Assembly: GCF_000802205.1 (NCBI RefSeq)
Contig: NZ_CP012850.1
Location: 3,312,587 to 3,376,586 of the forward strand
DNA length: 64,000 nucleotides
Direction: 5' to 3'
Origin: Candidatus Nitrosocosmicus oleophilus
GTDB taxonomy: Archaea > Thermoproteota > Nitrososphaeria > Nitrososphaerales > Nitrososphaeraceae
The translations under genes were made by a program, and so were the position numbers. Positions 1 to 64,000 of the stretch are shown in pieces. Positions within the stretch are counted from its first letter, which is position 1. Every line of letters starts with the position of its first letter. Under the pieces are notes generated by a model. The model was given only the letters and a program-made list of their open reading frames with translations. It had not been told where the DNA came from and did not search any database.

Positions 1-191
1 TGATAATCAAATTAAAATCTCAAAGTGAAAAATTGCATGAAGGATTTGAATCAAGATTATCGAATAAGCAAGATACAAAATTAGATTATCAACAGAAAAC
101 TATTTTCGATCTATTAGTCGATGATATTTACAATGATAAAATATTAGTCTCAATCAATACTATCTTTTATTCAAAATCGATATTAGAATAA
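1..191 (+). CDS. C-terminal fragment of an unrecognised protein, cut by the window edge
   Basis: An open frame enters from the left edge (codons in phase with position 3) and ends at TAA 189-191, giving about 62 residues. The translation is hydrophilic, rich in Lys, Gln, Asp and Ile, with protein-like composition and no membrane segment. I do not recognise a family. It could be a chance open frame, but codon use resembles the neighbouring genes. Confidence 0.4.
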   Translation, partial: IIKLKSQSEKLHEGFESRLSNKQDTKLDYQQKTIFDLLVDDIYNDKILVSINTIFYSKSILE

Positions 192-231
192 TTATATCCA
201 AAAACTTGTGAAAATTCAATAAAAATTTGTT

Positions 232-770
232 TTGTTATATATCCTGATCACCTCCGTATTTGTGATTTCGATTGTGTTGAGTCCATTTGAACTTACATTT
301 GCACAGAAGGAAGATAACAATATAATTAGACAAGAAGGGGATGGAAATGACGCTTCTTAAAGCGAAGATAATTCCCAAGAAGCAGATCAAAATAGTCAAT
401 ATGTTTCCGGAGACAGTAATTTCTTTAGTTGTAACAACGGAAGTTCAAACATTATCGGTACAAGTGAACAAGGAACATCAGGAATAGGATTTCCAGTAAT
501 CATCAGTAATGACAATATTTATGTGCGGGATGGAAATCGAGCTCCTGCCACTGGTTCTGACACAGCCCTTTCAACCGTAGCGTGCGATGCCGGGGATGCT
601 TTGATAAGTGGAACCTCAAACTTTGAACCTTCAGATGGATCATCCTTAAAATCTATAAATATTTTCTAAGGCATCTTGGTTTTTCCTGGAATGTTCAAGG
701 TACAGCTCAGGATAGCGGGGAGATCACTGTTACTGCCAAGATTTTGTGCTATAACAATCCATCCCCATAA
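232..770 (+). pseudogene. Broken gene for a secreted protein of about 180 residues
   Basis: From a possible TTG start at 232 the frame encodes a hydrophobic signal peptide ending in TFAQ, then an Asp/Asn/Ser-rich mature part containing a SCNN motif. The frame is stopped by TAA at 358-360 and continues in phase to TAA near 667; the C-terminal part (VQGTAQDSGEITVTAK, ending YNNPSP) is in another frame and stops at 768-770. One nonsense codon and one frameshift are therefore needed to rebuild it. The broken gene at 59820-60123 has a similar layout: signal peptide ending FAQ, in-frame stop, and a SCNN motif. Function unknown. Confidence 0.6.
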
Positions 771-1104
771 TTTTGTGTTTATTAGTAAAAAATTTTTCTG
801 GTTAATTTAATTAAGAATGATTCCTAAAATAAAAATTCTTGAAGTGTGATAAATTAGCTTATTTTACATTTGATATTCCTCAATTTTGCAGAAATTAATT
901 ATCAGATCTAAAATATTCTACTTTCATTCGGAGGTTCAAAATTCACTCCTTGTGTTTAAGATCATTTCAAAATGTCGTCATCATCTAGTGGATACGTGCA
1001 CAATGATCCTATGACACTATGGAAAAACATAAGCAGCGTATAAAAAATATCAAATTCGGACATAAATGTAAATACTTATTTACCTACGGCTTGGATAAAC
1101 CTTG

Positions 1105-1464
1105 ATGAACAAAATTAGAAATTTAAGCATCTTTATCGTAGCATTTTCTGTACTGATGATTGGTGCATCAGCAGTATCCACCTTAGGTTCTATTAGCCCA
1201 GTATTTGCTACCACAGAAGATTCTGATAATGATCAATCTAACAATGATCAATCTAACAATGATCAATCTAACAATGATCAATCTAACAATGATCAATCTA
1301 GTTCAAGTCAAACAGATAATGAACAACCATCATTAGAGACTGTAGACACCCATTTGGAAAGTTGTATTCAACAAATAGAAAATGATAATACTGATGAAGC
1401 CTTAAACGATTGTCAAAATGCTGATAATGAGTTAGACAGATTAATAGCTAATTCAACTGGATGA
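1105..1464 (+). CDS. Small secreted acidic protein with DQSNN repeats
   Basis: The 119-residue protein starts with a typical signal peptide (basic MNKIRN, a hydrophobic core, cleavage expected after VFA near residue 35). A low-complexity linker of DQSNN repeats follows, then a predicted helical C-terminal part with two cysteines. The TTG at 1102 is also possible, but the TATA-like CTTATTTA at about 1073-1080 lies 25-30 bases upstream of the ATG, as expected for a leaderless message. No recognised domain. Probably exported, with an unstructured repeat segment. Confidence 0.7.
   Translation: MNKIRNLSIFIVAFSVLMIGASAVSTLGSISPVFATTEDSDNDQSNNDQSNNDQSNNDQSNNDQSSSSQTDNEQPSLETVDTHLESCIQQIENDNTDEALNDCQNADNELDRLIANSTG
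1231..1300 (+). repeat. 15-bp in-frame tandem repeat
   Basis: Four perfect copies of GATCAATCTAACAAT (1231-1290) are followed by a partial fifth copy (1291-1300). The period is a multiple of three, so length changes would add or remove DQSNN units without breaking the secreted protein. Confidence 0.9.
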
Positions 1465-2163
1465 TGAATGTAGAGTTCAAAATATAGCAAATTCGCCTTA
1501 GCTGAATAAATCGACTCCAATCAATCCTTTAATTTTTTTATCACCAATTCAAGTTTATGATTGTTAAAATTTATGAAATTACTGTATGTATACCTACTAA
1601 ACGGATCAGTATCAGTAGATCAGATCATAATTCTAGATGGACAAATATTGTTGTAACTTGACAGGTAATTCTTTACTCATATTAAGACTGACACTTGCTT
1701 TGTTTAGCATTGAATTAACTTCTCATTGGGATTTAGAAGGTAAAACTGGACAAAGAATTTGAAAATTCTATTAGGTAGTTTTCATTGAAATATTAAAACT
1801 ATTCAAAACCACCTTTACACGTATTAAAGAAAGTGATTAGACTTGATTAGTCGGTTAGTTAGTTTGATCATTATTGGGTAGCACACTCACATGATTTCAA
1901 AATTAGTAATGCTTCATTCTCTGTTTGTCCTTATGTAACTACATTCAATTCTCAAAGTACAAATAGATAAGAAACCATTTTCTAGTATTGCGTAAATGTG
2001 TTGAAAATTCATAATCCAGAATAACTATAAATAGATAGATGTTCAAATTACGATCGATTAGTAATATCCCATAGTAGTGCTAAGAATAGCAAAACAGAGA
2101 TTTTACATGGGCAAGAGCCAATAATGAAAAAAATATGCATTTATTCATAGTACCCAGACAAAA
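1465..2163. other. Long intergenic region with no recognised gene
   Basis: About 700 bases of AT-rich DNA separate the small secreted protein from the broken histidine kinase. I see no convincing open frame on either strand. The end of the stretch should hold the promoter of the kinase gene; TATA-like ACTATAAATAG lies around 2022-2032, too far from the ATG for a leaderless start there. Confidence 0.4.
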
Positions 2164-3723
2164 ATGGACATAAATTTTGACTACCAAGGTCCATCAATAC
2201 TAATCACTACCCCTTCATATCGTGATAGTTATAATGATATCTTAAAGAAAGGTTGTAAGATTAGATGCATCACAGAGATTACACCTGAAAATATTTCATT
2301 CTGTAAAGAAATAACTGGTTTGGTGACTGAGCTGCGACACCTTGATGGTCTTAAAGGGGGCTTGGCAATCAACGAAGCAGAGTATATGGCAGCAACACTC
2401 ATCCAAAACATGCAGCCATTAACTGAGGTTTATTGGAGTAACGCAGTTAATGTTATTGAACAAGGTCAATACATCTTTGACACGTTTTGGAGAAACGCTA
2501 TCCCAGCACGTAGAAAAATTAAGGAAATCGAGGAGAGCAGAATTCCCGAGGTCATTGAATCGATTAATGACCCAGTGGAGCTGCAAACTAAGGTAGTTGA
2601 ACTTCTAAGGATTGCCAAAAAAGAGATTTTAATTATTTTTTCTACATCCAATGCTTTTCACAGACAAGAACGCACTGGGTCGATACAGACTCTAAAAGAA
2701 ATAGGATAGACAAGACATGGAGTAAAAATTAAAGTTTTGACACCTAAGGATGAGAAAATAGAAGAATTATGATATGAACTGGCCCGCAACCCAAATTTTC
2801 ATTTTAGATTTATGGATCCAATATCTCAAGTATCAATTTTGGTAATTGATAAAAGATTTTCGATAGTTGCAGAGTTGAGGGATGACTCCAAGCATACAGT
2901 AGCAGAAGCGATAGGACTGGCCACATATTCGAACAGTATCCCCACAGTATTAACATATACGGCAATATTTGACGTGATCTGGAAACAGACAGAGTTGTAT
3001 GAACGACTAAAAATCCAAGATAGAATGCAAAAGGAATTCATTAATGCAGTTGCACATGACCTTAGGACTCCAATTACACCTATTATTGGCTTGACAACAC
3101 TTGTTAAAGACAAACTGAAAGACGAGAAACAAATAGGACTACTTGACGTCGTAATAGATAATGGTAAAAGGCTACAATCATTGAGTGAAAACATCTTGGC
3201 CCTAACAATGATGGAGGGGAATTTGTTTAATATTTCAAAAGAGACATTTGATCTAAATCGTGTAATTTTGGAAATCATCAAAGACTGCAGGATTAAGCTA
3301 GAGAAATTACCAAAATTCGATAATCAATTCAAGAAAAAAATAAGTTTTCAATTGCATGGTTTTGATGGGAAGATAATGGTAAAGGTCGACAGACACCGAA
3401 TTTCCAAAGTTGTTTATATTATAATAGACAATGCCATAAATTTTATCATAAAGGAAGGATTGATATCCATATTTGTCGAACAGAAAATAGTTGAGGATGG
3501 CAAAAATATTGTTATTGTACTTATAAAAGATAACTGGGAAGGCATACATCCCGATTTAAATTCAAGATTATTTGCCAAGTTCGCCTGCAAATCATCCTAT
3601 GGAATAGGATTAGGACTATATATTTCTAAAGAGATTATTCAAAGGCATAATGGTACTATTTGGGGTAAAAATAATCAAGATAGTAGAGGCGCTACATTCT
3701 CATTCAAATTACCAGGAATATGA
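2164..3723 (+). pseudogene. Sensor histidine kinase with two in-frame stop codons
   Basis: One reading frame runs from 2164 to 3723 and is broken only by TAG at 2707-2709 and TGA at 2770-2772; the bases between them stay in phase (TRHGVKIKVLTPKDEK). The N-terminal half is an input domain with motifs such as RHLDGLKGG and ILIIFST that resemble PLD/TrmB-type sensor folds (inference). The C-terminal half is a HisKA/HATPase kinase: H-box HDLRTPITP, N-box DNAINF and a G-box ending GIGLGLYISKEI. The D-box is DNWEGI instead of the usual DxGxG, so ATP binding may be altered. The input domain is shared with the broken genes at 41751-42697 and 52741-53720. A separately translated kinase half from ATG 2812 cannot be excluded. 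Confidence 0.75.
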
Positions 3724-4244
3724 TGGGCGGAATAGACAAACTATAGAAAGGTCAATACTCACACAGAGTTACCCGGAATGAAAAACTCCATACCAAAAAA
3801 GAATAGAAAAGTACTAAGGATAAGATCTTAGTTCTTACCTATTACAGCCCTTACTATATATGTGCACAACCAACAAGCAAAATAACAGTAGTATGAATAA
3901 TTTGAATAATTTATTGTTTGTACTCTAGTTTGAAATTTGTCTAGCTCCAACAAAACAATAAATAGATGATTTATTGCGCCTATTTTCTAAATCAAACCCA
4001 AGATCGGCCTGATTTCATTATTATTATCATCATTAAATTGTTATTTTGTATCCTTTCAAACTTTACATTTCTATTGTTAGCTTGGATCCCCATCAATGCT
4101 TCGCTACGATTTGTAGTAACTGAAAATTGACTGATAATTTTGTTATTTTCTTTTACGATATTTAGAATTTTATAGTTGATACTGAATTTACTAAAACAAC
4201 AAACACATGATATCTATTGTCGAAATAAAAAAAGAATTGGTTCT
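3724..4244. other. Intergenic region, no gene seen
   Basis: About 520 bases downstream of the kinase remnant contain no convincing open frame on either strand and no repeat shared with the rest of the window. Confidence 0.4.
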
Positions 4245-4508
4245 CTACATGCATTCATTTAAAACCATATCTATTTTGTCTTTTATTTGAAAAAGGTTTT
4301 TTTTATTGACGGTAATACTATGAGATTCAATGAAGTTTTCTCCCTCATAAATTTTATGAACTATTGAATACCGATTCTCATACCTATTGTCTCCTTTGTT
4401 TTGTTTGTAAAGATCATTAACTTCAATAATCCACCGGATTTTATTTCCATCTGGTGTAGTGTTTTCTGATGAGGTTGCCAATGATATAGAAGAATTGAAA
4501 AACTTCAT
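4245..4508 (-). CDS. Hypothetical 87-residue protein
   Basis: A soluble, charged protein with alternating hydrophobic pattern (RWIIEVNDLY, YSIVHKIYEGENFIESHSITV) suggests a small beta-rich fold followed by a C-terminal helix. There is no signal peptide or cysteine cluster. It stands alone between two intergenic stretches. I do not recognise the family; the protein-like composition is the main support. Confidence 0.5.
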   Translation of the reverse strand: MKFFNSSISLATSSENTTPDGNKIRWIIEVNDLYKQNKGDNRYENRYSIVHKIYEGENFIESHSITVNKKNLFQIKDKIDMVLNECM

Positions 4509-4809
4509 TTATTTGTATCAGCCTAGCGATTTCTATTTTCTTTATCGATACGAACCAATTTACCGATCATAATGTCCTATCCATTCTATCCAAAAGGTCA
4601 ATACGTCATATTTGAACCCGATCTTATCTGAAGGTATTTGTTATCTAATTAGTTATTTCTCTGAGAAGGCGTGTATATTCTTGATAGAGTAGTGTTTGAT
4701 TCTAAAGTATTAAACAAGATGATCTGCAATCACGTAGAAATATCCATTTGGTCTAGAACCATTCAGATTGTTTGTATTAGAAAGAAAACAAAAAGAAAGA
4801 ATAAATTAT

Positions 4810-5235
4810 TTACTTACAGTGACCTTTTGACCAGCCAACACTGTATCCTTTAGCATAGTCCCCTGATCCCGGAGAATATCCCCAACAGTGGTCATGATCC
4901 CACCAACCCTGTTTACATCCTTGTATCCAACTCTGTGATTTTCCAGAGTACTCTGTACAATAATGTGGTGTACTTTTACATTCTCCTTTATTCCATCCTA
5001 CTTTATACCCCTTGGCTACCTCGCCGGTCCCTGGGTTGTAACTTTTGCAATGGTCATGATCATACCAACCTTGTTTACATCCTTCGATCCATGCGTTTGA
5101 CTTTCCCATTTCATCTGCACAATAATATGCAGCATATACAGATTTATTGACGAGCAATGATGGAGCTACGGCGATCGATATAGCAACAAGTGCTATTGCG
5201 AGTATCTTTATATTAGTATCCATTAAATTGTTCAT
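4810..5235 (-). CDS. Secreted protein with two Cys/Trp-rich repeats
   Basis: A signal peptide ending around SVYA is followed by two tandem repeats of about 50 residues, each with four cysteines and the pattern YYC/HYC, GKSxxWIxGCKQGWxDHDHC, then GYxVGWxKGxCK. The mature part is rich in Trp, Gly, His and Lys. The protein at 12598-12846 is a single-repeat relative. The ATG at 5223 (MDTNIK) is a second possible start and lies about 30 bases from the TATA-like CTTTTATATG at about 5255, which fits a leaderless message better than 5235. Function unknown; the paired cysteines suggest disulfides outside the cell. Confidence 0.8.
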   Translation of the reverse strand: MNNLMDTNIKILAIALVAISIAVAPSLLVNKSVYAAYYCADEMGKSNAWIEGCKQGWYDHDHCKSYNPGTGEVAKGYKVGWNKGECKSTPHYCTEYSGKSQSWIQGCKQGWWDHDHCWGYSPGSGDYAKGYSVGWSKGHCK

Positions 5236-6036
5236 ATAATCTGGACATATAAAAGCATTTTAAGTCCTGTAGAATCAGAAATGCTATTCTGATGTTACCC
5301 CAATTCTCAAAGATTTGTAAATTTGGTAAGAGATATGGAAGTTTTAAGGTTATAAATATTATTTAGATTATTATCTATTTTTTGGATCCCAAATGGAGTA
5401 AGAATAGAAAAGGTTCAATAAACAAAGTAAAATCTAGTATTGATTTTACCGTAGAGATCAACAAGCATGATTCTTTTATTTGAACCTGATATATTTTTTC
5501 ACCAAAGCGCATAAACAATGACTATTATCTTGATCATTTGGGGAATACTAAAACCTCAATTTTGGATACTATTGACAATTCCTAAATAACCAAACTTGCT
5601 AGAGTTAGAACATAACCAACAAAGCAAATTCTGTTAGCACTCTAACTCTTATAGCAATAGCGATATGTAGACAATGATCGCAACAAGTCCAATAATTATT
5701 TTTAGCGTAAATACACAAAAAATAGGGATGTATGATTGCACTACTTCTGGTAATAATAATGTAGCAGGAAACTGTTTAGTTGGCCTTGATACTGCAAAAA
5801 AATGGGTTATGATAATAACACTGACCATCCGAGTAGATACATTCCATGTTGGGAGAAGATACCGGTGGTGGAAATTACACTCATCCAAATGATGGCGGAA
5901 GAACATAAAGTAACGACATCTATGGTGATCCCGGTGATTCAGAACGAGGTGTCGGTTCAACCAAATTTTTAATCAATAAGAATATCACAATACCTTGGAA
6001 CAAACAATATTTTTTATATTAATTATAAAAATGTAA
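5236..6036. other. Intergenic stretch with a possible decayed small secreted gene
   Basis: About 800 bases lack an intact gene. Between about 5674 and 5910 on the plus strand a frame begins MIATSPIIIFSVN and includes a CTTSGNNNVAGNC segment; a second frame ends GEDTGGGNYTHPNDGGRT. Together they look like a frameshifted small secreted protein. The evidence is compositional only. Confidence 0.3.
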
Positions 6037-6055
6037 AGTGCGGGATTTGAACCCC
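6037..6055 (+). repeat. tRNA T-arm-like repeat copy
   Basis: AGTGCGGGATTTGAACCCC sits just beyond the 3' end of the minus-strand gene at 6060-6407. Read on the minus strand it mimics a tRNA T-arm (GGTTCAAATCCCGC). Confidence 0.65.
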
Positions 6056-6059
6056 GTTG

Positions 6060-6407
6060 TCACAAATTCTTTATCTTGTCAATTAGATCGAGTGAATTAG
6101 ATCCAACGTCAGTTGTGATATAAAGCAAGTGACTCTCGTCAAAGGGCATGGTTATACGCTTAATCTTTTCGTACTCTGCTAGAACATACTTTCCTTTACC
6201 TATCTTTGAAGCCAACTTGCTTCTAGTTTTCCATGCGTTAATGGCTAATTGCAAGGATTCCTGACTCTCTTCTTTTGATAATAAATTTGTAGTTCCAGGA
6301 TTATGCTCCGAGTACAGAATCTTTTCATCTTTTGTATCAAATATTGTTACAAACCTTATTGCAGAATCCAAGCCCAATATTGCTTTTCCTAGTTCATTGT
6401 ATTCCAA
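6060..6407 (-). CDS. Small thaumarchaeal protein, possibly DUF6659-like
   Basis: The 115-residue soluble protein contains LDSAIRFVTIFDTKDEKIL followed by KGKYVLAEYEKIKRITMPF and LLYITTD. This order resembles a thaumarchaeal family of roadblock/LC7-like small proteins that I recall as DUF6659; the family name is from memory and uncertain. There is no signal peptide. It is a single gene with a T-arm-like repeat directly after its stop. Confidence 0.65.
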   Translation of the reverse strand: MEYNELGKAILGLDSAIRFVTIFDTKDEKILYSEHNPGTTNLLSKEESQESLQLAINAWKTRSKLASKIGKGKYVLAEYEKIKRITMPFDESHLLYITTDVGSNSLDLIDKIKNL

Positions 6408-6709
6408 TATTACAGCTTTGTATCATACTTTTTTATAAACATTCTCTAAATAACATATATTTTTAATTAATAGCGACTAAAATAAGCATTATTTGGTCAT
6501 TTCATATAAATAACTATAAAAATAACAATGTGACCGAAAATACATTACTAATACGGTTCTTATTTAGATTCCGCTGCAACTATTTGAACCTAATAATAAA
6601 GTAAGATGTCAACACCAAAATCACTTGATTAAGGAAATCGTAATAAACTTTACAGTTGCAAAAGTGAGACGTTGAGATACCATACTTGGTTTAGATTCTA
6701 TTGATTTCA

Positions 6710-7497
6710 TCAACCCTGTAGTTTTGTCAAAATAGCCGCGACTTGAAAACCTGCTAATAGGGCGATTCCTTTAATAATTCCTCCTTCCTTAAACGCCACT
6801 GGAATCATAGAATCGGCTAGCATAACAAGTACTGCTCCCGCTGCGAAAGCGATCGATATTGAGATAATAGGTGGGCTAGCATATGATAAAATAGTTTACC
6901 CCAGAGTTGTTGATAGTACCAATGCTATGGACCAAGTAACTAGTATTCGTTTTTTACCTATGCCACTAGATTTCATTCCATAAGTTGAAGCCAATCCTTC
7001 AGGAAGGTTTGAAACAAAAATTGCAACAAGAAAAGCAATATTTAAGACGCCTCCAGTTGCAAGTGTAAGCCCAAGTGCTGCATTTTCTGGTATACCATCC
7101 ATTAGAGCACCTATGAATAAGGAACGACCAGAGTCTGATGACGTAGTATTCCTTTTTCTTTATAATTTGATCCTTTCTTCAGGTTATTACTACTAGCTTT
7201 GGCAGCCGATTTTTTCTTGAGGAAATAATTTGCAATACTAAAAGATATTCCTCCGAGAATGAAACCAGTTACAGTAGCGGGGAGAGTGTGGGTGACCTGA
7301 AAAGCCTCTACTAAAATTGAAAAAGTCAAGGTTGTAATTAGTACTCCGCTTCCAAAAGCCATTATTGTTGTAATGACTTGACGGGACAAATTGACATACA
7401 ATGCAATGAGGCAACCAATAAGTAAAGGACTGCTTGCAATAAAACCCCAAATCAAAGAATCAAATATGCCATTCATAAAGCATCTTAATCTAGGCAT
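6710..7497 (-). pseudogene. Broken ZIP-family metal transporter
   Basis: The plus-strand coordinates run opposite to the gene, which starts at 7497. The first part has ZIP-like helices (GFIASSPLLIGCLIA, AFGSGVLITTLTFSILVEAF). A frameshift near 7135 leads into SDSGRSLFIGALMDGIPENAALGL, with the metal-site type DGIPE segment. After LVLSTTLG a TAA at 6896-6898 stops the frame, but the same phase continues to AAGAVLVMLADSMIPVAFKE and ends at 6710. Rebuilding needs one frameshift repair and one nonsense repair. An intact protein would have moved divalent metal ions across the membrane. Confidence 0.8.
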
Positions 7498-7847
7498 TTA
7501 AAATATTTTTGATTACTCGAATGTAGTATAAATAACCCTATAAGTTCCATTAGAAGAATATAATATTCAGCTAGTTTATGTCCTATTCCATGTTGCAGAT
7601 TGGAAAAATGTTTTAATCTTCCTACAATATGTAATGGTTACTATCTGATAAAGCTTTCTGGAAATATTAAATGCGCTTGATACACTTTCTTTCAAATCTA
7701 TAATTATCTGTGTTGTAGAATCATTTTACTATCGTCATACCAGTGAACAAAGTGATTATCTTGGTTTTAGGGTTTATTCCATACGCTCATTAAGTATTTC
7801 TTGATTATATAGTGCTGCTGTTTTAGTGATCCATGGGCCCATACATA
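7498..7847. other. Intergenic, no gene seen
   Basis: About 350 AT-rich bases between the ZIP remnant and the small zinc-ribbon gene. I see no protein-like frame, repeat or RNA-like structure. Confidence 0.35.
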
Positions 7848-8066
7848 TTAGGAGCCGACCAATCGCTTACCGCAATAGGGACAAAAAACTAAAGGCGCGC
7901 TAGCAATGTTGCCTTCAAACATAAGATAGTAAACTCCTTTATGATCTCCTGAAAACTTAAAAATCTCTGTGTCATGTCTAATGCATTCACTTTCATATTC
8001 TTCTTTGAATTTCTCACAACAAAACTCTCTAGTCATTCTTCTTTGCTCACTCCACAGAATGGACAA
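7848..8066 (-). CDS. Small cysteine-rich zinc-ribbon-like protein
   Basis: The short protein has an N-terminal CC pair (REFCCEKFKE), an internal Cys (ESECIRH) and a C-terminal CPYCGKRL knuckle, so it probably binds one zinc ion. The longest form is 72 residues. The in-frame ATG at 8036 (MTREFCC) gives a 62-residue protein and is the more likely start, because it begins just before the conserved cysteines. No membrane segment. Partner unknown. Confidence 0.65.
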   Translation of the reverse strand: MSILWSEQRRMTREFCCEKFKEEYESECIRHDTEIFKFSGDHKGVYYLMFEGNIASAPLVFCPYCGKRLVGS

Positions 8067-8170
8067 AACTTTAGGAGTATATAAACAAAATTACAAATTT
8101 CTTTCTTAATAATGCAGTAGATAATTAATCAGAAAAACGATGCAATCATTCTAAAAACAAAGGGTGGAAG

Positions 8171-8188
8171 GTGTGGGATTTGAACCAG
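8171..8188 (+). repeat. tRNA T-arm-like repeat copy (degenerate)
   Basis: GTGTGGGATTTGAACCAG lies in the intergenic DNA upstream of the minus-strand gene ending at 7848; the CCCGC half of the stem has decayed. Confidence 0.5.
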
Positions 8189-8598
8189 CTACAAAGTTGA
8201 AAGGAATGATTTATTGTAGTTTATATTTTGACCGAACATTTTGAAACGGAGATACAGGATCACTCAATACAGTGATTAAATTTTCATCATCATGTCTACA
8301 ATAAAAGTAATCAGGATTTAAGTCACCAAGTAAAATCACCCAATTACCTGACAAGGTTTTGATTCACATTGCTTGGGTATCATAGACATATACAAGACTC
8401 ATCTCATAGGCAAATGAAATCGTCATTGAAATTTAGGTCGGTATCGAATTTCTTTGTTTTTTCTTAATTTTAAGAGTTTTCTTTCTCATACAATTATTCT
8501 GTACAAATAATTATGTTGAAATTGTTAATTGATTGCAATACTCTGGTAAATTAGCAGTTTAAGGAAAGGTTATATCAAATAGGGGATACTTTTGTAAA
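8189..8598. other. Intergenic, no gene seen
   Basis: About 400 bases without a supported gene, ending in the promoter region of the flavin/F420-type protein. Confidence 0.35.
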
Positions 8599-9072
8599 TT
8601 GAAATTAATCCAAGCTTTTCCCGGCATGCCAAATAAAGTCACAGAGGTGGAAGTTAATAGTTTTCTTGAAAGTAAACTCAACTTACAGTTAGCTACAATA
8701 GACGAAGAAGGATACCCAATCATTCAACCAATCTGGTTTCTATATGACAAAGAATCGAACAAGATTTATGAGGCTACTCAAAAAATAACCAAGAAGGCTC
8801 AGAATATTTATAGAAATCCGGATAAAATTTACTTCTCAATTGATGATGGGAATCTCCCCTATAAAGGAGTAAAAGGAAGAGTGGCAGCGAGAATATCTGA
8901 AGACATAGATTGGAACATACCAATTGTAGAGAAATTAAATATTAAATATTTAGGTACAACAGACCACCCTCTTGCCAATATGATTCTAGAAAATACAAGA
9001 AAAGGAATACAGATTGTAATTGAAATTACACCCAAGTTTTTCTCGGCTTGGGATTTTGGAAAATCTATGTAG
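8599..9072 (+). CDS. Pyridoxamine-phosphate-oxidase-like split-barrel flavoprotein
   Basis: The 157-residue protein has the PPOX/split-barrel layout: VNSFLESKLNLQLATIDEEGYPIIQPIWFLYD at about residues 23-54, then IYEATQKITKKAQNIYRNP, then SIDDGN and KGVKGRVAARISEDIDW. Such proteins bind FMN or F420 and act as small reductases; the substrate cannot be told from sequence. The TTG start at 8599 places MKLIQAFPGMP at the N terminus. After the TAG the same phase stays open to about 9276. Single gene. Confidence 0.75.
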   Translation: MKLIQAFPGMPNKVTEVEVNSFLESKLNLQLATIDEEGYPIIQPIWFLYDKESNKIYEATQKITKKAQNIYRNPDKIYFSIDDGNLPYKGVKGRVAARISEDIDWNIPIVEKLNIKYLGTTDHPLANMILENTRKGIQIVIEITPKFFSAWDFGKSM

Positions 9073-9278
9073 GATTTAATTCTATCTCATGCACTAAAAA
9101 ATAATACAAAACGCAGTCCCATAAAGGAACATAAGTTCATAGACAGGATCGCAGGTCTAGGAAAGGGACAAAGAACTAAATTCATGAGCACCAAATATGA
9201 TATTTCAAAATTTATTGATAATAGCAAGGCTCAATATCACATTCTTTCGGCATTAACAGTGCTTGAAACTGCATAGGC
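9073..9278 (+). other. Open extension after the split-barrel gene, possible gene remnant
   Basis: Directly after the TAG of the preceding gene the same frame remains open for about 67 codons and reads protein-like (KEHKFIDRIAGLGKGQRTKF, then MSTKYDISKFIDN) before stopping near 9276. It may be the remnant of a second domain, a separate small gene from the internal ATG, or chance. Confidence 0.25.
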
Positions 9279-9469
9279 CGTTCATTCTCCTGATAGAACC
9301 CATCTGATACCATTAAAGATCGTTTTGATTATAACCCCACCCACTCTATTGGCGATGTTTCATTTTCTAATATCGAACCTTATTACTCAATGCATTTCCT
9401 TTTCATAGACCCTAAATACAATACGTTATTGCTACTAGTTTATATATATTGTATTTTATTCACAAAGTA

Positions 9470-9964
9470 ATGAATAAAGTAAACATAGTATTATCTGCAG
9501 TTGCGCTACTTGGTGTAATTGCTTTGGGTATTCAACTTTCGGAAACAGTATTGGCACAACCACAGGAACAATCCACTCCCTTTGTAGTGCAAGATACAAA
9601 GCAGTCTGTGCAAGATCCTCTACCAGGTCATGAATCACATCAAGTTGTGATTGCAGCTCCACTAAGAGATGACGGAAAGATTTATTCAGGTATAGTTTCA
9701 TTTACCGCAAGCCAACCCGTTGAGGCAGTAATTCTACATAAATACAATTTGATATCAAATTCATCCGTAGTTGCAGAACCATTGAATACGTCAGTTGATG
9801 ATGGCAAATTTGCGGCATCAGTAATGAAACAATTTACAGAATCCTCATTTAATGCAGGATCATTTGTATTTGCTGGTAACGCTTTAGCATTCCACAATCT
9901 AGCGGGAAATCCCTTTATCGTGACCTACACAGTAGATGGAGATGTTAGTTCCCTAACTCAATAA
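9470..9964 (+). CDS. Secreted protein of about 164 residues
   Basis: A signal peptide (MNKVNIVLSAVALLGVIALG, cleavage after VLA) is followed by a Gln-rich linker and a compact beta-rich domain (HQVVIAAPLRDDGKIYSGIVSF, PVEAVILHKYN). I chose ATG 9470 rather than an upstream TTG because the TATA-like TTTATATATA at about 9439-9448 then lies about 25 bases from the start codon. No catalytic motif is visible; it is probably an exported or cell-surface protein. Family not recognised. Confidence 0.75.
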   Translation: MNKVNIVLSAVALLGVIALGIQLSETVLAQPQEQSTPFVVQDTKQSVQDPLPGHESHQVVIAAPLRDDGKIYSGIVSFTASQPVEAVILHKYNLISNSSVVAEPLNTSVDDGKFAASVMKQFTESSFNAGSFVFAGNALAFHNLAGNPFIVTYTVDGDVSSLTQ

Positions 9965-10000
9965 AGATAGCGCCTATGTCAAATACATCGTAAAAAATAC

Positions 10001-10022
10001 AAAGTGTGGGATTTGAACCCGC
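10001..10022 (+). repeat. tRNA T-arm-like repeat copy
   Basis: AAAGTGTGGGATTTGAACCCG, 36 bases past the stop of the secreted protein gene; the stem has G-to-T change at one position. Confidence 0.6.
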
Positions 10023-10131
10023 CATCCAAGTATAATTTGCCTGGCCTTTTATCAGTACCACTTGAAATAGAAATGAAATTCCCCTTTGCGAGTAATTCTT
10101 TTTGTTTTAAGTTTGAACATAAGATGATATT

Positions 10132-10575
10132 ATGGAATCATCAGAAAATGATAAAAATGATAAAAATTATGTGGAATTTGTCTTTTATCGAGTCCCCAAG
10201 AAAAATCATGAATCCTTGTTACAAGTTACAAACCGATTGATCGAGTTTATTAAGAAAGAGGAAGTAGTCTACGACTGTTTTAGCATAATAGGTGCTGAAA
10301 ATATACCGGGATTCATTAACATTACCAAAGTCATCACCATCAATCCTGACGAGGAAGAGATATGGATAAATCAGGTAACATATAAAGATCGGGAGCACCG
10401 CACTCTAGTTGTAGAAAAAATTTCAAAAGATAAAGAATGTCAAGATATTTATGAAGAGTTTATTAGGTTACTAACTCCTGGTACTGGATTTATCAGTGGT
10501 GAATTTAGAAATCTAGTAGAGGTTAATAATCAGTGCCAAGATACTTACACCTGTAAAATTCATAACTTTGAATAA
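10132..10575 (+). CDS. DUF1428-like protein
   Basis: The 147-residue protein has the marks of the DUF1428 (YbaA-like) fold: an early PKKN motif (YRVPKKNHES), a central strand WINQVTYKDREHRTLVVEK and a C-terminal SGEFRNLVEV. The family is a ferredoxin-like alpha/beta barrel monomer of unknown role. The N-terminal stretch SENDKNDKN is low complexity. It stands alone, 110 bases after a T-arm-like repeat. Confidence 0.7.
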   Translation: MESSENDKNDKNYVEFVFYRVPKKNHESLLQVTNRLIEFIKKEEVVYDCFSIIGAENIPGFINITKVITINPDEEEIWINQVTYKDREHRTLVVEKISKDKECQDIYEEFIRLLTPGTGFISGEFRNLVEVNNQCQDTYTCKIHNFE

Positions 10576-10756
10576 ACCTATCATTGTTTGGGCTCAACCA
10601 GTATGGTTTTTTAGTAATTTTTTCAATTTAACATGATACCTTGTATTTTTTAACCTGTTTTAAATATAATTATTCTCCAGGAAAATAATGACAATCACTC
10701 GATTCTAAATTTGATGTTAGGCAAACAGATATTGTTTAAATTCCTATAGGAACAGG

Positions 10757-10772
10757 AAATGCGGGATTTGAA
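10757..10772 (+). repeat. tRNA T-arm-like repeat copy (short)
   Basis: AAATGCGGGATTTGAA lies 13 bases beyond the stop codon of the minus-strand membrane protein gene; only half of the arm remains. Confidence 0.45.
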
Positions 10773-10784
10773 TATGTCAATTTG

Positions 10785-11756
10785 TTATTTCTTACTCTGA
10801 TGAATTTCATTCATGACGTACTGTATATAATCGACTATTTCAGTTTCAGTCATTGAGGGTTCAACTTCAGATGCTTCTTCCATTTCATTCTCAAGATTCT
10901 TAGCAACAGTCAATACTCGAGATTCTAATTCCTTATTTCTGTGAGCAGTGCCAATACTACCAAGGAAATTGGCTTGTTCAGTTACAGAATTCTTGATAGA
11001 CCTAAGAAGTACAAGATCTTGAGAAACAATTTGAGCTGCCGAACACAGTCCTGAATAAATAAGATAGCACGATAAGCCGATAAGCGAAACTGAAATTAAG
11101 CCAAATGGAGGGTATGCGGACTGTGCAGCGGTGGCTGACCCTGTTATATAGAAAAGAAGAAAACCATACGCAGTCAAGATTAACTGAGTTCTAATAACAG
11201 AATTTGACTTTAAAGTCCTTGCTACATACAAAAAGGAAATACCAAACATAATACCGGATATAATTCCTCCAAACGAAACGATTAGTATATTTAGTAACGC
11301 ATTTTCATCATTGACTGGATCAAAATATCCCAATACAAAAAGGGGAAAGGATATATTATAATATATTAGAGGTATTATCATTATACACCAAAACCTTAGC
11401 CTTCCAATTCTTCGCAAATTCTGATAGAGTAGTTTTACGCCACCTATCCATGTTAAGATATAGGCTGTTAAACTAGACATCTGATAAGCCACATTAATTT
11501 GATCACTAACGGATAAATTACCAAATTCAGGAAAATAAGCAACATAATCTGAAGGTATAATCCGGTCTTGTTGGGTAAGCATATCAATTTGATTAAATAA
11601 ACCAAATACTCCGTTGACAACATATGCTATCATAGCCATGGCAAATATCATTATCATTATATTTTGGTTAAAATTCCGGTACCATAAAATAAAGGCCCTT
11701 GCTAATAATCCTAAAATACCAATCCAAATACCATAACTGATTATGTAATCAGACAT
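10785..11756 (-). CDS. Polytopic membrane protein with cytoplasmic helical tail
   Basis: The 323-residue protein has about seven membrane helices (for example YGIWIGILGLLARAFIL, IMIMIFAMAMIAYVVNGVFG, ILIVSFGGIISGIMFGISFL) followed by a charged C-terminal tail of about 80 residues rich in Glu and Asn. It has no transporter or enzyme motif that I recognise. The start overlaps the end of the upstream 105-residue gene by 16 bases, which implies translational coupling or a frameshift that split one longer membrane protein. Confidence 0.7.
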   Translation of the reverse strand: MSDYIISYGIWIGILGLLARAFILWYRNFNQNIMIMIFAMAMIAYVVNGVFGLFNQIDMLTQQDRIIPSDYVAYFPEFGNLSVSDQINVAYQMSSLTAYILTWIGGVKLLYQNLRRIGRLRFWCIMIIPLIYYNISFPLFVLGYFDPVNDENALLNILIVSFGGIISGIMFGISFLYVARTLKSNSVIRTQLILTAYGFLLFYITGSATAAQSAYPPFGLISVSLIGLSCYLIYSGLCSAAQIVSQDLVLLRSIKNSVTEQANFLGSIGTAHRNKELESRVLTVAKNLENEMEEASEVEPSMTETEIVDYIQYVMNEIHQSKK

Positions 11757-12058
11757 TGCCCTGTAAATACAAGGTAATAGATGAGTTTGAAATGAGCGTA
11801 CTTTCCAACAGTTAAACTATTGATATGTTTGACATTATTTATTAGATAGTAAGAAGAAAAAATAGAAAATACTGTCAAACTAACAAATAATGTTAGTCCT
11901 GTAGGAGAAGACAAGTATTCTGGAATGAAATCTGCTATAATACCTAGTTGAGAATCTACAAGAACGGAGACTACCATGATCACGATGATAATTGGAACGT
12001 AGCTGTTTTTGGATTTTAGAGAAGACGATAGCCTATCAAACCAATTTCCAATTTTCAT
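11741..12058 (-). CDS. Small membrane protein upstream of and overlapping the polytopic protein
   Basis: The 105-residue protein begins with a short amphipathic part (KIGNWFDRLSSSL), then two or three membrane helices (YVPIIIVIMVVSVLVD, GLTLFVSLTVFSIFSSYYL). Its last codons overlap the ATG of the 323-residue protein. It may be an independent partner or the N-terminal part of a once-continuous protein; the overlap alone cannot decide. Confidence 0.6.
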   Translation of the reverse strand: MKIGNWFDRLSSSLKSKNSYVPIIIVIMVVSVLVDSQLGIIADFIPEYLSSPTGLTLFVSLTVFSIFSSYYLINNVKHINSLTVGKYAHFKLIYYLVFTGQCLIT

Positions 12059-12145
12059 GAATCAAATTCTTAAATAATGAAGTTGAATTTAAAGAATTGT
12101 TAGGAATCCAATTTCATATGATCATGATATGCTACGAGTACTTTT

Positions 12146-12271
12146 ATGTGTAAATTAAGATATGATCACTGTAGTGATGAAACTACTAAATATGTCAACC
12201 TAAAGGTTAGTGAAAACGATGTCAAATTAAAATTAGAAGTTAAAATCACCAAAAAAACATTGATTTTTTGA
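12146..12271 (+). CDS. Possible 41-residue protein
   Basis: ATG 12146 opens a 41-codon frame with a Cys-x6-Cys pair (MCKLRYDHC) and a regular amphipathic strand pattern (VNLKVSENDVKLKLEVKI). It is otherwise isolated in a 540-base intergenic stretch. The strand-like pattern is better than chance, but no promoter or homologue in the window supports it. Confidence 0.3.
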   Translation: MCKLRYDHCSDETTKYVNLKVSENDVKLKLEVKITKKTLIF

Positions 12272-12597
12272 ATTCGTTGGACTGTTATGAAAAAAGACAT
12301 CTAGAATGGATAGAAACAATATTGGAAATTTTTTAATGTTTGATTTCTTAAAATAACACAAGAATCAAAACTCGATGATTAACTCATTTCCAACTGAATT
12401 CGTACGTATGGTGAGTAATAAAGTTCCGAATTATTCGTAGTCATTTAGAAGATACTGAAAAGTAATTTGGTAGACATACGACATTAGTGTAAGCAAGATT
12501 GAGAATTTTTTGTTATTACTCGTCATCATAGAATAATTTTATGAATATATTCTATTTGTATAATATTTTTATATAAGGTGGATCATTTACAAATAAA
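12272..12597. promoter_or_regulatory. Intergenic region ending in a leaderless promoter
   Basis: No gene is seen. Near its end TTATATAAGG (about 12570-12579) is a strong TATA box about 25 bases before the TTG start of the secreted Cys/Trp-rich protein. Confidence 0.5.
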
Positions 12598-12846
12598 TTG
12601 AAAATTAGAGTAAATATGTTTGCCATAATATTGGCCACTGCTTCACTGGCTTTGGCTCCATCGCTACTGAACACAGAAAGCGCAAATGCTGCGTATTATT
12701 GTTCAGATGAAAAAGGAAAGTCAAAAGCATGGATAGAAGGATGTAAACAAGGCTGGTATGATCATAACCATTGTTTGGCATACAACCCAGGGACTGGCGA
12801 AGTAGCCAAGGGATATAAAGTCGGTTGGTCAAAGGGCAGTTGTTAA
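12598..12846 (+). CDS. Secreted single-repeat Cys/Trp-rich protein
   Basis: The 82-residue protein has a signal peptide (MFAIILATASLALAPSLL, cleavage after ANA) and one copy of the four-cysteine repeat seen twice in the gene at 4810-5235: YYCSDEKGKSKAWIEGCKQG, WYDHNHC, then GYKVGWSKGSC. It starts with TTG, supported by the TATA box 25 bases upstream. An internal ATG at 12616 is the alternative. The role is unknown; secretion and conserved cysteines suggest a small disulfide-bonded extracellular protein. Confidence 0.8.
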   Translation: MKIRVNMFAIILATASLALAPSLLNTESANAAYYCSDEKGKSKAWIEGCKQGWYDHNHCLAYNPGTGEVAKGYKVGWSKGSC

Positions 12847-13058
12847 CAACTCATTTTTTTTATAGTTGATATTTAAATTAGATTTTGCCAAATAATAAGA
12901 TAGTGTTATAATATAGTAGTAACAACGCTCCAATTTTATGGTCGCACAATAGAGATATAGGAATATATAAAGATTCATTCTTAAAATTAAAGATATAACA
13001 TGCTATTTTGCCATAATATTCGTAGAAAGAATACCTACATTTTCTACCAATGACAATA

Positions 13059-13334
13059 TCATAGTATGATTTGTTCAAGTCTTTTTATTTCTAAATTCTG
13101 TTCTATTATTGTAGCCATTAGCGTTGAAAGTAGTTGTTCTGTATCGCTTTCGGACTTTGTTAGTACGACCTGGTACCGCTTGTAATAAACCTTTGATACC
13201 ATTCCAAATAACACCTCTTTAACCTTTGATGATGGCAACCTAGCCACAAGAACATCAAGATTGTTTTTTATTCTGTAATATGGTTCATCTTTTATCAAAT
13301 GAGTATTATCAGAAGCATTAATGTAACGATACAT
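13059..13334 (-). CDS. Hypothetical 91-residue helical protein
   Basis: A charged soluble protein with long helical pattern (LLSTLMATIIEQNLEIKRLEQI at the C terminus looks like a short coiled coil) and a central segment VLVARLPSSKVKEVLFGMV. No signal peptide or cysteine. The C-terminal coiled coil suggests oligomerisation. No known family recognised. Confidence 0.5.
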   Translation of the reverse strand: MYRYINASDNTHLIKDEPYYRIKNNLDVLVARLPSSKVKEVLFGMVSKVYYKRYQVVLTKSESDTEQLLSTLMATIIEQNLEIKRLEQIIL

Positions 13335-13530
13335 GAAAATTACTAAAGTTAAAATTATTCAAGTTGATAAGTTTTTATCCATAATATTTAAAGCCTTCGA
13401 ATTTCCAATTAACCCCAACAAGAAGTTTAGATCATTTCGATGGATATCACACACCCACCCATTGGGTGAATAAACATATTGAGGGTCAAAGGAATCCATA
13501 TAACACAAATCATGTTATGTAATAAAATCC

Positions 13531-13899
13531 ATGAAAACCGTGATATCCATAAAGTCTAAAGATGGAATTATTTTAGCAAGTGACAGCCAAGGCACTTTAT
13601 CAAAAGTCAAAACCACTATAAAAAAAGTTTCCAAAATAAACAAGCTTCCCTGGCTATTGTGGACAAGTGAAGACTTAAGATGGTCCACAACTGAGGGAAC
13701 CAGACCCGATCTCGTCACACAATTATTACAAAAATACTTTCATCGTGTGATGCTTTTAACTCCAAAAAGCAAAATTGCAGCAAAGTCTTTTTTTGAGATT
13801 ATGCATATGATAAGATCCCCTTTAATTGTTTTTCACCCATTAACTTTATTTCATGTTTTACTTGAAATCCTAAAGAGGACCAATCAACAAAGCAAATGA
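13531..13899 (+). pseudogene. Decayed proteasome-like (Ntn hydrolase) gene
   Basis: The first 30 residues (MKTVISIKSKDGIILASDSQ) match the N-terminal strand pair of proteasome beta-type subunits, including a Thr close to the N terminus that could be the nucleophile and the KDGIILASD motif. After residue 36 the sequence loses the expected fold, and other frames carry stops, so the rest appears frameshifted or replaced. The assignment rests on the N terminus alone. Confidence 0.5.
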
Positions 13900-14116
13900 T
13901 GATGCTGGATCAAGACACATCCTTTTGAAACGAAATACGACCCATTCCGTTTATCTTTGTACTCCTTGTATAAAATAAGAAGATAGAAAGATATTATCGC
14001 CGCCCTTAAGGCTGCGCACAACGGCAGTTAGTAAAAAGCTACTAAAAGTGGAACGCTCTGTCTCTAAGTAGTCAAACTCTGTGTATGGATTCTTCTTTTA
14101 TCATTCTATATTTTTT
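13900..14116. other. Intergenic, no gene seen
   Basis: Contains a locally GC-richer patch around 13998-14070 (CGCCGCCCTTAAGGCTGCGC) with no open frame. Nothing else is recognised. Confidence 0.3.
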
Positions 14117-14144
14117 ATGCCTATGAAAAGTCTTTCATAGGCAT
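14117..14144. terminator. Perfect 12-bp hairpin with 4-base loop
   Basis: ATGCCTATGAAA and TTTCATAGGCAT are exact reverse complements separated by AGTC, preceded by a run of six T. It lies between the proteasome-like remnant and copC, about 105 bases before the latter. It could be a transcription end signal or an operator; archaeal terminators usually do not need hairpins. Confidence 0.5.
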
Positions 14145-14249
14145 TTACAAATGGTTTACTTCCAATCAGCCAACAGTGTTATTGCAAGTTATTGGTTTTT
14201 ATTTACAATATATAACAATATTTATAAACATGAATAACGAATATAGTAC

Positions 14250-14726
14250 ATGGTTAAAGGCAATAAGGTTTTATCAAACAACAAGAAAGCGTTAATGCTA
14301 CACCAAGAAGAATGGTATAGGATTAATTTACGTTCATTAGTTGCTGTGTTGTTTGCCACATCTTTCTGTATAGTTAATGGCATACACTTTTTACCTATCT
14401 ATGGTCATCCAAATCCTTTATCCTATGAACCTAAACCGAATCAAATGATTGATTCGATACAAACGCTGCCCGATAAAGTAGCTATTACTTTTACAGAGAG
14501 GCCCGAATTAAAAGCTAGCAGCATCCGGGTTATGAATTTAGATAACGAAAGGATAGATAACTATGATCTCAAATTAGCAGGGTCCGATAAAGCACTTTCT
14601 GTCTCATTGGATAAATCGAAACTAATATCTGGCGATTATACCATAAAATGGTTAGTCTTTTCTAAGGATGATGGTTTTATTACTAAAGGATCATATATTT
14701 TTTCAATTGGTAGAACTAAAAGCTAG
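14250..14726 (+). CDS. copC: Secreted CopC-like copper-binding protein
   Basis: The 158-residue protein has an N-terminal membrane segment (about residues 27-50), then a CopC domain starting at GHPNPLSYEPKPNQMIDSIQTLP and containing VAITFTERPEL, SSIRVMNLDN and SGDYTIKWLVFSKDDGF, ending GSYIFSIG. CopC proteins bind copper outside the membrane and hand it to CopD-type transporters or copper enzymes; the His following the cleavage region would be a copper ligand. There is no CopD gene beside it. Thaumarchaea depend on copper enzymes, which fits this role (inference). Confidence 0.8.
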   Translation: MVKGNKVLSNNKKALMLHQEEWYRINLRSLVAVLFATSFCIVNGIHFLPIYGHPNPLSYEPKPNQMIDSIQTLPDKVAITFTERPELKASSIRVMNLDNERIDNYDLKLAGSDKALSVSLDKSKLISGDYTIKWLVFSKDDGFITKGSYIFSIGRTKS

Positions 14727-14885
14727 AGTAAATAATAATAGTATCATATGTTTTAAGGCTGTAGCCATTTTAGAATCTAAAGTGAATTCAATACTAGAAA
14801 TAATTAATTATTAGTTTATTGATGCTGATGGTAAAAGATTTTAATAGAAACTGGTATTAAGAAAATGACATTTAAGATACCTGTT

Positions 14886-15006
14886 CCTATTTCAACGTGC
14901 TCCTATTTCAACGTGCTCCTATTTCAACGTGCTCCTATTTCAACGTGCTCCTATTTCAACGTGCTCCTATTTCAACGTGCTCCTATTTCAACGTGCTCCT
15001 ATTTCA
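14886..15006. repeat. 16-bp minisatellite, seven full units
   Basis: Seven identical tandem copies of CCTATTTCAACGTGCT occupy 14886-14997, followed by the partial unit CCTATTTCA at 14998-15006. It ends 16 bases before the stop codon of the FMN reductase gene, so it lies in the 3' untranslated part of that gene. No open frame runs through it usefully. Confidence 0.95.
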
Positions 15007-15021
15007 TATGTGTTGAATGGC

Positions 15022-15600
15022 TTAAGATTCACTAATTCGAACTGTTTTTAAAGCGTTTCCCCAAACTATAACTTCGTCTAACATGTTATTGACCGATTTC
15101 TTATGTACAGAATGGGGTTTAAACTTTGTAAAGTTTTCAAAATCAGTATATATAGAAAGCAGTACTTGAGCTCGAACAGTCGCAACCTTAACTTCTGCCA
15201 TAACTAAACGCAATTGCTCAACTGCTCTTACACCTCCTGCACTTCCATAACTAACAAACCCCGCCACCTTGTTATTCCATTCTTTGAAGAGAAAATCAAT
15301 AGCGTTTTTTAAGGCACCAGGAATTCCATGATTGTATTCAGCTGTAACAAACACAAATGCGTCAAATGTTTTGATTTTCGAAGCCCATCGTTTTGTGTGA
15401 ACCTTAGTATACGGGCCAATCAAAGGTGGAATTGGTTCATCTAATAGTGGCAGATTGTGATCGGCTATGTCAATAATTTCGAAATCGGCATCTTCTCGGA
15501 CCTTTGCGAGGTCATATATCCACTGACTTACTGCTTTGCCATTTTGACCAGGTCTAGTGCTGCCAGTTATAATTGCGACCTTTAGCATTTGATTGATCAC
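15022..15600 (-). CDS. NADPH-dependent FMN reductase family protein
   Basis: The 192-residue flavodoxin-fold protein has the family signatures: VAIITGSTRPGQNGKAVSQW (phosphate loop) near the N terminus, PLLDEP, FVTAEYNHGIPGALKNAID (flavin-binding) around residues 90-108, and GFVSYGSAGGVRAVEQLR. Members reduce FMN or quinones with NAD(P)H. The start may be the first ATG or the fifth residue (MLKVAI). Single gene with the minisatellite behind it and an IS element about 115 bases upstream of its start. Confidence 0.85.
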   Translation of the reverse strand: MINQMLKVAIITGSTRPGQNGKAVSQWIYDLAKVREDADFEIIDIADHNLPLLDEPIPPLIGPYTKVHTKRWASKIKTFDAFVFVTAEYNHGIPGALKNAIDFLFKEWNNKVAGFVSYGSAGGVRAVEQLRLVMAEVKVATVRAQVLLSIYTDFENFTKFKPHSVHKKSVNNMLDEVIVWGNALKTVRISES

Positions 15601-15714
15601 GAAATAGATAGGTCAATAAAGTTCTTATATGTCGAGGTTTTTTCTGGTTCCTAAGCGAATTATTGTATAATTATTGAGCATTTCATGGACTATAAGGATT
15701 TTCACCCTATTTTA

Positions 15715-16381
15715 GGCTCTGTTCATTTAACGATAAATCTATAGCTTGAAGATGTTCTATCTCTTTTGTGAGTACTAGAAACAGAACACCTTCAAAATAT
15801 ATATTCTATGGTTTGTATTTGTATTTTTCAGGTTTGTCATTAAGGCGAGTTTCAGAAAGGCTATCATGTTTTATCAGACGAAACCATGTCTCCATCTGGA
15901 ACTGGGTTCAAAAGTACCATCCAAAGAAAATATCCTCAAGGAAAAGGAATATCCTGGAATTCATTGTTGATGAGACAATAATCAAGGTGGGATCAGAATA
16001 CATTTGGCTATGGATTACTATAGAACCAAAAAACAAGGAAATTCTCGCACTAACTATCTCAAAGGAAAGAAACATGCTGATAGCAGAAAGGTTTCTCTCA
16101 GGCGTAGTCAAGATTCATGGAAAACATCCTGTATCGACTGACGGTGGAACCTGGTACCCAATGGCATGCAGATTCCTAAAACTGAAACACCATATTCATT
16201 CTCCGTATGAGAAAAGCCTTATCGAAAGAACTATGCAGTACATTAAGGATAGGACCGAATGTTTTGATGACTACTTTCCATGTAGAAAAAAGAACTGTAA
16301 CCTAAAACATGTAAGGAATTGGCTGAATCTATTTGTGGACTATCATAACAGTGAATTATATTCGGTTAAGTGAACAGAGCC
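15715..16381 (+). mobile_element. IS6-like insertion sequence, copy 1
   Basis: The 667-bp element is bounded by 11-bp perfect inverted ends (GGCTCTGTTCA at 15715-15725 and TGAACAGAGCC at 16371-16381) and by an 8-bp target duplication CTATTTTA (15707-15714 and 16382-16389). An 8-bp duplication is typical of the IS6 family. It carries one transposase gene and appears identical to the inverted copy at 36530-37196, so transposition was recent. Confidence 0.95.
15768..16373 (+). CDS. IS6-family DDE transposase
   Basis: The 201-residue transposase starts with GTG. A short N-terminal helix-turn-helix region (LSLRRVSERLSCF) is followed by the catalytic core with probable residues D68 (VDETIIKVGSEYIWLW), D125 (STDGGTW) and E153 (SLIERTMQYIKDR), plus K160 seven residues after the Glu as in IS6 enzymes. 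It is short for the family but has all three acidic residues. The stop overlaps the right inverted end. Confidence 0.9.
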   Translation: MSTRNRTPSKYIFYGLYLYFSGLSLRRVSERLSCFIRRNHVSIWNWVQKYHPKKISSRKRNILEFIVDETIIKVGSEYIWLWITIEPKNKEILALTISKERNMLIAERFLSGVVKIHGKHPVSTDGGTWYPMACRFLKLKHHIHSPYEKSLIERTMQYIKDRTECFDDYFPCRKKNCNLKHVRNWLNLFVDYHNSELYSVK

Positions 16382-16611
16382 CTATTTTATAAAAATCTCA
16401 ATATATATTATCCCATCCCGCCATTCTACAAACATATATAGATAGAACATTATGATTTCTCAGCTTTTTATCTTGTTTTTGTATAGATCCCAATTTTCCA
16501 ATATAAATTACATTATGTACCAATTGTTCCAGGAATGGATTTATAACAATATACTTGAGTGAAAACATTGAGTTACATTGTTAGTTACCTAAAATGAACT
16601 GATGTTGTCTA

Positions 16612-17493
16612 TTACAAATTCTTCAAATCTATGGGGTTTTCTTCCTGTAATACTTTCCACAGAGTCTGTAGTCTCTGAGGCTTTCCTGATTTGGTAATAT
16701 GGTGTAACTCAATTATTGCATCAACTAACCACTTCTTCATGCCTAGCTTTTCCATATTATCCCGAGCCGCATTTTCTGGAATATCCCTATATGAGATTAT
16801 CCTGCCAACAATATTTGAAATAATTTCTGCAGCCTGACCGTAGGATAATGCTTCTGGACCAGTAAGATTAAACGATTGGTTTTCATATTGTTTACGTTCA
16901 GTGCTCTGGGATAGCAGTATAGTAGATGCTACTGCTGCAATATCTCTGGAGTCCACAAAACTCACTTTACCATCGCCCGAGGGAGCATAAAATGCATTTT
17001 GTGTTCTAATAGTGTCCCCGTAAAATGTTACAAAGTTTTGCATAAATCCGGTAGGACATAAGAAACTATGCGGAATTCCAGATTCTTCGATTATTTTCTC
17101 TTCCTGCTTGTGCAAACGTCCAAGTATTGGGTGCTGAATCTATAGTTTCCTGGACTGATAGTTTTACTACAAAGGATATTTCGTTATTCTTTGCTAGTTT
17201 AATAAATCTGAAAAGTTATCTATAGAATCAGGATTCGGTATAGTAATCAAGAAGAGGCTATTGACATTTCTAAATGCATTAATGATTGTGTCATGCTTGT
17301 TATAATCTAAGTCAACTATTTTCAACCCTGAATATTTGCTCAATTTTTCTGCACTGTTTTTTGTGTGAACTCCTGCTATAACGTTTTGATTTGTCAAAGG
17401 GGAAAAAGCAAGAAGTTGTTTTACCACTTCATGGCCAACAGTTCCGCTTGCACCAGTTACTAATAAATTCGGTGTTATGTCTGAATTGCTCAT
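16612..17493 (-). pseudogene. NmrA-like NAD(P)-binding protein with two compensating frameshifts
   Basis: The gene starts at 17493 with a Rossmann motif (LLVTGASGTVGHEVVKQLL). After IDNFSD the frame stops, but the next frame continues FIKLAKNNEISFVVKLSVQ to about 17135, where a second shift restores the original phase at LGRLHKQEEKIIEESGIPHSF. The rest is normal for NmrA/SDR-atypical proteins (VDSRDIAAVASTIL, FNLTGPEALSYGQAAEII). Total length, about 294 codons, matches the family. Two opposite indels therefore replace about 18 residues by stop-containing sequence. An intact enzyme would reduce or sense NAD(P)-linked substrates. Confidence 0.8.
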
Positions 17494-18152
17494 TCAATTG
17501 TGTAAAGTCAACCCATAGATTATAAGATAGATAGTTTACAAATTATATAAAATATTTCTAATTGTTTAACTTCTCTAGCAATTCGTTCAACTCCAGTCTA
17601 AGCTTTTTGACTATTATTTCGTTTATGTCGGGTCTATGGGAAAGATTGACAGATGTCGAAATGCCAATTTTTGACGCCATTTCTTAGACAGATAAATGCA
17701 CGAATTACTTTACATGTGACAAGCTTGTGTATATTAAGTTATTTCCATTGATTAGATATTATTTTTGGAAATTGTATTTGTTTGCAATTGATTACACTAT
17801 CCTTATATCTATCTTATCTTATCTTATCTGTTGTTAAGCTGACATCAACCGATCTAAATCGACTGACATGCAAAACGTGCAACATTGAGTAATAAACAAC
17901 TTCAGAAACGTTAGATTGATTGGGAGTGAAATACTTCACTTACTCAACTGGTTAACGGTCTACAACGTGATACTAATTATCCATTGAAAGTTAGATCGTT
18001 ACCAACTAGAAATAATAGTAATGACTAAGATATTACAAGATAGATAACCCTACATGGTATCGTTCGACAATTTAAATTAAAGATGATTGATAATTGTAGA
18101 AGATCATTTTCTTTTAAGCATTAAGCTTGTGATCAAATCTGGGATAGAAAGT
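17494..18152. other. Intergenic, no gene seen
   Basis: About 660 bases without a supported gene. A short TCTTA pentamer run (CTATCTTATCTTATCTTATC) lies at about 17810-17829. Otherwise nothing is recognised. Confidence 0.35.
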
Positions 18153-18173
18153 GAAGTGCGGGATTTGAACCAG
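18153..18173 (+). repeat. tRNA T-arm-like repeat copy
   Basis: GAAGTGCGGGATTTGAACCAG in a long intergenic stretch, with the last stem bases mutated; no gene lies within 390 bases on either side. Confidence 0.55.
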
Positions 18174-18570
18174 CTAATAGCGATGTTTACTTTATATTTA
18201 GACATTACTCTGCTATTCTATTTGGTTGATGGACTCTAGAAGATAGAAGAGGTAGAGTATATATTTTATGCTAGATTATCAACCTGCAATATTACCCAAG
18301 TTTTCTTGAAATTAATTGTCTTATGGCTTACTGCTTGTGGATCAAAATAATCTCTGAAATGAAACAAGTCTACATGCTTTTGTATATTCTCATGAAGTAA
18401 CCCAATAAAGTTTCTTGATTAGTGATTCATTATTTTCTTACGAGAGACCATCACGATAGAAATTTGTCTTGATTTGTTTAAGGTAGTAGAAATAGATGAA
18501 TACAATATAACAAATTATCAAAGAAATCTTAATAACAATATTCTAGTATTGATATACATATCCAATATTT
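18174..18570. other. Intergenic, no gene seen
   Basis: About 400 bases between the repeat copy and the zinc-ribbon gene. No supported open frame. Confidence 0.3.
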
Positions 18571-18786
18571 ATGATTTTTCAAAATTATCTGAATATGTAT
18601 CTAGAAAATGATATATCTTTAGTTGTATGTCCAAAATGCAATAAGAGCAATGATGATTTAGAGGTATTGCGGATGCATGTTTTTACAAGAAATAATTTCG
18701 GTAAACATCCGTATTATGATATCAAATGCAACAATTGCCATAAAATATTCACTTCAGAGGTATATCTTTCCACCGATGAGAGGTGA
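18571..18786 (+). CDS. Small zinc-ribbon protein
   Basis: The 71-residue protein has CPKCNKSNDDLEVLRMHVF and a second knuckle IKCNNCHKIFTS, giving a CxxC-x32-CxxC zinc ribbon. It has no signal peptide. Such single-ribbon proteins are common in archaea and often bind nucleic acid or partner enzymes; this one has no recognisable partner nearby. An internal ATG (MYLEND) is a second possible start. Confidence 0.65.
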   Translation: MIFQNYLNMYLENDISLVVCPKCNKSNDDLEVLRMHVFTRNNFGKHPYYDIKCNNCHKIFTSEVYLSTDER

Positions 18787-18997
18787 ATTAAGAGAAGGGT
18801 ATGGGATCACAATATATCTCACTAATTATTGTACGCTGTATATATAGTATGAACACATATTTTGTTTATTGATCTAAGGCGTTCCTGAGGCAAGATTCCT
18901 TTTAGGTAGGAGCAAACGAAGTCCCATCGCAATCTGAAAATTAATCCAAAAAACCTGATCCTTTATTGATATCATCAAAAGTTGGTAAACTATCCTT

Positions 18998-19324
18998 TTA
19001 TTGGTTTTGATTAATCCTATTTAAGACATCATGGTAGTCTGTCAGTGGTACAATCTTCACAGTATTAAACGAGGATATACCAGATTCGATACAAAGTTGT
19101 TCTATATCATGAGCGCTATTTGATTTAACGAGGATGACCCATTCATGTTCTAATACAGACATATAAAAACCATTAATTTCTTGGACTCCGTATTTCACAG
19201 CATTTGATTGTAGTTTATTATGAATTTCCTTGAAAACCTCTTTACTTTTAGCGTTATTGAGCGGACAGGATTCAGGACTATGAATAGCAAATATACCAAA
19301 AAGTTTATGTGATGAACTCATCAA
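18998..19324 (-). CDS. Hypothetical 108-residue protein, ferredoxin-like fold suggested
   Basis: The protein reads LFGIFAIHSPESCPLNN, then FKEIHNKLQSNAVKYGVQEINGFYMSVLEHEWVILVKSNSAHDIEQL and FNTVKIVPLTDY. The beta-alpha-beta-beta-alpha-beta pattern is that of small dimeric ferredoxin-like (ABM/DUF3303-type) proteins; this fold guess is inference. A divergent short gene starts 42 bases away on the plus strand, and the two may share the AT-rich promoter between them. Confidence 0.6.
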   Translation of the reverse strand: MMSSSHKLFGIFAIHSPESCPLNNAKSKEVFKEIHNKLQSNAVKYGVQEINGFYMSVLEHEWVILVKSNSAHDIEQLCIESGISSFNTVKIVPLTDYHDVLNRINQNQ

Positions 19325-19365
19325 ATCTTTAGTATCCGTTGGTGTATTTAAATTAGAATAATTGA

Positions 19366-19497
19366 ATGGCGCACAAGGTTGTTAGATATGTTAGAAATCA
19401 AGAAAAATGGTCAATGGAAGTTTTTTTGTACCGGGTGAAAATATTTCAAGAGTCTGGGGAATTAAATATCGATGCGTTGCTGAACAATTGGAGATAA
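19366..19497 (+). CDS. Possible 43-residue protein from a divergent promoter
   Basis: ATG 19366 opens a frame of 43 codons reading MAHKVVRYVRNQEKWSMEVF and ending DALLNNWR. The palindromic TATTTAAATTA at about 19345-19355 lies 20-25 bases upstream and could serve both this gene and the minus-strand gene ending at 19324. Basic, possibly helical. No family recognised. Confidence 0.35.
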   Translation: MAHKVVRYVRNQEKWSMEVFLYRVKIFQESGELNIDALLNNWR

Positions 19498-19756
19498 TTA
19501 GAGTTATAACCATATTTCACGTTTTTGTAAGTAAACGACAGGACGGATTGGGTATCTCGCTTATTCTAGTTTGACAGATGCAAAAGCAAAATGGGTCTAA
19601 AGCCAATAGACTTATCGCCCAACCATTATAAATGCAACTATAAAGGTATGGTGAAAGGTTTTAAAGTTTGCTTCCTATGTAAATAAAAATTAGACATGAT
19701 ATGCCGAATTTAATAACAATATTACTATAGGTATTACCATCATAAAATGGTGGTTA

Positions 19757-19981
19757 GTCTTATTAACCGGTGATTGTGCAACATTGCTATTTAAGAATAA
19801 ACTTTTTGAAAATTGTATCTCGTAGAAGAATGGCGTTACCAAAATCCATTGCAAGGTTCATACTTATGTCCCCACAAGATCACTGTTAAAGCAGTTTCCA
19901 TTTAATGCTTATGTTTCTCGATTGGTGTATAACCACGATATTATCATAGACAGCAATGGAAAATTAATTGGGAGTATTTGA
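19757..19981 (+). pseudogene. C-terminal remnant of a MEDS-domain sensory protein
   Basis: The DNA matches the 3' third of the intact gene at 34920-35600: TTAACCGGTGATTG, GAAGAATGGCGTTACCAAAA and TTTAATGCTTATG blocks recur in the same order and the frame ends at the same place. It carries an in-frame TAG just before EEWRYQNP and a small deletion after CPH. The similarity continues past the stop to about 20160, matching 35630-35800, so a whole segment was duplicated and then decayed. Confidence 0.75.
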
Positions 19982-20357
19982 GTATGTCAAATAAGCGAAT
20001 TACCTTATTATTTATTCTGGTTAGTCAAATTGATTAGATAAAATTAGGAAATAAATATTCATTAACTTATTACACCTTAAGGGTACTTGACTTCATACCA
20101 ATATTTTTCAGACCGAATTTATTGGACAAAGTTTTGAAGATCCTCATTTGAATACGTTCACTTTGACACGTTTTTTTGAAATTAGTAGATAACTTGATCT
20201 GATGAGTAAAATCTAGTGTAAAATACCAGAGGGACTGTTCTACAAAAAAATTTGTCTCATTTCAGCAATATAGATTAGAAATGGATCCAATGAAGGTATA
20301 TTGAATTCATGAATTATTCCATTTACTTTATATTATTTTACATATTCTTGATAATAA

Positions 20358-20863
20358 GTGAAATGGGTAGTTGATAAATTTAATAGATTTCTTAAAGATA
20401 CTAATTTTAAATATTACAATACCTTTTCCTTAAATAAGAATTTACTAATTTCAGGGATTTTGGGCTTTGTAGTTAGTTTAATCGTTGCCCAAATTACCTC
20501 CAAATATTCCGTCGACATCATCCTAAACTCTGCATTAACAGTAATAGCTGGTTATCTTACATATAAGAAGATTTTTGCGATCCTCTTTCAGTTATACAAC
20601 AAACAGAGTTATACAGAAAAATTGACTGGAAAATTAGATTTTCAAAAATTTAAACGAATTCTGATCAAAATGCTGTTGCTAGTTCTGTTTTTGATGTTAT
20701 AAATAACATTACGAATTTCATTCTCATGGTTCAGGTCCTAGAATTGAAATATCCACCAGTAGAAGCTACAACCATCTCTTCCATAATTTCTTCAGCATTG
20801 TCATTTGTCGTCATAAACATCATTGTAAGATACATTCATGTTTTTGGCTCACAGAAACTATAG
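20358..20863 (+). pseudogene. Small membrane protein split by a frameshift
   Basis: The first frame gives KYYNTFSLNKNLLISGILG, two membrane helices and stops at 20702. The phase change near 20672 opens VASSVFDVINNITNFILMVQ, a region ending RYIHVFGSQKL at TAG 20861-20863. Joined, the protein has about 168 residues and four membrane segments. No family recognised. The frameshift could be real or a sequencing error near ATCAAAATGCTGTTGC. Confidence 0.65.
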
Positions 20864-21019
20864 GTTTTTGATATTATAGTTCTTGATCCTGCATGTTAGG
20901 ATCGTTAGGATGTTTTCCATTTCTCCACTCATTTTTATCACCCTTTTTACCATTTTAATAAAGAAATTTTTGAATGCATTTCTTCTTGGAATTACTTCTC
21001 CATCCCAATAGTCAAACAT
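20858..21019 (-). CDS. Small charged protein with a probable A-run frameshift
   Basis: ATG 21019 begins MFDYWDGEVIPRRNAFKNFF. The annotated frame ends at 20858 after 53 residues. Inserting one A in the GGTAAAAAGGG run switches to the more protein-like ending KKGDKNEWRNGKHPNDPNMQ before TAA 20874-20876. The start and Trp/Asp/Gly pattern look like a conserved short thaumarchaeal protein (from memory). It is convergent with the membrane protein and overlaps its last bases. Confidence 0.5.
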   Translation of the reverse strand: MFDYWDGEVIPRRNAFKNFFIKMVKRVIKMSGEMENILTILTCRIKNYNIKNL

Positions 21020-21132
21020 TCAAATCACCTTGACAAATGTGTAAAGAATATTACAAATATATTTTTTTCTAACATTCTTGTTTTGAAAATAATAAAGTAA
21101 AATATAAATTACAGATTTTAAAATAAATAAAG

Positions 21133-21570
21133 ATGGTGATAGGTTATGGATACAAAAGAATTTGTAACAAACATCATCAACACAAACCAAAAAAAATAGT
21201 CAAGAGATTTAGATGCATGTCCAAACGAATGTCTGTAACCATACTATCTGTGCCAGGGTTGCTTCCTATGACCTCAGTCCCGAACATAGCAGTGACAGCG
21301 TATGCGCAAGAGTTACTATCACAAACTACTGATCCATGGTATCAATCGTTAGACATAGCACATTCCAAAGTACAGGCAGCTTTGTCTCCTGGTGCATTTG
21401 GACACGGTGTACCTGGTTTACACAATATGTCCACAAATGACATTCTAGTGCTCCTTGGATTAACCGCACTAGGATTTATGGCTGTATATATCGCTGTCAA
21501 TGTATTACTACGATACTTGAATGAAGGGAAGGTAAAGTTTGCGACTCGCTATAACGGGAGGATGATCTAG
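21133..21570 (+). CDS. Single-pass membrane protein with probable N-terminal frameshift
   Basis: The 145-residue frame has a hydrophobic segment near residues 34-57 (ILSVPGLLPMTSVPNIAVTA, signal-like) and a C-terminal membrane helix (NDILVLLGLTALGFMAVYIAVNVLL) followed by a basic tail. The first 25 residues are His/Lys-rich and odd. A second ATG at 21146 gives MDTKEFVTNIINTNQKK in another phase that runs into an eight-A tract; one fewer A would join it to the main frame. That start is more protein-like. Function unknown. Confidence 0.6.
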   Translation: MVIGYGYKRICNKHHQHKPKKIVKRFRCMSKRMSVTILSVPGLLPMTSVPNIAVTAYAQELLSQTTDPWYQSLDIAHSKVQAALSPGAFGHGVPGLHNMSTNDILVLLGLTALGFMAVYIAVNVLLRYLNEGKVKFATRYNGRMI

Positions 21571-21818
21571 AATGATCGCTCCATTCAATAATCCAATATT
21601 TATTTTCTTTTGTGAAATAAATTGACAGTTCATAATATTGCAAAAAAGTATAGAATAGTCAGCCGGATTAAATGTGAGGTTATCAAAACTTATACAAATA
21701 TCTCTATTTTTGTTATGTGGTGGCCCTCTCTAAATATTCTAGGTATTTTGATAAAGTTGCTTATGACAACGAAAAAAATTTTTTTATGTAGTTTTAGGAT
21801 TTTTGGTGATATAAAGAT

Positions 21819-22040
21819 ATGAGCTGTAATGGAATATGTGAAAGATTTAGAGCAAAAAAAATTCCCTCTGTTTCCTCTAGATACTCACAGGGACACAAAA
21901 GATGCAGCGTTTGCGAGATTTTTATACTATGGGACAGTAGTCCATATTGCCCCTGCTGCAGTTATAAGCTGAGAACCCGATCATTTCGTGGACTAGGAGC
22001 AGGCAAGAAAAAAAGAGAAAAATTAATTAAAAGATATTAA
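21819..22040 (+). CDS. Small two-knuckle zinc-ribbon protein, thaumarchaeal type
   Basis: The 73-residue protein has MSCNGICERFRAKK, then GHKRCSVCEIFILWDSSPYC and CPCCSYKLRTRSF, followed by a Lys/Arg tail. The CxxC and CPCC knuckles form a zinc ribbon. I recognise this start and layout as typical of a short protein conserved in Thaumarchaeota; its role is unknown, although the basic tail fits nucleic-acid binding. Confidence 0.8.
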   Translation: MSCNGICERFRAKKIPSVSSRYSQGHKRCSVCEIFILWDSSPYCPCCSYKLRTRSFRGLGAGKKKREKLIKRY

Positions 22041-22171
22041 ATAGGGGTAGAAAGATAACAATCCCACTTTGTTTATTACACATATAGAGAACAAATTGAT
22101 TTCATCGACATCAAATCAATTTATATTTTCATTAAAGTATATCAATATCGATTAGGCTGATTTCATACTAC

Positions 22172-22194
22172 CCCTGATAATATGATTCAGGGGC
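22172..22194. other. Short hairpin downstream of the zinc-ribbon gene
   Basis: CCCCTGA and TCAGGGG are separated by nine bases, and a second small palindrome (AAGAAAGCCTTTCTT) follows at about 22201. Together they could end transcription of the zinc-ribbon gene. Confidence 0.35.
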
Positions 22195-22320
22195 GAGATA
22201 TAAGAAAGCCTTTCTTGAAGGTAAAGTAGAGTAGACGGGAAAGTTGATTAACTTTCTTGTTCTCAATAAAGCCAAGTGAAATAACATATGAATCCCTTTT
22301 AGGTTTCATTAAACATGTCT

Positions 22321-22384
22321 CAAAAAGAATGGTTTTCACTCATGACTCTGTGTGTTGGCGGTATCCATTGCACATCATCACCTA
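22321..22384 (+). repeat. Left arm of a 65-bp inverted repeat
   Basis: This arm (starting CAAAAAGAATGGTTTTCAC, ending CACATCATCACCTA) is the reverse complement of 23290-23354 with one substitution and one A-run length difference. The arms enclose about 0.9 kb. Confidence 0.9.
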
Positions 22385-23289
22385 TCGTATATTATGAAAA
22401 AGCGGTATATACAATTTTCGATATTAATTTTGAGACAATCCATATCGTAAAATTAAAATTTGATTTTAATATTAAATATTCTATCATTGTTACTATAGAA
22501 TGATGATGTTTGTCACCTTTTCTATTATTTCTTTTTGGATGTCCTTTTCTGCATGAATTTTATTTTATTTCTGATGTCTTCATAATCAGTGTTGTCTATT
22601 ATAGATAAACCGATGTTAAACGAAAGATCAATAAAATTCAATTATTAGGTTCTAACCTCAAATAGAAAACGATAATTTAGATCAATAATAAATATTATTT
22701 TTCACCAGATCAAATTTACCTCTTGACCTCAAATCAAAGAGCAATACACAAGTCTAGGTCTTGGATATAGCAAGATAAAGTAATAAATGCTAGAATCATT
22801 CGGTCAGATGGTAGATACTTTTGATACATGGATTACCAAGTTATTAAAAGATTTAGAGGATGTCGAAAGAATAAAGTGAAAAAATAATGAAGCCATATAA
22901 TCCAGAATAAAACCCAAATATACCATCATTAGATTCATCGATAAATCTTAAGCAGCATATACTTAGAATTCTCCGATATCAACTTCGGCTAACCTATTTA
23001 TAAACTAAGGTTGATGAGTTTTTAGGAATTCTAAAAGCTGGCAAATAAAAGCGGAATCCTATCTAATCTAATCTAATCTAATTTACTGCAGGTTTTTCAA
23101 AGTTATTTTTCCAATATTTTTTGGCATTGGGATTGATTCATGCTATTTTTTTAGAAATTATTAAGATATTGAAAAGTCAAATATTGTATAAAGTAGGTCA
23201 AAGTTATTTTATTTTTAAAAGGTTTATGATAATAATTCTGTTTGAAAATAATAGTAAATTGTAAATATGATTTTAGCATTTTATTATAG
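22385..23289. other. DNA enclosed by the inverted repeat, no substantial gene
   Basis: About 0.9 kb with no open frame of normal length. It holds one 30-codon frame (22787-22879) and a CTAAT pentamer run (ATCTAATCTAATCTAATCTA) near 23060-23080. The weak similarity of the two arms continues a few tens of bases inward. Confidence 0.5.
22787..22879 (+). CDS. Possible 30-residue amphipathic peptide
   Basis: ATG 22787 encodes MLESFGQMVDTFDTWITKLL and ends DLEDVERIK. The helix would be strongly amphipathic. It is the only protein-like frame between the two inverted arms. A TATA-like GGATATAGCAAGATAAAG lies about 25 bases upstream. Evidence is limited to composition and position. Confidence 0.3.
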   Translation: MLESFGQMVDTFDTWITKLLKDLEDVERIK

Positions 23290-23354
23290 TAGGTGATGAT
23301 GTGCAATGGATACCGCCAACACACAGAGTCATGGGTGAAAACCATTCTTTTTTG
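23290..23354 (-). repeat. Right arm of the 65-bp inverted repeat
   Basis: Reverse complement of 22321-22384 (starts TAGGTGATGATGTGCAATGG). No target duplication is obvious outside the arms. Confidence 0.9.
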
Positions 23355-23394
23355 CAAATCTAGCTTAAGCAGCTAGAAGTATCAACTTCAGAAC

Positions 23395-23520
23395 TCAAAT
23401 TGGTCTGTTACCGGTTGTGATGCGGTGGTGAGTAATATTTAGAGTTCGAAGACAGACAAGTCTGACTCGCTTGTTTGTTTCGTTACTATTTTCTTTGCGC
23501 TATCACCACCGCTCATTCTT
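23395..23520. ncRNA. Hairpin-rich, GC-richer stretch, possible RNA gene
   Basis: The stretch stands out from AT-rich surroundings. GCGGTGGTGA near 23421 and TCACCACCGC near 23504 are perfect reverse complements enclosing about 75 bases, and GACAGAC/GTCTGAC forms an inner stem. A GTGATG box and a CTGA box are also present, as in C/D guide RNAs, but the spacing is not diagnostic. No open frame fits. It lies downstream of the Ehr operon end. Confidence 0.35.
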
Positions 23521-23655
23521 ATTCTTCTTACTCTTTAGCAAGAAATGTAATTGAAAGATATTACAGATTATTTCCAAAAGTATATTTGAAATACTTTAAA
23601 CTATACTGGAAACTTTCTAATGCGTCTTATATTATCTGTTGTAAAAGTAGAAAAA

Positions 23656-24603
23656 TCAGGGTTGAATTTTATTCATTGAGGTTAAAAGCCCGTGTATCAG
23701 AGCTTCTGGTCGTGGTGGACATCCTGGAATAAACACGTCAACGGGTAATATAGTATCAACGCCACCGGTCGTGGCGTAGGTATTCCCAAAAATTCCACCA
23801 CTGCATGCACAAGCACCAACGGCAATTACAATCTTAGGATCAGGAGTAGCCTGATAAGTTTTTTGAAGTGCAATAACCATATTTTGCGATACTGGACCAG
23901 TAACTAATAATACATCTGCATGTCGAGGAGATGATACAAATTGAACTCCAAATCGTTCTACATCATAAATAGGATTATTCAGTGCTGTTATTTCTATCTC
24001 ACAACCATTACATGAGCCACCATCAACTTGTCGGATCGCCAAAGATCTACCAAATAAACTATTGATCTTTTCTTTTAATTCATTACCAATCTTTTCGTAG
24101 GATAAATCATTGATATTTTTCTCATGTATAGTTACATTCATATTTTTTTCGTCTGGTTGTAGTGATTCCATTTCAACCAAATCTATTAATTGTTCTTTAT
24201 TCCTTGTTGCAGGGTTCAGGTTCTTTCCCATTCTAAATAAACTAGGATATGCTTCTTCACATCTACCACAGAGAAAACATTTTCCATTATCCAAAGTTAC
24301 TACGGTGGAGTTATTCTCTTTATCTCTTATTTTAATTGCATTTGATAGACAAATATTCTCTATCTTGTCTACCTTTTCATTTAGTTCAAAATTACAGACA
24401 TCTTTAGAAGGAACTATATTAATTTTACCCTTAAAATTTTCAGAAATTAAATCAAGTTCCTTAATCGGATTGGGTGTTGTTACACGTTTATTCTTTAGAA
24501 TGTTGTATTTATTTCTGTCCTTCGTATTAGGCCACAATAACCCGCTATAATCAAATCGGCTCTTATTTGGAACTGTGTGTGAGATATCCTTTTTCTCCAT
24601 CAC
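23656..24603 (-). CDS. Ehr-type complex small subunit (NuoB/HyfI-like) with degenerate ferredoxin domain
   Basis: The C-terminal half (residues 185-315) is the NuoB/HyfI subunit that holds the N2-type 4Fe-4S cluster and passes electrons to the large subunit: GGSCNGCEIE (C198, C201), GACACSGG (C265/C267) and PGCPPRP (C295). The N-terminal 180 residues contain a ferredoxin-like piece, ICLSNAI at 84-90 and CFLCGRCEEAYP at 109-120. The expected fourth cysteine is replaced by Tyr119, so a normal second 4Fe-4S cluster cannot form from this motif alone. The start overlaps the large subunit stop by four bases (ATGA). It is the last gene of the operon. Confidence 0.9.
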   Translation of the reverse strand: MMEKKDISHTVPNKSRFDYSGLLWPNTKDRNKYNILKNKRVTTPNPIKELDLISENFKGKINIVPSKDVCNFELNEKVDKIENICLSNAIKIRDKENNSTVVTLDNGKCFLCGRCEEAYPSLFRMGKNLNPATRNKEQLIDLVEMESLQPDEKNMNVTIHEKNINDLSYEKIGNELKEKINSLFGRSLAIRQVDGGSCNGCEIEITALNNPIYDVERFGVQFVSSPRHADVLLVTGPVSQNMVIALQKTYQATPDPKIVIAVGACACSGGIFGNTYATTGGVDTILPVDVFIPGCPPRPEALIHGLLTSMNKIQP

Positions 24604-26378
24604 AAATCGTTTCCTGAATAAGAGAGATCAAAACTCTTGTTGATAATTGGAAAGTCCGGAACAATATTATTATGTACAGCTAATTCTATCAGCGGCCAAT
24701 TACAAAATGAAGCTGTTCTTATTTTGTATCTGAAAATCCTATTGGTGTCTTTTCCAAGCATGACCCAATGCATTGTTTGACCTCTGTGGGATTCAGAATA
24801 CCCTAATGCGTTGTCATATGGTTGAAGATGATTTTTCAGATCCTCAAATGATAAACCATCATTATTATTGGTAAGATCATTATCAAGGGTATCGTTATTG
24901 GGACTTTTATCCAGGATATCAGTTGCCACTTTCTGAATAATATCTATCGAGTGTTTTATTTCAACTACTCGAATTTCAAACCTTGAAAGAGCATCACCTT
25001 TTCGTTTGTTCAACTCAACTTCATATGCAATCTTATCAAATATACCTTGAATATTTTCAAGATTAAGATAAGGGTAATATGAGTAGGGATGATTTTTTCG
25101 TGTATCAGTATCAACCCCGGCACATCTTGCAATTACCCCAGTGGCTCCTAATCTAATTACATCTTGATTTGAAATACTTCCTGTTCCTTTAAGACGGTCT
25201 ATAAAGGAGGACATATTATGTAATAATTTTACTAAAATTCCAAAGTCTTGGTGTATATGTGATAATTCTTTAATGATCAAATTTAGAATTTCCGATTTAA
25301 AATTAATTTTTACTCCACCAATACTGTTTATTCCAAAAAGGAGTCTACTTCCACTTAATTTTTCATTTATTCGCATTACTTTCTCTTTGAGTAAATTCAT
25401 TCTTGAACTTCCATATGCAAATCCCACATCGGTGCAGATACCCGCGATCGTCCCAATGTGGTTCCAAACACGTTCTAACTCTGCACAAATTGTCCTAATT
25501 TGCATAGCTTTCTTTGGAATTCGTATTGTCGCCATTCTCTCAATAGCCTGGCAATATGCCATAGAATTGGCTACTGATTCATCACCTGATATGCGCTCGG
25601 ATAAAAGCAAAGCCTCATCAATGGTCATTGTTTCAGCTAGTTTTTCGATACCTTTATGAGTATAGTATAAACGCGTTTCCAAGTTGACTATATTTTCGCC
25701 ATATACACTAAATCTGAAATGTCCAGGTTCGATGATTCCAGCATGAACCGGACCGACAGGTATCTCACTGATACCCTCACCTTCGACTTTTATAAATTTA
25801 TGATGATATTTTAAAGAACTTTTGATTTTTGTCTTAGTATCAAAATCCTTTCGAAGCGGAAAAACATTGTCTGGCCATTGTTCGTGTAAAACAAGTTTTC
25901 TTGCTTCCGGATTCCCTTGAGCAAAAATTCCAAACATATCGCATATTTCTCTTTCATAGTAGAATGCAGATGATATGTGTGATACGATACTAGGATACGT
26001 GGGCTTGTCCTTATTTGAGATTATAGAAGTCACAACGAAAAAAATATCTTCAGTTTCATTAGAAAAAACATGCCTGAGCATGAATCCATCATGCCTATCG
26101 TTCAAAGAATCAAATGTATGTTTCGAATTATCAAATTCAGCTTTTCTATCAATCCTATTTTCGATATGCCGTTCATCAGTACATATCATGGTAACAAGTC
26201 TGCATCCTAAATTATCATACAAAAAATAAATAACTTCAGTACTTGCTTCTGGGCAACTAGTCAATATGTGCAGTTCGTTGTAATTTTTGTCATAGATCTT
26301 CTGTATTTTTCCATTGAATTTTTCAAGGATTAACGATTCGTATTCAAAGATTTTTCTATTCGATGTGTTATGGCTCAT
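24600..26378 (-). CDS. Ehr-type complex large subunit, fused NuoC-NuoD-like, no NiFe ligands
   Basis: Residues 1-180 are NuoC-like (YYEREICDMFGIF, then FPLRKDFD). Residues 200-592 are the NuoD/hydrogenase-large-subunit fold (PVHAGIIEPGHFRF). In hydrogenase 3/4 the sites are RVCGIC and DPCxxC. Here the first is RISGDES (S264, E267 in place of Cys) and the last is DLSYSGND (S586, G589), so all four metal ligands are gone while neighbours still align. No NiFe site or C-terminal maturation tail is possible. As in complex I it probably helps couple electron transfer to ion pumping. It lies 95 bases after the HyfF-like gene. Confidence 0.9.
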   Translation of the reverse strand: MSHNTSNRKIFEYESLILEKFNGKIQKIYDKNYNELHILTSCPEASTEVIYFLYDNLGCRLVTMICTDERHIENRIDRKAEFDNSKHTFDSLNDRHDGFMLRHVFSNETEDIFFVVTSIISNKDKPTYPSIVSHISSAFYYEREICDMFGIFAQGNPEARKLVLHEQWPDNVFPLRKDFDTKTKIKSSLKYHHKFIKVEGEGISEIPVGPVHAGIIEPGHFRFSVYGENIVNLETRLYYTHKGIEKLAETMTIDEALLLSERISGDESVANSMAYCQAIERMATIRIPKKAMQIRTICAELERVWNHIGTIAGICTDVGFAYGSSRMNLLKEKVMRINEKLSGSRLLFGINSIGGVKINFKSEILNLIIKELSHIHQDFGILVKLLHNMSSFIDRLKGTGSISNQDVIRLGATGVIARCAGVDTDTRKNHPYSYYPYLNLENIQGIFDKIAYEVELNKRKGDALSRFEIRVVEIKHSIDIIQKVATDILDKSPNNDTLDNDLTNNNDGLSFEDLKNHLQPYDNALGYSESHRGQTMHWVMLGKDTNRIFRYKIRTASFCNWPLIELAVHNNIVPDFPIINKSFDLSYSGNDL

Positions 26379-26473
26379 TATTTCTTCAACCCCTCACTAC
26401 TCAAGATATTTAAATGCTTAATGCCTTTTGCCTTCTGAGCTATTGTCATTATTAGTCGATTCAGTCTCCATCA
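26379..26473. other. Spacer inside the Ehr operon
   Basis: The only long spacer in the operon. On the minus strand it could encode an 18-residue acidic peptide starting MMETESTNNDNSSEG, which is not convincing as a gene. It may hold an internal promoter or leader for the two electron-transfer subunits. Confidence 0.35.
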
Positions 26474-27997
26474 TCACACCTGGTTGAATATATGAACTGC
26501 ATCATTGATTAGAATGTTCAGAGGTTCAGGTATGTATATCCCAAGCATTATCACAAAAAAAACAAGCATTCCCATCGAAACTATTGAAAGATTATCGAGT
26601 TCTCCACTATTTATCTGAGTTTTAGGTTTGCCAAAAGACATAGTTACCAAATTTTTTATAAAACCGATAAATATTATAGCTAATAAGATTATCAAAACCG
26701 TGCTAGCCACCATATTATTGCTACTAAATCCGGAAGACAATATCATAAATTTACTTAAAAAGATGTTAAACGGAGGTAAACCTACTATTGCTAATCCTCC
26801 TATGAGAAACATAATCCCAGTAATGGGCATAATTGTAACTATTCCTTTTATTTTAAACATTGCTTTAGTTTTATATTTTTGGTTAATTTTTCCACTCGCA
26901 AAAAACATTAATGGTTTTACGATGGCGTGATTTATCATGTGCAAAAGTGCACCGTATATACCAACGAGTCCTCCAAACCCAAATGCTAATGTAACTATTC
27001 CTATATGTTCTACACTAGAATATGCTAACATCCTCTTCATATCCTTTTGAAAGAGAATTGAAAAAGTAGCAATTCCTACTGATAATAATCCAAAAATGAT
27101 CAATAAGTTGTCAGAGAATTCTGCACCTATTGCACCACTGCTAATTAGGTAGAAGCGAAGTATCCCATACAGAGCACAATTTAAGAGTACTCCTGATAAC
27201 ATAGCGCTTATTGGTGTTGGAGACTCGCTATGGGCATCAGGTAACCAAGTATGCATTGGAGCTATGCCCGCCTTTGTTCCGTATCCAATAATTATAAAAA
27301 TAAATGCTATTTTTACAATCATTGGATCAAGTGTTTTGGAGTTTTCCAGCATATTTGTCCAGTTTACCTTATCCTCTTCAGGTTGAACAGATACAAAAGG
27401 ATCATGAATATTCGCGTAATAAAAGAAAACAGTCCCGATTAGTGCAAATGACAATCCAACGGTAGCAATTATGAGATATTTCCAAGCCGATCTTATTGCA
27501 TCCTCTTTTACGTAAATCATAATTAATAAAACAGAAATCAGAGTGGTTGCTTCCACTGCAACCCATATTAGTCCTGTATTGTTCAAAATTGGAACTAAAA
27601 GCATTGTAAAAATGAAAATATTGAAGCCTTGATAGTATCGGATTAGATGTTTGTCATCAACTAGGCCATCTTGATATTGTTTTCCCATATAATTAACAGA
27701 GTAAATTGAGGAAACGAGACTGACAAAGGATATTAACAAGAGTACAATCATACTCAGTGAATCTATATAAAAAAACTCGTTGAATAGAGTAATTTTCTTG
27801 AAATCAACTATGTATAGGAACAGAAAAAAAGTCAGAAAAAAGATAATAGAAGTAGACAGGACACTTATGATTTCTATGAGTCTTTTCTTTTTGAAAATTG
27901 TTACTAGAATTCCACCCAAAATTGGAGTTAAGATAATTGACATTATTAAGGAAGTTTCAGGTGTCATTTTGATTAATGAATTGACCATACCCATCAC
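26474..27997 (-). CDS. Ehr-type complex antiporter-like subunit (HyfF/NuoN-like)
   Basis: A 507-residue membrane protein with about 14 helices. It has the proton-antiporter (Nuo L/M/N, MrpD) core: GYGTKAGIAPMHTWLPDAHS followed by ESPTPISAMLSG, with the conserved Lys and His of the ion channel, and a later HMINHAIVKPLMFFASG segment. It would be one of two ion-translocating subunits. It starts five bases before the end of the HyfE-like gene spacing, in tight operon order. Confidence 0.9.
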   Translation of the reverse strand: MMGMVNSLIKMTPETSLIMSIILTPILGGILVTIFKKKRLIEIISVLSTSIIFFLTFFLFLYIVDFKKITLFNEFFYIDSLSMIVLLLISFVSLVSSIYSVNYMGKQYQDGLVDDKHLIRYYQGFNIFIFTMLLVPILNNTGLIWVAVEATTLISVLLIMIYVKEDAIRSAWKYLIIATVGLSFALIGTVFFYYANIHDPFVSVQPEEDKVNWTNMLENSKTLDPMIVKIAFIFIIIGYGTKAGIAPMHTWLPDAHSESPTPISAMLSGVLLNCALYGILRFYLISSGAIGAEFSDNLLIIFGLLSVGIATFSILFQKDMKRMLAYSSVEHIGIVTLAFGFGGLVGIYGALLHMINHAIVKPLMFFASGKINQKYKTKAMFKIKGIVTIMPITGIMFLIGGLAIVGLPPFNIFLSKFMILSSGFSSNNMVASTVLIILLAIIFIGFIKNLVTMSFGKPKTQINSGELDNLSIVSMGMLVFFVIMLGIYIPEPLNILINDAVHIFNQV

Positions 27998-28001
27998 CTT
28001 T

Positions 28002-28679
28002 CTAATCTTCCTCCTCTGTATACTCTAAGACTTCATGCTTCTGATTAATGTCATCTATATTATCAAATGTGTATCCAATTCTATGTATCAGAATTGATGA
28101 TATTATAATTCCTACCAAAATATCGATAAATATGCCTATTTCTATAATGAGAGAAATTCCATGCGTGAGGGAGAGGACAAAGAGGAATAATCCATTTTCT
28201 ATTATCAAAAGACCAACTATCTGGTTAAGAGCAATCTTTCTTCCCACCATTACTATGAGACCTATGAGTAACAAGGAAATAGAGACTGGTAGAAAACTTG
28301 TGGCAATAACATCTATACCCAGGTTAATTTGCTGAGTTAAGAAGTAAGAAAATGCTATGAGGATGGTTGAAACAACAAGAGAAATACGTATGCTAATATA
28401 CGGCTTTGTTTCATTTTTGAAGTCGTAACTTATATTCTCTGTTACCTTTGTTAATAGTCTAGGTACAATCACAGCCTTTAAAGAAAAGGTGACAATTGCA
28501 GCCAGGTATATCTCCCAGTTATTAGTGATATAACCAATAACCACAGTAATTATGGTGAGTATAATAGTTTGATATTTATAAGCCTGAATCCATCCCAAAA
28601 AATCTCGTTTAATAACTAAAACTACAGTTGCTATCAGTAACGTACCTGACAGGAATATCAAAATATTGTTATAAATCAT
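28002..28679 (-). CDS. Ehr-type complex membrane subunit (HyfE-like)
   Basis: The 225-residue protein has about seven membrane helices. The central part GLIVMVGRKIALNQIVGLL, then IENGLFLF, resembles the NuoK/MrpC fold that HyfE carries. It ends with an acidic cytoplasmic tail (HEVLEYTEEED). It lies four bases from the HyfF-like gene and 15 bases after the HyfC-like gene, so one transcript is likely. Confidence 0.85.
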   Translation of the reverse strand: MIYNNILIFLSGTLLIATVVLVIKRDFLGWIQAYKYQTIILTIITVVIGYITNNWEIYLAAIVTFSLKAVIVPRLLTKVTENISYDFKNETKPYISIRISLVVSTILIAFSYFLTQQINLGIDVIATSFLPVSISLLLIGLIVMVGRKIALNQIVGLLIIENGLFLFVLSLTHGISLIIEIGIFIDILVGIIISSILIHRIGYTFDNIDDINQKHEVLEYTEEED

Positions 28680-28694
28680 TTCTAATCCATATCC

Positions 28695-29654
28695 TCAAAT
28701 ATATAGGAAAATCATACCCATTAGCCCACTTGCCATAGACAGAATTATCAAATCAGGAATTCTAAACAATCTCCATTTAGCAACTTTAGTTTCGATATAC
28801 GCAATCAAAATACCCAAAGATATCAACTTTAAAAAAAATACCATAAATCCTACAATTATCTCATAGAGTGAGAAAGACGTTGATAGACCCCAGGGAACGA
28901 AAAAATTAATTAATAATGACAATAGTAGAATTTGCTTTATAGATTGGGATAATTCAATAAGAGCAAGTCTTTTTCCTGAAAACTCCAAGACCATAGCTTC
29001 ATGAACCATGGTAAGTTCTAAATGGGTGGTAGGATTATCAAAGGGTAATTTTCCAGTTTCTGCCATAACGATAATAAAAAAACCAAATAGTGAAAACAAC
29101 AGGCTTGCCGATATCATTATGGAAGATGTTGCCGCATGATATACAATTGTGTCAATATTTGTTGAACCATAGATTACAGCTAAGGTAAATAAGGCCAAAA
29201 ATAGTGCAGGTTCTATTAAGGATGAAATCATCATCTCCCTGCTAACACCTATACCACCAAAACTACTAGAAACATCAAGTCCTGCCAGCATTAAGAAAAA
29301 CCTAGAAAGGCCAAAAAGCCCGATTACTAATATGATATCACCTCCAATTCCAAATTGAGGGTAGGCAACAAAAATTGGAACGAAGAAAGCAATAACTAAT
29401 GTAGATGAGAAAATAATCCAAGGCGAGAATCTAAATATCCAAGAAGAATCTTCTGAAATTACTTCATCTTTTCTTATCAATTTCAGTAAATTAAAATATG
29501 GCTGAAAAATGCTAGGGCCTGTTCTTTTTTGAGTTATTGCCTTTATCTTTCGCATTATTCCGGTTAATAATGGAGCAAGAATTATTATGATAAGAAATTG
29601 GATAATCCCGATAAGAATACCAGATGCAGATGCAGAAGTTTCAACAGGCATCAT
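28695..29654 (-). CDS. Ehr-type complex membrane subunit (HyfC/NuoH-like)
   Basis: The 319-residue protein has about eight membrane helices and the NuoH hallmarks: ITQKRTGPSIFQPYFNLLKL near residue 40, GIGVSREMMISSLIEPALF in the middle, and ETGKLPFDNPTTHLELTMVHE, which lines the quinone/proton pathway in complex I. It anchors the electron-transfer arm to the antiporter-like subunits. Its ATG overlaps the HyfB-like stop by four bases. Confidence 0.9.
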   Translation of the reverse strand: MMPVETSASASGILIGIIQFLIIIILAPLLTGIMRKIKAITQKRTGPSIFQPYFNLLKLIRKDEVISEDSSWIFRFSPWIIFSSTLVIAFFVPIFVAYPQFGIGGDIILVIGLFGLSRFFLMLAGLDVSSSFGGIGVSREMMISSLIEPALFLALFTLAVIYGSTNIDTIVYHAATSSIMISASLLFSLFGFFIIVMAETGKLPFDNPTTHLELTMVHEAMVLEFSGKRLALIELSQSIKQILLLSLLINFFVPWGLSTSFSLYEIIVGFMVFFLKLISLGILIAYIETKVAKWRLFRIPDLIILSMASGLMGMIFLYI

Positions 29655-31726
29655 GGAGATAACCTCACATACAGCAGTAGCAATATGACGATTACAAAGA
29701 CGTTGAGTAAATACAAATTAACCTTTCCGGTCTTGAATTTTTTTATTCCCTCATATGCTTTAATTACGTTCCTAATAATTGGTTCATATATGAAATCCTC
29801 GATGATATTTTTGTTAGAAATCTGAATTTTAACTGATTTTTTAATGTAGGGATTAGAAGAATGGTATGGAATACTCTGAATGATCAAAGTAGGTCTATAG
29901 AAATTTCTAAATACATGTAGTATAGGTTGAGATAGAGAGGAAGCAGTATATTGCATTCTTTCATTCAGACTGTCCACTCCACAACTCCAAGTTTCAGAAA
30001 TTCTTTGTTTTGTTCTGCCACCGACTCCATAAAGAAATCCGATTGTCGCAACCAGAATTGATACAAATATCACTAGGATAACTGGCAGAGAAAGTTCAGA
30101 AACATTATTATTATTTCCAGGGTCTGACGAAATCGAACCAAATGAAAATAAAGTTTGATTCAAAGGCACCTGAAAATTAAATGCAAGATTTATCATACTT
30201 ATTCCAATCGATGGAATCAATCCTAGAATAACACATACAACTGCGACAATCCCCATTCCAACTAGCATGGTGTGAGGAACTTCTTTGATTTTGTAAATTA
30301 TTTCGGTGCGAGGTTTTGAGAGAAAAGAAATCCCAAAAATTTTTACAAAAGTAGCCAAGACAATTCCCAAAGTTAGTGCAAATGCCGCACTTGCAAAACC
30401 AAAAGAAATTGCGATAATAACATCAGGGATATGGTATGTAGATATAAAAGAGAGCATCACAAGATATTCGCTTACAAATCCGTTGAAAAAAGGCAAACCA
30501 GAAATTGAAAGTACTCCCACCAAAAAGAGAAGGGAAGTCCAGGGCATTCTTTTAACTAATCCCCCCAATTTTTCCATATTTGCCGTATGAGTTCTAAAAA
30601 TTATGGCACCAACCCCCATAAACAAAAGACTTTTAAAAATAGCATGATTTAATAGATGAAGCATGGCAGCTAGCATCGCAAATGCAGACAGATAGATTAA
30701 ATTAAAAGATAGAAAAACAAGAGACAACCCAATTCCGATAAAAATTATCCCTATGTTTTCTATACTACTATATGCTAAAGCACGTTTGATATCTTTTTCA
30801 ACTACGCTATATAGCACACCTACTACTGATGTTATCGCTCCAATAGTCACAAACAATAATCCCCACCAAACAAATTCAGAGTTATCCGTTACACCTGATC
30901 CCACACCGCTAAAATCATAAATGATTCTTATCAGACCATAAACAGCGGTTTTGATCATGATAGCCGACATTAATGCAGACACGTTACTCGGAGCGGATGG
31001 ATGTGCGTAAGGAAGCCAAATGTGCAGAGGTACGATACCTGCCTTTGTACCAAAACCAACAAAGGCCAGGATGAAAACAATATTTTTCATCGATGCAGAA
31101 AAAGAATCCGAGGATAATCTAAAGGATTCAAAGCTAAGACTTCCGGTTTGAGACGAAAGTAACAGAAGTGAAGCTAATATTAGAGCAGTACCTAGGTTAG
31201 TCATAACCAAATAGATTATTCCAGATTTCAAGTTAGACTCATTTTCATGATTATATATTACGAGAAAGAACGATGTTATGGACATTAATTCCCAAAAGAC
31301 AATAAATGAGAAAACATCATTGGATGAGACCAAAAGTATCATGGAAAGAATAAATGTATTGAAAAAAAAACCAAATATAGTTACATGCTTATTTTCAATA
31401 TACTCTTTAATGTAACTCAATGAGTAAATTGATACTGAAAATGAAACTAAACCGATGAGAAGAAGAAAGAACGCAGCTATGCCATCAATAAGAAATTCAT
31501 GAACCGAAAAGACGTTATTTGAAGGTATTTCAAAATGAAGTGAACTTCCACCAAATATTACACTTAACGAGAGTGCGATTAAGAAGATCGACCCAATAAT
31601 AGTGGGAATGAAAAAGGGCTTTCCACTTCCATATTTTCTAAACAATAACGAGAATATTGCTCCAAAGATATAGGATATGATCATCATCCAAAATAATGAT
31701 ATCGAGTTTTCAAACACTGAAATCAT
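29651..31726 (-). CDS. Ehr-type complex antiporter-like subunit (HyfB-like), first gene of the operon
   Basis: A 691-residue membrane protein with about 15 helices and the Nuo L/M/N core GFGTKAGIVPLHIWLPYAHP followed by SAPSNVSALMSA. The C-terminal part has the hydrophilic HyfB/HycC stretch RISETWSCGVDSLNERMQYT and a last membrane helix. It is expected to pump H+ or Na+. It is the first gene of the operon, and a truncated copy of its 5' end lies at 33635-34012. A regulator is encoded divergently 300 bases away. Confidence 0.9.
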   Translation of the reverse strand: MISVFENSISLFWMMIISYIFGAIFSLLFRKYGSGKPFFIPTIIGSIFLIALSLSVIFGGSSLHFEIPSNNVFSVHEFLIDGIAAFFLLLIGLVSFSVSIYSLSYIKEYIENKHVTIFGFFFNTFILSMILLVSSNDVFSFIVFWELMSITSFFLVIYNHENESNLKSGIIYLVMTNLGTALILASLLLLSSQTGSLSFESFRLSSDSFSASMKNIVFILAFVGFGTKAGIVPLHIWLPYAHPSAPSNVSALMSAIMIKTAVYGLIRIIYDFSGVGSGVTDNSEFVWWGLLFVTIGAITSVVGVLYSVVEKDIKRALAYSSIENIGIIFIGIGLSLVFLSFNLIYLSAFAMLAAMLHLLNHAIFKSLLFMGVGAIIFRTHTANMEKLGGLVKRMPWTSLLFLVGVLSISGLPFFNGFVSEYLVMLSFISTYHIPDVIIAISFGFASAAFALTLGIVLATFVKIFGISFLSKPRTEIIYKIKEVPHTMLVGMGIVAVVCVILGLIPSIGISMINLAFNFQVPLNQTLFSFGSISSDPGNNNNVSELSLPVILVIFVSILVATIGFLYGVGGRTKQRISETWSCGVDSLNERMQYTASSLSQPILHVFRNFYRPTLIIQSIPYHSSNPYIKKSVKIQISNKNIIEDFIYEPIIRNVIKAYEGIKKFKTGKVNLYLLNVFVIVILLLLYVRLSP

Positions 31727-32024
31727 AAAAATTATTTAAACCCTTTGAAAATTTTATCATGATAGGAATCTCGGTATTTGTACAAGTTGATTAATATTTA
31801 TTTGTTATGTATTTCTGAGAATTTGAATTTGTGAGTTTTTCATAAATTAAATAAACTCAATAATTGAATAACCAAAATTTTAGGGCAATATCTATAACAA
31901 TCCAATACGAATATTTCAAATCAACTAATAATAATTGTAATTTCGTGAATTATCATTTATTCAAAATATTGACTTTATGAATTTAACAAAATTTAAGAAT
32001 TAAGAAGACTAAATATTAAAGTAG
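31727..32024. promoter_or_regulatory. Divergent promoter region between the Ehr operon and its likely regulator
   Basis: About 300 AT-rich bases between the HyfB-like start and the winged-helix gene. Positions 31790-31848 recur at 34046-34104 with about three mismatches, upstream of the decayed HyfB copy, so this block may be a regulatory element. TTTAAATAA at about 31733-31741 is TATA-like. Confidence 0.5.
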
Positions 32025-32639
32025 TTGAAGCAAAAAAGTAAAAAATTAAATACATATTTGACCCATTTTCCGGTCAAATCATATATTGAAGCTGACATTC
32101 TATCCAAAGAATCCACCTGGCGTATAATGGACCGGATAAGACAAGCAGGTGCGATGGGGATAACAGCCGAAGAGATAACACAGCAAGAACAAATCCCCGT
32201 AAGTATAGTATACACAACTTTGAAAGAATTATACAGATTGGAATATGTGTTCCTGTATCCGAGGCAAAAAAAGGAAAAAGGTGAAAGGAAGAAGAGATTT
32301 GTTTGTGAGAGAGGTTCGTGGGGTAAATATGGTATTGATAAGGAATTTGACGCAATAATAAAAGTCAATGGAATAACGGAAGGAATAATGAAGGATCTGC
32401 GCCAGCCTATAATGAGAATATTTGACGAAATTTATGAAAAATTTTCTTCAAAAAAAGAGCTTCATCAATTCTTACCGACAAAGGATACTAACATTTGTCC
32501 AAATTGTCAGAGGAGTCATGAATCAATGGAGTTTTTTTATGCAATATTATTGAGAAGTATTGATCTCATGATAACAGAGTCAAAAGAGTTTAAGGGCTTC
32601 TTAATTGAGAAGGGATATGCTTACGAAGAACAGAATTAG
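32025..32639 (+). CDS. Winged-helix transcriptional regulator, divergent from the Ehr operon
   Basis: The 204-residue protein has an N-terminal winged helix (about residues 25-95): STWRIMDRIRQAGAMGITAE, EITQQEQIPVSIVYTTLKEL, then a basic wing RQKKEKGERKKRF. The C-terminal part is helical with a CPNCQRSH motif that could bind metal or sense redox state. The position, divergent from the complex operon with a shared upstream region, makes it the likely regulator (inference). TTG start at 32025. The divergent pair is the only regulator near the operon. Confidence 0.75.
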   Translation: MKQKSKKLNTYLTHFPVKSYIEADILSKESTWRIMDRIRQAGAMGITAEEITQQEQIPVSIVYTTLKELYRLEYVFLYPRQKKEKGERKKRFVCERGSWGKYGIDKEFDAIIKVNGITEGIMKDLRQPIMRIFDEIYEKFSSKKELHQFLPTKDTNICPNCQRSHESMEFFYAILLRSIDLMITESKEFKGFLIEKGYAYEEQN

Positions 32640-32734
32640 AGATTTGTCAGACTCTATTTCTGCATCTCCTATTAATGCAATACACAATATAGAGGTTTCC
32701 ACAATTTGAAGTAAAATCAAGTAAGGAAAATGTT

Positions 32735-32986
32735 TTGGATGGATTTGACAGACGGTATTCTGAAAAAGTCAAAATTTTTGATCTTTCTCAAGCAATTGTT
32801 GTTTCAATCTTACAGAATTTAACGGCCAATACCGTAATCAACTCTCCACCGGTTGGAAGTGGAGAAGATAGCAAATTTTACGCTAAAAAATGGTTGAGAT
32901 CTAAAGTTCGTCGAATAGATACTATTTCCGTTTTTATTGCCTTTCAATTCAAATCACAAAATCGCTTTATTTGCTACGAACTTTGA
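32735..32986 (+). CDS. Hypothetical 83-residue protein
   Basis: TTG 32735 opens a frame with a protein-like segment NLTANTVINSPPVGSGEDSK, then a basic run KKWLRSKVRR. It has no membrane segment or cysteine cluster and ends ICYEL. An overlapping frame from ATG 32730 is less protein-like. It may be a remnant; no family is recognised. Confidence 0.35.
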   Translation: MDGFDRRYSEKVKIFDLSQAIVVSILQNLTANTVINSPPVGSGEDSKFYAKKWLRSKVRRIDTISVFIAFQFKSQNRFICYEL

Positions 32987-32999
32987 AAAAAGTCAACAA

Positions 33000-33416
33000 A
33001 ATCATCTAAATATCCTTAAAAAATATTTTCTATATCTATCGTCCCTAAAACATTTTGCGTGATCTAATCTAGAATTATTAGAGCACATAAGTTATGGAGG
33101 CAAAATGAAGTTAGTAGAGTGACAAGGCAAAGCGAAAACGAGTTAGTATTATGACACTTTTAATATCCTTTTTCTACTTTTAAATACGGAGCTTCATTTA
33201 TCAGGATACAGGAATATATGTCATTAAGAAACTTGCCCAATATGGATGCAACCAGTCAATGTAGGATTTTCTTAATCAAGCAATAGAGGGAAGGTCATAG
33301 GTGATTTGGACAATTGCATTAAAATAGGACCATCAAAGAGGGAAATTGCCTAGCATGTAATAGCATTTCCTGCTTTAGGAGTGATAGACCACTATGTTAA
33401 TGGAGCTAAAAATTGC
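33000..33416. other. Intergenic, no gene seen
   Basis: About 420 bases without a supported gene. Confidence 0.3.
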
Positions 33417-33539
33417 TTAATTCGCCGCTGCTTGAGTAAAGGTAAATTTCTCATCATTGATAATTTTGAGATTATTTTGAATTAATTTAGGTTTTAGGGA
33501 ATACTTATCTTTTGCAAATTTCCTTGCTTTTTCAATCAT
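33417..33539 (-). CDS. Possible 40-residue helical protein
   Basis: ATG 33539 encodes MIEKARKFAKDKYSLKPKLI and ends FTFTQAAAN at TAA 33417-33419. The sequence is basic and helical. CTTATATTA lies only about five bases before the ATG, too close for a leaderless TATA box. It could be a gene fragment. Confidence 0.3.
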   Translation of the reverse strand: MIEKARKFAKDKYSLKPKLIQNNLKIINDEKFTFTQAAAN

Positions 33540-33634
33540 ACTAATATAAGTTACTATTTACTGAGCCGCTAGGAATAATATAAAGAATATCGTAAAATTG
33601 ATGGCTAAAAGAAAAGACAGGTACCCTGATAAAT

Positions 33635-34012
33635 TCATAATTCCTCATTCGTATCCCTAGTTATTCTTATTTTCAGGTCAGATATTGGTAGTGATACTAT
33701 ACCTATAAGCAGAACAAAAAATGCAGGGACATCATTTATCAAGAATTCATTTATTGAAAAATAAGTTGGCGGTGCATTTTCAAAATGAAGTGAACTTCCA
33801 CCAAATATTACATTTAACGAAAGTGTCATTGTGAAATTAAATGCAGTAATAATAGGAACAAAAAAAGGTTTTCTATGGTCATACTTTCTCATTAACGGGG
33901 GGATTAAGGCACCAAAAACATGACATCCAACGACTAATTTGATGAATTGAAAATTAGTGACAATTGATAAAATCATGATATTGTTCATATCCTCTAGAAT
34001 TTCTTGTACCAA
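33635..34012 (-). pseudogene. Decayed 5' copy of the HyfB-like gene
   Basis: The 125-residue frame aligns with residues 1-105 of the HyfB-like protein: KPFFVPIITAFN against KPFFIPTIIGSI, NVIFGGSSLHFE against SVIFGGSSLHFE, and INEFLINDVPAFFVLLIGIV against VHEFLIDGIAAFFLLLIGLV. It stops after about 105 aligned residues and the remaining 580 are missing. Some DNA blocks (about 45 bases around GTGAACTTCCACCAAATATT) are nearly identical while others diverged. It cannot make a working antiporter subunit. Confidence 0.85.
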
Positions 34013-34045
34013 AAATGATAACTTGCGTAAACATGGTGTAAATAA

Positions 34046-34104
34046 ATTAATATTTATTTGTTATGTATTTCTGAGAATTTGAAATTGTGAGTATTTCATA
34101 AATG
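34046..34104. repeat. Second copy of the Ehr upstream block
   Basis: The 59 bases match 31790-31848 with about three mismatches (shared core TTATTTGTTATGTATTTCTG). It lies about the same distance upstream of the decayed HyfB copy as the original does from the functional gene. Confidence 0.85.
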
Positions 34105-34355
34105 TCTTGAAGTCGATCATCCCAGAGTATTAGGCTTAAATGTTTTATTACAGCCTTTATACCGTAAATTAAATTAGCTCATCTACTGGAGCCTCTTTTA
34201 TTTAATTAATTAAAAAAAGATTACTCCATGATTTCTAATCCAAACCAGTCAGCTAAAATTGCCATCACATTGGAAACATCCACCAACTTAAAATCAGCTA
34301 AATATTTCTGATTCATAACCCTATTATTGCATATAGAGAATATATTTTAGAATAT

Positions 34356-34621
34356 CTATTTTATCATGGCCACAGATTCAGTCATTTTTTGATACAACGT
34401 GAGGAAATGTTTTCCTTTGTCCGTTAATTTGTAAACTTGACCATTGGCATCGAATATGATTAAATTCTTATTCTGAAGGCATTCCAAATATTTTTTCATT
34501 TGAAGAAAAGAGAGATATACCTAGTACATAATTTTTGATTGGATGGCACCATTTTCCCCTATAGTTTCAACAATCTTTGCATTAATATCTAAGCGGCTTC
34601 TATTTTTCTCTTATGAAACAT
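34356..34621 (-). pseudogene. Broken winged-helix regulator
   Basis: On the minus strand one phase reads RSRLDINAKIVETIGENGAI, then QSKIMY, a TAG (34521-34523), and VYLSFLQMKKYLECLQNKNL followed by YKLTDKGKHFLTLYQKM. This is the pattern of thaumarchaeal/Sso10a-like winged-helix proteins. The ATG at 34621 (MFHKRK) is in another phase, joined only by an indel in the five-A run. One nonsense codon plus one frameshift are needed to restore it. Confidence 0.7.
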
Positions 34622-34919
34622 TAAATCAAACTAAAATAAAAGTAACTTAAAATTATCATTACTATACATCGTAAGGTAGTTTTTTTAATTTTATTATAAC
34701 GTAATCATAATATTTATAGTAGATATCTTGAAGAACAGGCAAATCAATAGTTCTTATGGAAGGTTCGATGATAAGAAACCGATGATGATCGAAACTGTTG
34801 AAGAAATGGAAAAGATAGAGCATTATTATGATATCTAAAGCAAAAAATGGACATATTGTGTACAATTTGAAAGCAACATTATTATATCTATTACCATTAT
34901 AGAACATGGATTAATTTAC

Positions 34920-35600
34920 TTGGTTTTTCCTATCTTGAGTATATATTATAACAATGATAGTCTATCCAATCATAGGGAGATAGAGAAAAGAGTAAATAAA
35001 CGCAAATTTCCACTTGGGAAGAATGACGAAAACCTTCTACTCAATCCTCCTGCTAATTCACATATACTATTGATTTATGAAGATCAGTTGGATTTAGATA
35101 ATGCAATAGCAACTTATTTTAACGAAGGTCTTAAGCACAACCAGCTATGTGTCCATTCATCTGTCAGTCTAGGCAATAAAGACTACTTAGAAAACTTTTC
35201 TTTACAGATTACCAACTATCGTGAAAACCTGGAAAAGGGAAATTTGAAGATTGTAGATTTGGTCCCTCACTATGTTAATGCGATGGTCAACAATTTAAAA
35301 CCATTTGATGATCTAAGAGAAGAGATAGTTAGTATTGCTTCTCGAGACAAAAATCAATTCGATAATAAGTACATACGGTTAACCGGTGATTGCGCCGCTT
35401 TATTACTTAAGAATAAACATTTTGAAAATTGTGTCTCAGTTGAAGAATGGCGTTACCAAAATCCATTGAAAGGTTCCTATTTGTGTCCCTACCCCAGATC
35501 ATTATTTGAAAAGTTTCCATTTAATGCTTATGTGTCTCGCTTGGTCAAATACCATGATACCATCATTGACAGCAATGGAAAATTAATTCTCCGCAAATGA
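34920..35600 (+). CDS. MEDS-domain sensory protein
   Basis: The 226-residue protein has the MEDS/DcmR-type sensory domain: HILLIYEDQLDLDNAIATYF near residue 50, NEGLKHNQLCVHSSVSL, then IRLTGDCAALL and EEWRYQNPLKGSYLCPYPRS. Such domains are thought to bind small organic ligands and are common as stand-alone proteins in Nitrososphaerales. The N terminus is uncertain: TTG 34920 is the longest start, but the TATA-like ATATATTATA lies inside it. A decayed copy is at 19757-19981. Confidence 0.75.
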   Translation: MVFPILSIYYNNDSLSNHREIEKRVNKRKFPLGKNDENLLLNPPANSHILLIYEDQLDLDNAIATYFNEGLKHNQLCVHSSVSLGNKDYLENFSLQITNYRENLEKGNLKIVDLVPHYVNAMVNNLKPFDDLREEIVSIASRDKNQFDNKYIRLTGDCAALLLKNKHFENCVSVEEWRYQNPLKGSYLCPYPRSLFEKFPFNAYVSRLVKYHDTIIDSNGKLILRK

Positions 35601-35813
35601 ACAAGTCAAGCAAACAAACAAAATACTTCATGATTTATTCAAGGTAGTCAAGTTGATTATCTGAATTTAGGAATTAAATGTTCTTTTACTCACTATTTAC
35701 TACATCATAAAGTCACTTCAGTTCATAACAGTATTTTTCAACCAGGATTTATTTGACAAAAGATTTGACGGTTCTAATTTGAATGCAATCCCCTCTAGCA
35801 TGCCCTCTTGATT

Positions 35814-35981
35814 TCATTTTATTTGAAATAGGTATTTGTCACCATCCGTTATTACCATTTCATTAATGCTACCCAGCCTGTTTGTGTATTCTAAATGATC
35901 TGAGTTATATTCGTTTTTGCTTTTATTATTTGAAAAACTCAAGACATTTATCAGGTTCTCATCAGGTTTATCCACCAACAT
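35814..35981 (-). pseudogene. Fragment of a sugar-dehydrogenase-like beta-propeller protein
   Basis: ATG 35981 opens a 55-codon frame: MLVDKPDENLINVLSFSNN, then LEYTNRLGSINEMVITDGDKYLF. RLGSINEMVITDGDKYLF resembles the blade motif of glucose/sorbosone dehydrogenase-type propellers. Only a fragment remains. The assignment is weak. Confidence 0.3.
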
Positions 35982-36152
35982 CTAGACACCTTTATCTTTA
36001 CTTGATAGTAATGAAAAATAAAAAAGTAGCTTACCCTATGTAATATCATGTAACATTTTTGTCATTGAAAATATGAAGAATTCTTTTCTTGCTATGTTTA
36101 ATAAATAATAAAGTTGTTTCTTGGATTGAAAAGCATAGCTCTTTCTGCATCT

Positions 36153-36334
36153 CATCCATCACCTACTTTGATATTCTCAACTACAGTATTAGTAGAGATA
36201 TCAATCAGAGAAACATCGTGAGTATTTGAATTTGAGACATGCATTTCATTATTACATGGATTAAACTCTATGCCGGTTAGGTTAACTCCAACTGGGAAGT
36301 TGACAGAGCCAAATTTTTTGTTATTTATAGGATC
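36153..36334 (-). pseudogene. YVTN beta-propeller remnant
   Basis: The minus-strand phase reads FGSVNFPVGVNLTGIEFNPC, then NNEMHVSNSNTHDVSLIDIS and TNTVVENIKVGD before TGA at 36153. This is one to two blades of a YVTN-type surface propeller (consensus blade NP..N..YV.N..S..VSVID). No start codon or other blades remain. Similar remnant at 63200-63390. Confidence 0.6.
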
Positions 36335-36529
36335 GGATTAATTACGAGCATTACTAATTCAGAAAGACCTAAATCGATGAAATCCATTCAACTTCTTTTT
36401 AAGGTACTTGTACGACCAACTAAATTGTTGATTCAGTCGGGACCGTGCTCTCTTACTGAGCGTGTAAACCTTGAATTTAGCCAGCTATGGCTGACCTCCG
36501 CAGAATAAAAGATTTTCATGCAGACAAGA

Positions 36530-37196
36530 GGCTCTGTTCACTTAACCGAATATAATTCACTGTTATGATAGTCCACAAATAGATTCAGCCAATTCCTTAC
36601 ATGTTTTAGGTTACAGTTCTTTTTTCTACATGGAAAGTAGTCATCAAAACATTCGGTCCTATCCTTAATGTACTGCATAGTTCTTTCGATAAGGCTTTTC
36701 TCATACGGAGAATGAATATGGTGTTTCAGTTTTAGGAATCTGCATGCCATTGGGTACCAGGTTCCACCGTCAGTCGATACAGGATGTTTTCCATGAATCT
36801 TGACTACGCCTGAGAGAAACCTTTCTGCTATCAGCATGTTTCTTTCCTTTGAGATAGTTAGTGCGAGAATTTCCTTGTTTTTTGGTTCTATAGTAATCCA
36901 TAGCCAAATGTATTCTGATCCCACCTTGATTATTGTCTCATCAACAATGAATTCCAGGATATTCCTTTTCCTTGAGGATATTTTCTTTGGATGGTACTTT
37001 TGAACCCAGTTCCAGATGGAGACATGGTTTCGTCTGATAAAACATGATAGCCTTTCTGAAACTCGCCTTAATGACAAACCTGAAAAATACAAATACAAAC
37101 CATAGAATATATATTTTGAAGGTGTTCTGTTTCTAGTACTCACAAAAGAGATAGAACATCTTCAAGCTATAGATTTATCGTTAAATGAACAGAGCC
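36530..37196 (-). mobile_element. IS6-like insertion sequence, copy 2
   Basis: Identical element in inverted orientation: GGCTCTGTTCA at 36530-36540, TGAACAGAGCC at 37186-37196, 667 bp, with its own 8-bp target duplication AGACAAGA (36522-36529 and 37197-37204). The right end is 85 bases upstream of the repeats that precede the 577-residue protein gene. Confidence 0.95.
36538..37143 (-). CDS. IS6-family DDE transposase, copy 2
   Basis: The translation is identical over all 201 residues to the copy at 15768-16373, with the same D68, D125 and E153. Identity of the two copies and intact ends suggest both are active or very recently moved. Two inverted copies 20.8 kb apart could invert the DNA between them. 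Confidence 0.9.
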   Translation of the reverse strand: MSTRNRTPSKYIFYGLYLYFSGLSLRRVSERLSCFIRRNHVSIWNWVQKYHPKKISSRKRNILEFIVDETIIKVGSEYIWLWITIEPKNKEILALTISKERNMLIAERFLSGVVKIHGKHPVSTDGGTWYPMACRFLKLKHHIHSPYEKSLIERTMQYIKDRTECFDDYFPCRKKNCNLKHVRNWLNLFVDYHNSELYSVK

Positions 37197-37281
37197 AGAC
37201 AAGATCAAGGAAAGATAATAAATTAGATATAATTGTGATATTATAACAAGCACGATTCTTAATACAAATTTAACAAAAATT

Positions 37282-37318
37282 TGACGGAAATGACGGAGCA
37301 AATGACGGAAATGACGAA
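37282..37318 (+). promoter_or_regulatory. Four TGACGGA repeats, likely operator
   Basis: TGACGGA occurs at 37282, 37291 and 37303, with TGACGAA at 37312 (spacing 9, 12 and 9 bases). The block ends one base before the TATA-like CTTATAAG. The arrangement suggests a dimer-of-dimers binding site, perhaps for the helix-turn-helix protein encoded just downstream. Confidence 0.7.
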
Positions 37319-37319
37319 A

Positions 37320-37327
37320 CTTATAAG
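37320..37327 (+). promoter_or_regulatory. TATA box of the 577-residue protein gene
   Basis: CTTATAAG lies 24-31 bases before ATG 37351, the expected spacing for a leaderless archaeal promoter. Confidence 0.7.
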
Positions 37328-37350
37328 AATTAAATTCAGTCATCAATTGC

Positions 37351-39084
37351 ATGCTAAGCAAGAGTCAAGAGGATCAAATTATTCAGTCTTACTTGCAAGG
37401 TTATTCTAGAGATGAAATAGCTGCAATGTTGGGAGTAGCAGGAGGATCAGTATCAAACATTATTCTTAAGTGGAAAAAGAGAATAAAAATCCCTGATGTT
37501 GAAGAAATAAGACAGTTCATGAAGACATTAAGAAAATCAAATTTGACTTTGAACCAGTGCTCTGAAGGATTTAGAATGTCTCAGTTAATGAATAAATTTT
37601 CGACAGGTAGAGATGACAATATTATCGACTTTGACAAGAATAGTTTTACTATTTTTGTAAAAGAACTGTATAATGCTTGTAAAAAGAATCAGATACTTCC
37701 GAGTAGGCTAATGACTTGGTTTAGAGATCTAGCGGAATTCTCATATGAATACCATGTCAAGTCAGTAAGTAAGGGGAACTCTGAGATACCCAGATCAGAT
37801 AATCTATATTATTCAGAGTCAAACAGGTCAATCCCTCTGGCAACGACAATTTCTTCTTTAATTGAAGAAATGAAAAATGAAGTACAAGATTGCAAAGAGA
37901 AGAAAACGAAATTAGTCGAAGAGATCGATTCGAATTTGATTATATTGGACAATCTACATAAAGAAATATCAAATCTAAAGCAAGATAAAATTCACTTTCT
38001 TTCTATATACAGTACATTTTCTATGGTAGACAAGAATCTGAAGGAGAATTGTAATATAGATCTGAAAACCGAAGTAGAATCGTTTGCAAATTTGGTCAAT
38101 AGTTTCAAGGAAAAAGGGTATGACATCAGGAGCATATTTGATGAGTACAGCAGATCAGCAGGGCTTAAATGGGAAATAACCCAAAAGCAATCCCAGATTC
38201 AGTCTCAACAGCAAAGTATTATAGAACTACAAAATGACATAAATCATTATGAATCTCTTTTAAATACTGGTAAAAAGAATTGGGATATTTTTTTTGAATT
38301 AGAGAAAATGAAATTTGGTATAAAAGGACTTAAGCAACTATGGTTAACGATAACTGAGATTGCAACAAGTAACAACAGAGAATACGCAACTGCAATAGAC
38401 GCATTCATCAAAGATGTGGAAGACAATTATCACGACAAATTAAGATTTGAAGATAAAGTAATGGAAAAGAGAAAAGAATTGGATATGATAAATATACAAT
38501 TAAAATCAAATAGGCATAATCTTTTATTGGATCCCATCATAGGATCATGCCTATTATCACTTTTTCGAAACGGGATTACTGAGCAAGATATTGTTGAGCT
38601 GGTTCAGTTATTTCAAAATAGTTTGCAAGAAAACAAACTGCGTATCAAGGATACATCACAAGGAGAAAAAACAGTAACTGATTCGTATGAATTCCTCCAA
38701 GGAAATGGAGGATGGAAAGCATTGGTAAATGAGTTAAAAAAATATGATGGGATTAAAGAAGCAGTTAGACATGAGACAATGATTCTAAAAAAATTAAAAG
38801 CCGAAAATTCGATGATAATGAGAGAGTCAAAGAATTTGTCAGAACTATGTCAAACTACTTACCATCTAATCAGTATTTTAGACAATTATTGTTCCTATTT
38901 TAAAGGTTATTTTGATCAATGTCAAAATAAAAATACTTTCAACATTACACTAAACAATGTACTAATACCTCTCATCATTTTGGCAAATCACCATTATTCA
39001 GATAATAGTCAGAATAAGAAAGAAAATGGATCACAAGATCAGAACGATATGTCAGAAGACAATAACAAGGAGAATGATGTTTAG
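37351..39084 (+). CDS. Large helix-turn-helix and coiled-coil protein
   Basis: The 577-residue protein starts with a helix-turn-helix (residues 3-45: EDQIIQSYLQGYSRDEIAAM, LGVAGGSVSNIILKWKKR) like that of resolvases and sigma-type regulators. The rest is almost entirely helical, with coiled-coil stretches around 170-230, 270-330 and 375-400, then an acidic Asn/Asp-rich tail. There is no ATPase or nuclease motif, so it is not an SMC. A DNA-binding structural or regulatory protein is likely, possibly autoregulated through the four repeats beside its TATA box. It could derive from a plasmid or integrative element, but no other such gene is nearby. Confidence 0.75.
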   Translation: MLSKSQEDQIIQSYLQGYSRDEIAAMLGVAGGSVSNIILKWKKRIKIPDVEEIRQFMKTLRKSNLTLNQCSEGFRMSQLMNKFSTGRDDNIIDFDKNSFTIFVKELYNACKKNQILPSRLMTWFRDLAEFSYEYHVKSVSKGNSEIPRSDNLYYSESNRSIPLATTISSLIEEMKNEVQDCKEKKTKLVEEIDSNLIILDNLHKEISNLKQDKIHFLSIYSTFSMVDKNLKENCNIDLKTEVESFANLVNSFKEKGYDIRSIFDEYSRSAGLKWEITQKQSQIQSQQQSIIELQNDINHYESLLNTGKKNWDIFFELEKMKFGIKGLKQLWLTITEIATSNNREYATAIDAFIKDVEDNYHDKLRFEDKVMEKRKELDMINIQLKSNRHNLLLDPIIGSCLLSLFRNGITEQDIVELVQLFQNSLQENKLRIKDTSQGEKTVTDSYEFLQGNGGWKALVNELKKYDGIKEAVRHETMILKKLKAENSMIMRESKNLSELCQTTYHLISILDNYCSYFKGYFDQCQNKNTFNITLNNVLIPLIILANHHYSDNSQNKKENGSQDQNDMSEDNNKENDV

Positions 39085-39867
39085 TGTCTTTATTTCCGAC
39101 TGAATCAATAGTGTATAGCTAGCAAACAAGAGATTTATAAATTGTACAAATGGCAAGTAAATTTACAAGGCTTAAAAATACTTGAAATTATGCTAGGAAA
39201 TTGGTAGACTTATTATAAAAAATTTGATTTCGAAAAAGGGATTGATGAAGTGTGAGGGAATTGAAACAAAGCTAATGAAGTCAATCAAAGACACCTGTGA
39301 AAATGCTGAGATATGAAATATTTAAAAGTCATAGAAGTTTTAGAATTACATCTTTACCATAAATCAGGATATAAAGAATTTAAAAGATATCCTTACATGA
39401 GAATCTGACTCTATGATATATTTGGAAATATATCCGCTATAAATCAATCAAGATTAGCTAAATGAACATTTTCATGTCCCCCCTAATTCTTACACCGATA
39501 TCTTGTGCTAAATGAATAATGTAGATCTCTAGTTCTTTTTTGCATAGTTTCTAAAATGTTAGTTTCATTCATACAATGTTAGTTTGAATTATCAATATAA
39601 CAATGACCATCAAGTATACTTCTTAATACTACTACGTTAGTATATTCGATATACCGTTTTCTAATGCTTATATACAAGATATTTCTTTAAGGTTCAAATC
39701 ACGTTAGAAGATGGAAAGATGGAAAATCTTATGGAAATAATTGTAATAATGGCTTTAAACGATTTCAGAAATATTTTGGATATGTTACTAACGGCCTAAT
39801 GTTCAAAAATAAGTATATGGTTCACATTCATGAAATGTCTATATACAAGTCCAATTAAAACCAATTT
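39085..39867. other. Intergenic, no gene of normal length
   Basis: About 780 bases. ATG 39246 opens a 23-codon frame with two cysteines (MKCEGIETKLMKSIKDTCEN), not convincing as a gene. Nothing else is recognised. Confidence 0.35.
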
Positions 39868-40512
39868 ATGATTATGAAAAATCAAGATAATATTTTTTCG
39901 ATTCTGAATATTTCGGTTTTTTTCGCTCTCTTTTTTGGTTTTATTACACTTATTGTCGCAATTGAATCGGAAAATTATCAAAATATTTTCGGCCAACCAT
40001 CAACTAATGATAATTTTGAAATACCACCTTCAGAAGATGATCAATCACCATTAGAAAGTTCTCAAACCAATATTCCTGTCGATGATCCAGACAAGATAAG
40101 ACTAGAAAATATGCAACGCGAGAATCCTGATAATGTACCAAATGATGACTCTTCTCTGCCCCCAGTAAACAACAATAATGATGGTATGGATATCAGCAAA
40201 CCGATTAAATTAACCGAACTCAATTTTGACGTAACTTCCAGACAATATTCGCTTTTAGTAGTGAATTTCTGGGCTGAATGGTGCGGTCCATGTAAATCGT
40301 TATTACCTAAAATTAACGAATTGGCAACCGAATTAAGTGGAAGCGTAGTGTTTGGTAAACTTGATGTTGATGAAAATCCTACTATCGCAAATGTTTTTGA
40401 AATACAAAGTATTCCCACTTTGATCATATTTAAGGATGGAGAGGCGGTAGATAGCCTAACGGGAGCCACAACAAAGGAGCAGATAATATCTGCAATTTCA
40501 CCTTATTTGTAA
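39868..40512 (+). CDS. Membrane-anchored thioredoxin-domain protein
   Basis: The 214-residue protein has an N-terminal membrane segment (ILNISVFFALFFGFITLIVA), an Asn/Asp/Pro-rich linker to about residue 105, and a thioredoxin domain with the active site NFWAEWCGPCKSLLP, LDVDENPTIA and the cis-Pro motif SIPTLIIF. The active site faces the outside, so it probably reduces or rearranges disulfides of exported proteins, of which this window has many. Start may be ATG 39868 or 39874. Confidence 0.85.
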   Translation: MIMKNQDNIFSILNISVFFALFFGFITLIVAIESENYQNIFGQPSTNDNFEIPPSEDDQSPLESSQTNIPVDDPDKIRLENMQRENPDNVPNDDSSLPPVNNNNDGMDISKPIKLTELNFDVTSRQYSLLVVNFWAEWCGPCKSLLPKINELATELSGSVVFGKLDVDENPTIANVFEIQSIPTLIIFKDGEAVDSLTGATTKEQIISAISPYL

Positions 40513-40517
40513 ATGTA

Positions 40518-40727
40518 CTAAAGGTGTCGAAACGCGTTCATCAATTTCACATATTTTACTGATTTCCCGACTATTACTTTCGGTTGTTTGGATGGAAATA
40601 TGACGTGTATCGACCCTTTTATCCCTAATGCTCGGACAACTTGAAGATCGTAGACTTTACATTGTATCCCATTTTGTATATAACTGGTGGATAGCAGACG
40701 ACTAAATACCTGTATTGAATAGATCAA
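40518..40727 (-). CDS. Possible small protein convergent with the thioredoxin gene
   Basis: The 69-residue frame has a protein-like core (KVYDLQVVRALGIKGSIHVI, then PKVIVGKSVKYVKLMNAF) ending six bases after the thioredoxin stop. It may be a fragment of a larger beta-rich protein. No family recognised. Confidence 0.4.
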   Translation of the reverse strand: MIYSIQVFSRLLSTSYIQNGIQCKVYDLQVVRALGIKGSIHVIFPSKQPKVIVGKSVKYVKLMNAFRHL

Positions 40728-40823
40728 CTATTCCTATTTTCTGTTACCAAAAGAGCGTATGAAAACAATTGACTTGATAGGTGGGCCAATTCATGAATAA
40801 TCATAAAAAACGTGGATAAGAAT

Positions 40824-40886
40824 GTAGACAAGCGAGTTCAAATTCATTTTTCATAGAATGATGTGGGAATTGCGGGATTTGAACCC
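40824..40886 (+). repeat. tRNA T-arm-like repeat, two-part copy
   Basis: Has both halves: TAGACAAGCGAGTTCAAATT, then TTGCGGGATTTGAACCC 35 bases later. The halves are partly complementary, as in the full copies near 49.8 and 59.4 kb. Confidence 0.6.
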
Positions 40887-41047
40887 TGAATCAACTTTAA
40901 ACCAGGTTGAATATCCATTCTTGGAATGATAGACAAATGAGCATACGCATATAAAAAATTCATATATTTAAAGAATGATGTAAATAAATTATCTGAATAA
41001 TACAATTTTATTTAAATATTTTAATAAAATTAAAAAATTTTAAATAT

Positions 41048-41410
41048 ATGTTAATACACTTGAATCAAATGAAATACCCTACAATAACATTAGGAATTTT
41101 AGGCATTCTCAGCGTGATTTCGTTGACTTTAATGACGTTACCATCAAACTCGGTTGAAGCACGACATTGCTACGTGATGCATAACCCATATCCAGGATTA
41201 CCAGATGAGATAAGATGTCTTGCAGATGAAATTAGTTTATCCCTTCCATCCGATTTTTGTCCTGAATGTTCTGAATTGAATCCCCAACCATTACCACCAG
41301 TGATCAACCTAATGATTAATCCAAGCGAACTCGATTCCACACAGACTCTCAAAATAACCAATGTAGGAAACGGTACGACATTAGTGAATGTTGTAAACGC
41401 AACTAATTAA
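41048..41410 (+). CDS. Small secreted protein with a Cys-rich middle
   Basis: The 120-residue protein has a signal peptide (ITLGILGILSVISLTLMTL, cleavage before EARHCYVMHN), a short cysteine-containing region with four Cys (HCYV, IRCLADE, FCPECSE), a Pro-rich stretch NPQPLPPV, and a beta-type C terminus. The start is either ATG 41048 or 41069. No family recognised; exported. Confidence 0.65.
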   Translation: MLIHLNQMKYPTITLGILGILSVISLTLMTLPSNSVEARHCYVMHNPYPGLPDEIRCLADEISLSLPSDFCPECSELNPQPLPPVINLMINPSELDSTQTLKITNVGNGTTLVNVVNATN

Positions 41411-41645
41411 CCAACCTATCATTTTTTTATTCATTTATAATCGAATTCTGTTAGATAGATTTTTGAAAATGTAAAATTAATCGGTGTGAATCTTCAAAAA
41501 CGATAGCAAACACATTTTTAATATATTATAATCACACAATTTAGAAATTTCAAAATGTATGAATATTAGAATCTGGACTATCCAAATAGTTGAATAATCA
41601 AATGTGGCAATGTTGGGTACACTCTAATCAAATCATACTCAAAGG

Positions 41646-41672
41646 AGTGCGAGATGCGGGATTTGAAGCCGG
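41646..41672 (+). repeat. tRNA T-arm-like repeat copy
   Basis: AGTGCGAGATGCGGGATTTG followed by AAGCCGG, about 85 bases before the broken sensor-domain gene. Confidence 0.5.
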
Positions 41673-41750
41673 AAACCGGGAAGGTATTCGTCACGTGCAC
41701 GCTTAAGAATAAGACAACTTTTTTAATAAATGGACTAGTAATACAGTATA

Positions 41751-42697
41751 GTGGATGATTTAACTTTTCGACAGTTAAAAGAGTCAAAGTATCATTACCC
41801 AATACTCACTGAGGTCATGTTTGAGTATGATAGGATGCTTGAAATGGTCTTTCACTCCATGACTATAATTGAATATGGCTATGATACCGTTTGGGATGCG
41901 AACATATTCAATTTTATTAGAAAGTATTTTCAGGAAGGAATGGATTACGTTGAAAAATTAGTTAAACAAAATGGAATCAGAATAAGATTGATAGTTGAAG
42001 CAACATTGGAAAATATTGATGCTATAGATTTGTTAAAATATTACGAGGTACGCTGTCTAGATGACATAAAGGGGAACTTTGGAATATTTGACAATAGGGC
42101 ATATATGGTATGTATATTTCACAGGGATAGCGATAAACCCGACCAAACACTGTGGAGTAATTCAAAAGAGTTGGTAGAAAAACAGAAAATACTCTTTGAA
42201 AAAATGTGGAACATTGCTATCCCACTATCTACAAGAAGGAAGGAACTAGAGTATGAAAAAAGGATTAGTCAAATGAAATTGATTCTTTAATTATCACTTG
42301 TAAAAGGAAATTGATCATATTTTCTGCTACAAAGATTCTGTGTAATATCCTAAGTAGGAATGACTTTGTAAACTATTTTCCTTCGTTATTAAGAAGCGAT
42401 GTAAAAATCAAACTTCTGATTGATAATGAGGACAGCACTTTATTAAACCAAATTAATATAATAAACGATACTAGTCGGCTTAATAAAATCCAATTAAGTC
42501 ATTCAAACAAAATGATTGAGTTTAGGGAATGTGTAATTATAAGCGATGACAAATATATGTTGCAATTAAAGTATGACATCAATAATCAGTTAATTGCATT
42601 CATCTCAACCGAGAAATATAATATTCTTCTCCAAGATATATTGTTTGAGAAGCATTGGAATGAAGTCAAGAGCCTCAACACCCTGAAGCACAATTAA
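41751..42697 (+). pseudogene. Orphan sensor-domain gene broken by a frameshift
   Basis: GTG 41751 opens MDDLTFRQLKESKYHYPILT through EKMWNIAIPLSTRRKELEYE and stops at 42290. Shifting one phase near 42275 continues DSLIITCKRKLIIFSATKIL to LFEKHWNEVKSLN and TAA 42697. The joined product, about 315 residues, matches the input domain of the kinase at 2164-3723 but ends where the kinase would begin. Its relative at 52741-53720 also has a frameshift, at another place. The leaderless promoter (CTTTTTTAATAAATGG) is shared with that relative. Confidence 0.8.
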
Positions 42698-42751
42698 ATC
42701 TATTGATACTGATTAAATTGATCTTTCCGCCAGATCAAAGATTAATAGATC

Positions 42752-42826
42752 TATTTGAACCCGCTCTTTGTTTTGGATAGTTCAAATCCCTTTGTTTATT
42801 TAAAGAGAGAAAGAGAACCCGCGATC
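42752..42826 (+). repeat. tRNA T-arm-like repeat, rearranged copy
   Basis: TTTGAACCCGC, then AGTTCAAATCCC, then GAACCCGCGATCCCT: three pieces of the full repeat in changed order, downstream of the broken sensor gene. The layout matches 53752-53794 downstream of the related gene. Confidence 0.5.
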
Positions 42827-43042
42827 CCTCTCATAAGACCTTTTTTAATTTCATTTGGTTTGCATATGGAAAATATTGATCGGTCGGCAGTTGATATTCA
42901 AAAGACGACAAGTTTTCTTTTTTTATCAAAGTCGAATTCATATTTATGACTGTACCAGAGCTTACCAGAGACAATCAATAATAAGCGTTAAGGGTGTAAC
43001 TTTTATTCAATAACCATTGTCTCTTTATATATTACAGGTTTA

Positions 43043-44290
43043 TTGTTATTGTTAATGCTTTTATTGAGATTTAAGAGAGAGCCCTTGATAGTTTTAGGTA
43101 TATTTTTTGGTACATTCTTAATTTTATCTTCATATTTATCGTCATCTAGCTCATCTGTGTTTCATGATGCATGGGCCCAATCTGATATTCAAACAGTCAA
43201 GTATAGAAATTTAACATTAGACCTTGGTAATGGAGTGAAAACAAACGCACAGATATCTTATCCAGCAATTGGTAAGGGACCATTTCCAGGTGTACTTCTT
43301 GTACCCGGCTCGGGAGCAACAGACATGAATTCAACGCTCAACAAAGATGTAAAACCATTTTGGGAGATTGCAAATTACCTTTCAGAAAGAGGCTTTGAAG
43401 TACTCCGGTATGACAAGAGAGGTATTGGCCCTAACCTCACTATTCAGGACTCAAATGTTTGGGGAAACATGACAGTAACAGATCTTATCAATGATGCAGA
43501 AAAAGCCTTGAACGTTTTGAGTGAGCAACCTGATGTTGATCCCAAGAATATGAGTATTGTAGGTCATAGCGAGGGCACAATTATTGTACCTCAAGTAGCA
43601 ATTGATAATCCCACGAAAGTGAAGAATATAGTATTGATGGGTGCAGTTGCTCAAAATTTGATAAAAGATATACTGCATTATCAAGTTGTCGATCTACGAT
43701 CTAATTATGCTTCAGAAGTCTTAGATGTAAACCGTACAGGGTTTGTCTCAATTGATCAAATGGCATCAGATCCGCTATTAGATGATGTAGTCGTAAACTC
43801 GTCTCTTTTGAATACTCATAGTGTTACCAATTCTACCCTAACCAAGGATACTGTAGAAAACGAATCAAGAAATCAAAGTAATAATAGTGGACATATTAAT
43901 ATCAACATTCAACTCAAACCTTTACTATTAAAAGAATATGAAAGCAAAATAGCGTTCAATTTGGCAAAATGCGATAAAATAATTGGATGTCCACTATGGA
44001 TTAAATCTGAAGCTGATTTAGAACCGAATTTAAGCACAATTGGGAATGTCTCTAAATCTATACCCATCCTTATACTTCAAGGTGAACATGATAGTGCAAC
44101 CCCACTTGAACAGGGCTTATTATTGCACCAAAGACTTGATGAAGTAAATCATCCTGACCATACATTAATCACCTACCCCAACCTTGGACACTTTTTCTAC
44201 CCTTCATCAAAATGGCAAAATGGACTAGGGCCCGTTGATCCGCAGGTTTTGGCAGACCTATATTCATGGCTAGAGTCCAAGTCGAGATAG
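43043..44290 (+). CDS. Secreted alpha/beta hydrolase, GHSEG family
   Basis: The 415-residue protein has an N-terminal membrane or signal segment (LIVLGIFFGTFLILSSYL, AWAQ). The hydrolase core includes the oxyanion strand PGVLLVPGSG, YDKRGIG, the nucleophile elbow GHSEG with Ser176, an acid in GEHDSATP and the His in NLGHFF. It resembles extracellular dipeptidyl-peptidase/esterase-like (S9/S33) hydrolases. Substrate unknown. Relatives: 47380-48681 and the partial gene at 63437. TATA box TTTATATATT is about 20 bases upstream of the TTG start. Confidence 0.85.
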   Translation: MLLLMLLLRFKREPLIVLGIFFGTFLILSSYLSSSSSSVFHDAWAQSDIQTVKYRNLTLDLGNGVKTNAQISYPAIGKGPFPGVLLVPGSGATDMNSTLNKDVKPFWEIANYLSERGFEVLRYDKRGIGPNLTIQDSNVWGNMTVTDLINDAEKALNVLSEQPDVDPKNMSIVGHSEGTIIVPQVAIDNPTKVKNIVLMGAVAQNLIKDILHYQVVDLRSNYASEVLDVNRTGFVSIDQMASDPLLDDVVVNSSLLNTHSVTNSTLTKDTVENESRNQSNNSGHININIQLKPLLLKEYESKIAFNLAKCDKIIGCPLWIKSEADLEPNLSTIGNVSKSIPILILQGEHDSATPLEQGLLLHQRLDEVNHPDHTLITYPNLGHFFYPSSKWQNGLGPVDPQVLADLYSWLESKSR

Positions 44291-44372
44291 TAAAGGAAGT
44301 ATAATTCAATTTTTGTTAAATAGAGCACTAAGGATATTGTTAACAACCAGTCAATTTTCATGTGTATTAAAA

Positions 44373-44397
44373 TGAAGTGCGGGATTTGAACCCGAAG
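44373..44397 (+). repeat. tRNA T-arm-like repeat copy
   Basis: TGAAGTGCGGGATTTGAACC then CGAAG, 80 bases past the stop of the hydrolase gene. The following GTAGACATCAAATATTTTAG also resembles the flank of the copy at 53752. Confidence 0.65.
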
Positions 44398-44659
44398 TAG
44401 ACATCAAATATTTTAGTACATTGACCATGTTAAATAAACATTTGAAAAAGAGTGAATTTGAGTTGTCAGTGGACTAAACGAGATAATATAAACAAGATTC
44501 CTTGTATTTTGGACACGATTTGTGACCCTTTGTCCAGAAAAGATTCATCTTAATTGATATGGAATATTCGGAAGAATTTGAAAAATTACATTAGGTTAAC
44601 AGGGCCACGCCCAATCATGCAACCTGTAAATAATATGCTTTAGGACAACCATCTGTTAA

Positions 44660-45103
44660 ATGCAAAAAGATAATGGAATTGCAAGTGAAGAGGTAAATCA
44701 ATCTAACATAAGGTTTTACCGTGCTTTTGAAAACCTATCTATCGAATCAATGGACAAGATATGGAAACATGATGAAAATGTTGTTTGTATACATCCAGGG
44801 TGGGATTTATTTACTGGTTGGTTGGCAATAAGAGAAAGCTGGACAACAATATTTAGCAACACAGAGATGATAAGGTTTACGATCACAAACACAAAAATTA
44901 AGATCTTTGATAATAAAATTGCATTAGTTGTATGTATAGAAAACATAGAAACAAAAGATCCATATAGCGGTCGGGTGATTAGGACGGGTGTGATTGCTAC
45001 CAATGCATTTGAAAGAATGGAACCAAATTGCGAATGGTCACTTATTCATCACCATGGGTCTCCTATAACAAACTACATTCCACCAAATGCATCTTCTCAC
45101 TGA
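44660..45103 (+). CDS. SnoaL-like (NTF2-fold) protein
   Basis: The 147-residue protein has the SnoaL/NTF2-type cone fold: NQSNIRFYRAFENLSIESMD helices, then WKHDENVVCIHPGWDLFTGW and the strands VVCIENIETK, TNAFERM and WSLIHHHGSP. The HHHGS motif near the C terminus is typical of this subgroup. Members are small enzymes or binding proteins of uncertain substrate. It is cytosolic and stands alone. Confidence 0.75.
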   Translation: MQKDNGIASEEVNQSNIRFYRAFENLSIESMDKIWKHDENVVCIHPGWDLFTGWLAIRESWTTIFSNTEMIRFTITNTKIKIFDNKIALVVCIENIETKDPYSGRVIRTGVIATNAFERMEPNCEWSLIHHHGSPITNYIPPNASSH

Positions 45104-45313
45104 AGATGATAGTTAAAGGATTTCTCTTTAACGAAAGCCTCATAAATATAATTATTAATTTACAATTCTCTCGAACATAACGGGCGGGTTGTTACTGGCG
45201 ACAGCAATGTTTTGTAAGGAAATAGCTTGCTGTGTCAAAAAATGAAGGCCTCTACTAATAGAGACATTGATAAATCATGCCTTCAAAATAAAGATGGCAA
45301 TACGATCTAAACA

Positions 45314-45772
45314 TTACCTTAATTCTAATTTTTGTTTTCCCGTCAGAGCAGCCCGATATGCCCCCTCTCTTATTTTATTTTCTGCTTGACCTCCTGTCAA
45401 GAAGTTGGAAATCTTTCCAATAGTTGTTAATTTATAGTTTATAGTATGATTGACATTCGTAGAATTATTTCCATTGCTTTGGAATTCTTGAGTGCTTTCC
45501 CATTCTTGAAATGGCCCTTCTGTTTGTTTTGTAACTAGCCTTCTATTCTGTTCCTTTTTAACTACTTCTAAGATCATTTCATCTTCTTTACCCATATATT
45601 CGCCTGTCACTATCATTTCTGAACCCTCTTCGCTTTTTTTGGTAGATTTATTTTCTGATTCTTTTACAATGTCACTTGGCCATGACTCTTTAATAGTGTC
45701 TGGATTTGTATAATATTCAAAAACAGTGTTAACAGGTGCATCTATTTTAATTTGAGTTTGTATTCTAGTCAT
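45314..45772 (-). CDS. SRPBCC-family lipid/hydrophobic-ligand binding protein
   Basis: Starting at ATG 45772 (MTRIQTQIKIDAPVNTVFEY) the 152-residue protein has the START/SRPBCC signature: the first strand pair, then VTGEYMGKEDEMILEVV and a C-terminal amphipathic helix. An upstream ATG at 45853 would add 27 odd hydrophobic residues. The shorter start is preferred because the TATA box (CTTATATAAC on the minus strand) lies about 22-28 bases before it. Likely binds a hydrophobic ligand. Confidence 0.8.
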   Translation of the reverse strand: MTRIQTQIKIDAPVNTVFEYYTNPDTIKESWPSDIVKESENKSTKKSEEGSEMIVTGEYMGKEDEMILEVVKKEQNRRLVTKQTEGPFQEWESTQEFQSNGNNSTNVNHTINYKLTTIGKISNFLTGGQAENKIREGAYRAALTGKQKLELR

Positions 45773-45904
45773 ACTTATTATTACACAGCATGTTATATAA
45801 GGTAGTTGTATATTTTTGACAATATATGTCAAAAAAACTAAAAACCGTCTCAATCATGAATAAAAAAATCACGCCTGCCAAATAATTCATTGAGTATACA
45901 AAAA

Positions 45905-45957
45905 GGTGAAGTGCGGGATTTGAACCCACTTACTATTATTAGAGTTCAAATCCCTTT
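45905..45957 (+). repeat. tRNA T-arm-like repeat copy with inverted partner
   Basis: TGAAGTGCGGGATTTGAACC at the left and GAGTTCAAATCCC about 15 bases later, so a small stem is possible. It lies 130 bases before the alpha/beta hydrolase gene at 46087. Confidence 0.6.
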
Positions 45958-46062
45958 GTTTATTGATGGAGAAAGAGAACCCGTAATTCTGAGTCCTAGA
46001 GTTATGAGCCATTAGATATGCCTCCTCCCATTCAATTAAGTCCTCATGCAAATAACCCCCCT

Positions 46063-46073
46063 CTTTATATACC
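46063..46073 (+). promoter_or_regulatory. Shared TATA promoter of an alpha/beta hydrolase paralog
   Basis: CTTTATATAC after CCCCCT. The same CCCTCTTTATATAC block precedes the paralogs at 57044 and 58354, so promoter and coding sequence were duplicated together. Confidence 0.7.
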
Positions 46074-46086
46074 CAATTGAATTAGT

Positions 46087-47139
46087 GTGTTAGTGTATAA
46101 CAATATACAGATAAGAAAAGGCTATCTTTTCATTATAGTATTTACATCAACTTTAATTTTCTCAAGTACAACTTTGATCAACGGTTTTACTAATGTTACA
46201 TATGGTCAAACAAATGTTACTCAGGCCGATTCAAGCAATAGTACTACGAACCTGGTGAACCTACAGAATATTCCATTAGAGAAAGTCCATGTTGGAGATA
46301 TCGAGATGGCGTACAAAATGTTTGGTAAAGGTGACCCTGTAATACTTCATAATGGTGCTAATGATGGCATGGATGCATGGGATCCAGCCCTTCTGTCTAG
46401 ACTTGCGTCAAATAACACAGTAATTATTTTTGATAGTCGTGGAATTGGAAACACTGCATCTGGTACCGAACCATATTCCATAAAGTTACTTGGTAATGAT
46501 ACCGCTGGTTTAATGGATGCTTTGAAAATACAAAAAGCAAACATTCTTGGATATTCTATGGGTTCATACATAACCCAACAATTTGCAATCACGCATCCTG
46601 ATAAGGTTAGTAGTATTACGCTAATTGCTGGAACTTGCGGCGGAAAAGATCATGTACCTCCATCAGATGAGTTTATCCAATTACTAGATGGTATTTTTAA
46701 TAAAGCTCTAAATAATATACCTCTTTCTCAAGATGAAATGAAATCTCTTGTAAATGCCTCAGAAGGATCAGGATGGATAAAACTGCATCCAGAATCTCTA
46801 GATCTTCCAGAAAGCATGACATTCCAACAAATGAAACCTGGACTTTCATCTGAAGCAATGAACAATCAATATAAAGGTGCAAAGGCTTGGGTGTCTTCCG
46901 ACTGGAATGGTGCTTGTGACGACCTTGCAAAGATAGACAAACCCATATTAGTAATAGCAGGTACAGACGATAATGAATTAGTGCCTCATGAAAATTCTCT
47001 GGTCATTGCAAACAAGGTACCAGGAGCCTGGCTAGTACAGATAAAAGACGCTGGTCATGCTATAATGGTTCAATATCCAGATGAAGTAGGCAACATAATA
47101 GAAACATTCTTGTCGACTGTAACGGGGTTGCAGTATTAG
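46087..47139 (+). CDS. Membrane-anchored alpha/beta hydrolase, paralog A
   Basis: The 350-residue protein has an N-terminal anchor (residues 12-33), an Asn/Thr-rich linker, then the fold: GDPVILHNGANDG (oxyanion region), IIFDSRGIGN, nucleophile GYSMGS with Ser157, acid in GTDDNELVP (Asp294 or 295) and His324 in DAGHAIM. It belongs to the same subfamily as 57044 and 58354. GTG 46087 or 46093 are both possible starts; 46093 is nearer the expected 25-base spacing from the TATA box. Probably hydrolyses an external ester or related compound. Confidence 0.85.
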   Translation: MLVYNNIQIRKGYLFIIVFTSTLIFSSTTLINGFTNVTYGQTNVTQADSSNSTTNLVNLQNIPLEKVHVGDIEMAYKMFGKGDPVILHNGANDGMDAWDPALLSRLASNNTVIIFDSRGIGNTASGTEPYSIKLLGNDTAGLMDALKIQKANILGYSMGSYITQQFAITHPDKVSSITLIAGTCGGKDHVPPSDEFIQLLDGIFNKALNNIPLSQDEMKSLVNASEGSGWIKLHPESLDLPESMTFQQMKPGLSSEAMNNQYKGAKAWVSSDWNGACDDLAKIDKPILVIAGTDDNELVPHENSLVIANKVPGAWLVQIKDAGHAIMVQYPDEVGNIIETFLSTVTGLQY

Positions 47140-47379
47140 ATTCTGGCCAGAGTATCCCATTTGAGAAGTAATATTACACTAGGCCCAAGGGGAGAGTCTT
47201 ATAAGTAGAGGGGCTCAATAACATTAGCAGAGATATATCTTATTTGCAGGTTAAAAAGCATTTTAATCTATTAAACCATGCTGCTCTAGACCGACTATTC
47301 CTACGTCAAGAAAACCCCTCTATTATACTCACTATATCACATCATATAGTTGACATCTTCAGAATCAATCTCGATTTCA

Positions 47380-48681
47380 TTACCGTGCTTCTTGATTGAC
47401 CTCTCTTGCAGGCGATGTGAGCCATTCATACATATCCTTCAATACATATTCTTCTATTTGATGACCACCTGAGGTTACCCATTGATTGCTAGGGATAAAA
47501 TTATGCCCAAGATCTGGATAGACGATAATTTGATGGTCAGGATGATTTGCTTCTGTTAATCTTTGTTGTAATAACAATGCTTGTTGAGGAGGGGTTTGAC
47601 TATCATTTTGTCCTTCTAGTATAAGGACCCCAATATTTGAAGATACGTTCCCTATCATGCCGATGACGCTAGGGAGAGCAGAAAAAGATTTTCCAAGACT
47701 AGGACAACCATATACGTTTACGCATTTGGCTGACAGCTGTGAGGGATTTGGTGATGTATCATTTTCATATCCTCTTACAAGTGCAGGCTTTAGCAAACCT
47801 TCAATACTAATCAAGTCATCATTAGTGTTGTTTTTTTGTTCAAGCAATATACCGGTGGAATTATTATCAGTAACGTTAGTGAGATTAAGAAGAAGTTGAG
47901 TTAGGTTTCCACCAACCAACTTTTGAAAGATAGGATCTTTTGATGCTTCCTTCACTGAGATCTGTCCAGGATGACCTTTATCTAATATGTTCTCAGCATA
48001 AAGAATAGGATTAGCGACTTCTTGGAAATATATAATATCGGTCCATTTTTCAGCTACTGGAGCCATTAGGACTATATTTCTGACTTTATCAGGGTTTTCG
48101 GCGGCAATTCTTGGAGGGAAGTTAGTACCCTCACTGTGTCCAATCAAAGTAACCTTTTTAGTTGCATTTACTTCAGGTTGTTGCAATAGTACTGATAAAG
48201 CCTTCTCAGCATCATGCTTCAGATTGTCAAATGTAAGATTGCCCCATGCATTACTATCTGATATCGTGAGATACGACCCCACACCCCTCTTGTCATATTT
48301 AAGAACGGCAAATCCTCTCTCTGCGAGATATTCAGCTAGATTTCCATAGTATATTACCTTGCCATATGACGGTGTAATTATTGAACCAGCACCAGCGCCC
48401 GGAAAGATAATTACACCAGGGTATGGTCCTTTTCCAATAGCAGGAAAAATCAATTGAGCGTTGGTCTTTAATCCATTATCAAGATCAATAGTTAGATTTC
48501 TATTCTTTACAGTCTCTACATAGGGTTGAGCGTACGCTTCAACAATTATTGTATTTTGATGTAAAGGGGATTCACTGAGAATTGAAACTAACACAGCAAT
48601 CAAAAATACTACAGTGATTGTTATTGATAAATAAAAGAAGTCACGATTCTTCCTTATGAAATCAGGATTGACTAAGGTCAC
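47380..48681 (-). CDS. Secreted alpha/beta hydrolase, GHSEG family, paralog
   Basis: The 433-residue protein has a signal anchor (residues 18-36), then PGVIIFPGAGAGS, YDKRGVGSY, nucleophile GHSEG with Ser183, an acid in EGQNDSQTP and the His in DLGHNF. It lacks the SQTP-preceding loop seen in no other copy, but is otherwise close to 43043-44290. It faces the opposite way to the neighbouring hydrolase gene, so the two convergent genes end about 240 bases apart. Confidence 0.85.
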   Translation of the reverse strand: MTLVNPDFIRKNRDFFYLSITITVVFLIAVLVSILSESPLHQNTIIVEAYAQPYVETVKNRNLTIDLDNGLKTNAQLIFPAIGKGPYPGVIIFPGAGAGSIITPSYGKVIYYGNLAEYLAERGFAVLKYDKRGVGSYLTISDSNAWGNLTFDNLKHDAEKALSVLLQQPEVNATKKVTLIGHSEGTNFPPRIAAENPDKVRNIVLMAPVAEKWTDIIYFQEVANPILYAENILDKGHPGQISVKEASKDPIFQKLVGGNLTQLLLNLTNVTDNNSTGILLEQKNNTNDDLISIEGLLKPALVRGYENDTSPNPSQLSAKCVNVYGCPSLGKSFSALPSVIGMIGNVSSNIGVLILEGQNDSQTPPQQALLLQQRLTEANHPDHQIIVYPDLGHNFIPSNQWVTSGGHQIEEYVLKDMYEWLTSPAREVNQEAR

Positions 48682-48689
48682 AGTCTTCC

Positions 48690-48869
48690 CTAAATGGATC
48701 TTTGTATTAAAGTTAATGCTATAATTAGCTGATTTTTTACAAAGATTCTAACTTCTGAACCATTACTTTCCTTCGTTATTCCAACTACTGTATTGTGACT
48801 TTGGAGTTTAGATACAGGTTCTAACTTTTCCTCTAGCGAAAGCAGATGGTTTGTGCTTGAAATATTCAT
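48690..48869 (-). CDS. Possible 59-residue protein upstream of a hydrolase gene
   Basis: ATG 48869 opens MNISSTNHLLSLEEKLEPVS, then HNTVVGITKESNGSEVRIFV, ending at TAG 48690. The frame ends eight bases before the hydrolase start on the same strand, so it could be co-transcribed. The pattern is protein-like. It could be a fragment of a lost gene. Confidence 0.35.
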   Translation of the reverse strand: MNISSTNHLLSLEEKLEPVSKLQSHNTVVGITKESNGSEVRIFVKNQLIIALTLIQRSI

Positions 48870-48954
48870 TCATTATTCAGTAACCGTAACCCTACACATT
48901 CCGATGCCTAAACCATGACCTAGTTTTGTTTTAAAAAATGATAAATGTCTTGAA

Positions 48955-49472
48955 GTGTCATTCTTAACAAAATTTTGGGTACTAGAGGGTTTGAATTCAG
49001 TACTTACAAGGGTTGAATCTAGTATTTCACATTACAGAACCTTGGTTTTAAATTTTCAAGTAATAAATTATTTTCTACTCTGTTTAATTACCATCATGTT
49101 ATCATTGATTGCAGTAGAACACGGCTACCTGAATACACAAATTTATACAACTATTGATGTGAATAATAACAATTATCTTTACAGAGACATTTTATGTAGA
49201 TGTGATATGTTGGTAATAACTACTAAAACGAGATTATGGACTCCACTACAGTTCAGAAATACACCAAACAAAAGCAAAGAGGATAAGGCCGATGTTGGAT
49301 AAGTTAATGAAAGATTTGATAACCTAAAATTGAATAACAAGTCTCTTAACTTAGTATCGTGATTATGTTTTTAATTCTGAAATTGCGGATATATTTTTCT
49401 TATCGAATGTCAGAGACTCATTTTATAAAGTATCTCTATATCATCACGAGGGACCGTGGGTTCTCATCTATT
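48955..49472. other. Low-complexity intergenic region with an unconvincing open frame
   Basis: A frame at 48955-49302 starts TTG and reads through a hydrophobic patch and a CRC motif, but its composition is not protein-like and it has no relatives in the window. I leave it uncalled. Confidence 0.3.
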
Positions 49473-49567
49473 GTTTTCGGGATTTGAACTTTACAATAAA
49501 GCGATAATCGGGTTCAAATCCTTATCTGAAGAAAGGAGAAGGAGTGCGAAGTGCGGGATGTAAACCT
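49473..49567 (+). repeat. tRNA T-arm-like repeat, compound copy
   Basis: TTTTCGGGATTTGAACTTTA, then ATCGGGTTCAAATCC, then AGTGCGAAGTGCGGGATGTA: three arm-like pieces in about 95 bases, the last with a GT insertion in the loop. Confidence 0.6.
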
Positions 49568-49646
49568 TCATTGTCTCAAATAATTATTAGAAGATTATTG
49601 ACATTACTTTGAAATGCTTAACTACTAGTCATTCAAAGGGTTCTGA

Positions 49647-49752
49647 TGAATAATATTTCAATTCTGACAATTATAGTTGTTTTAACTATGACAATGATTG
49701 GCAGCAGGAAGTCGGTAACATAATAGAAACATTTTTGTCGACTGTGAAATAG
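49647..49752 (+). pseudogene. Internal-deletion remnant of an alpha/beta hydrolase gene
   Basis: ATG 49647 begins a signal-like MNNISILTIIVVLTMTMIGS, then the sequence jumps out of phase to the last codons of the hydrolases, QEVGNIIETFLSTVK, ending TAG 49752. The last codons and the following 120 bases match the 3' end and downstream repeat of the gene at 58354-59385. About 1 kb in the middle is missing. Confidence 0.75.
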
Positions 49753-49805
49753 TAGGAGACCAATCAGAAAAGAAGAATCCGATATTAATTCTGTACGAAA
49801 GGTAG

Positions 49806-49869
49806 ACAAGCGGGTTCAAATCAATCTCAAAAAAAGTGCGAAGTGCGGGATTTGAACCCGCGATCCCTC
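49806..49869 (+). repeat. tRNA T-arm-like repeat, full copy
   Basis: GCGGGTTCAAATC, about 30 bases of spacer with AAAAAGTGCGAAGT, then GCGGGATTTGAACCCGCGAT and CCCT. The arms GCGGGTTCAAATC and GATTTGAACCCGC are perfect 13-base reverse complements. Confidence 0.85.
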
Positions 49870-50127
49870 GTGTAAATTAATTCCTGTATAGAATCCTAAG
49901 ACACTATTTTGCTAACCTGTTTAGTTGATTATCTTTGAAAAAACCCAAATCTGAACACATATTTTGTTCACCGAATTATCCAACTGTATTCTTTTCCCAT
50001 CTGGGTTGAATTTAATAACTAAGCTACTACTAGATCGATGGTTACCATTTGACGATTATCCAATTCATATGAAAAGTTGATAATATTTAACACGGTACTA
50101 TACATGCTTATGATCATATGAAGAGTC

Positions 50128-50708
50128 ATGATACTTCGTTTGAGGCTAATCTCAATTTTCATTGGAATATTGTATTTGAGTGTTACAATATCATCCAATA
50201 CATCATCATCTAATAACCAGGCATATGCATCATTAAATAATGAAATAAATGAATCAATCAAAAAAGCCTGTCCTACCTATGAAGGTAACGGTGGTATCGA
50301 TGGTTTGGTATCGGATATTTTAAAGGCATGCTTAGGACACAGTAATCAACCTCCCACAACTCCTAATCCAGAGATACAACAAAGTTTCCAGAGAATATTT
50401 TGATTATTACAGCGGCGCTGAGCCAAATTGATGAGGCAAACGTTACAATTTCAGATCCTACTGGCCATTTTTTAAATTCATACATGTTAGTTGATGAACC
50501 ACTTTCAAATACCTTGCAAGCTCAATTTGTGATTCCAATTGGCGATACCTATACGGTTACCGTTACCGATTCGGCTGGAAACCCAGTGCTGTCAGATATC
50601 CAGGCAACAAATTGTGTAGGAGACGAAATTGGATGCCAAGGAACAATGGGGGATACTATCCAACGCGTTGACATAGATATTAATCCTCCACCATCCTCAT
50701 TATCATAA
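50128..50708 (+). pseudogene. Secreted protein probably split by a frameshift
   Basis: ATG 50128 gives a signal peptide (LISIFIGILYLSVTI, cleavage near QAYA) and a Cys-containing mature part (ACPTYEGNGG, ACLGHSN) that stops at 50403. The next frame, from TTG 50400, reads IITAALSQIDEANVTISDP, then YTVTVTDSAGNPVLSD and ends at 50708 without a signal. The two overlap in TTTTGA. A single indel in the T run would make one 190-residue secreted protein with four Cys; two overlapping genes are the alternative. Confidence 0.55.
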
Positions 50709-50896
50709 GGAGAGATAATCTTCTGTTAATTCGTTTTATGATTCCAATCTATTATAAGAAATTTAGAGACATCTATCACTAGTTTGGTTTTTTAAAATTT
50801 TCTCAAAGGACAAGAAATTGTGAGCCTAATATCTCTCAAATCTACTATATATATGAGTAATCGTTAAGAATTTCTAATCTCGAGTAATAGATATTA

Positions 50897-50924
50897 TTCT
50901 AATTATAATTATAATTATAATTTA
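50897..50924. repeat. Short AATTAT repeat
   Basis: TTCTAATTATAATTATAATT and similar units repeat directly before the start of the gene at 50930. Confidence 0.6.
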
Positions 50925-50929
50925 GCAGT

Positions 50930-51175
50930 ATGATTTTACCAATACCTTATGGCGTTTTAAAGGGAATCATGATTGTGGTTAGTTCGACTGTTGACTTTGA
51001 CCCTTTACCTGCCAACTCATACAAATTTAAACACAGAATTATAGTAAAGAGAGATTCAACAGATCTTACCAAGGTATTGACTGCTTTTCCTGTAGTTGAT
51101 AACGAAACCAAAGAACTAGTTGCTTTTGTAGAATTAAAGTGGGAAAGAGACGACTATAACAGGGAAATACAATAG
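50930..51175 (+). CDS. Hypothetical 81-residue protein
   Basis: A soluble beta-rich frame: ILPIPYGVLKGIMIVVSSTV, then YKFKHRIIVKRDSTDLTKVL and VAFVELKWERDDYN. An internal ATG at 50969 (MIVVSS) is the alternative start. No family recognised; the AT-rich repeat before it contains the likely promoter. Confidence 0.5.
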   Translation: MILPIPYGVLKGIMIVVSSTVDFDPLPANSYKFKHRIIVKRDSTDLTKVLTAFPVVDNETKELVAFVELKWERDDYNREIQ

Positions 51176-51341
51176 AGTAAAATGATAGACCCTAGAACGC
51201 TATTAATGATCTTCTATTTCATTCATTATTTTGAAGGTTGTTCAAATGTGCACTGTGACTTTAGTGACGCTTGTCTAACAATACATGGTGTTTTTAAACC
51301 TATTAGAACAGTGATGATAAACTCCCGACATAGTTTCCTGG

Positions 51342-51382
51342 GGGTCTTGCATCTCTAGTTCCACACCCTTTATGCAAAACCC
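51342..51382 (+). repeat. Conserved hairpin element, copy 1
   Basis: GGGTCTTGCAT and ATGCAAAACCC are nearly complementary with about 19 bases between. The element lies inside a roughly 120-base repeat with related copies at 52632 and 56107. Confidence 0.7.
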
Positions 51383-51584
51383 GTTTTTCTAGTGATTCTC
51401 TTCTACCAATTCAAGATTTCTCGAATGTTAGATCTGTATTCATCCTTGCATTAAGATTTTAAATATCAAGGTCACTAACCATCTTGGCCTTGATTTCCAT
51501 GTATTTTACCTGAAACCTCAATATTTAGATCAATTGCTATAGATATACAAAATACATAAATAACGCCAATAAGAAAATGAATTT

Positions 51585-52301
51585 ATGAAAAATCAAACAG
51601 TATTATCTTCTATATCATTGCTCTTGATATTAATGGCTTCACCATTTGCCCTAGCCTTTGCATCCACTGAAACAGATGATGATTTCCTTAACATTCGGGA
51701 GGCCACCGTAGATGCTGACTCAGATGAAATGAGTGCATTTCTAAAGACACATGGTCACATTCCTACAAATGGTGACGGTGGTGCATTTGGCTATGGTTTG
51801 TTAACTTCCGAAGGTTTGGATGCCGTGGTAGTAAGTACAACTCATGCAGGGGTATTGGATAGCGAAGAGCAAGATGATGCTAATGATCCAGTATGGCATA
51901 ATCACTTTGTAACTTTGGGTGATGATTCAGTAAATTGTGGTGACGATCCCGCCGTAAAATCAATTACATTTGAATCTCCAGGCCAAATACGCATACAGGA
52001 TGAAAATGCTGACCTGACTCAGATTCCTAGTTCGTTCTCAGGCACAGATGCTTTGAACCAAGATGATTTAACTATTGCACCAGGCACTGACGTTGACGAT
52101 GTAGTTTCTTTCAAACTTTCGCCGCAATTCAATGATAATAACGAGTTAGAAGCTGTATGTGTGACAGATATTCAACCTGCAGATAACGTCGTTTCTGATA
52201 ATGATGACAATAGTAACAACAACAACGATGATAATACCAATAGCAATAGTGGAAACAGTGCAAGTCAAGGTATAGGTCAGGTTGAATCGAACAAACAATA
52301 A
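51585..52301 (+). CDS. Secreted acidic protein with Asn/Asp-rich tail
   Basis: The 238-residue protein has a signal peptide (VLSSISLLLILMASPFALAF, cleavage near AFA). The folded part includes HGHIPTNGDGGAFGYGLLTS, a HAGVLDSEEQDD stretch and HNHFVTLGDDSVNCG, with two cysteines. From residue 200 it turns into a low-complexity DNDDNSNNNN tail. Metal binding by the His/Asp-rich parts is conceivable, not shown. Probably secreted or surface-exposed. Confidence 0.75.
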   Translation: MKNQTVLSSISLLLILMASPFALAFASTETDDDFLNIREATVDADSDEMSAFLKTHGHIPTNGDGGAFGYGLLTSEGLDAVVVSTTHAGVLDSEEQDDANDPVWHNHFVTLGDDSVNCGDDPAVKSITFESPGQIRIQDENADLTQIPSSFSGTDALNQDDLTIAPGTDVDDVVSFKLSPQFNDNNELEAVCVTDIQPADNVVSDNDDNSNNNNDDNTNSNSGNSASQGIGQVESNKQ

Positions 52302-52631
52302 AGCTTAGATTAACAACAAGAATTCAGTTCTTTAGACAAGAACATACCTTTTTATTAATTTCATATTTTGGCGTTATTGTGATTCTCTAAATCTGACCTC
52401 ACAATGTGCTAAGGAACTACGAAACAAGGCAAGCCTAGACAAGAATTAGAAAGCATACCAAGAATAAAGATCATGCTTGACAAAGGGGAAATTCCCTTAT
52501 CACTTAAGAAATTTATAATAGTTAGATGTTCAAAACTAAATCGTAACCATAGCGACACTGACTGATGATACAATTCATTTTTAAACTCATCGTGTTAGTA
52601 ATAACTAACTACTTCCACAAGCATGTCAAAA

Positions 52632-52671
52632 GGGTCTTACATTGTAATCCATAGTCGCTAGTGCAAGACCC
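52632..52671 (+). repeat. Conserved hairpin element, copy 2
   Basis: GGGTCTTAC and GTGCAAGACCC pair over seven bases across a different loop from copy 1. It is about 70 bases before the orphan sensor-domain gene at 52741. Confidence 0.7.
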
Positions 52672-52740
52672 ACCGTTCTAAAAATAGAAATCAAATAAAT
52701 ATAACAACTTTTTAATAAAATGGAATTTTGATACAATATA

Positions 52741-53720
52741 GTGGATGAAATAACTCTCAAGCAGTTAAAAGAGTCCAATTATTATCATCCTGTAATTACC
52801 GACGTTATTCAGGATTACAAGATAATGCTTGAAATAACTATAGATGGATTGAATTCAACCGAAATAGGATATAACACAGTTTGGGATGCTGAAATGTGTA
52901 AATGGGCTTCCAGGTATTTTGTAGAAGGATTAGAACTGGTAAAACAGAAAGTCAAAGAAAAGGGCATAAAATGTAGACTAATTACTGAAGTGAATACAGA
53001 AAATGAAGGATTTCTCAATACCCTGCCTTTCTTAGAAATTAGACATTTAGAAGGATTGAGGGGAAATTTTGGGATCCGCGACGAGATGGATACATGGCAT
53101 TTATGCTTCACAAAGAGAATGACAAATTTCTACAGACATACTTTAGCAATTCTAAAGTCCTTGCAGAGGAACAAATGCAATTGTTTGAAGAATTGTGGAG
53201 TATAGCTATACCATTTTCTACAAGAATGAAAGAATTAGAGTATGAAGTTAAAAGAGACATTCGAAAAACTATGTCAGATTTTGAAAATATTCAAGGAGAG
53301 CTAGAATCTTTGCTCTTAACGTGTAAGAAGGACCTGACAATCTTCTCATCCAACAAAATTCTTTGCTATCTCCTGAATAAAGGTAGATTTCTTTATTATT
53401 TACCAACGATACTCCAAAAAGAAGCGTCAATCAAAATTCTCATGGAGAATGTAGACGAATACTTGATAAGACAAATTGCTTCCGTAAATACGTCAGCACA
53501 AGTCAAATCAATCCAAATCGGATATACGAATAAGATTGCAGAAATAAATGAAATGGTCATGATATTTGACAGTAAGCACGTGCTTCATGTTAACTATGAT
53601 CCAAACAACAAACTAGTTGCAACTTATTCAAATGAGGAACATAAAGTATTGATTCAAGAGTTAATGTTCGAAAAATATTGGAATGAAGTAAAAAGTCTGG
53701 ATATTATGAATAAAAACTAA
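52741..53720 (+). pseudogene. Second orphan sensor-domain gene broken by a frameshift
   Basis: GTG 52741 opens MDEITLKQLKESNYYHPVIT through RHLEGLRGNFGI. At about 53085 the phase changes; the other frame gives YMAFMLHKENDKFLQTYF, then LFEELWSIAIPFSTRMKELE, and ends with LMFEKYWNEVKSLDIMNKN at 53720. The joined protein, about 325 residues, is the same sensor family as 41751-42697. The promoter block AATATAACAACTTTTTAATA is nearly the same as in that gene and is repeated again at 56162-56221. Confidence 0.8.
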
Positions 53721-53751
53721 TAAATCCAATAACATGGATTAAATTCATCTT

Positions 53752-53794
53752 TGCTCGGGATCACGGATGAACCGCTCTATTTGAACCCGAAAGT
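53752..53794 (+). repeat. tRNA T-arm-like repeat, decayed copy
   Basis: TGCTCGGGATCACGGATGAA, then CCGCTCTATTTGAACCCG, downstream of the broken sensor gene; matches the layout at 42752. Confidence 0.45.
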
Positions 53795-53856
53795 AGACGT
53801 TAAATCCTTTGGCACTATGAGATATATTTAAATAAATACTCTTGATAATCGATAAA

Positions 53857-54216
53857 ATGGTAAATTATTGTTTGGTTGTACCTTTACTACCAGGAAAAAT
53901 AGAACTAGCAAAGAAGTTTGAAGAAGAAAATGGAGGTCATAACGAAGAACATGATGAATTTTACAAGATTGCCGGTGTTACTCGTGAACAGGTTTGGATT
54001 CAACATAGTCCACCAGGTAGTGGTGCCCCAGATCTTGAAATAGTTAGTTTAGAAACAGAAGATCCTGCCATGACTCTAAAAGAATTTGCTACATCAACTC
54101 TTCCATGGGCCATAAAGTTTCGGGACTTTGCAAAAGAAGCATTTGGATTAGATTTTTCAAAAGGACCTCCACCTCCTCTAAACGAGTTGCTAGTTGACTG
54201 GCATAAAGATAAGTAA
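53857..54216 (+). CDS. Small cytosolic protein, ABM-like fold suspected
   Basis: Starting at ATG 53857 (MVNYCLVVPLLPGKIELAKK) the protein has about 119 residues: FEEENGGHNEEHDEFYKIAG, then QVWIQHSPPGSGAPDLEIVS and a C-terminal helix. TTG 53842 is the alternative, but the TATA-like GATATATTTAAATAA lies about 30 bases before the ATG. The pattern resembles small ferredoxin-like fold proteins (DUF6176-type, uncertain). Single gene. Confidence 0.65.
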   Translation: MVNYCLVVPLLPGKIELAKKFEEENGGHNEEHDEFYKIAGVTREQVWIQHSPPGSGAPDLEIVSLETEDPAMTLKEFATSTLPWAIKFRDFAKEAFGLDFSKGPPPPLNELLVDWHKDK

Positions 54217-54416
54217 ATAGAAAGGTATTTTGGATTTCAATCTTTCGTCTATCCGAAGTATCAAGGATGAATTGCTTAGTATGAATTCTAAATGTCAGTC
54301 GATTAGTTTTAGAAGCTACTAATAATTTGACTTATGTATGATTGAATGATATCAAAATATTAGGTTATTAAAAATACAACTTCGTTTAAATCCCGATACA
54401 ATAAGAAAGAAGAATA

Positions 54417-54440
54417 AAGTGTGGGATTTGAATACCGGTT
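54417..54440 (+). repeat. tRNA T-arm-like repeat copy
   Basis: AAGTGTGGGATTTGAATACC and GGTT just before the gene at 54482; the CCCGC half is mutated. Confidence 0.5.
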
Positions 54441-54481
54441 AGTAAATATCTTAATATCAATTGGGTGAAAGTTATACAACT

Positions 54482-54790
54482 ATGCCCAGATTCTTGTTCC
54501 AGCCAGATCCCATAGATGATTATGGATTTAATCCAATCCCTATCGACATTCACATGGGAATAATTAAGATTCCAACCGAAGAAATACTTGATGATTTTGG
54601 GATAAATACTACTGAGTCAGTGATTGTAGGAACTGATAGATATGAAGTTCTAAACAGGTTACAAACAGCATTTGCCAGGGAATTTGAAAGATATGGAAAG
54701 TTAAAGAAGTCAGATATTCGACCTATGGATTATAAAACTAAACAAGCTTGGACTAGGATTAGAAGACATATCAAGAAAGAACCTAATTAA
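54482..54790 (+). CDS. Hypothetical 102-residue protein with a decayed copy downstream
   Basis: Starting at ATG 54482 (MPRFLFQPDPIDDYGFNPIP) the protein contains IDIHMGIIKIPTEEILDDFG, then VIVGTDRYEVLNRLQTAFAR and a basic C-terminal helix (KTKQAWTRIRRHIKKEPN). It looks cytosolic and may bind nucleic acid. A degraded copy at 61102-61376 keeps the same central motif. TTG 54461 would add seven residues; the TATA-like TCTTAATAT at about 54448 favours 54482. Confidence 0.7.
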   Translation: MPRFLFQPDPIDDYGFNPIPIDIHMGIIKIPTEEILDDFGINTTESVIVGTDRYEVLNRLQTAFAREFERYGKLKKSDIRPMDYKTKQAWTRIRRHIKKEPN

Positions 54791-54916
54791 GGATTCTACA
54801 TATATGTACAAATTCCAAGTCATCCTCGTTTCCAAATAATATAATTGTCTGAAATATTTTATGAGAAAATAAAAGGTTTATTTCTAGCCTATTTAACGTT
54901 CCCTATGCAGTTATAT

Positions 54917-55453
54917 TTATCTCCAATGCCACATAAGAAATTCCCCGGTTCCATTTTTGTCGACATGGTCCTTATACACCCCCACTGAATTACTCAAAGA
55001 GGAGAGATTACCCGTAGCAACATCATCAAAAATAGCAATTCCGTTGCTATCATAACCACCACCTACATGATAGTTGGCAATTGCATAAAAGGTATAAGTT
55101 GCTATATCTTTATTATCAGTAACATACTTTGTGTTTCCTTGCAGATAAGATGTGTCGGTATCTCTGAAGGTTTCAGTCACATTCACATCAGCAGTTATAT
55201 CTAATGTGCCATTAATTATTCCCTTGCCTGAAAAGCTTTCGGAAGCATTATTGTTTGTCATATTCAGTTTCCCTAGCTCAGTTTGATAATGTTCAACAAA
55301 AAATGGGTTTCCCAAATCATTATTTTTAGACAGGTCGGTATTATCAAGGGCATGAGCATATTGTGTACCCATGAAAATAGTAGATACAATTACAAATCCC
55401 AAAAGCAATAATGAAACATTCTTAAATGTATATTGATATTTCATGTTAATCAT
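54917..55453 (-). CDS. Secreted hypothetical protein of 178 residues
   Basis: A signal peptide (NVSLLLLGFVIVSTIFMGTQ, cleavage near AHA) is followed by a beta-rich mature part with many Asn/Thr: GKGIINGTLDITADVNVTET, YTFYAIANYHVGGGYD and NGTGEFLMWHWR. It has no cysteine pairs or enzyme motif. The start is ATG 55453 or 55444. Likely secreted or surface-attached. Confidence 0.7.
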   Translation of the reverse strand: MINMKYQYTFKNVSLLLLGFVIVSTIFMGTQYAHALDNTDLSKNNDLGNPFFVEHYQTELGKLNMTNNNASESFSGKGIINGTLDITADVNVTETFRDTDTSYLQGNTKYVTDNKDIATYTFYAIANYHVGGGYDSNGIAIFDDVATGNLSSLSNSVGVYKDHVDKNGTGEFLMWHWR

Positions 55454-55671
55454 TTTATATCTTTAGATTATTAATATTGCGGTGTATTTCAAATTTGAAG
55501 ACACTCATATATTATCATAAAAAAGGAGTAATTTCTATCCATTATACTTTCTATTAGAGATGTTCATTGCAATGCTGTTATCTTGGGTCATTGACTGTCT
55601 ATATAAGATTGGAGGGTCAAAGTATGTCTTTGCAGCCCCCATTGTACATGAGTATGATTACCAGAATGCTC
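55454..55671. other. Intergenic, no gene seen
   Basis: About 220 bases between two minus-strand features. No supported open frame. Confidence 0.3.
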
Positions 55672-55839
55672 TTAATCTTGAATGTTGATGTTGTTTTCTG
55701 AGCAGTGTATACCTTCAATAGTATTAACTACAGTTGTTTTGACGTTATATGTCTGGCTATCCACCCATTGTTCGTTTGTAACCACCATCTCAAACACAAG
55801 GTTGTCCTGTGACACTGTGCTAAAATCCTCGATATTTAA
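55672..55839 (-). pseudogene. C-terminal fragment of a beta-rich, probably secreted protein
   Basis: The minus-strand frame runs LNIEDFSTVSQDNLVFEMVV, then NEQWVDSQTYNVKTTVVNTI and ends with HCSENNINIQD before TAA. No start codon is present. The alternating pattern and NEQWVDSQTYNVKTTV motif are protein-like. Confidence 0.45.
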
Positions 55840-56106
55840 TTATCGAATGATTAGCTAAAGTTGGCTCATTTTTGGGATCAAACTCCCCCGTTATAGAAGA
55901 AAAGAAGGAAGTGTGAAATTCGGGATCAGAATTCTCTATACTCTAACAGCCAACATGCATTACGCCTTAAAATGCGCACAATTTATTCTATTAAGTTGTC
56001 TTTTTGCAGTAGTAGGTAGTAACTAAAGTGAATAAAGACTAGCAATACAAGGTGTTTTTAAACCCCTCATGTAAGTAGTGTCTAATCTCCAAAGTAATTC
56101 CATAGT

Positions 56107-56150
56107 GAGTCTTGTATAATCTCTAGGTCCACACCGCTTATGCAAGACCC
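56107..56150 (+). repeat. Conserved hairpin element, copy 3
   Basis: GAGTCTTGTA and TGCAAGACCC form a stem with a changed loop. Before it, AATACAAGGTGTTTTTAAAC matches the repeat at about 51272. Confidence 0.7.
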
Positions 56151-56161
56151 ACCTTTCTAAA

Positions 56162-56300
56162 AATAGAAATCAAATAAATATAACAACTTTTTAATAAAAT
56201 GGAATTTTGATACAATATAGTGGATGAAATAACTCTCAAGCAGTTAAGAGTCCAATTACTATCAACCAGAAACTACAGATGTTATTTTTGATTCTAATAA
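56162..56300 (+). pseudogene. 5' remnant of a third sensor-domain gene with its promoter
   Basis: AAATCAAATAAATATAACAA through GTGGATGAAATAACTCTCAA is nearly identical to 52690-52762. The start GTG 56221 reads VDEITLKQL, then the frame shifts and decays within 50 bases. Only the promoter and the first codons of the sensor gene remain. Confidence 0.75.
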
Positions 56301-56335
56301 AATATTAGAAATGGGCTTTAGATTCTAGATTATCG

Positions 56336-56761
56336 CTAAAAAAGGTTTTTAATATCACAGTATCTTATGACACTCTTCCTGCAAAATTTACAAGATATTT
56401 TGCCGAATGACTCTCTTTCAACTTCAAGAGGATATGGGTATATCTTATTACATTCTAAACTTGAACATCTAACAATCAAAGTTACGCGGTCGGCATTTGA
56501 AAGATTACTGTTTCTCTCTTTTTCCCATTTGTTACTTATGTCAAAGTCTAATATTGATTCAGCACATATTTGCTCAAATTTATCATCATTGGATGCGCTT
56601 TTCTCACTAATACCTTTATTATTTTGGTTACTATGGTATTGAAAGCATTTAACAAGATAAGTATCAGTTTTTAGAAATTTTAAAACATCTTTATCAATCT
56701 AGGATTCGATATCCAATTTAAATTGCATTTTTACAAGTTGTAGTGCTTCTTTCTTTTTCAT
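56336..56761 (-). pseudogene. Zinc-ribbon-like protein gene with one in-frame TAG
   Basis: ATG 56761 gives MKKKEALQLVKMQFKLDIES, then TAG (56699-56701), and the same phase continues to TAG 56336-56338: a 142-codon frame. The rest reads FEQICAESILDFDISNKWEK, then RVTLIVRCSSLECNKIYPYP and ISCKFCRKSVIRYC, i.e. a CxxxxC and CxxC zinc-binding pattern. Because of the internal stop it does not appear as one long open frame. The product may be lost, or a downstream non-ATG start may be used. Confidence 0.6.
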
Positions 56762-56910
56762 GATTGATCCCTAAATCTAACATATCTTTACCTTGTGATG
56801 CTCTTAACCAAAAACCTGTTTTGAATTCATACATAGATTTATCGAATCAAGGGAGCAAATTTCCCGCACAAATTCAGGTACAAATCTAATGAATCCTCCA
56901 AAATTCGAAT

Positions 56911-56943
56911 AGTGCGAAGTGCGGGATTTGAACCCGCGATCCC
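56911..56943 (+). repeat. tRNA T-arm-like repeat, strong copy
   Basis: AGTGCGAAGTGCGGGATTTG followed by AACCCGCGATCCC; it lies about 100 bases before the alpha/beta hydrolase gene at 57044. Confidence 0.8.
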
Positions 56944-57011
56944 TTTATCTTTAGCTGTTGGTTATAGAGAGGGATAATTTGGCCAAGATAATCTTCTTAC
57001 AACACTTCACC

Positions 57012-57024
57012 CTCTTTATATACT
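57012..57024 (+). promoter_or_regulatory. TATA promoter of hydrolase paralog B
   Basis: TCTTTATATACTT, 22-30 bases before ATG 57044. Confidence 0.7.
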
Positions 57025-57043
57025 TCCTCGAGTGAAATTGCAT

Positions 57044-58081
57044 ATGTATAGTTATAGTAAGATAAGAAAAGATCATCTTTTCATGGTTGCAATAATATCA
57101 ACTCTAATTTTCTCAAGTATGACTATGGGCAATGGCTTTACTAATATAGTAAATGGTCAAACAAATACTACCCAAGCAAACTCCACCAATAATGTTACGG
57201 GCTTGGTAAATACACAATACATTCCAATTCAAAAAGTCCACGTTGGAGATATTGAAATGGCATACAAGATGTTTGGTAAAGGAGACCCTATTTTGCTTAT
57301 CAGTCCTGCACAGGCCGATATGAATTACTGGGAACCTTCCCTCATAGATACTCTTTCTGCAAATCACACGATAATTGTATTTGACAACCGCGGAGTTGGA
57401 AACACTTCCACTGGTATAAAGCCGTTCTCCATCCAACAATTTGCTAATGATACTGCTGGTTTACTAGACGCTCTGAAAATACAAAAGGCAGATGTTCTTG
57501 GCTATTCACTGGGTTCTTTCATAGCTCAACAGCTTGCCGTTACACATCCAGACAAGGTTAACAGACTTGTGCTTATTGCTACAACATGTGGTGGAAAAGA
57601 GAGTATTCCTCCTAGTCCTGAACCTCAAAAAAGGGTTATTGATGTTATAAATAGAATTGCAAATGATACGCCTGTCACTTCGCAGGAAGTAAAAGCACTT
57701 CTGTCTGATGGCTTGGGATCAGGATGGCTCAAACTGCATCCCAATTTCCTTGAAACCATACCTATCCCAGAAGTAAAAGATCTGTTCCCTAGTATTACTC
57801 CTGATAATAATTTAAAGCAGTTCAAAGCAGCACTAGACTGGGAGGCATCTAATTGGAATGGGGTTTGCGATGAGCTTAGAAAAATATCAATACCAACACT
57901 GATCATAACTGGAACCGATGATATAATCCCAACGCAAAATGCATTAATTATTGCAGGAAAGATCCCTGGAGCCTGGCTTATACAGATAAAAGATGCTGGC
58001 CATGCAATACCGATTCAATATCCGGCGGAGGTTGCTGAGATATTAAATACATTTCTAACGACTACTAGCCCAAACAATTGA
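57044..58081 (+). CDS. Membrane-anchored alpha/beta hydrolase, paralog B
   Basis: The protein (345 residues from ATG 57044, 349 from GTG 57032) has an N-terminal anchor, an Asn/Thr-rich linker, then GKGDPILLISPAQAD, IVFDNRGVGN, nucleophile GYSLGS, acid in GTDDIIP and the His in DAGHAIP. The oxyanion region differs from paralogs A and C (SPAQAD instead of HNGA), so substrate preference may differ. The promoter spacing supports ATG 57044. Confidence 0.85.
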   Translation: MYSYSKIRKDHLFMVAIISTLIFSSMTMGNGFTNIVNGQTNTTQANSTNNVTGLVNTQYIPIQKVHVGDIEMAYKMFGKGDPILLISPAQADMNYWEPSLIDTLSANHTIIVFDNRGVGNTSTGIKPFSIQQFANDTAGLLDALKIQKADVLGYSLGSFIAQQLAVTHPDKVNRLVLIATTCGGKESIPPSPEPQKRVIDVINRIANDTPVTSQEVKALLSDGLGSGWLKLHPNFLETIPIPEVKDLFPSITPDNNLKQFKAALDWEASNWNGVCDELRKISIPTLIITGTDDIIPTQNALIIAGKIPGAWLIQIKDAGHAIPIQYPAEVAEILNTFLTTTSPNN

Positions 58082-58139
58082 ACAGCCATTGAATGAAGCA
58101 TTTGGTTATCTAATTAACTTATCCTGATTAGATTGTAGA

Positions 58140-58256
58140 CAAGGGGGTTCAAATCAATCTCAAAAAGGTGCGAAGTGCGGGATTTGAACCCGCGATCCCT
58201 TCGCTTTATTGTAAAGTTCAAATCCCGAAAATAAAGAATGAGAATCCGCGATCCCT
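58140..58256 (+). repeat. tRNA T-arm-like repeat, longest copy
   Basis: Begins GGGGGTTCAAATCAATCTCA, then GTGCGAAGTGCGGGATTTGA, then a second half-repeat AAAGTTCAAATCCCG and GAATCCGCGATCCCTC. It sits between paralogs B and C. Confidence 0.85.
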
Positions 58257-58320
58257 CTATCTTTAGTTATTGGTCACAGAGATGGATAATTTGATCGATA
58301 GTGTTCACACAAGACTTCAC

Positions 58321-58333
58321 CCTCTTTATATAC
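58321..58333 (+). promoter_or_regulatory. TATA promoter of hydrolase paralog C
   Basis: CCTCTTTATATAC, about 25-29 bases before ATG 58354. It lies inside the longer GTG-started frame, which argues for the ATG. Confidence 0.75.
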
Positions 58334-58353
58334 TCCGTCGAGTGACAGTGGTT

Positions 58354-59385
58354 ATGAATAATAGTAGACAGGTAAGAAAAGGCTATCTTTTCATTATAGT
58401 ATTCATTTCTGCTATAATTTTCTCAAGTATGACTATGGGCAATGGCTTTACTAATACAGTGAACGGTCAAACAAATGCTACTCAGGCCAATTCAAGCAAT
58501 ACTAACAATTTGGTAAATACACAAGACATCCCATTAGAAAAAGTCCGTGTTGGAGATATTGAAATGGCATATAAAATGTTTGGTAAAGGTGATCCCTTGA
58601 TACTTCACAATGGTGCTTCTGATAACATGGATGCTTGGGATCCAGCCCTTCTCACTAGGCTAGCATCAAATCACACAGTAATTATTTTTGATAGTCGTGG
58701 AATCGGAAATACCACTGCAGGGACCGAGCCATATTCTATACAATTACTTGGTAATGATACTGCTGGTTTAATGGATGCTTTGAAAATACAAAAAGCAAAC
58801 GTTCTTGGATATTCTTTGGGTACATACATAACGCAACAATTTGCAATTACGCATCCTGATAAGGTTAGTAGTATTATACTTATTGCTGGTTCCTGTGGTG
58901 GGAAAGATGGTATACCTCGACCTGCTGAGTTTGACAAATTACAAGCAGATATTGTAAACAAAACCCAAAATAATATACCTGTATCTCAGGATGAACTGAA
59001 GTCGCTTGTAACGGCCTCATTAGGACCGGGTTGGATAAAACTACACCCAGAATCTGCAGCGATTCCAGAAAACATTACATTCCAGCAAATGAAACCTAGT
59101 GTTTCACCTGAAACATTGAATAATCAGAAGAACGCTGGATTTGCTTGGGTGGCTTCCGACTGGAATGGTGCTTGTGACGACCTTGCAAAGATAAACAAGC
59201 CTCTGTTAGTTATAGCAGGAACAGACGATAATCTCTACGTCCCGCATGAAAACTCTTTGGTCATTGCAAATAAAGTTCCAGGAGCCTGGCTAGTACAGAT
59301 AAAAGATGCTAGTCATGCCGTTCCTGATCAATATCCAGAGGAAGTCGGTAAAATAATAGAAACATTCTTGTCGACTATAAAGTAA
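58354..59385 (+). CDS. Membrane-anchored alpha/beta hydrolase, paralog C
   Basis: The 343-residue protein (ATG 58354, MNNSRQVRKGYLFIIVFISA) has the same layout as paralog A: anchor, linker, GDPLILHNGASDNMDAW, IIFDSRGIGN, nucleophile GYSLGT, acid in GTDDNLYVP and His in DASHAVP. The last codons match the remnant at 49647-49752. GTG 58270 would add 28 unlikely residues before the TATA box. It is probably a duplicate of paralog A rather than of B. Confidence 0.85.
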   Translation: MNNSRQVRKGYLFIIVFISAIIFSSMTMGNGFTNTVNGQTNATQANSSNTNNLVNTQDIPLEKVRVGDIEMAYKMFGKGDPLILHNGASDNMDAWDPALLTRLASNHTVIIFDSRGIGNTTAGTEPYSIQLLGNDTAGLMDALKIQKANVLGYSLGTYITQQFAITHPDKVSSIILIAGSCGGKDGIPRPAEFDKLQADIVNKTQNNIPVSQDELKSLVTASLGPGWIKLHPESAAIPENITFQQMKPSVSPETLNNQKNAGFAWVASDWNGACDDLAKINKPLLVIAGTDDNLYVPHENSLVIANKVPGAWLVQIKDASHAVPDQYPEEVGKIIETFLSTIK

Positions 59386-59437
59386 AGGTGACCAAGCAGG
59401 AAAGAAGAATCCGACATTAATTTTTGTACACCATCTT

Positions 59438-59550
59438 GACAAGCGGGTTCAAATCAATCATAAAAAAGTGCGAAGTGCGGGATTTGAACCCGCGATCCCT
59501 TTGCTTTATTGTATGGTTCAAATCCCAAAAATGAAAGAGGAAATCCAGTG
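59438..59550 (+). repeat. tRNA T-arm-like repeat, full copy
   Basis: TTGACAAGCGGGTTCAAATC, spacer, AAGTGCGAAGTGCGGGATTT GAACCCGCGATCCC, then TGGTTCAAATCCC. It directly follows paralog C and closely matches 49806-49869. Confidence 0.85.
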
Positions 59551-59819
59551 ATTCCATGTCCGCAACAATTCCTATATTATAACTAAGATATTAACTGAAT
59601 ATTGTCTTTGGTTGAACGTTCTTTCAAGAAATGTTATCTCTGTTTTTGAGGAATAACATAGAACGAAAGACAAAGGTAAAAGATCTTTCGGAGTATGATA
59701 AGCAGCCAAGGCCATATGCCGACTAATTCTTGTAACAAAATTCATTAAACTTTTACCACATTAATTATTTAATGTAAATTCTGGAGAATGCTTAACTATC
59801 TTTTATGGGGTTTCTTTTC

Positions 59820-60123
59820 ATGAAATTTGAAGCTAAGGTTATGATTCTATCCACTTTGTTGATTTTAATCTCAGTTAGTTTATCAAGTATCGGATATACA
59901 TTTGCTCAATGAGGTGATTATTTAGGTCAAAATGAAGATGCTAATGAAGCATCTCAAAGTAAATCAAGTTTCAGAAACTAATCAAAATAGTATGTGTGTA
60001 TTGGATAAAAGCACATCTCTTAGTTGTAATAATTTATCAGGTCAGAGGATTGGTTCCGGTCAACAGGGTGAACCAGGACCAGGATCGCAGGTCAAGTTTG
60101 CCCGAGCAGGGCGAGGACCATAA
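59820..60123 (+). pseudogene. Broken gene for a secreted protein
   Basis: ATG 59820 encodes a signal peptide (MKFEAKVMILSTLLILISVS, ending YTFAQ) and stops at TGA directly after it. The frame then stays protein-like (GDYLGQNEDANEASQSKSS) for a short run; a second frame gives SCNNLSGQRIGSGQQGEPGP and ends at 60123. One nonsense codon and one frameshift separate signal and mature part. Same protein type as 232-770. Confidence 0.6.
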
Positions 60124-60243
60124 CAATCGAATATTTTCATCAATTAGTATGTCGAAAAGATTTACTTTGTCTTAAATTATTAGAGTATTAGAGTATTAGA
60201 ATCTATGACAAAATCTCAAATACTTCTACCATGTTAAATTATT

Positions 60244-60912
60244 ATGGATATTACAAATCATATCCAAAATAGTACAAATCCGTGGCATAAACAAATTACT
60301 AAACAAGGCCTTGTTAATTTAAAGATAGTATCGATTAGTATTATCGCAATACTACTAACCATTGTACTGATTTCAGGTTCAATAGTATCATCAAATGTTT
60401 TTGCAGCAAAAAGTCCCTCTCCAAGAGATGTTTGTAATGTATTTTCAGGTGGTACTTGTTCTTGTGGTAATAACATTGAGGACCTTACTGCAACATGTTG
60501 TACGGTTACGCCCGGTTCAACTCCCGGAAATGATATAATGATATGTGAACGATGTTCTATCAACACTAATACTGGTGAAAATTATAACTGTGAAGTTAGT
60601 CGAAAATCGCCAACAACAGGTGAAACAAACTTTCCTAATAATGAAGGTATATTAGAACAACCGTCACAAAAACATAATCCAAAAGATAATGCCAAAGTTC
60701 CAAACAATAATGGGGTTATAGAACAAAATTCTATATTGTCTAACAATCCAACATCCAATCAAAACAATCCTAAACAATTACAGCAAACTAATAATGAACA
60801 ATTAGCAAAAAGCAGTAACAATAACAATAAAGATAATTCACCAACATCTCCTCCTTGCCCAAATAAAGGACCAATACCTCCTAACTGTACACTAAAACCT
60901 ATCTTCAAGTAA
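60244..60912 (+). CDS. Secreted Cys-rich protein with Asn-rich tail and GVIEQ-type motifs
   Basis: The 222-residue protein has a signal segment (IVSISIIAILLTIVLISGSI, cleavage near VFAA), then a Cys-rich domain with about ten cysteines (SPRDVCNVF, GTCSCGNN, TATCCTVT, CERCSINT, NYNCEVSR), an NN-rich tail with short NEGILEQ and NNGVIEQ motifs, and two C-terminal cysteines. The Cys-rich domain is shared with 61516-61981; tail motifs also recur at 61986-62492. Probably a disulfide-rich surface or secreted protein. Confidence 0.75.
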   Translation: MDITNHIQNSTNPWHKQITKQGLVNLKIVSISIIAILLTIVLISGSIVSSNVFAAKSPSPRDVCNVFSGGTCSCGNNIEDLTATCCTVTPGSTPGNDIMICERCSINTNTGENYNCEVSRKSPTTGETNFPNNEGILEQPSQKHNPKDNAKVPNNNGVIEQNSILSNNPTSNQNNPKQLQQTNNEQLAKSSNNNNKDNSPTSPPCPNKGPIPPNCTLKPIFK

Positions 60913-61101
60913 TGGAGTTTTAAATCTATATTATGTTAAGACTGCCATTTTGCTAATGAGAGATGAATTAGAATTGAATTTTACGAAAAGTTTGAGTGAT
61001 TGTATCCAATGATAAGTTGAATGTTTAATTTTGGAGATGATTATGTTAATTTGCTCTCTTATCCCCCAACTACCTCTATATAATAAAAGTAATTCTCCAT
61101 C

Positions 61102-61376
61102 GATGGCTACAAGTTTTATCCAATTCCAATAGATATACATTTGGGAATAATCAAAATCCCTACTGAAGAGATTTTAGATGATTTTGGGATAAACACTACT
61201 GAAACTGTGATAGTGGGAACTGACAGACGAGATGTTCGTAATTAGTTACAAGAACACTTTGCAAGGGACTTTCTTAGATATGGTAAATTAAAGAACCAGA
61301 AATTAGACATCTGGACTACAAAACTAAACAAGGGTGGTCAAGGAAGAGAAGACATATCAAGACTGAGCCTAGTTGA
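61102..61376 (+). pseudogene. Decayed copy of the 102-residue hypothetical gene
   Basis: The frame keeps GYKFYPIPIDIHLGIIKIPT, then EEILDDFGINTTETVIVGTD, as in 54482-54790, and the end RHIKTEPS before TGA 61374-61376. A TAG interrupts it after DVRN and a frameshift lies near 61300. No ATG start remains in place. Confidence 0.75.
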
Positions 61377-61515
61377 GAAATTGAATCGTGGTCTTAAAAT
61401 TCTAAATCAAACTCACTTTAATAACATACAAATGTCCTTTCTGTTGTATCGATTTAATTAGGTGGAGTCTCTCTACCCTCTCATGATACACCATTCGACT
61501 CTACTACTGGTTTGA

Positions 61516-61981
61516 TCAGTTATTATCCTCATTAAATGTACCCGTTGTTGTAGTAGTATTATCGAAATTACTTCCTTTGTCAAAATTGTGTTCTCCTCCT
61601 CCTTCTTGTTCAAAGATTCCACCTACAGTATTGTTATCTGGAAGATCTGTCTGGCTAGGGAATTTAATACTATCTTCTGGATGGCAATTAATATAGTCAC
61701 CCGTTGTAAGATCTATATCACATATATCACAATATTGGCGTCCAGAGTTATCATTAGTGCAACATCTTGCGTTACCTTCTGTAGTTAAAGAATCACACCG
61801 ACATAGATATTGGTTAATTTTACATACATCTCTAGGTGATCTTTTTTTCTGCAAGGGCGCCCGATACCAAAGAACTTGAAATCAATCCGATAGTTATCAT
61901 GATTGTTATAGTGACCGTCATCATCGGTATCAGAGAATTATTTTGGGTTGGCTTAATTTTCCTGAAGGATTTCATTTTCAT
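61516..61981 (-). pseudogene. Secreted Cys-rich gene, signal peptide and body split in an A run
   Basis: ATG 61981 encodes a good signal peptide (MKMKSFRKIKPTQNNSLIPM through GLISSSLVSGALAEKK) and then stops. The body (RSPRDVCKINQYLCRCDSLT, RCCTNDNSGRQYCDICDIDL, ending at 61516) is in another phase. They meet in a seven-A run; one fewer A would join them as ALAEKRSPRDVC, just like the intact relative at 60244-60912 (SPRDVC). The tail includes VGGIFEQ and an Asn/Thr-rich end. Could be a sequencing error, phase variation or a mutation. Confidence 0.7.
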
Positions 61982-61985
61982 CAAC

Positions 61986-62492
61986 CTATTGATTGAATAC
62001 TCCACCATTGTTGTTGGGGTCTATCCCTTTTGAATTGTCTTGATTGCTAGACTCACTATTATCGTTAAAGGTTCCACCTGTAGATGGGTCTATCCCTTTT
62101 GGAAGATCTGAGTTGCTTGAACCATCATTATCACTTAAGACTCCGCCACTGTCTTTAGGATTGGTAGTATCACCGCCTTTGTCTTCTCTAACAGGATAAG
62201 CGGGTCCGCAGTTGCTCGGGGGGTGCGTATTGTCACATTTGGTACACCAGCCGTTAGTTGTACCAATTTCATGTGCACAACATACCACTTTACCTATTGT
62301 TCCACTATCTGGAATACGACCGCAATTATAAGGAGTCATATTTCGTGCATCACTATGACCAACAATTGATGCACTTGTGAGGAGAATAATTGGAATCAAA
62401 ACTATATTAAGATTGTTAAAAGAGTGGTTTGGGGAATTGTTAATTCCTTCATGTTTGGTGTCATCAAAAAGATAATATATAAATATTGCCAA
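61986..62492 (-). CDS. Secreted Cys-rich protein with GGVFNQ tail
   Basis: The 168-residue protein has a hydrophobic N-terminal segment (NLNIVLIPIILLTSASIVGH), a Cys-rich part (YNCGRIP, VVCCAHE, WCTKCDNTHPPSNCGP), and an Asn/Ser/Gly-rich tail with repeats of SxGGVLSD, TGGTFND and SKGIDP and a C-terminal GGVFNQ. The end resembles the GIFEQ/GVIEQ motifs of its two neighbours. It follows the split gene with only a four-base gap, so the pair may form one transcript. Confidence 0.75.
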   Translation of the reverse strand: MAIFIYYLFDDTKHEGINNSPNHSFNNLNIVLIPIILLTSASIVGHSDARNMTPYNCGRIPDSGTIGKVVCCAHEIGTTNGWCTKCDNTHPPSNCGPAYPVREDKGGDTTNPKDSGGVLSDNDGSSNSDLPKGIDPSTGGTFNDNSESSNQDNSKGIDPNNNGGVFNQ

Positions 62493-62824
62493 TTATTTGC
62501 AAAAACTCTAAGAATCTTAGAGTCGTAGAATTAATTGTCGTCTAGATCTTAGATATAATGCGATTCAATTTGTATATACAAGCTAATATGAAAGAAAGGT
62601 ATGAGTATTATATCAAACTTTGTCCAACAGGTTATTTAGTTAATAAGTGATATATGCAATAAGAATACAATTATATTATCTGTTACTCCTTTACAATATT
62701 AATCGTCGAGTAGCTTTCGTCAAGCTACCTATTTTATTTGTGTTAAATCTGTTTAGTCAACTACAATACTATAATAAACGACAATTAATTGTCTTAGAGT
62801 ATAAAACTTGGGAAAACAATCACC
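62493..62824. other. Intergenic, no gene seen
   Basis: About 330 bases. An open frame on the plus strand (62647-62841) is hydrophobic, Tyr/Leu-rich and lacks relatives, so I do not call it. Confidence 0.3.
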
Positions 62825-63190
62825 TTAGATTGATTCTCTAATGCACCTCTCAATTTTATACTTGTGTTCCTCAAAATAGTTTACTATTCTTTTTACTGCA
62901 TAGTTTGGCAATCTCATATTAGAGTTTAATAATGCTGATTCTACTTTATTTGATAATTCTAGAAAGTCATTAGGATAGTCTACATTACACTACTCTCATC
63001 GAGAAAGTCAATTTCCAAATGGTCTTTGAAACCAATTATCTTATTAACTCCCACCTTTCGCATACCTGAATCAATTTTCAGAATAAATGATACATTATCA
63101 GGTGACATTTCTATCAACTCTTTGCTCAACATGTCTTGAGTAAAATCTTGGACGTAGTTCTTTGTTCTAATTAATACTCTACTAAGTCAT
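62825..63190 (-). pseudogene. Frameshifted soluble-protein remnant
   Basis: On the minus strand the phase reads KNYVQDFTQDMLSKELIEMS, then VSFILKIDSGMRKVGVNKII and DFLDESS, followed by stops. The next phase continues DYPNDFLELSNKVESALLNS, RLPNYAVKRIVNYFEEH and ends at 62825. The product is helical and charged; family unknown. No start codon was found upstream. Confidence 0.5.
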
Positions 63191-63199
63191 CCAGGCAAA

Positions 63200-63390
63200 T
63201 TAGTGAAATACTATCGGCTTTAGGCCATGGGGTAAATTAGGTGCTGGTCCAATAGTTATTGTAGCACTACTTAACACTGATACGTCATCTGAACCAAAAT
63301 TCCGTACATACATGTAATTGTTATTAGGATTATATTGGAAGCCGCTTGGAAAATCACCCACGTTAATGGTTTTAGTTACCGAAGTTGATT
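63200..63390 (-). pseudogene. YVTN beta-propeller remnant
   Basis: The minus-strand frame reads SVTKTINVGDFPSGFQYNPN, NNYMYVRNFGSDDVSVLSSA and ends near 63200. This is one blade of a YVTN-type surface propeller. Nothing else of the gene is in the window on this side. Confidence 0.6.
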
Positions 63391-63436
63391 GACTTTTATT
63401 CTAACAATCATTGTTTGTTTATATATAGCAGGTTTA

Positions 63437-64000
63437 TTGCTATTGTTAATGCTTTTAATAAGATTTAAGCGAAAACCCTTGATAGTTTTAGGTATATTTT
63501 TTGGTATTTTCTTAATTTTGTCAGCATATTTATCGTCGTTTGGTTCATCTGTATTTCAAAATGCGTTGGCACAGTCTGATATTCAAACGGTCAAATATAG
63601 AAACCTAACACTAGATCTTGGTAACGGAATAACTACTAATGCTCAGTTATCTTACCCCGCCATAGGTAAAGGCCCATTCCCAGCGGTGTTACTTATTCCT
63701 GGCTCAGGTGCGGTAGACATGAATGAAACCTTGACTATAGATACTAAACCATTCTGGCAGATATCTCAATATCTTTCCGAGAGGGGATTTGCGGTACTAA
63801 AGTTTGATAAAAGAGGTGTAGGTGAAAGTTTTACTATTTTAAACCCAAATGTATGGGGAAATAATACCGTCAATGATCAAATTCAAGATAGCAAAAAAGC
63901 CTTGAATGTTCTCGTACAGCAGCCTGAAGTAGATCCAAATAGGATAAGCATAATTGGTCATAGCGAAGGTACATTGTATGCTCCAAGAGTAGCAGTGGAT
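63437..64000 (+). CDS. Secreted alpha/beta hydrolase, GHSEG family, cut by the window edge
   Basis: TTG 63437 opens a frame of 188 codons to the window end, so the 3' part is missing. It is a close paralog of 43043-44290: signal or anchor segment LIVLGIFFGIFLILSAYLSS, then KYRNLTLDLGNGITTNAQLS, PAVLLIPGSGAVDMNE, FDKRGVGES and the nucleophile elbow GHSEG with Ser followed by TLYAPRVAVD. The TATA box TTTATATATA lies about 20 bases before the start. The acid and His would lie beyond 64000. Confidence 0.8.
   Translation, partial: MLLLMLLIRFKRKPLIVLGIFFGIFLILSAYLSSFGSSVFQNALAQSDIQTVKYRNLTLDLGNGITTNAQLSYPAIGKGPFPAVLLIPGSGAVDMNETLTIDTKPFWQISQYLSERGFAVLKFDKRGVGESFTILNPNVWGNNTVNDQIQDSKKALNVLVQQPEVDPNRISIIGHSEGTLYAPRVAVD

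Follow-up and report, generated by a model that had tools for sequence, protein, structure and literature searches.

The window analysed in this study is a 64,000-nucleotide stretch of DNA from the archaeon Candidatus Nitrosocosmicus oleophilus, and the locus of interest within it consists of an intact gene for a 577-residue protein with an N-terminal helix-turn-helix (HTH), four TGAC repeats followed by a TATA box in front of this gene, and an insertion sequence (IS) further upstream (Table 1). Three of the repeats are exact copies of TGACGGA (37282-37288, 37291-37297 and 37303-37309) and the fourth is TGACGAA, with one mismatch (37312-37318), so the start-to-start spacings are 9, 12 and 9, as the original prediction had described for the array upstream of the gene. 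The same prediction let the repeats end one base before the TATA box; the array does abut the box, but the gap is two bases. The TTATAA word itself lies 30 bp upstream of the ATG at 37351. By itself, the heptamer TGACGGA occurs in the window about as often as chance predicts (4 matches vs 3.3). When clusters of it were sought across the 3.43-Mb genome, the operator pair, TGACGGA followed by TGACGG after 0-10 bases, occurred only at the window site (two overlapping matches; none for the reversed control).

Table 1. Features at the locus, in coordinates of the 64,000-nucleotide window.
Feature	Position	Strand	Basis or remark
IS element, 667 bp, IS240-type DDE transposase	36530..37196	-	Profile match; flanking duplications; absent in a relative
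Candidate operator, four TGAC repeats	37282..37318	+	Sequence; geometry repeated in front of homologous genes
TATA box TTATAA, two bases 3' of the last repeat	37321..37326	+	Reading of the sequence
Intact gene, 577-aa protein with HTH and predicted coiled coil	37351..39084	+	Open reading frame; dN/dS 0.32
Arg20-Asp21 codons, first residues of HTH helix 2	37408..37413	+	Covary with the base after TGAC
Codons of residues 31-35, start of the recognition helix	37441..37455	+	Residue 35 covaries with the repeat; 31 and 32 more weakly

The IS is flanked by 8-bp duplications, AGACAAGA, at 36522-36529 and 37197-37204, and is absent from the corresponding place in the related genome G013 (locus L077). 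A second full-length copy, 100% identical, lies on the minus strand of the window at 15715-16381, and the genome holds 12 more matches, diverged or partial. The distance of 85 bases between the IS and the repeats given by the original prediction is correct, since the element ends at 37196 and the first repeat begins at 37282. The insertion left the operator untouched; an influence on the expression of the window gene is possible, and the IS is a neighbour that stands outside the regulator. Elsewhere in the window, a short open reading frame on the minus strand (33635-34012) resembles by eye the N-terminal part of a 691-aa membrane protein encoded at 29651-31726, and is perhaps a decayed partial duplicate of that gene.

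Concerning the structure of the 577-aa protein, the HTH comprises residues 1-40, predicted with a pLDDT of about 71-85 per block of ten residues. The remainder is predicted to be mostly helical at low confidence (whole-protein mean pLDDT 41.7), and the full-length model was too poor for use; long coiled coils are a plausible reading of the predicted tail. In the N-terminal model, residues 20 and 21 open helix 2, and residues 31 and 35 lie within helix 3. The start of helix 2 and the recognition helix are the places where HTHs touch DNA.

Profile searches were performed at E values up to 1 for the window protein and up to 0.1 for ten relatives. The HTH weakly resembled the Sleeping Beauty/Tc1-type HTH_SB domain (PF25787, 22.1 bits, below the 43-bit cut-off), and its domain profile, searched against solved structures, returned only weak generic HTHs, with PDB 6urs at E 0.0013. 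No convincing match among solved structures was obtained with the whole protein as the query, and a fold search with the N-terminal model gave none at E up to 0.001, its high-probability matches being HTH-sized. NCBIfam and PHROGs returned weak coiled-coil or generic HTH matches only, and the PADLOC defence profiles gave zero matches for three proteins. A Tc1/Sleeping Beauty transposase, with which the window protein shares the weak HTH likeness, was rejected, because the 577-aa protein carries no DDE profile and the HTH_SB match was sub-threshold.

Relatives of the window protein were found by protein search in 29 of 61 genomes, and a profile of the HTH region matched 40 of 70 genomes of the taxonomic family of the source and 16 of 250 genomes sampled from the phylum, several of these 16 weakly. 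A single genome holds up to 16 such matches. Within the source genome, no long form other than the window gene was found unbroken; stops interrupt the copies near 28 kb, 754 kb and 2.34 Mb. Several groups of family genes keep the same chromosomal neighbourhood across species, indicating that they are inherited chromosomal genes. The dN/dS of the window gene is 0.32 against a 57%-identical relative and ranges from 0.2 to 0.7 in sixteen member pairs, and many family copies are broken; on this evidence, the genes seem to arise and disappear along with their operators. The family is fast-evolving and chromosomal. A search of the literature by titles and the beginnings of abstracts, with few subscription papers covered, found no description of it.

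Two further observations on neighbourhoods were made by eye. In several species, the loci L016, L041 and L022 adjoin what appears to be the end of radA, which may be a conserved place in the chromosome, and the orthologous members L021 and L023 adjoin a stretch encoding a ParA/ArsA-like ATPase with a KGGTGKT motif.

The surroundings of the family genes were compared using 143 HTH domains from 242 loci, from which identical domains had been removed; the set includes some fragments and close orthologues, and one locus (L125) gives two domains. A few of the loci originated from a repeat-pattern search, and the genes in question were among those found by the protein search as well. At least three sense repeats were present in 86 of 142 upstream windows; the controls gave 11 of 132 for windows far upstream and 4 of 140 for windows downstream. 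Between neighbouring sense repeats upstream, a spacing of 9 bp was counted 108 times (3 far upstream, 0 downstream) and one of 12 bp 104 times (0 far upstream, 1 downstream). Successive spacings followed the order long-short in 68 cases, short-long in 65, long-long in 21 and short-short in 3, that is, 133 alternating vs 24 like-like. As short and long spacings alternate, the period is 21 bp, or two helical turns.

A lack of repeats upstream of homologues was the finding that the original prediction had named as speaking against it. Here, a phased TGAC/TGAAC cluster was found upstream of 51 of the 60 members whose frames span at least 350 aa (the other nine have none), as well as of 8 of 14 members with frames of 250-349 aa, 19 of 47 with 130-249 aa and 14 of 22 with fewer than 130 aa. 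Where typed members have a TATA-like word after the last repeat, this word starts 4-6 bases past the last TGAC in 31 of 69.

Sense clusters could be typed in 92 members, and the commonest repeat type per member was TGACG in 45, TGACC in 22, TGAAC in 13, TGACT in 10 and TGACA in 2. The base after TGAC differs between members and agrees inside clusters (0.80 vs 0.53 when shuffled). Members with Arg-Asp at residues 20-21 have TGACG in 39 of 41 cases, those with Arg-Lys have TGACC (4/4), as do five of the six with Arg-Asn, and those with Leu-Asp have TGACT (8/8). TGAAC was found in none of the 65 members with Arg20 vs 13 of the 27 without it. Most of the information about the repeat is held by residues 21, 20, 35 and 31, and the second repeat base gave weak column signals only. 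Outside the taxonomic family of the source, three members (L155, L156 and L157) have TGAAC repeats and no Arg at position 20, the repeats of L155 being 20-21 bp apart.

Pairs of members were also compared at matched identity of the sequence outside the HTH. In two strata (0.3-0.5), the columns that changed most were residues 21, 20 and 35, and these ranked within the first four at 0.5-0.6; in the closest stratum, which holds only 5 differing pairs, their signal was absent. Traits were further simulated on a tree built from the sequence that follows the HTH (69 rows, 188 columns), and against this null residues 20, 21 and 35 ranked highest (z 7.0, 6.6 and 5.2), followed by residue 32 (z 4.2). 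The residue-to-repeat rule missed 7 of 84 members, and 8 further members fell outside it. Proteins fitted their own arrays in 50 of 54 cases by this rule, which was derived from the same data, compared with a mean of 25 and a maximum of 38 when types were shuffled among paralogues within genomes. Strictly independent pairs on supported branches were so few that the tests lacked power, and the result was non-significant, the 5 pairs dividing into 1.9 the same way, 0 opposite and 3.1 with no difference, and a control column did nearly as well (1.4, 0.1 and 3.5); a second test with 6 pairs (2.7 the same way, 0 opposite, 3.3 with no difference) was likewise non-significant. As the letters of the repeat shift with a few amino acids of the HTH, it is probable that each member recognises the repeats in front of its own gene and thereby controls itself.

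Many short-form genes that lack a sense cluster have repeats on the opposite strand with an exact period of 11 bp. Adjacent reversed pairs at this distance were counted 81 times upstream, once far upstream and never downstream, and 20 reversed arrays with at least three repeats were found. The near edge of these arrays lies 65-165 bp upstream of the HTH domain, irrespective of the orientation of the upstream gene. In a syntenic group of five short-form genes (L009, at about 1.34 Mb in the source genome, L200, L203, L213 and L177), the reversed array sits between the gene and a divergent neighbour, and its unit varies by species: four of the genes encode Arg-Asp and have TGACG-type repeats (only two of three in L213), and one encodes His-Ser and has TGACCA. 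The rule from the sense clusters had been made without the reversed arrays. One of the 20 arrays fell outside it; of the other 19, it predicted 14 correctly, with ties in mixed arrays accounting for two of these. The five misses comprise three mixed arrays and two uniform arrays of another type (L177 and L238).

Three phased TGAC words (spacings 9 and 12) are unspecific by count, with 29 matches in 17 genomes vs 23 for the reversed control. By place, 12 of these 29 sites stand before family genes and 3 before relics in which part of the HTH remains; genome G004 accounts for 6, in five clusters of which four are mutually similar and one has a marginal remnant (E 0.017). The remaining sites are an orthologous pair with no gene recognised and 6 without a family match. 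The exact pair TGACGGAAATGACG gave 20 matches in 61 genomes vs 6 for the control, and 13 of these precede family genes, 3 precede relics (one marginal, E 0.21) and 4 precede neither. No regulon of other genes was seen with the patterns tried, which degenerate sites would escape. The loci L247 and L255, from two genomes, share an orthologous phased TGACC cluster behind which neither a family gene nor a relic could be recognised.

We consider it likely that each protein of this family binds its own private operator and regulates itself, most likely as a repressor, where the binding, the sign of regulation and the assembly through the tail are what we infer from these patterns. The N-terminal HTH would recognise the TGACGG(A) repeats before its own gene, one HTH per repeat, and the recurrence of repeat pairs 9 bp apart every 21 bp would set several molecules in a fixed register on the promoter. 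The helical tail may hold the bound molecules together, the HTHs binding the phased repeats cooperatively, and the complex would hinder TFB at the adjacent promoter, such that the gene is shut off as the protein accumulates. Judging solely from position, repression is the more probable sign, as the TATA box adjoining the last repeat is the place where binding of TFB is expected. Residues 20, 21 and 35 of the HTH would mainly set the repeat variant of each member, and, as every member has its own variant, paralogues in one cell need not cross-regulate. The autoregulated appearance noted in the original prediction is backed by the genome comparison, in which phased repeats precede most long members and covary with the DNA-reading residues.

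A comparable arrangement is known from bacterial plasmids. KfrA of RA3 (IncU) is autorepressed via five 9-bp direct repeats that overlap its own promoter and are unique on the plasmid (PMC7783346). KfrA of RA3 and of IncP combines an N-terminal HTH with a long alpha-helical tail, an architecture that the window protein may share, its HTH being modelled well and its tail as helical at low confidence, and a direct-repeat operator at its own promoter is common to both. However, KfrA is plasmid-borne and bacterial, whereas the archaeal family is chromosomal, with many paralogues, repeat variants tracking the HTH, and a phasing of mostly 9/12 or 11 bp instead of 9-bp repeats. A Pfam model, KfrA_N, exists, and no KfrA profile matched the window protein (E up to 1) or the ten relatives (E up to 0.1). 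The best reading, by analogy, is that the family would work in the manner of KfrA without detectable homology to it. BldC of Streptomyces sits head-to-tail on a variable number of 9-bp direct repeats (PMC5859096), similar to the 9-bp spacing on which the archaeal HTHs would bind; in contrast to the 577-aa window protein, it is a small, tailless, MerR-like winged HTH of about 68 residues with many target genes. Membership of the BldC family was rejected as the window protein carries no MerR profile, and BldC is not a detectable homologue of the archaeal family.

The opposite sign of regulation appears unlikely. As an auto-activator, the bound array would aid TBP/TFB and form a positive feedback switch, with action over a longer distance in the case of the reversed arrays of the short-form genes. 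This agrees with an array lying upstream of the TATA box and not on the start site and with reversed arrays set well back. However, the last repeat is so near the TATA box that TFB binding should suffer, and KfrA, with the same layout, is a repressor (PMC7783346).

We regard as rather improbable a DNA-organising or segregation scaffold resembling KfrA or ParB, in which the array would be a centromere-like site and autoregulation secondary. Such a role would suit the long predicted helical tail, and KfrA, besides autoregulating, aids plasmid maintenance and contacts ParA/ParB proteins (PMC7783346). Against it, the clusters are placed before family genes and relics, no recurrent partner gene was seen beyond the locally conserved neighbourhoods, and neither the window protein nor the ten relatives gave a ParB profile. 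In ParB-parS systems, too, the DNA-binding protein has sites close to the gene that encodes it; parS is palindromic, unlike the direct repeats of the window array. ParB-parS partition was rejected on the missing ParB profile in these eleven proteins and the lack of a recurrent group of ParA-like neighbours. A DNA-organising role may nevertheless exist alongside autoregulation.

It is very unlikely that the repeats bind another, shared regulator and resemble the HTH type through nothing but common descent. The typed members do share the TGA(A)C core, but the covariation exceeds the tree-simulated null, is concentrated in the recognition helix and where helix 2 begins, and is broken by shuffles within genomes. 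Hardly credible is an origin as iterons of an integrated plasmid or other mobile replicon, which direct repeats beside a DNA-binding protein and the frequent decay of family copies might suggest, given that neighbourhoods are conserved between species, the window protein is without a match in plasmid, phage and viral collections, and it and the ten relatives lack a Rep profile. Accordingly, a plasmid, phage or viral origin and an iteron Rep protein, for which neither a Rep domain nor a replicon match was found, were rejected, and the iteron and parS alternatives of the original prediction found no support. Coiled-coil proteins are unmentioned in the available part of a paper on integrated elements of Thaumarchaeota (PMC6563490).

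Returning to private self-regulation, we tentatively suggest, as a possibility and no firmer, an undescribed family, in ammonia-oxidising archaea, of self-recognising protein-repeat pairs in which turnover of the array would rewrite the repeats and the HTH would follow, as in the co-evolution of centromeres and satellites, with residues 20-21 and 35 setting the base after TGA(A)C. The 11-bp arrays are satellite-like in appearance. If true, these proteins would be natural orthogonal regulators with a code that can be read from three residues, two of which open helix 2 while the third lies in the recognition helix. The 92 typed sense clusters and 20 reversed arrays amount to about a hundred pairs of protein and operator provided by nature, in which few reading residues differ; they make such an HTH recognition code directly testable and could supply orthogonal regulators for archaea. 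The finding also raises the question of why a chromosome keeps several fast-evolving genes that seemingly recognise only themselves.
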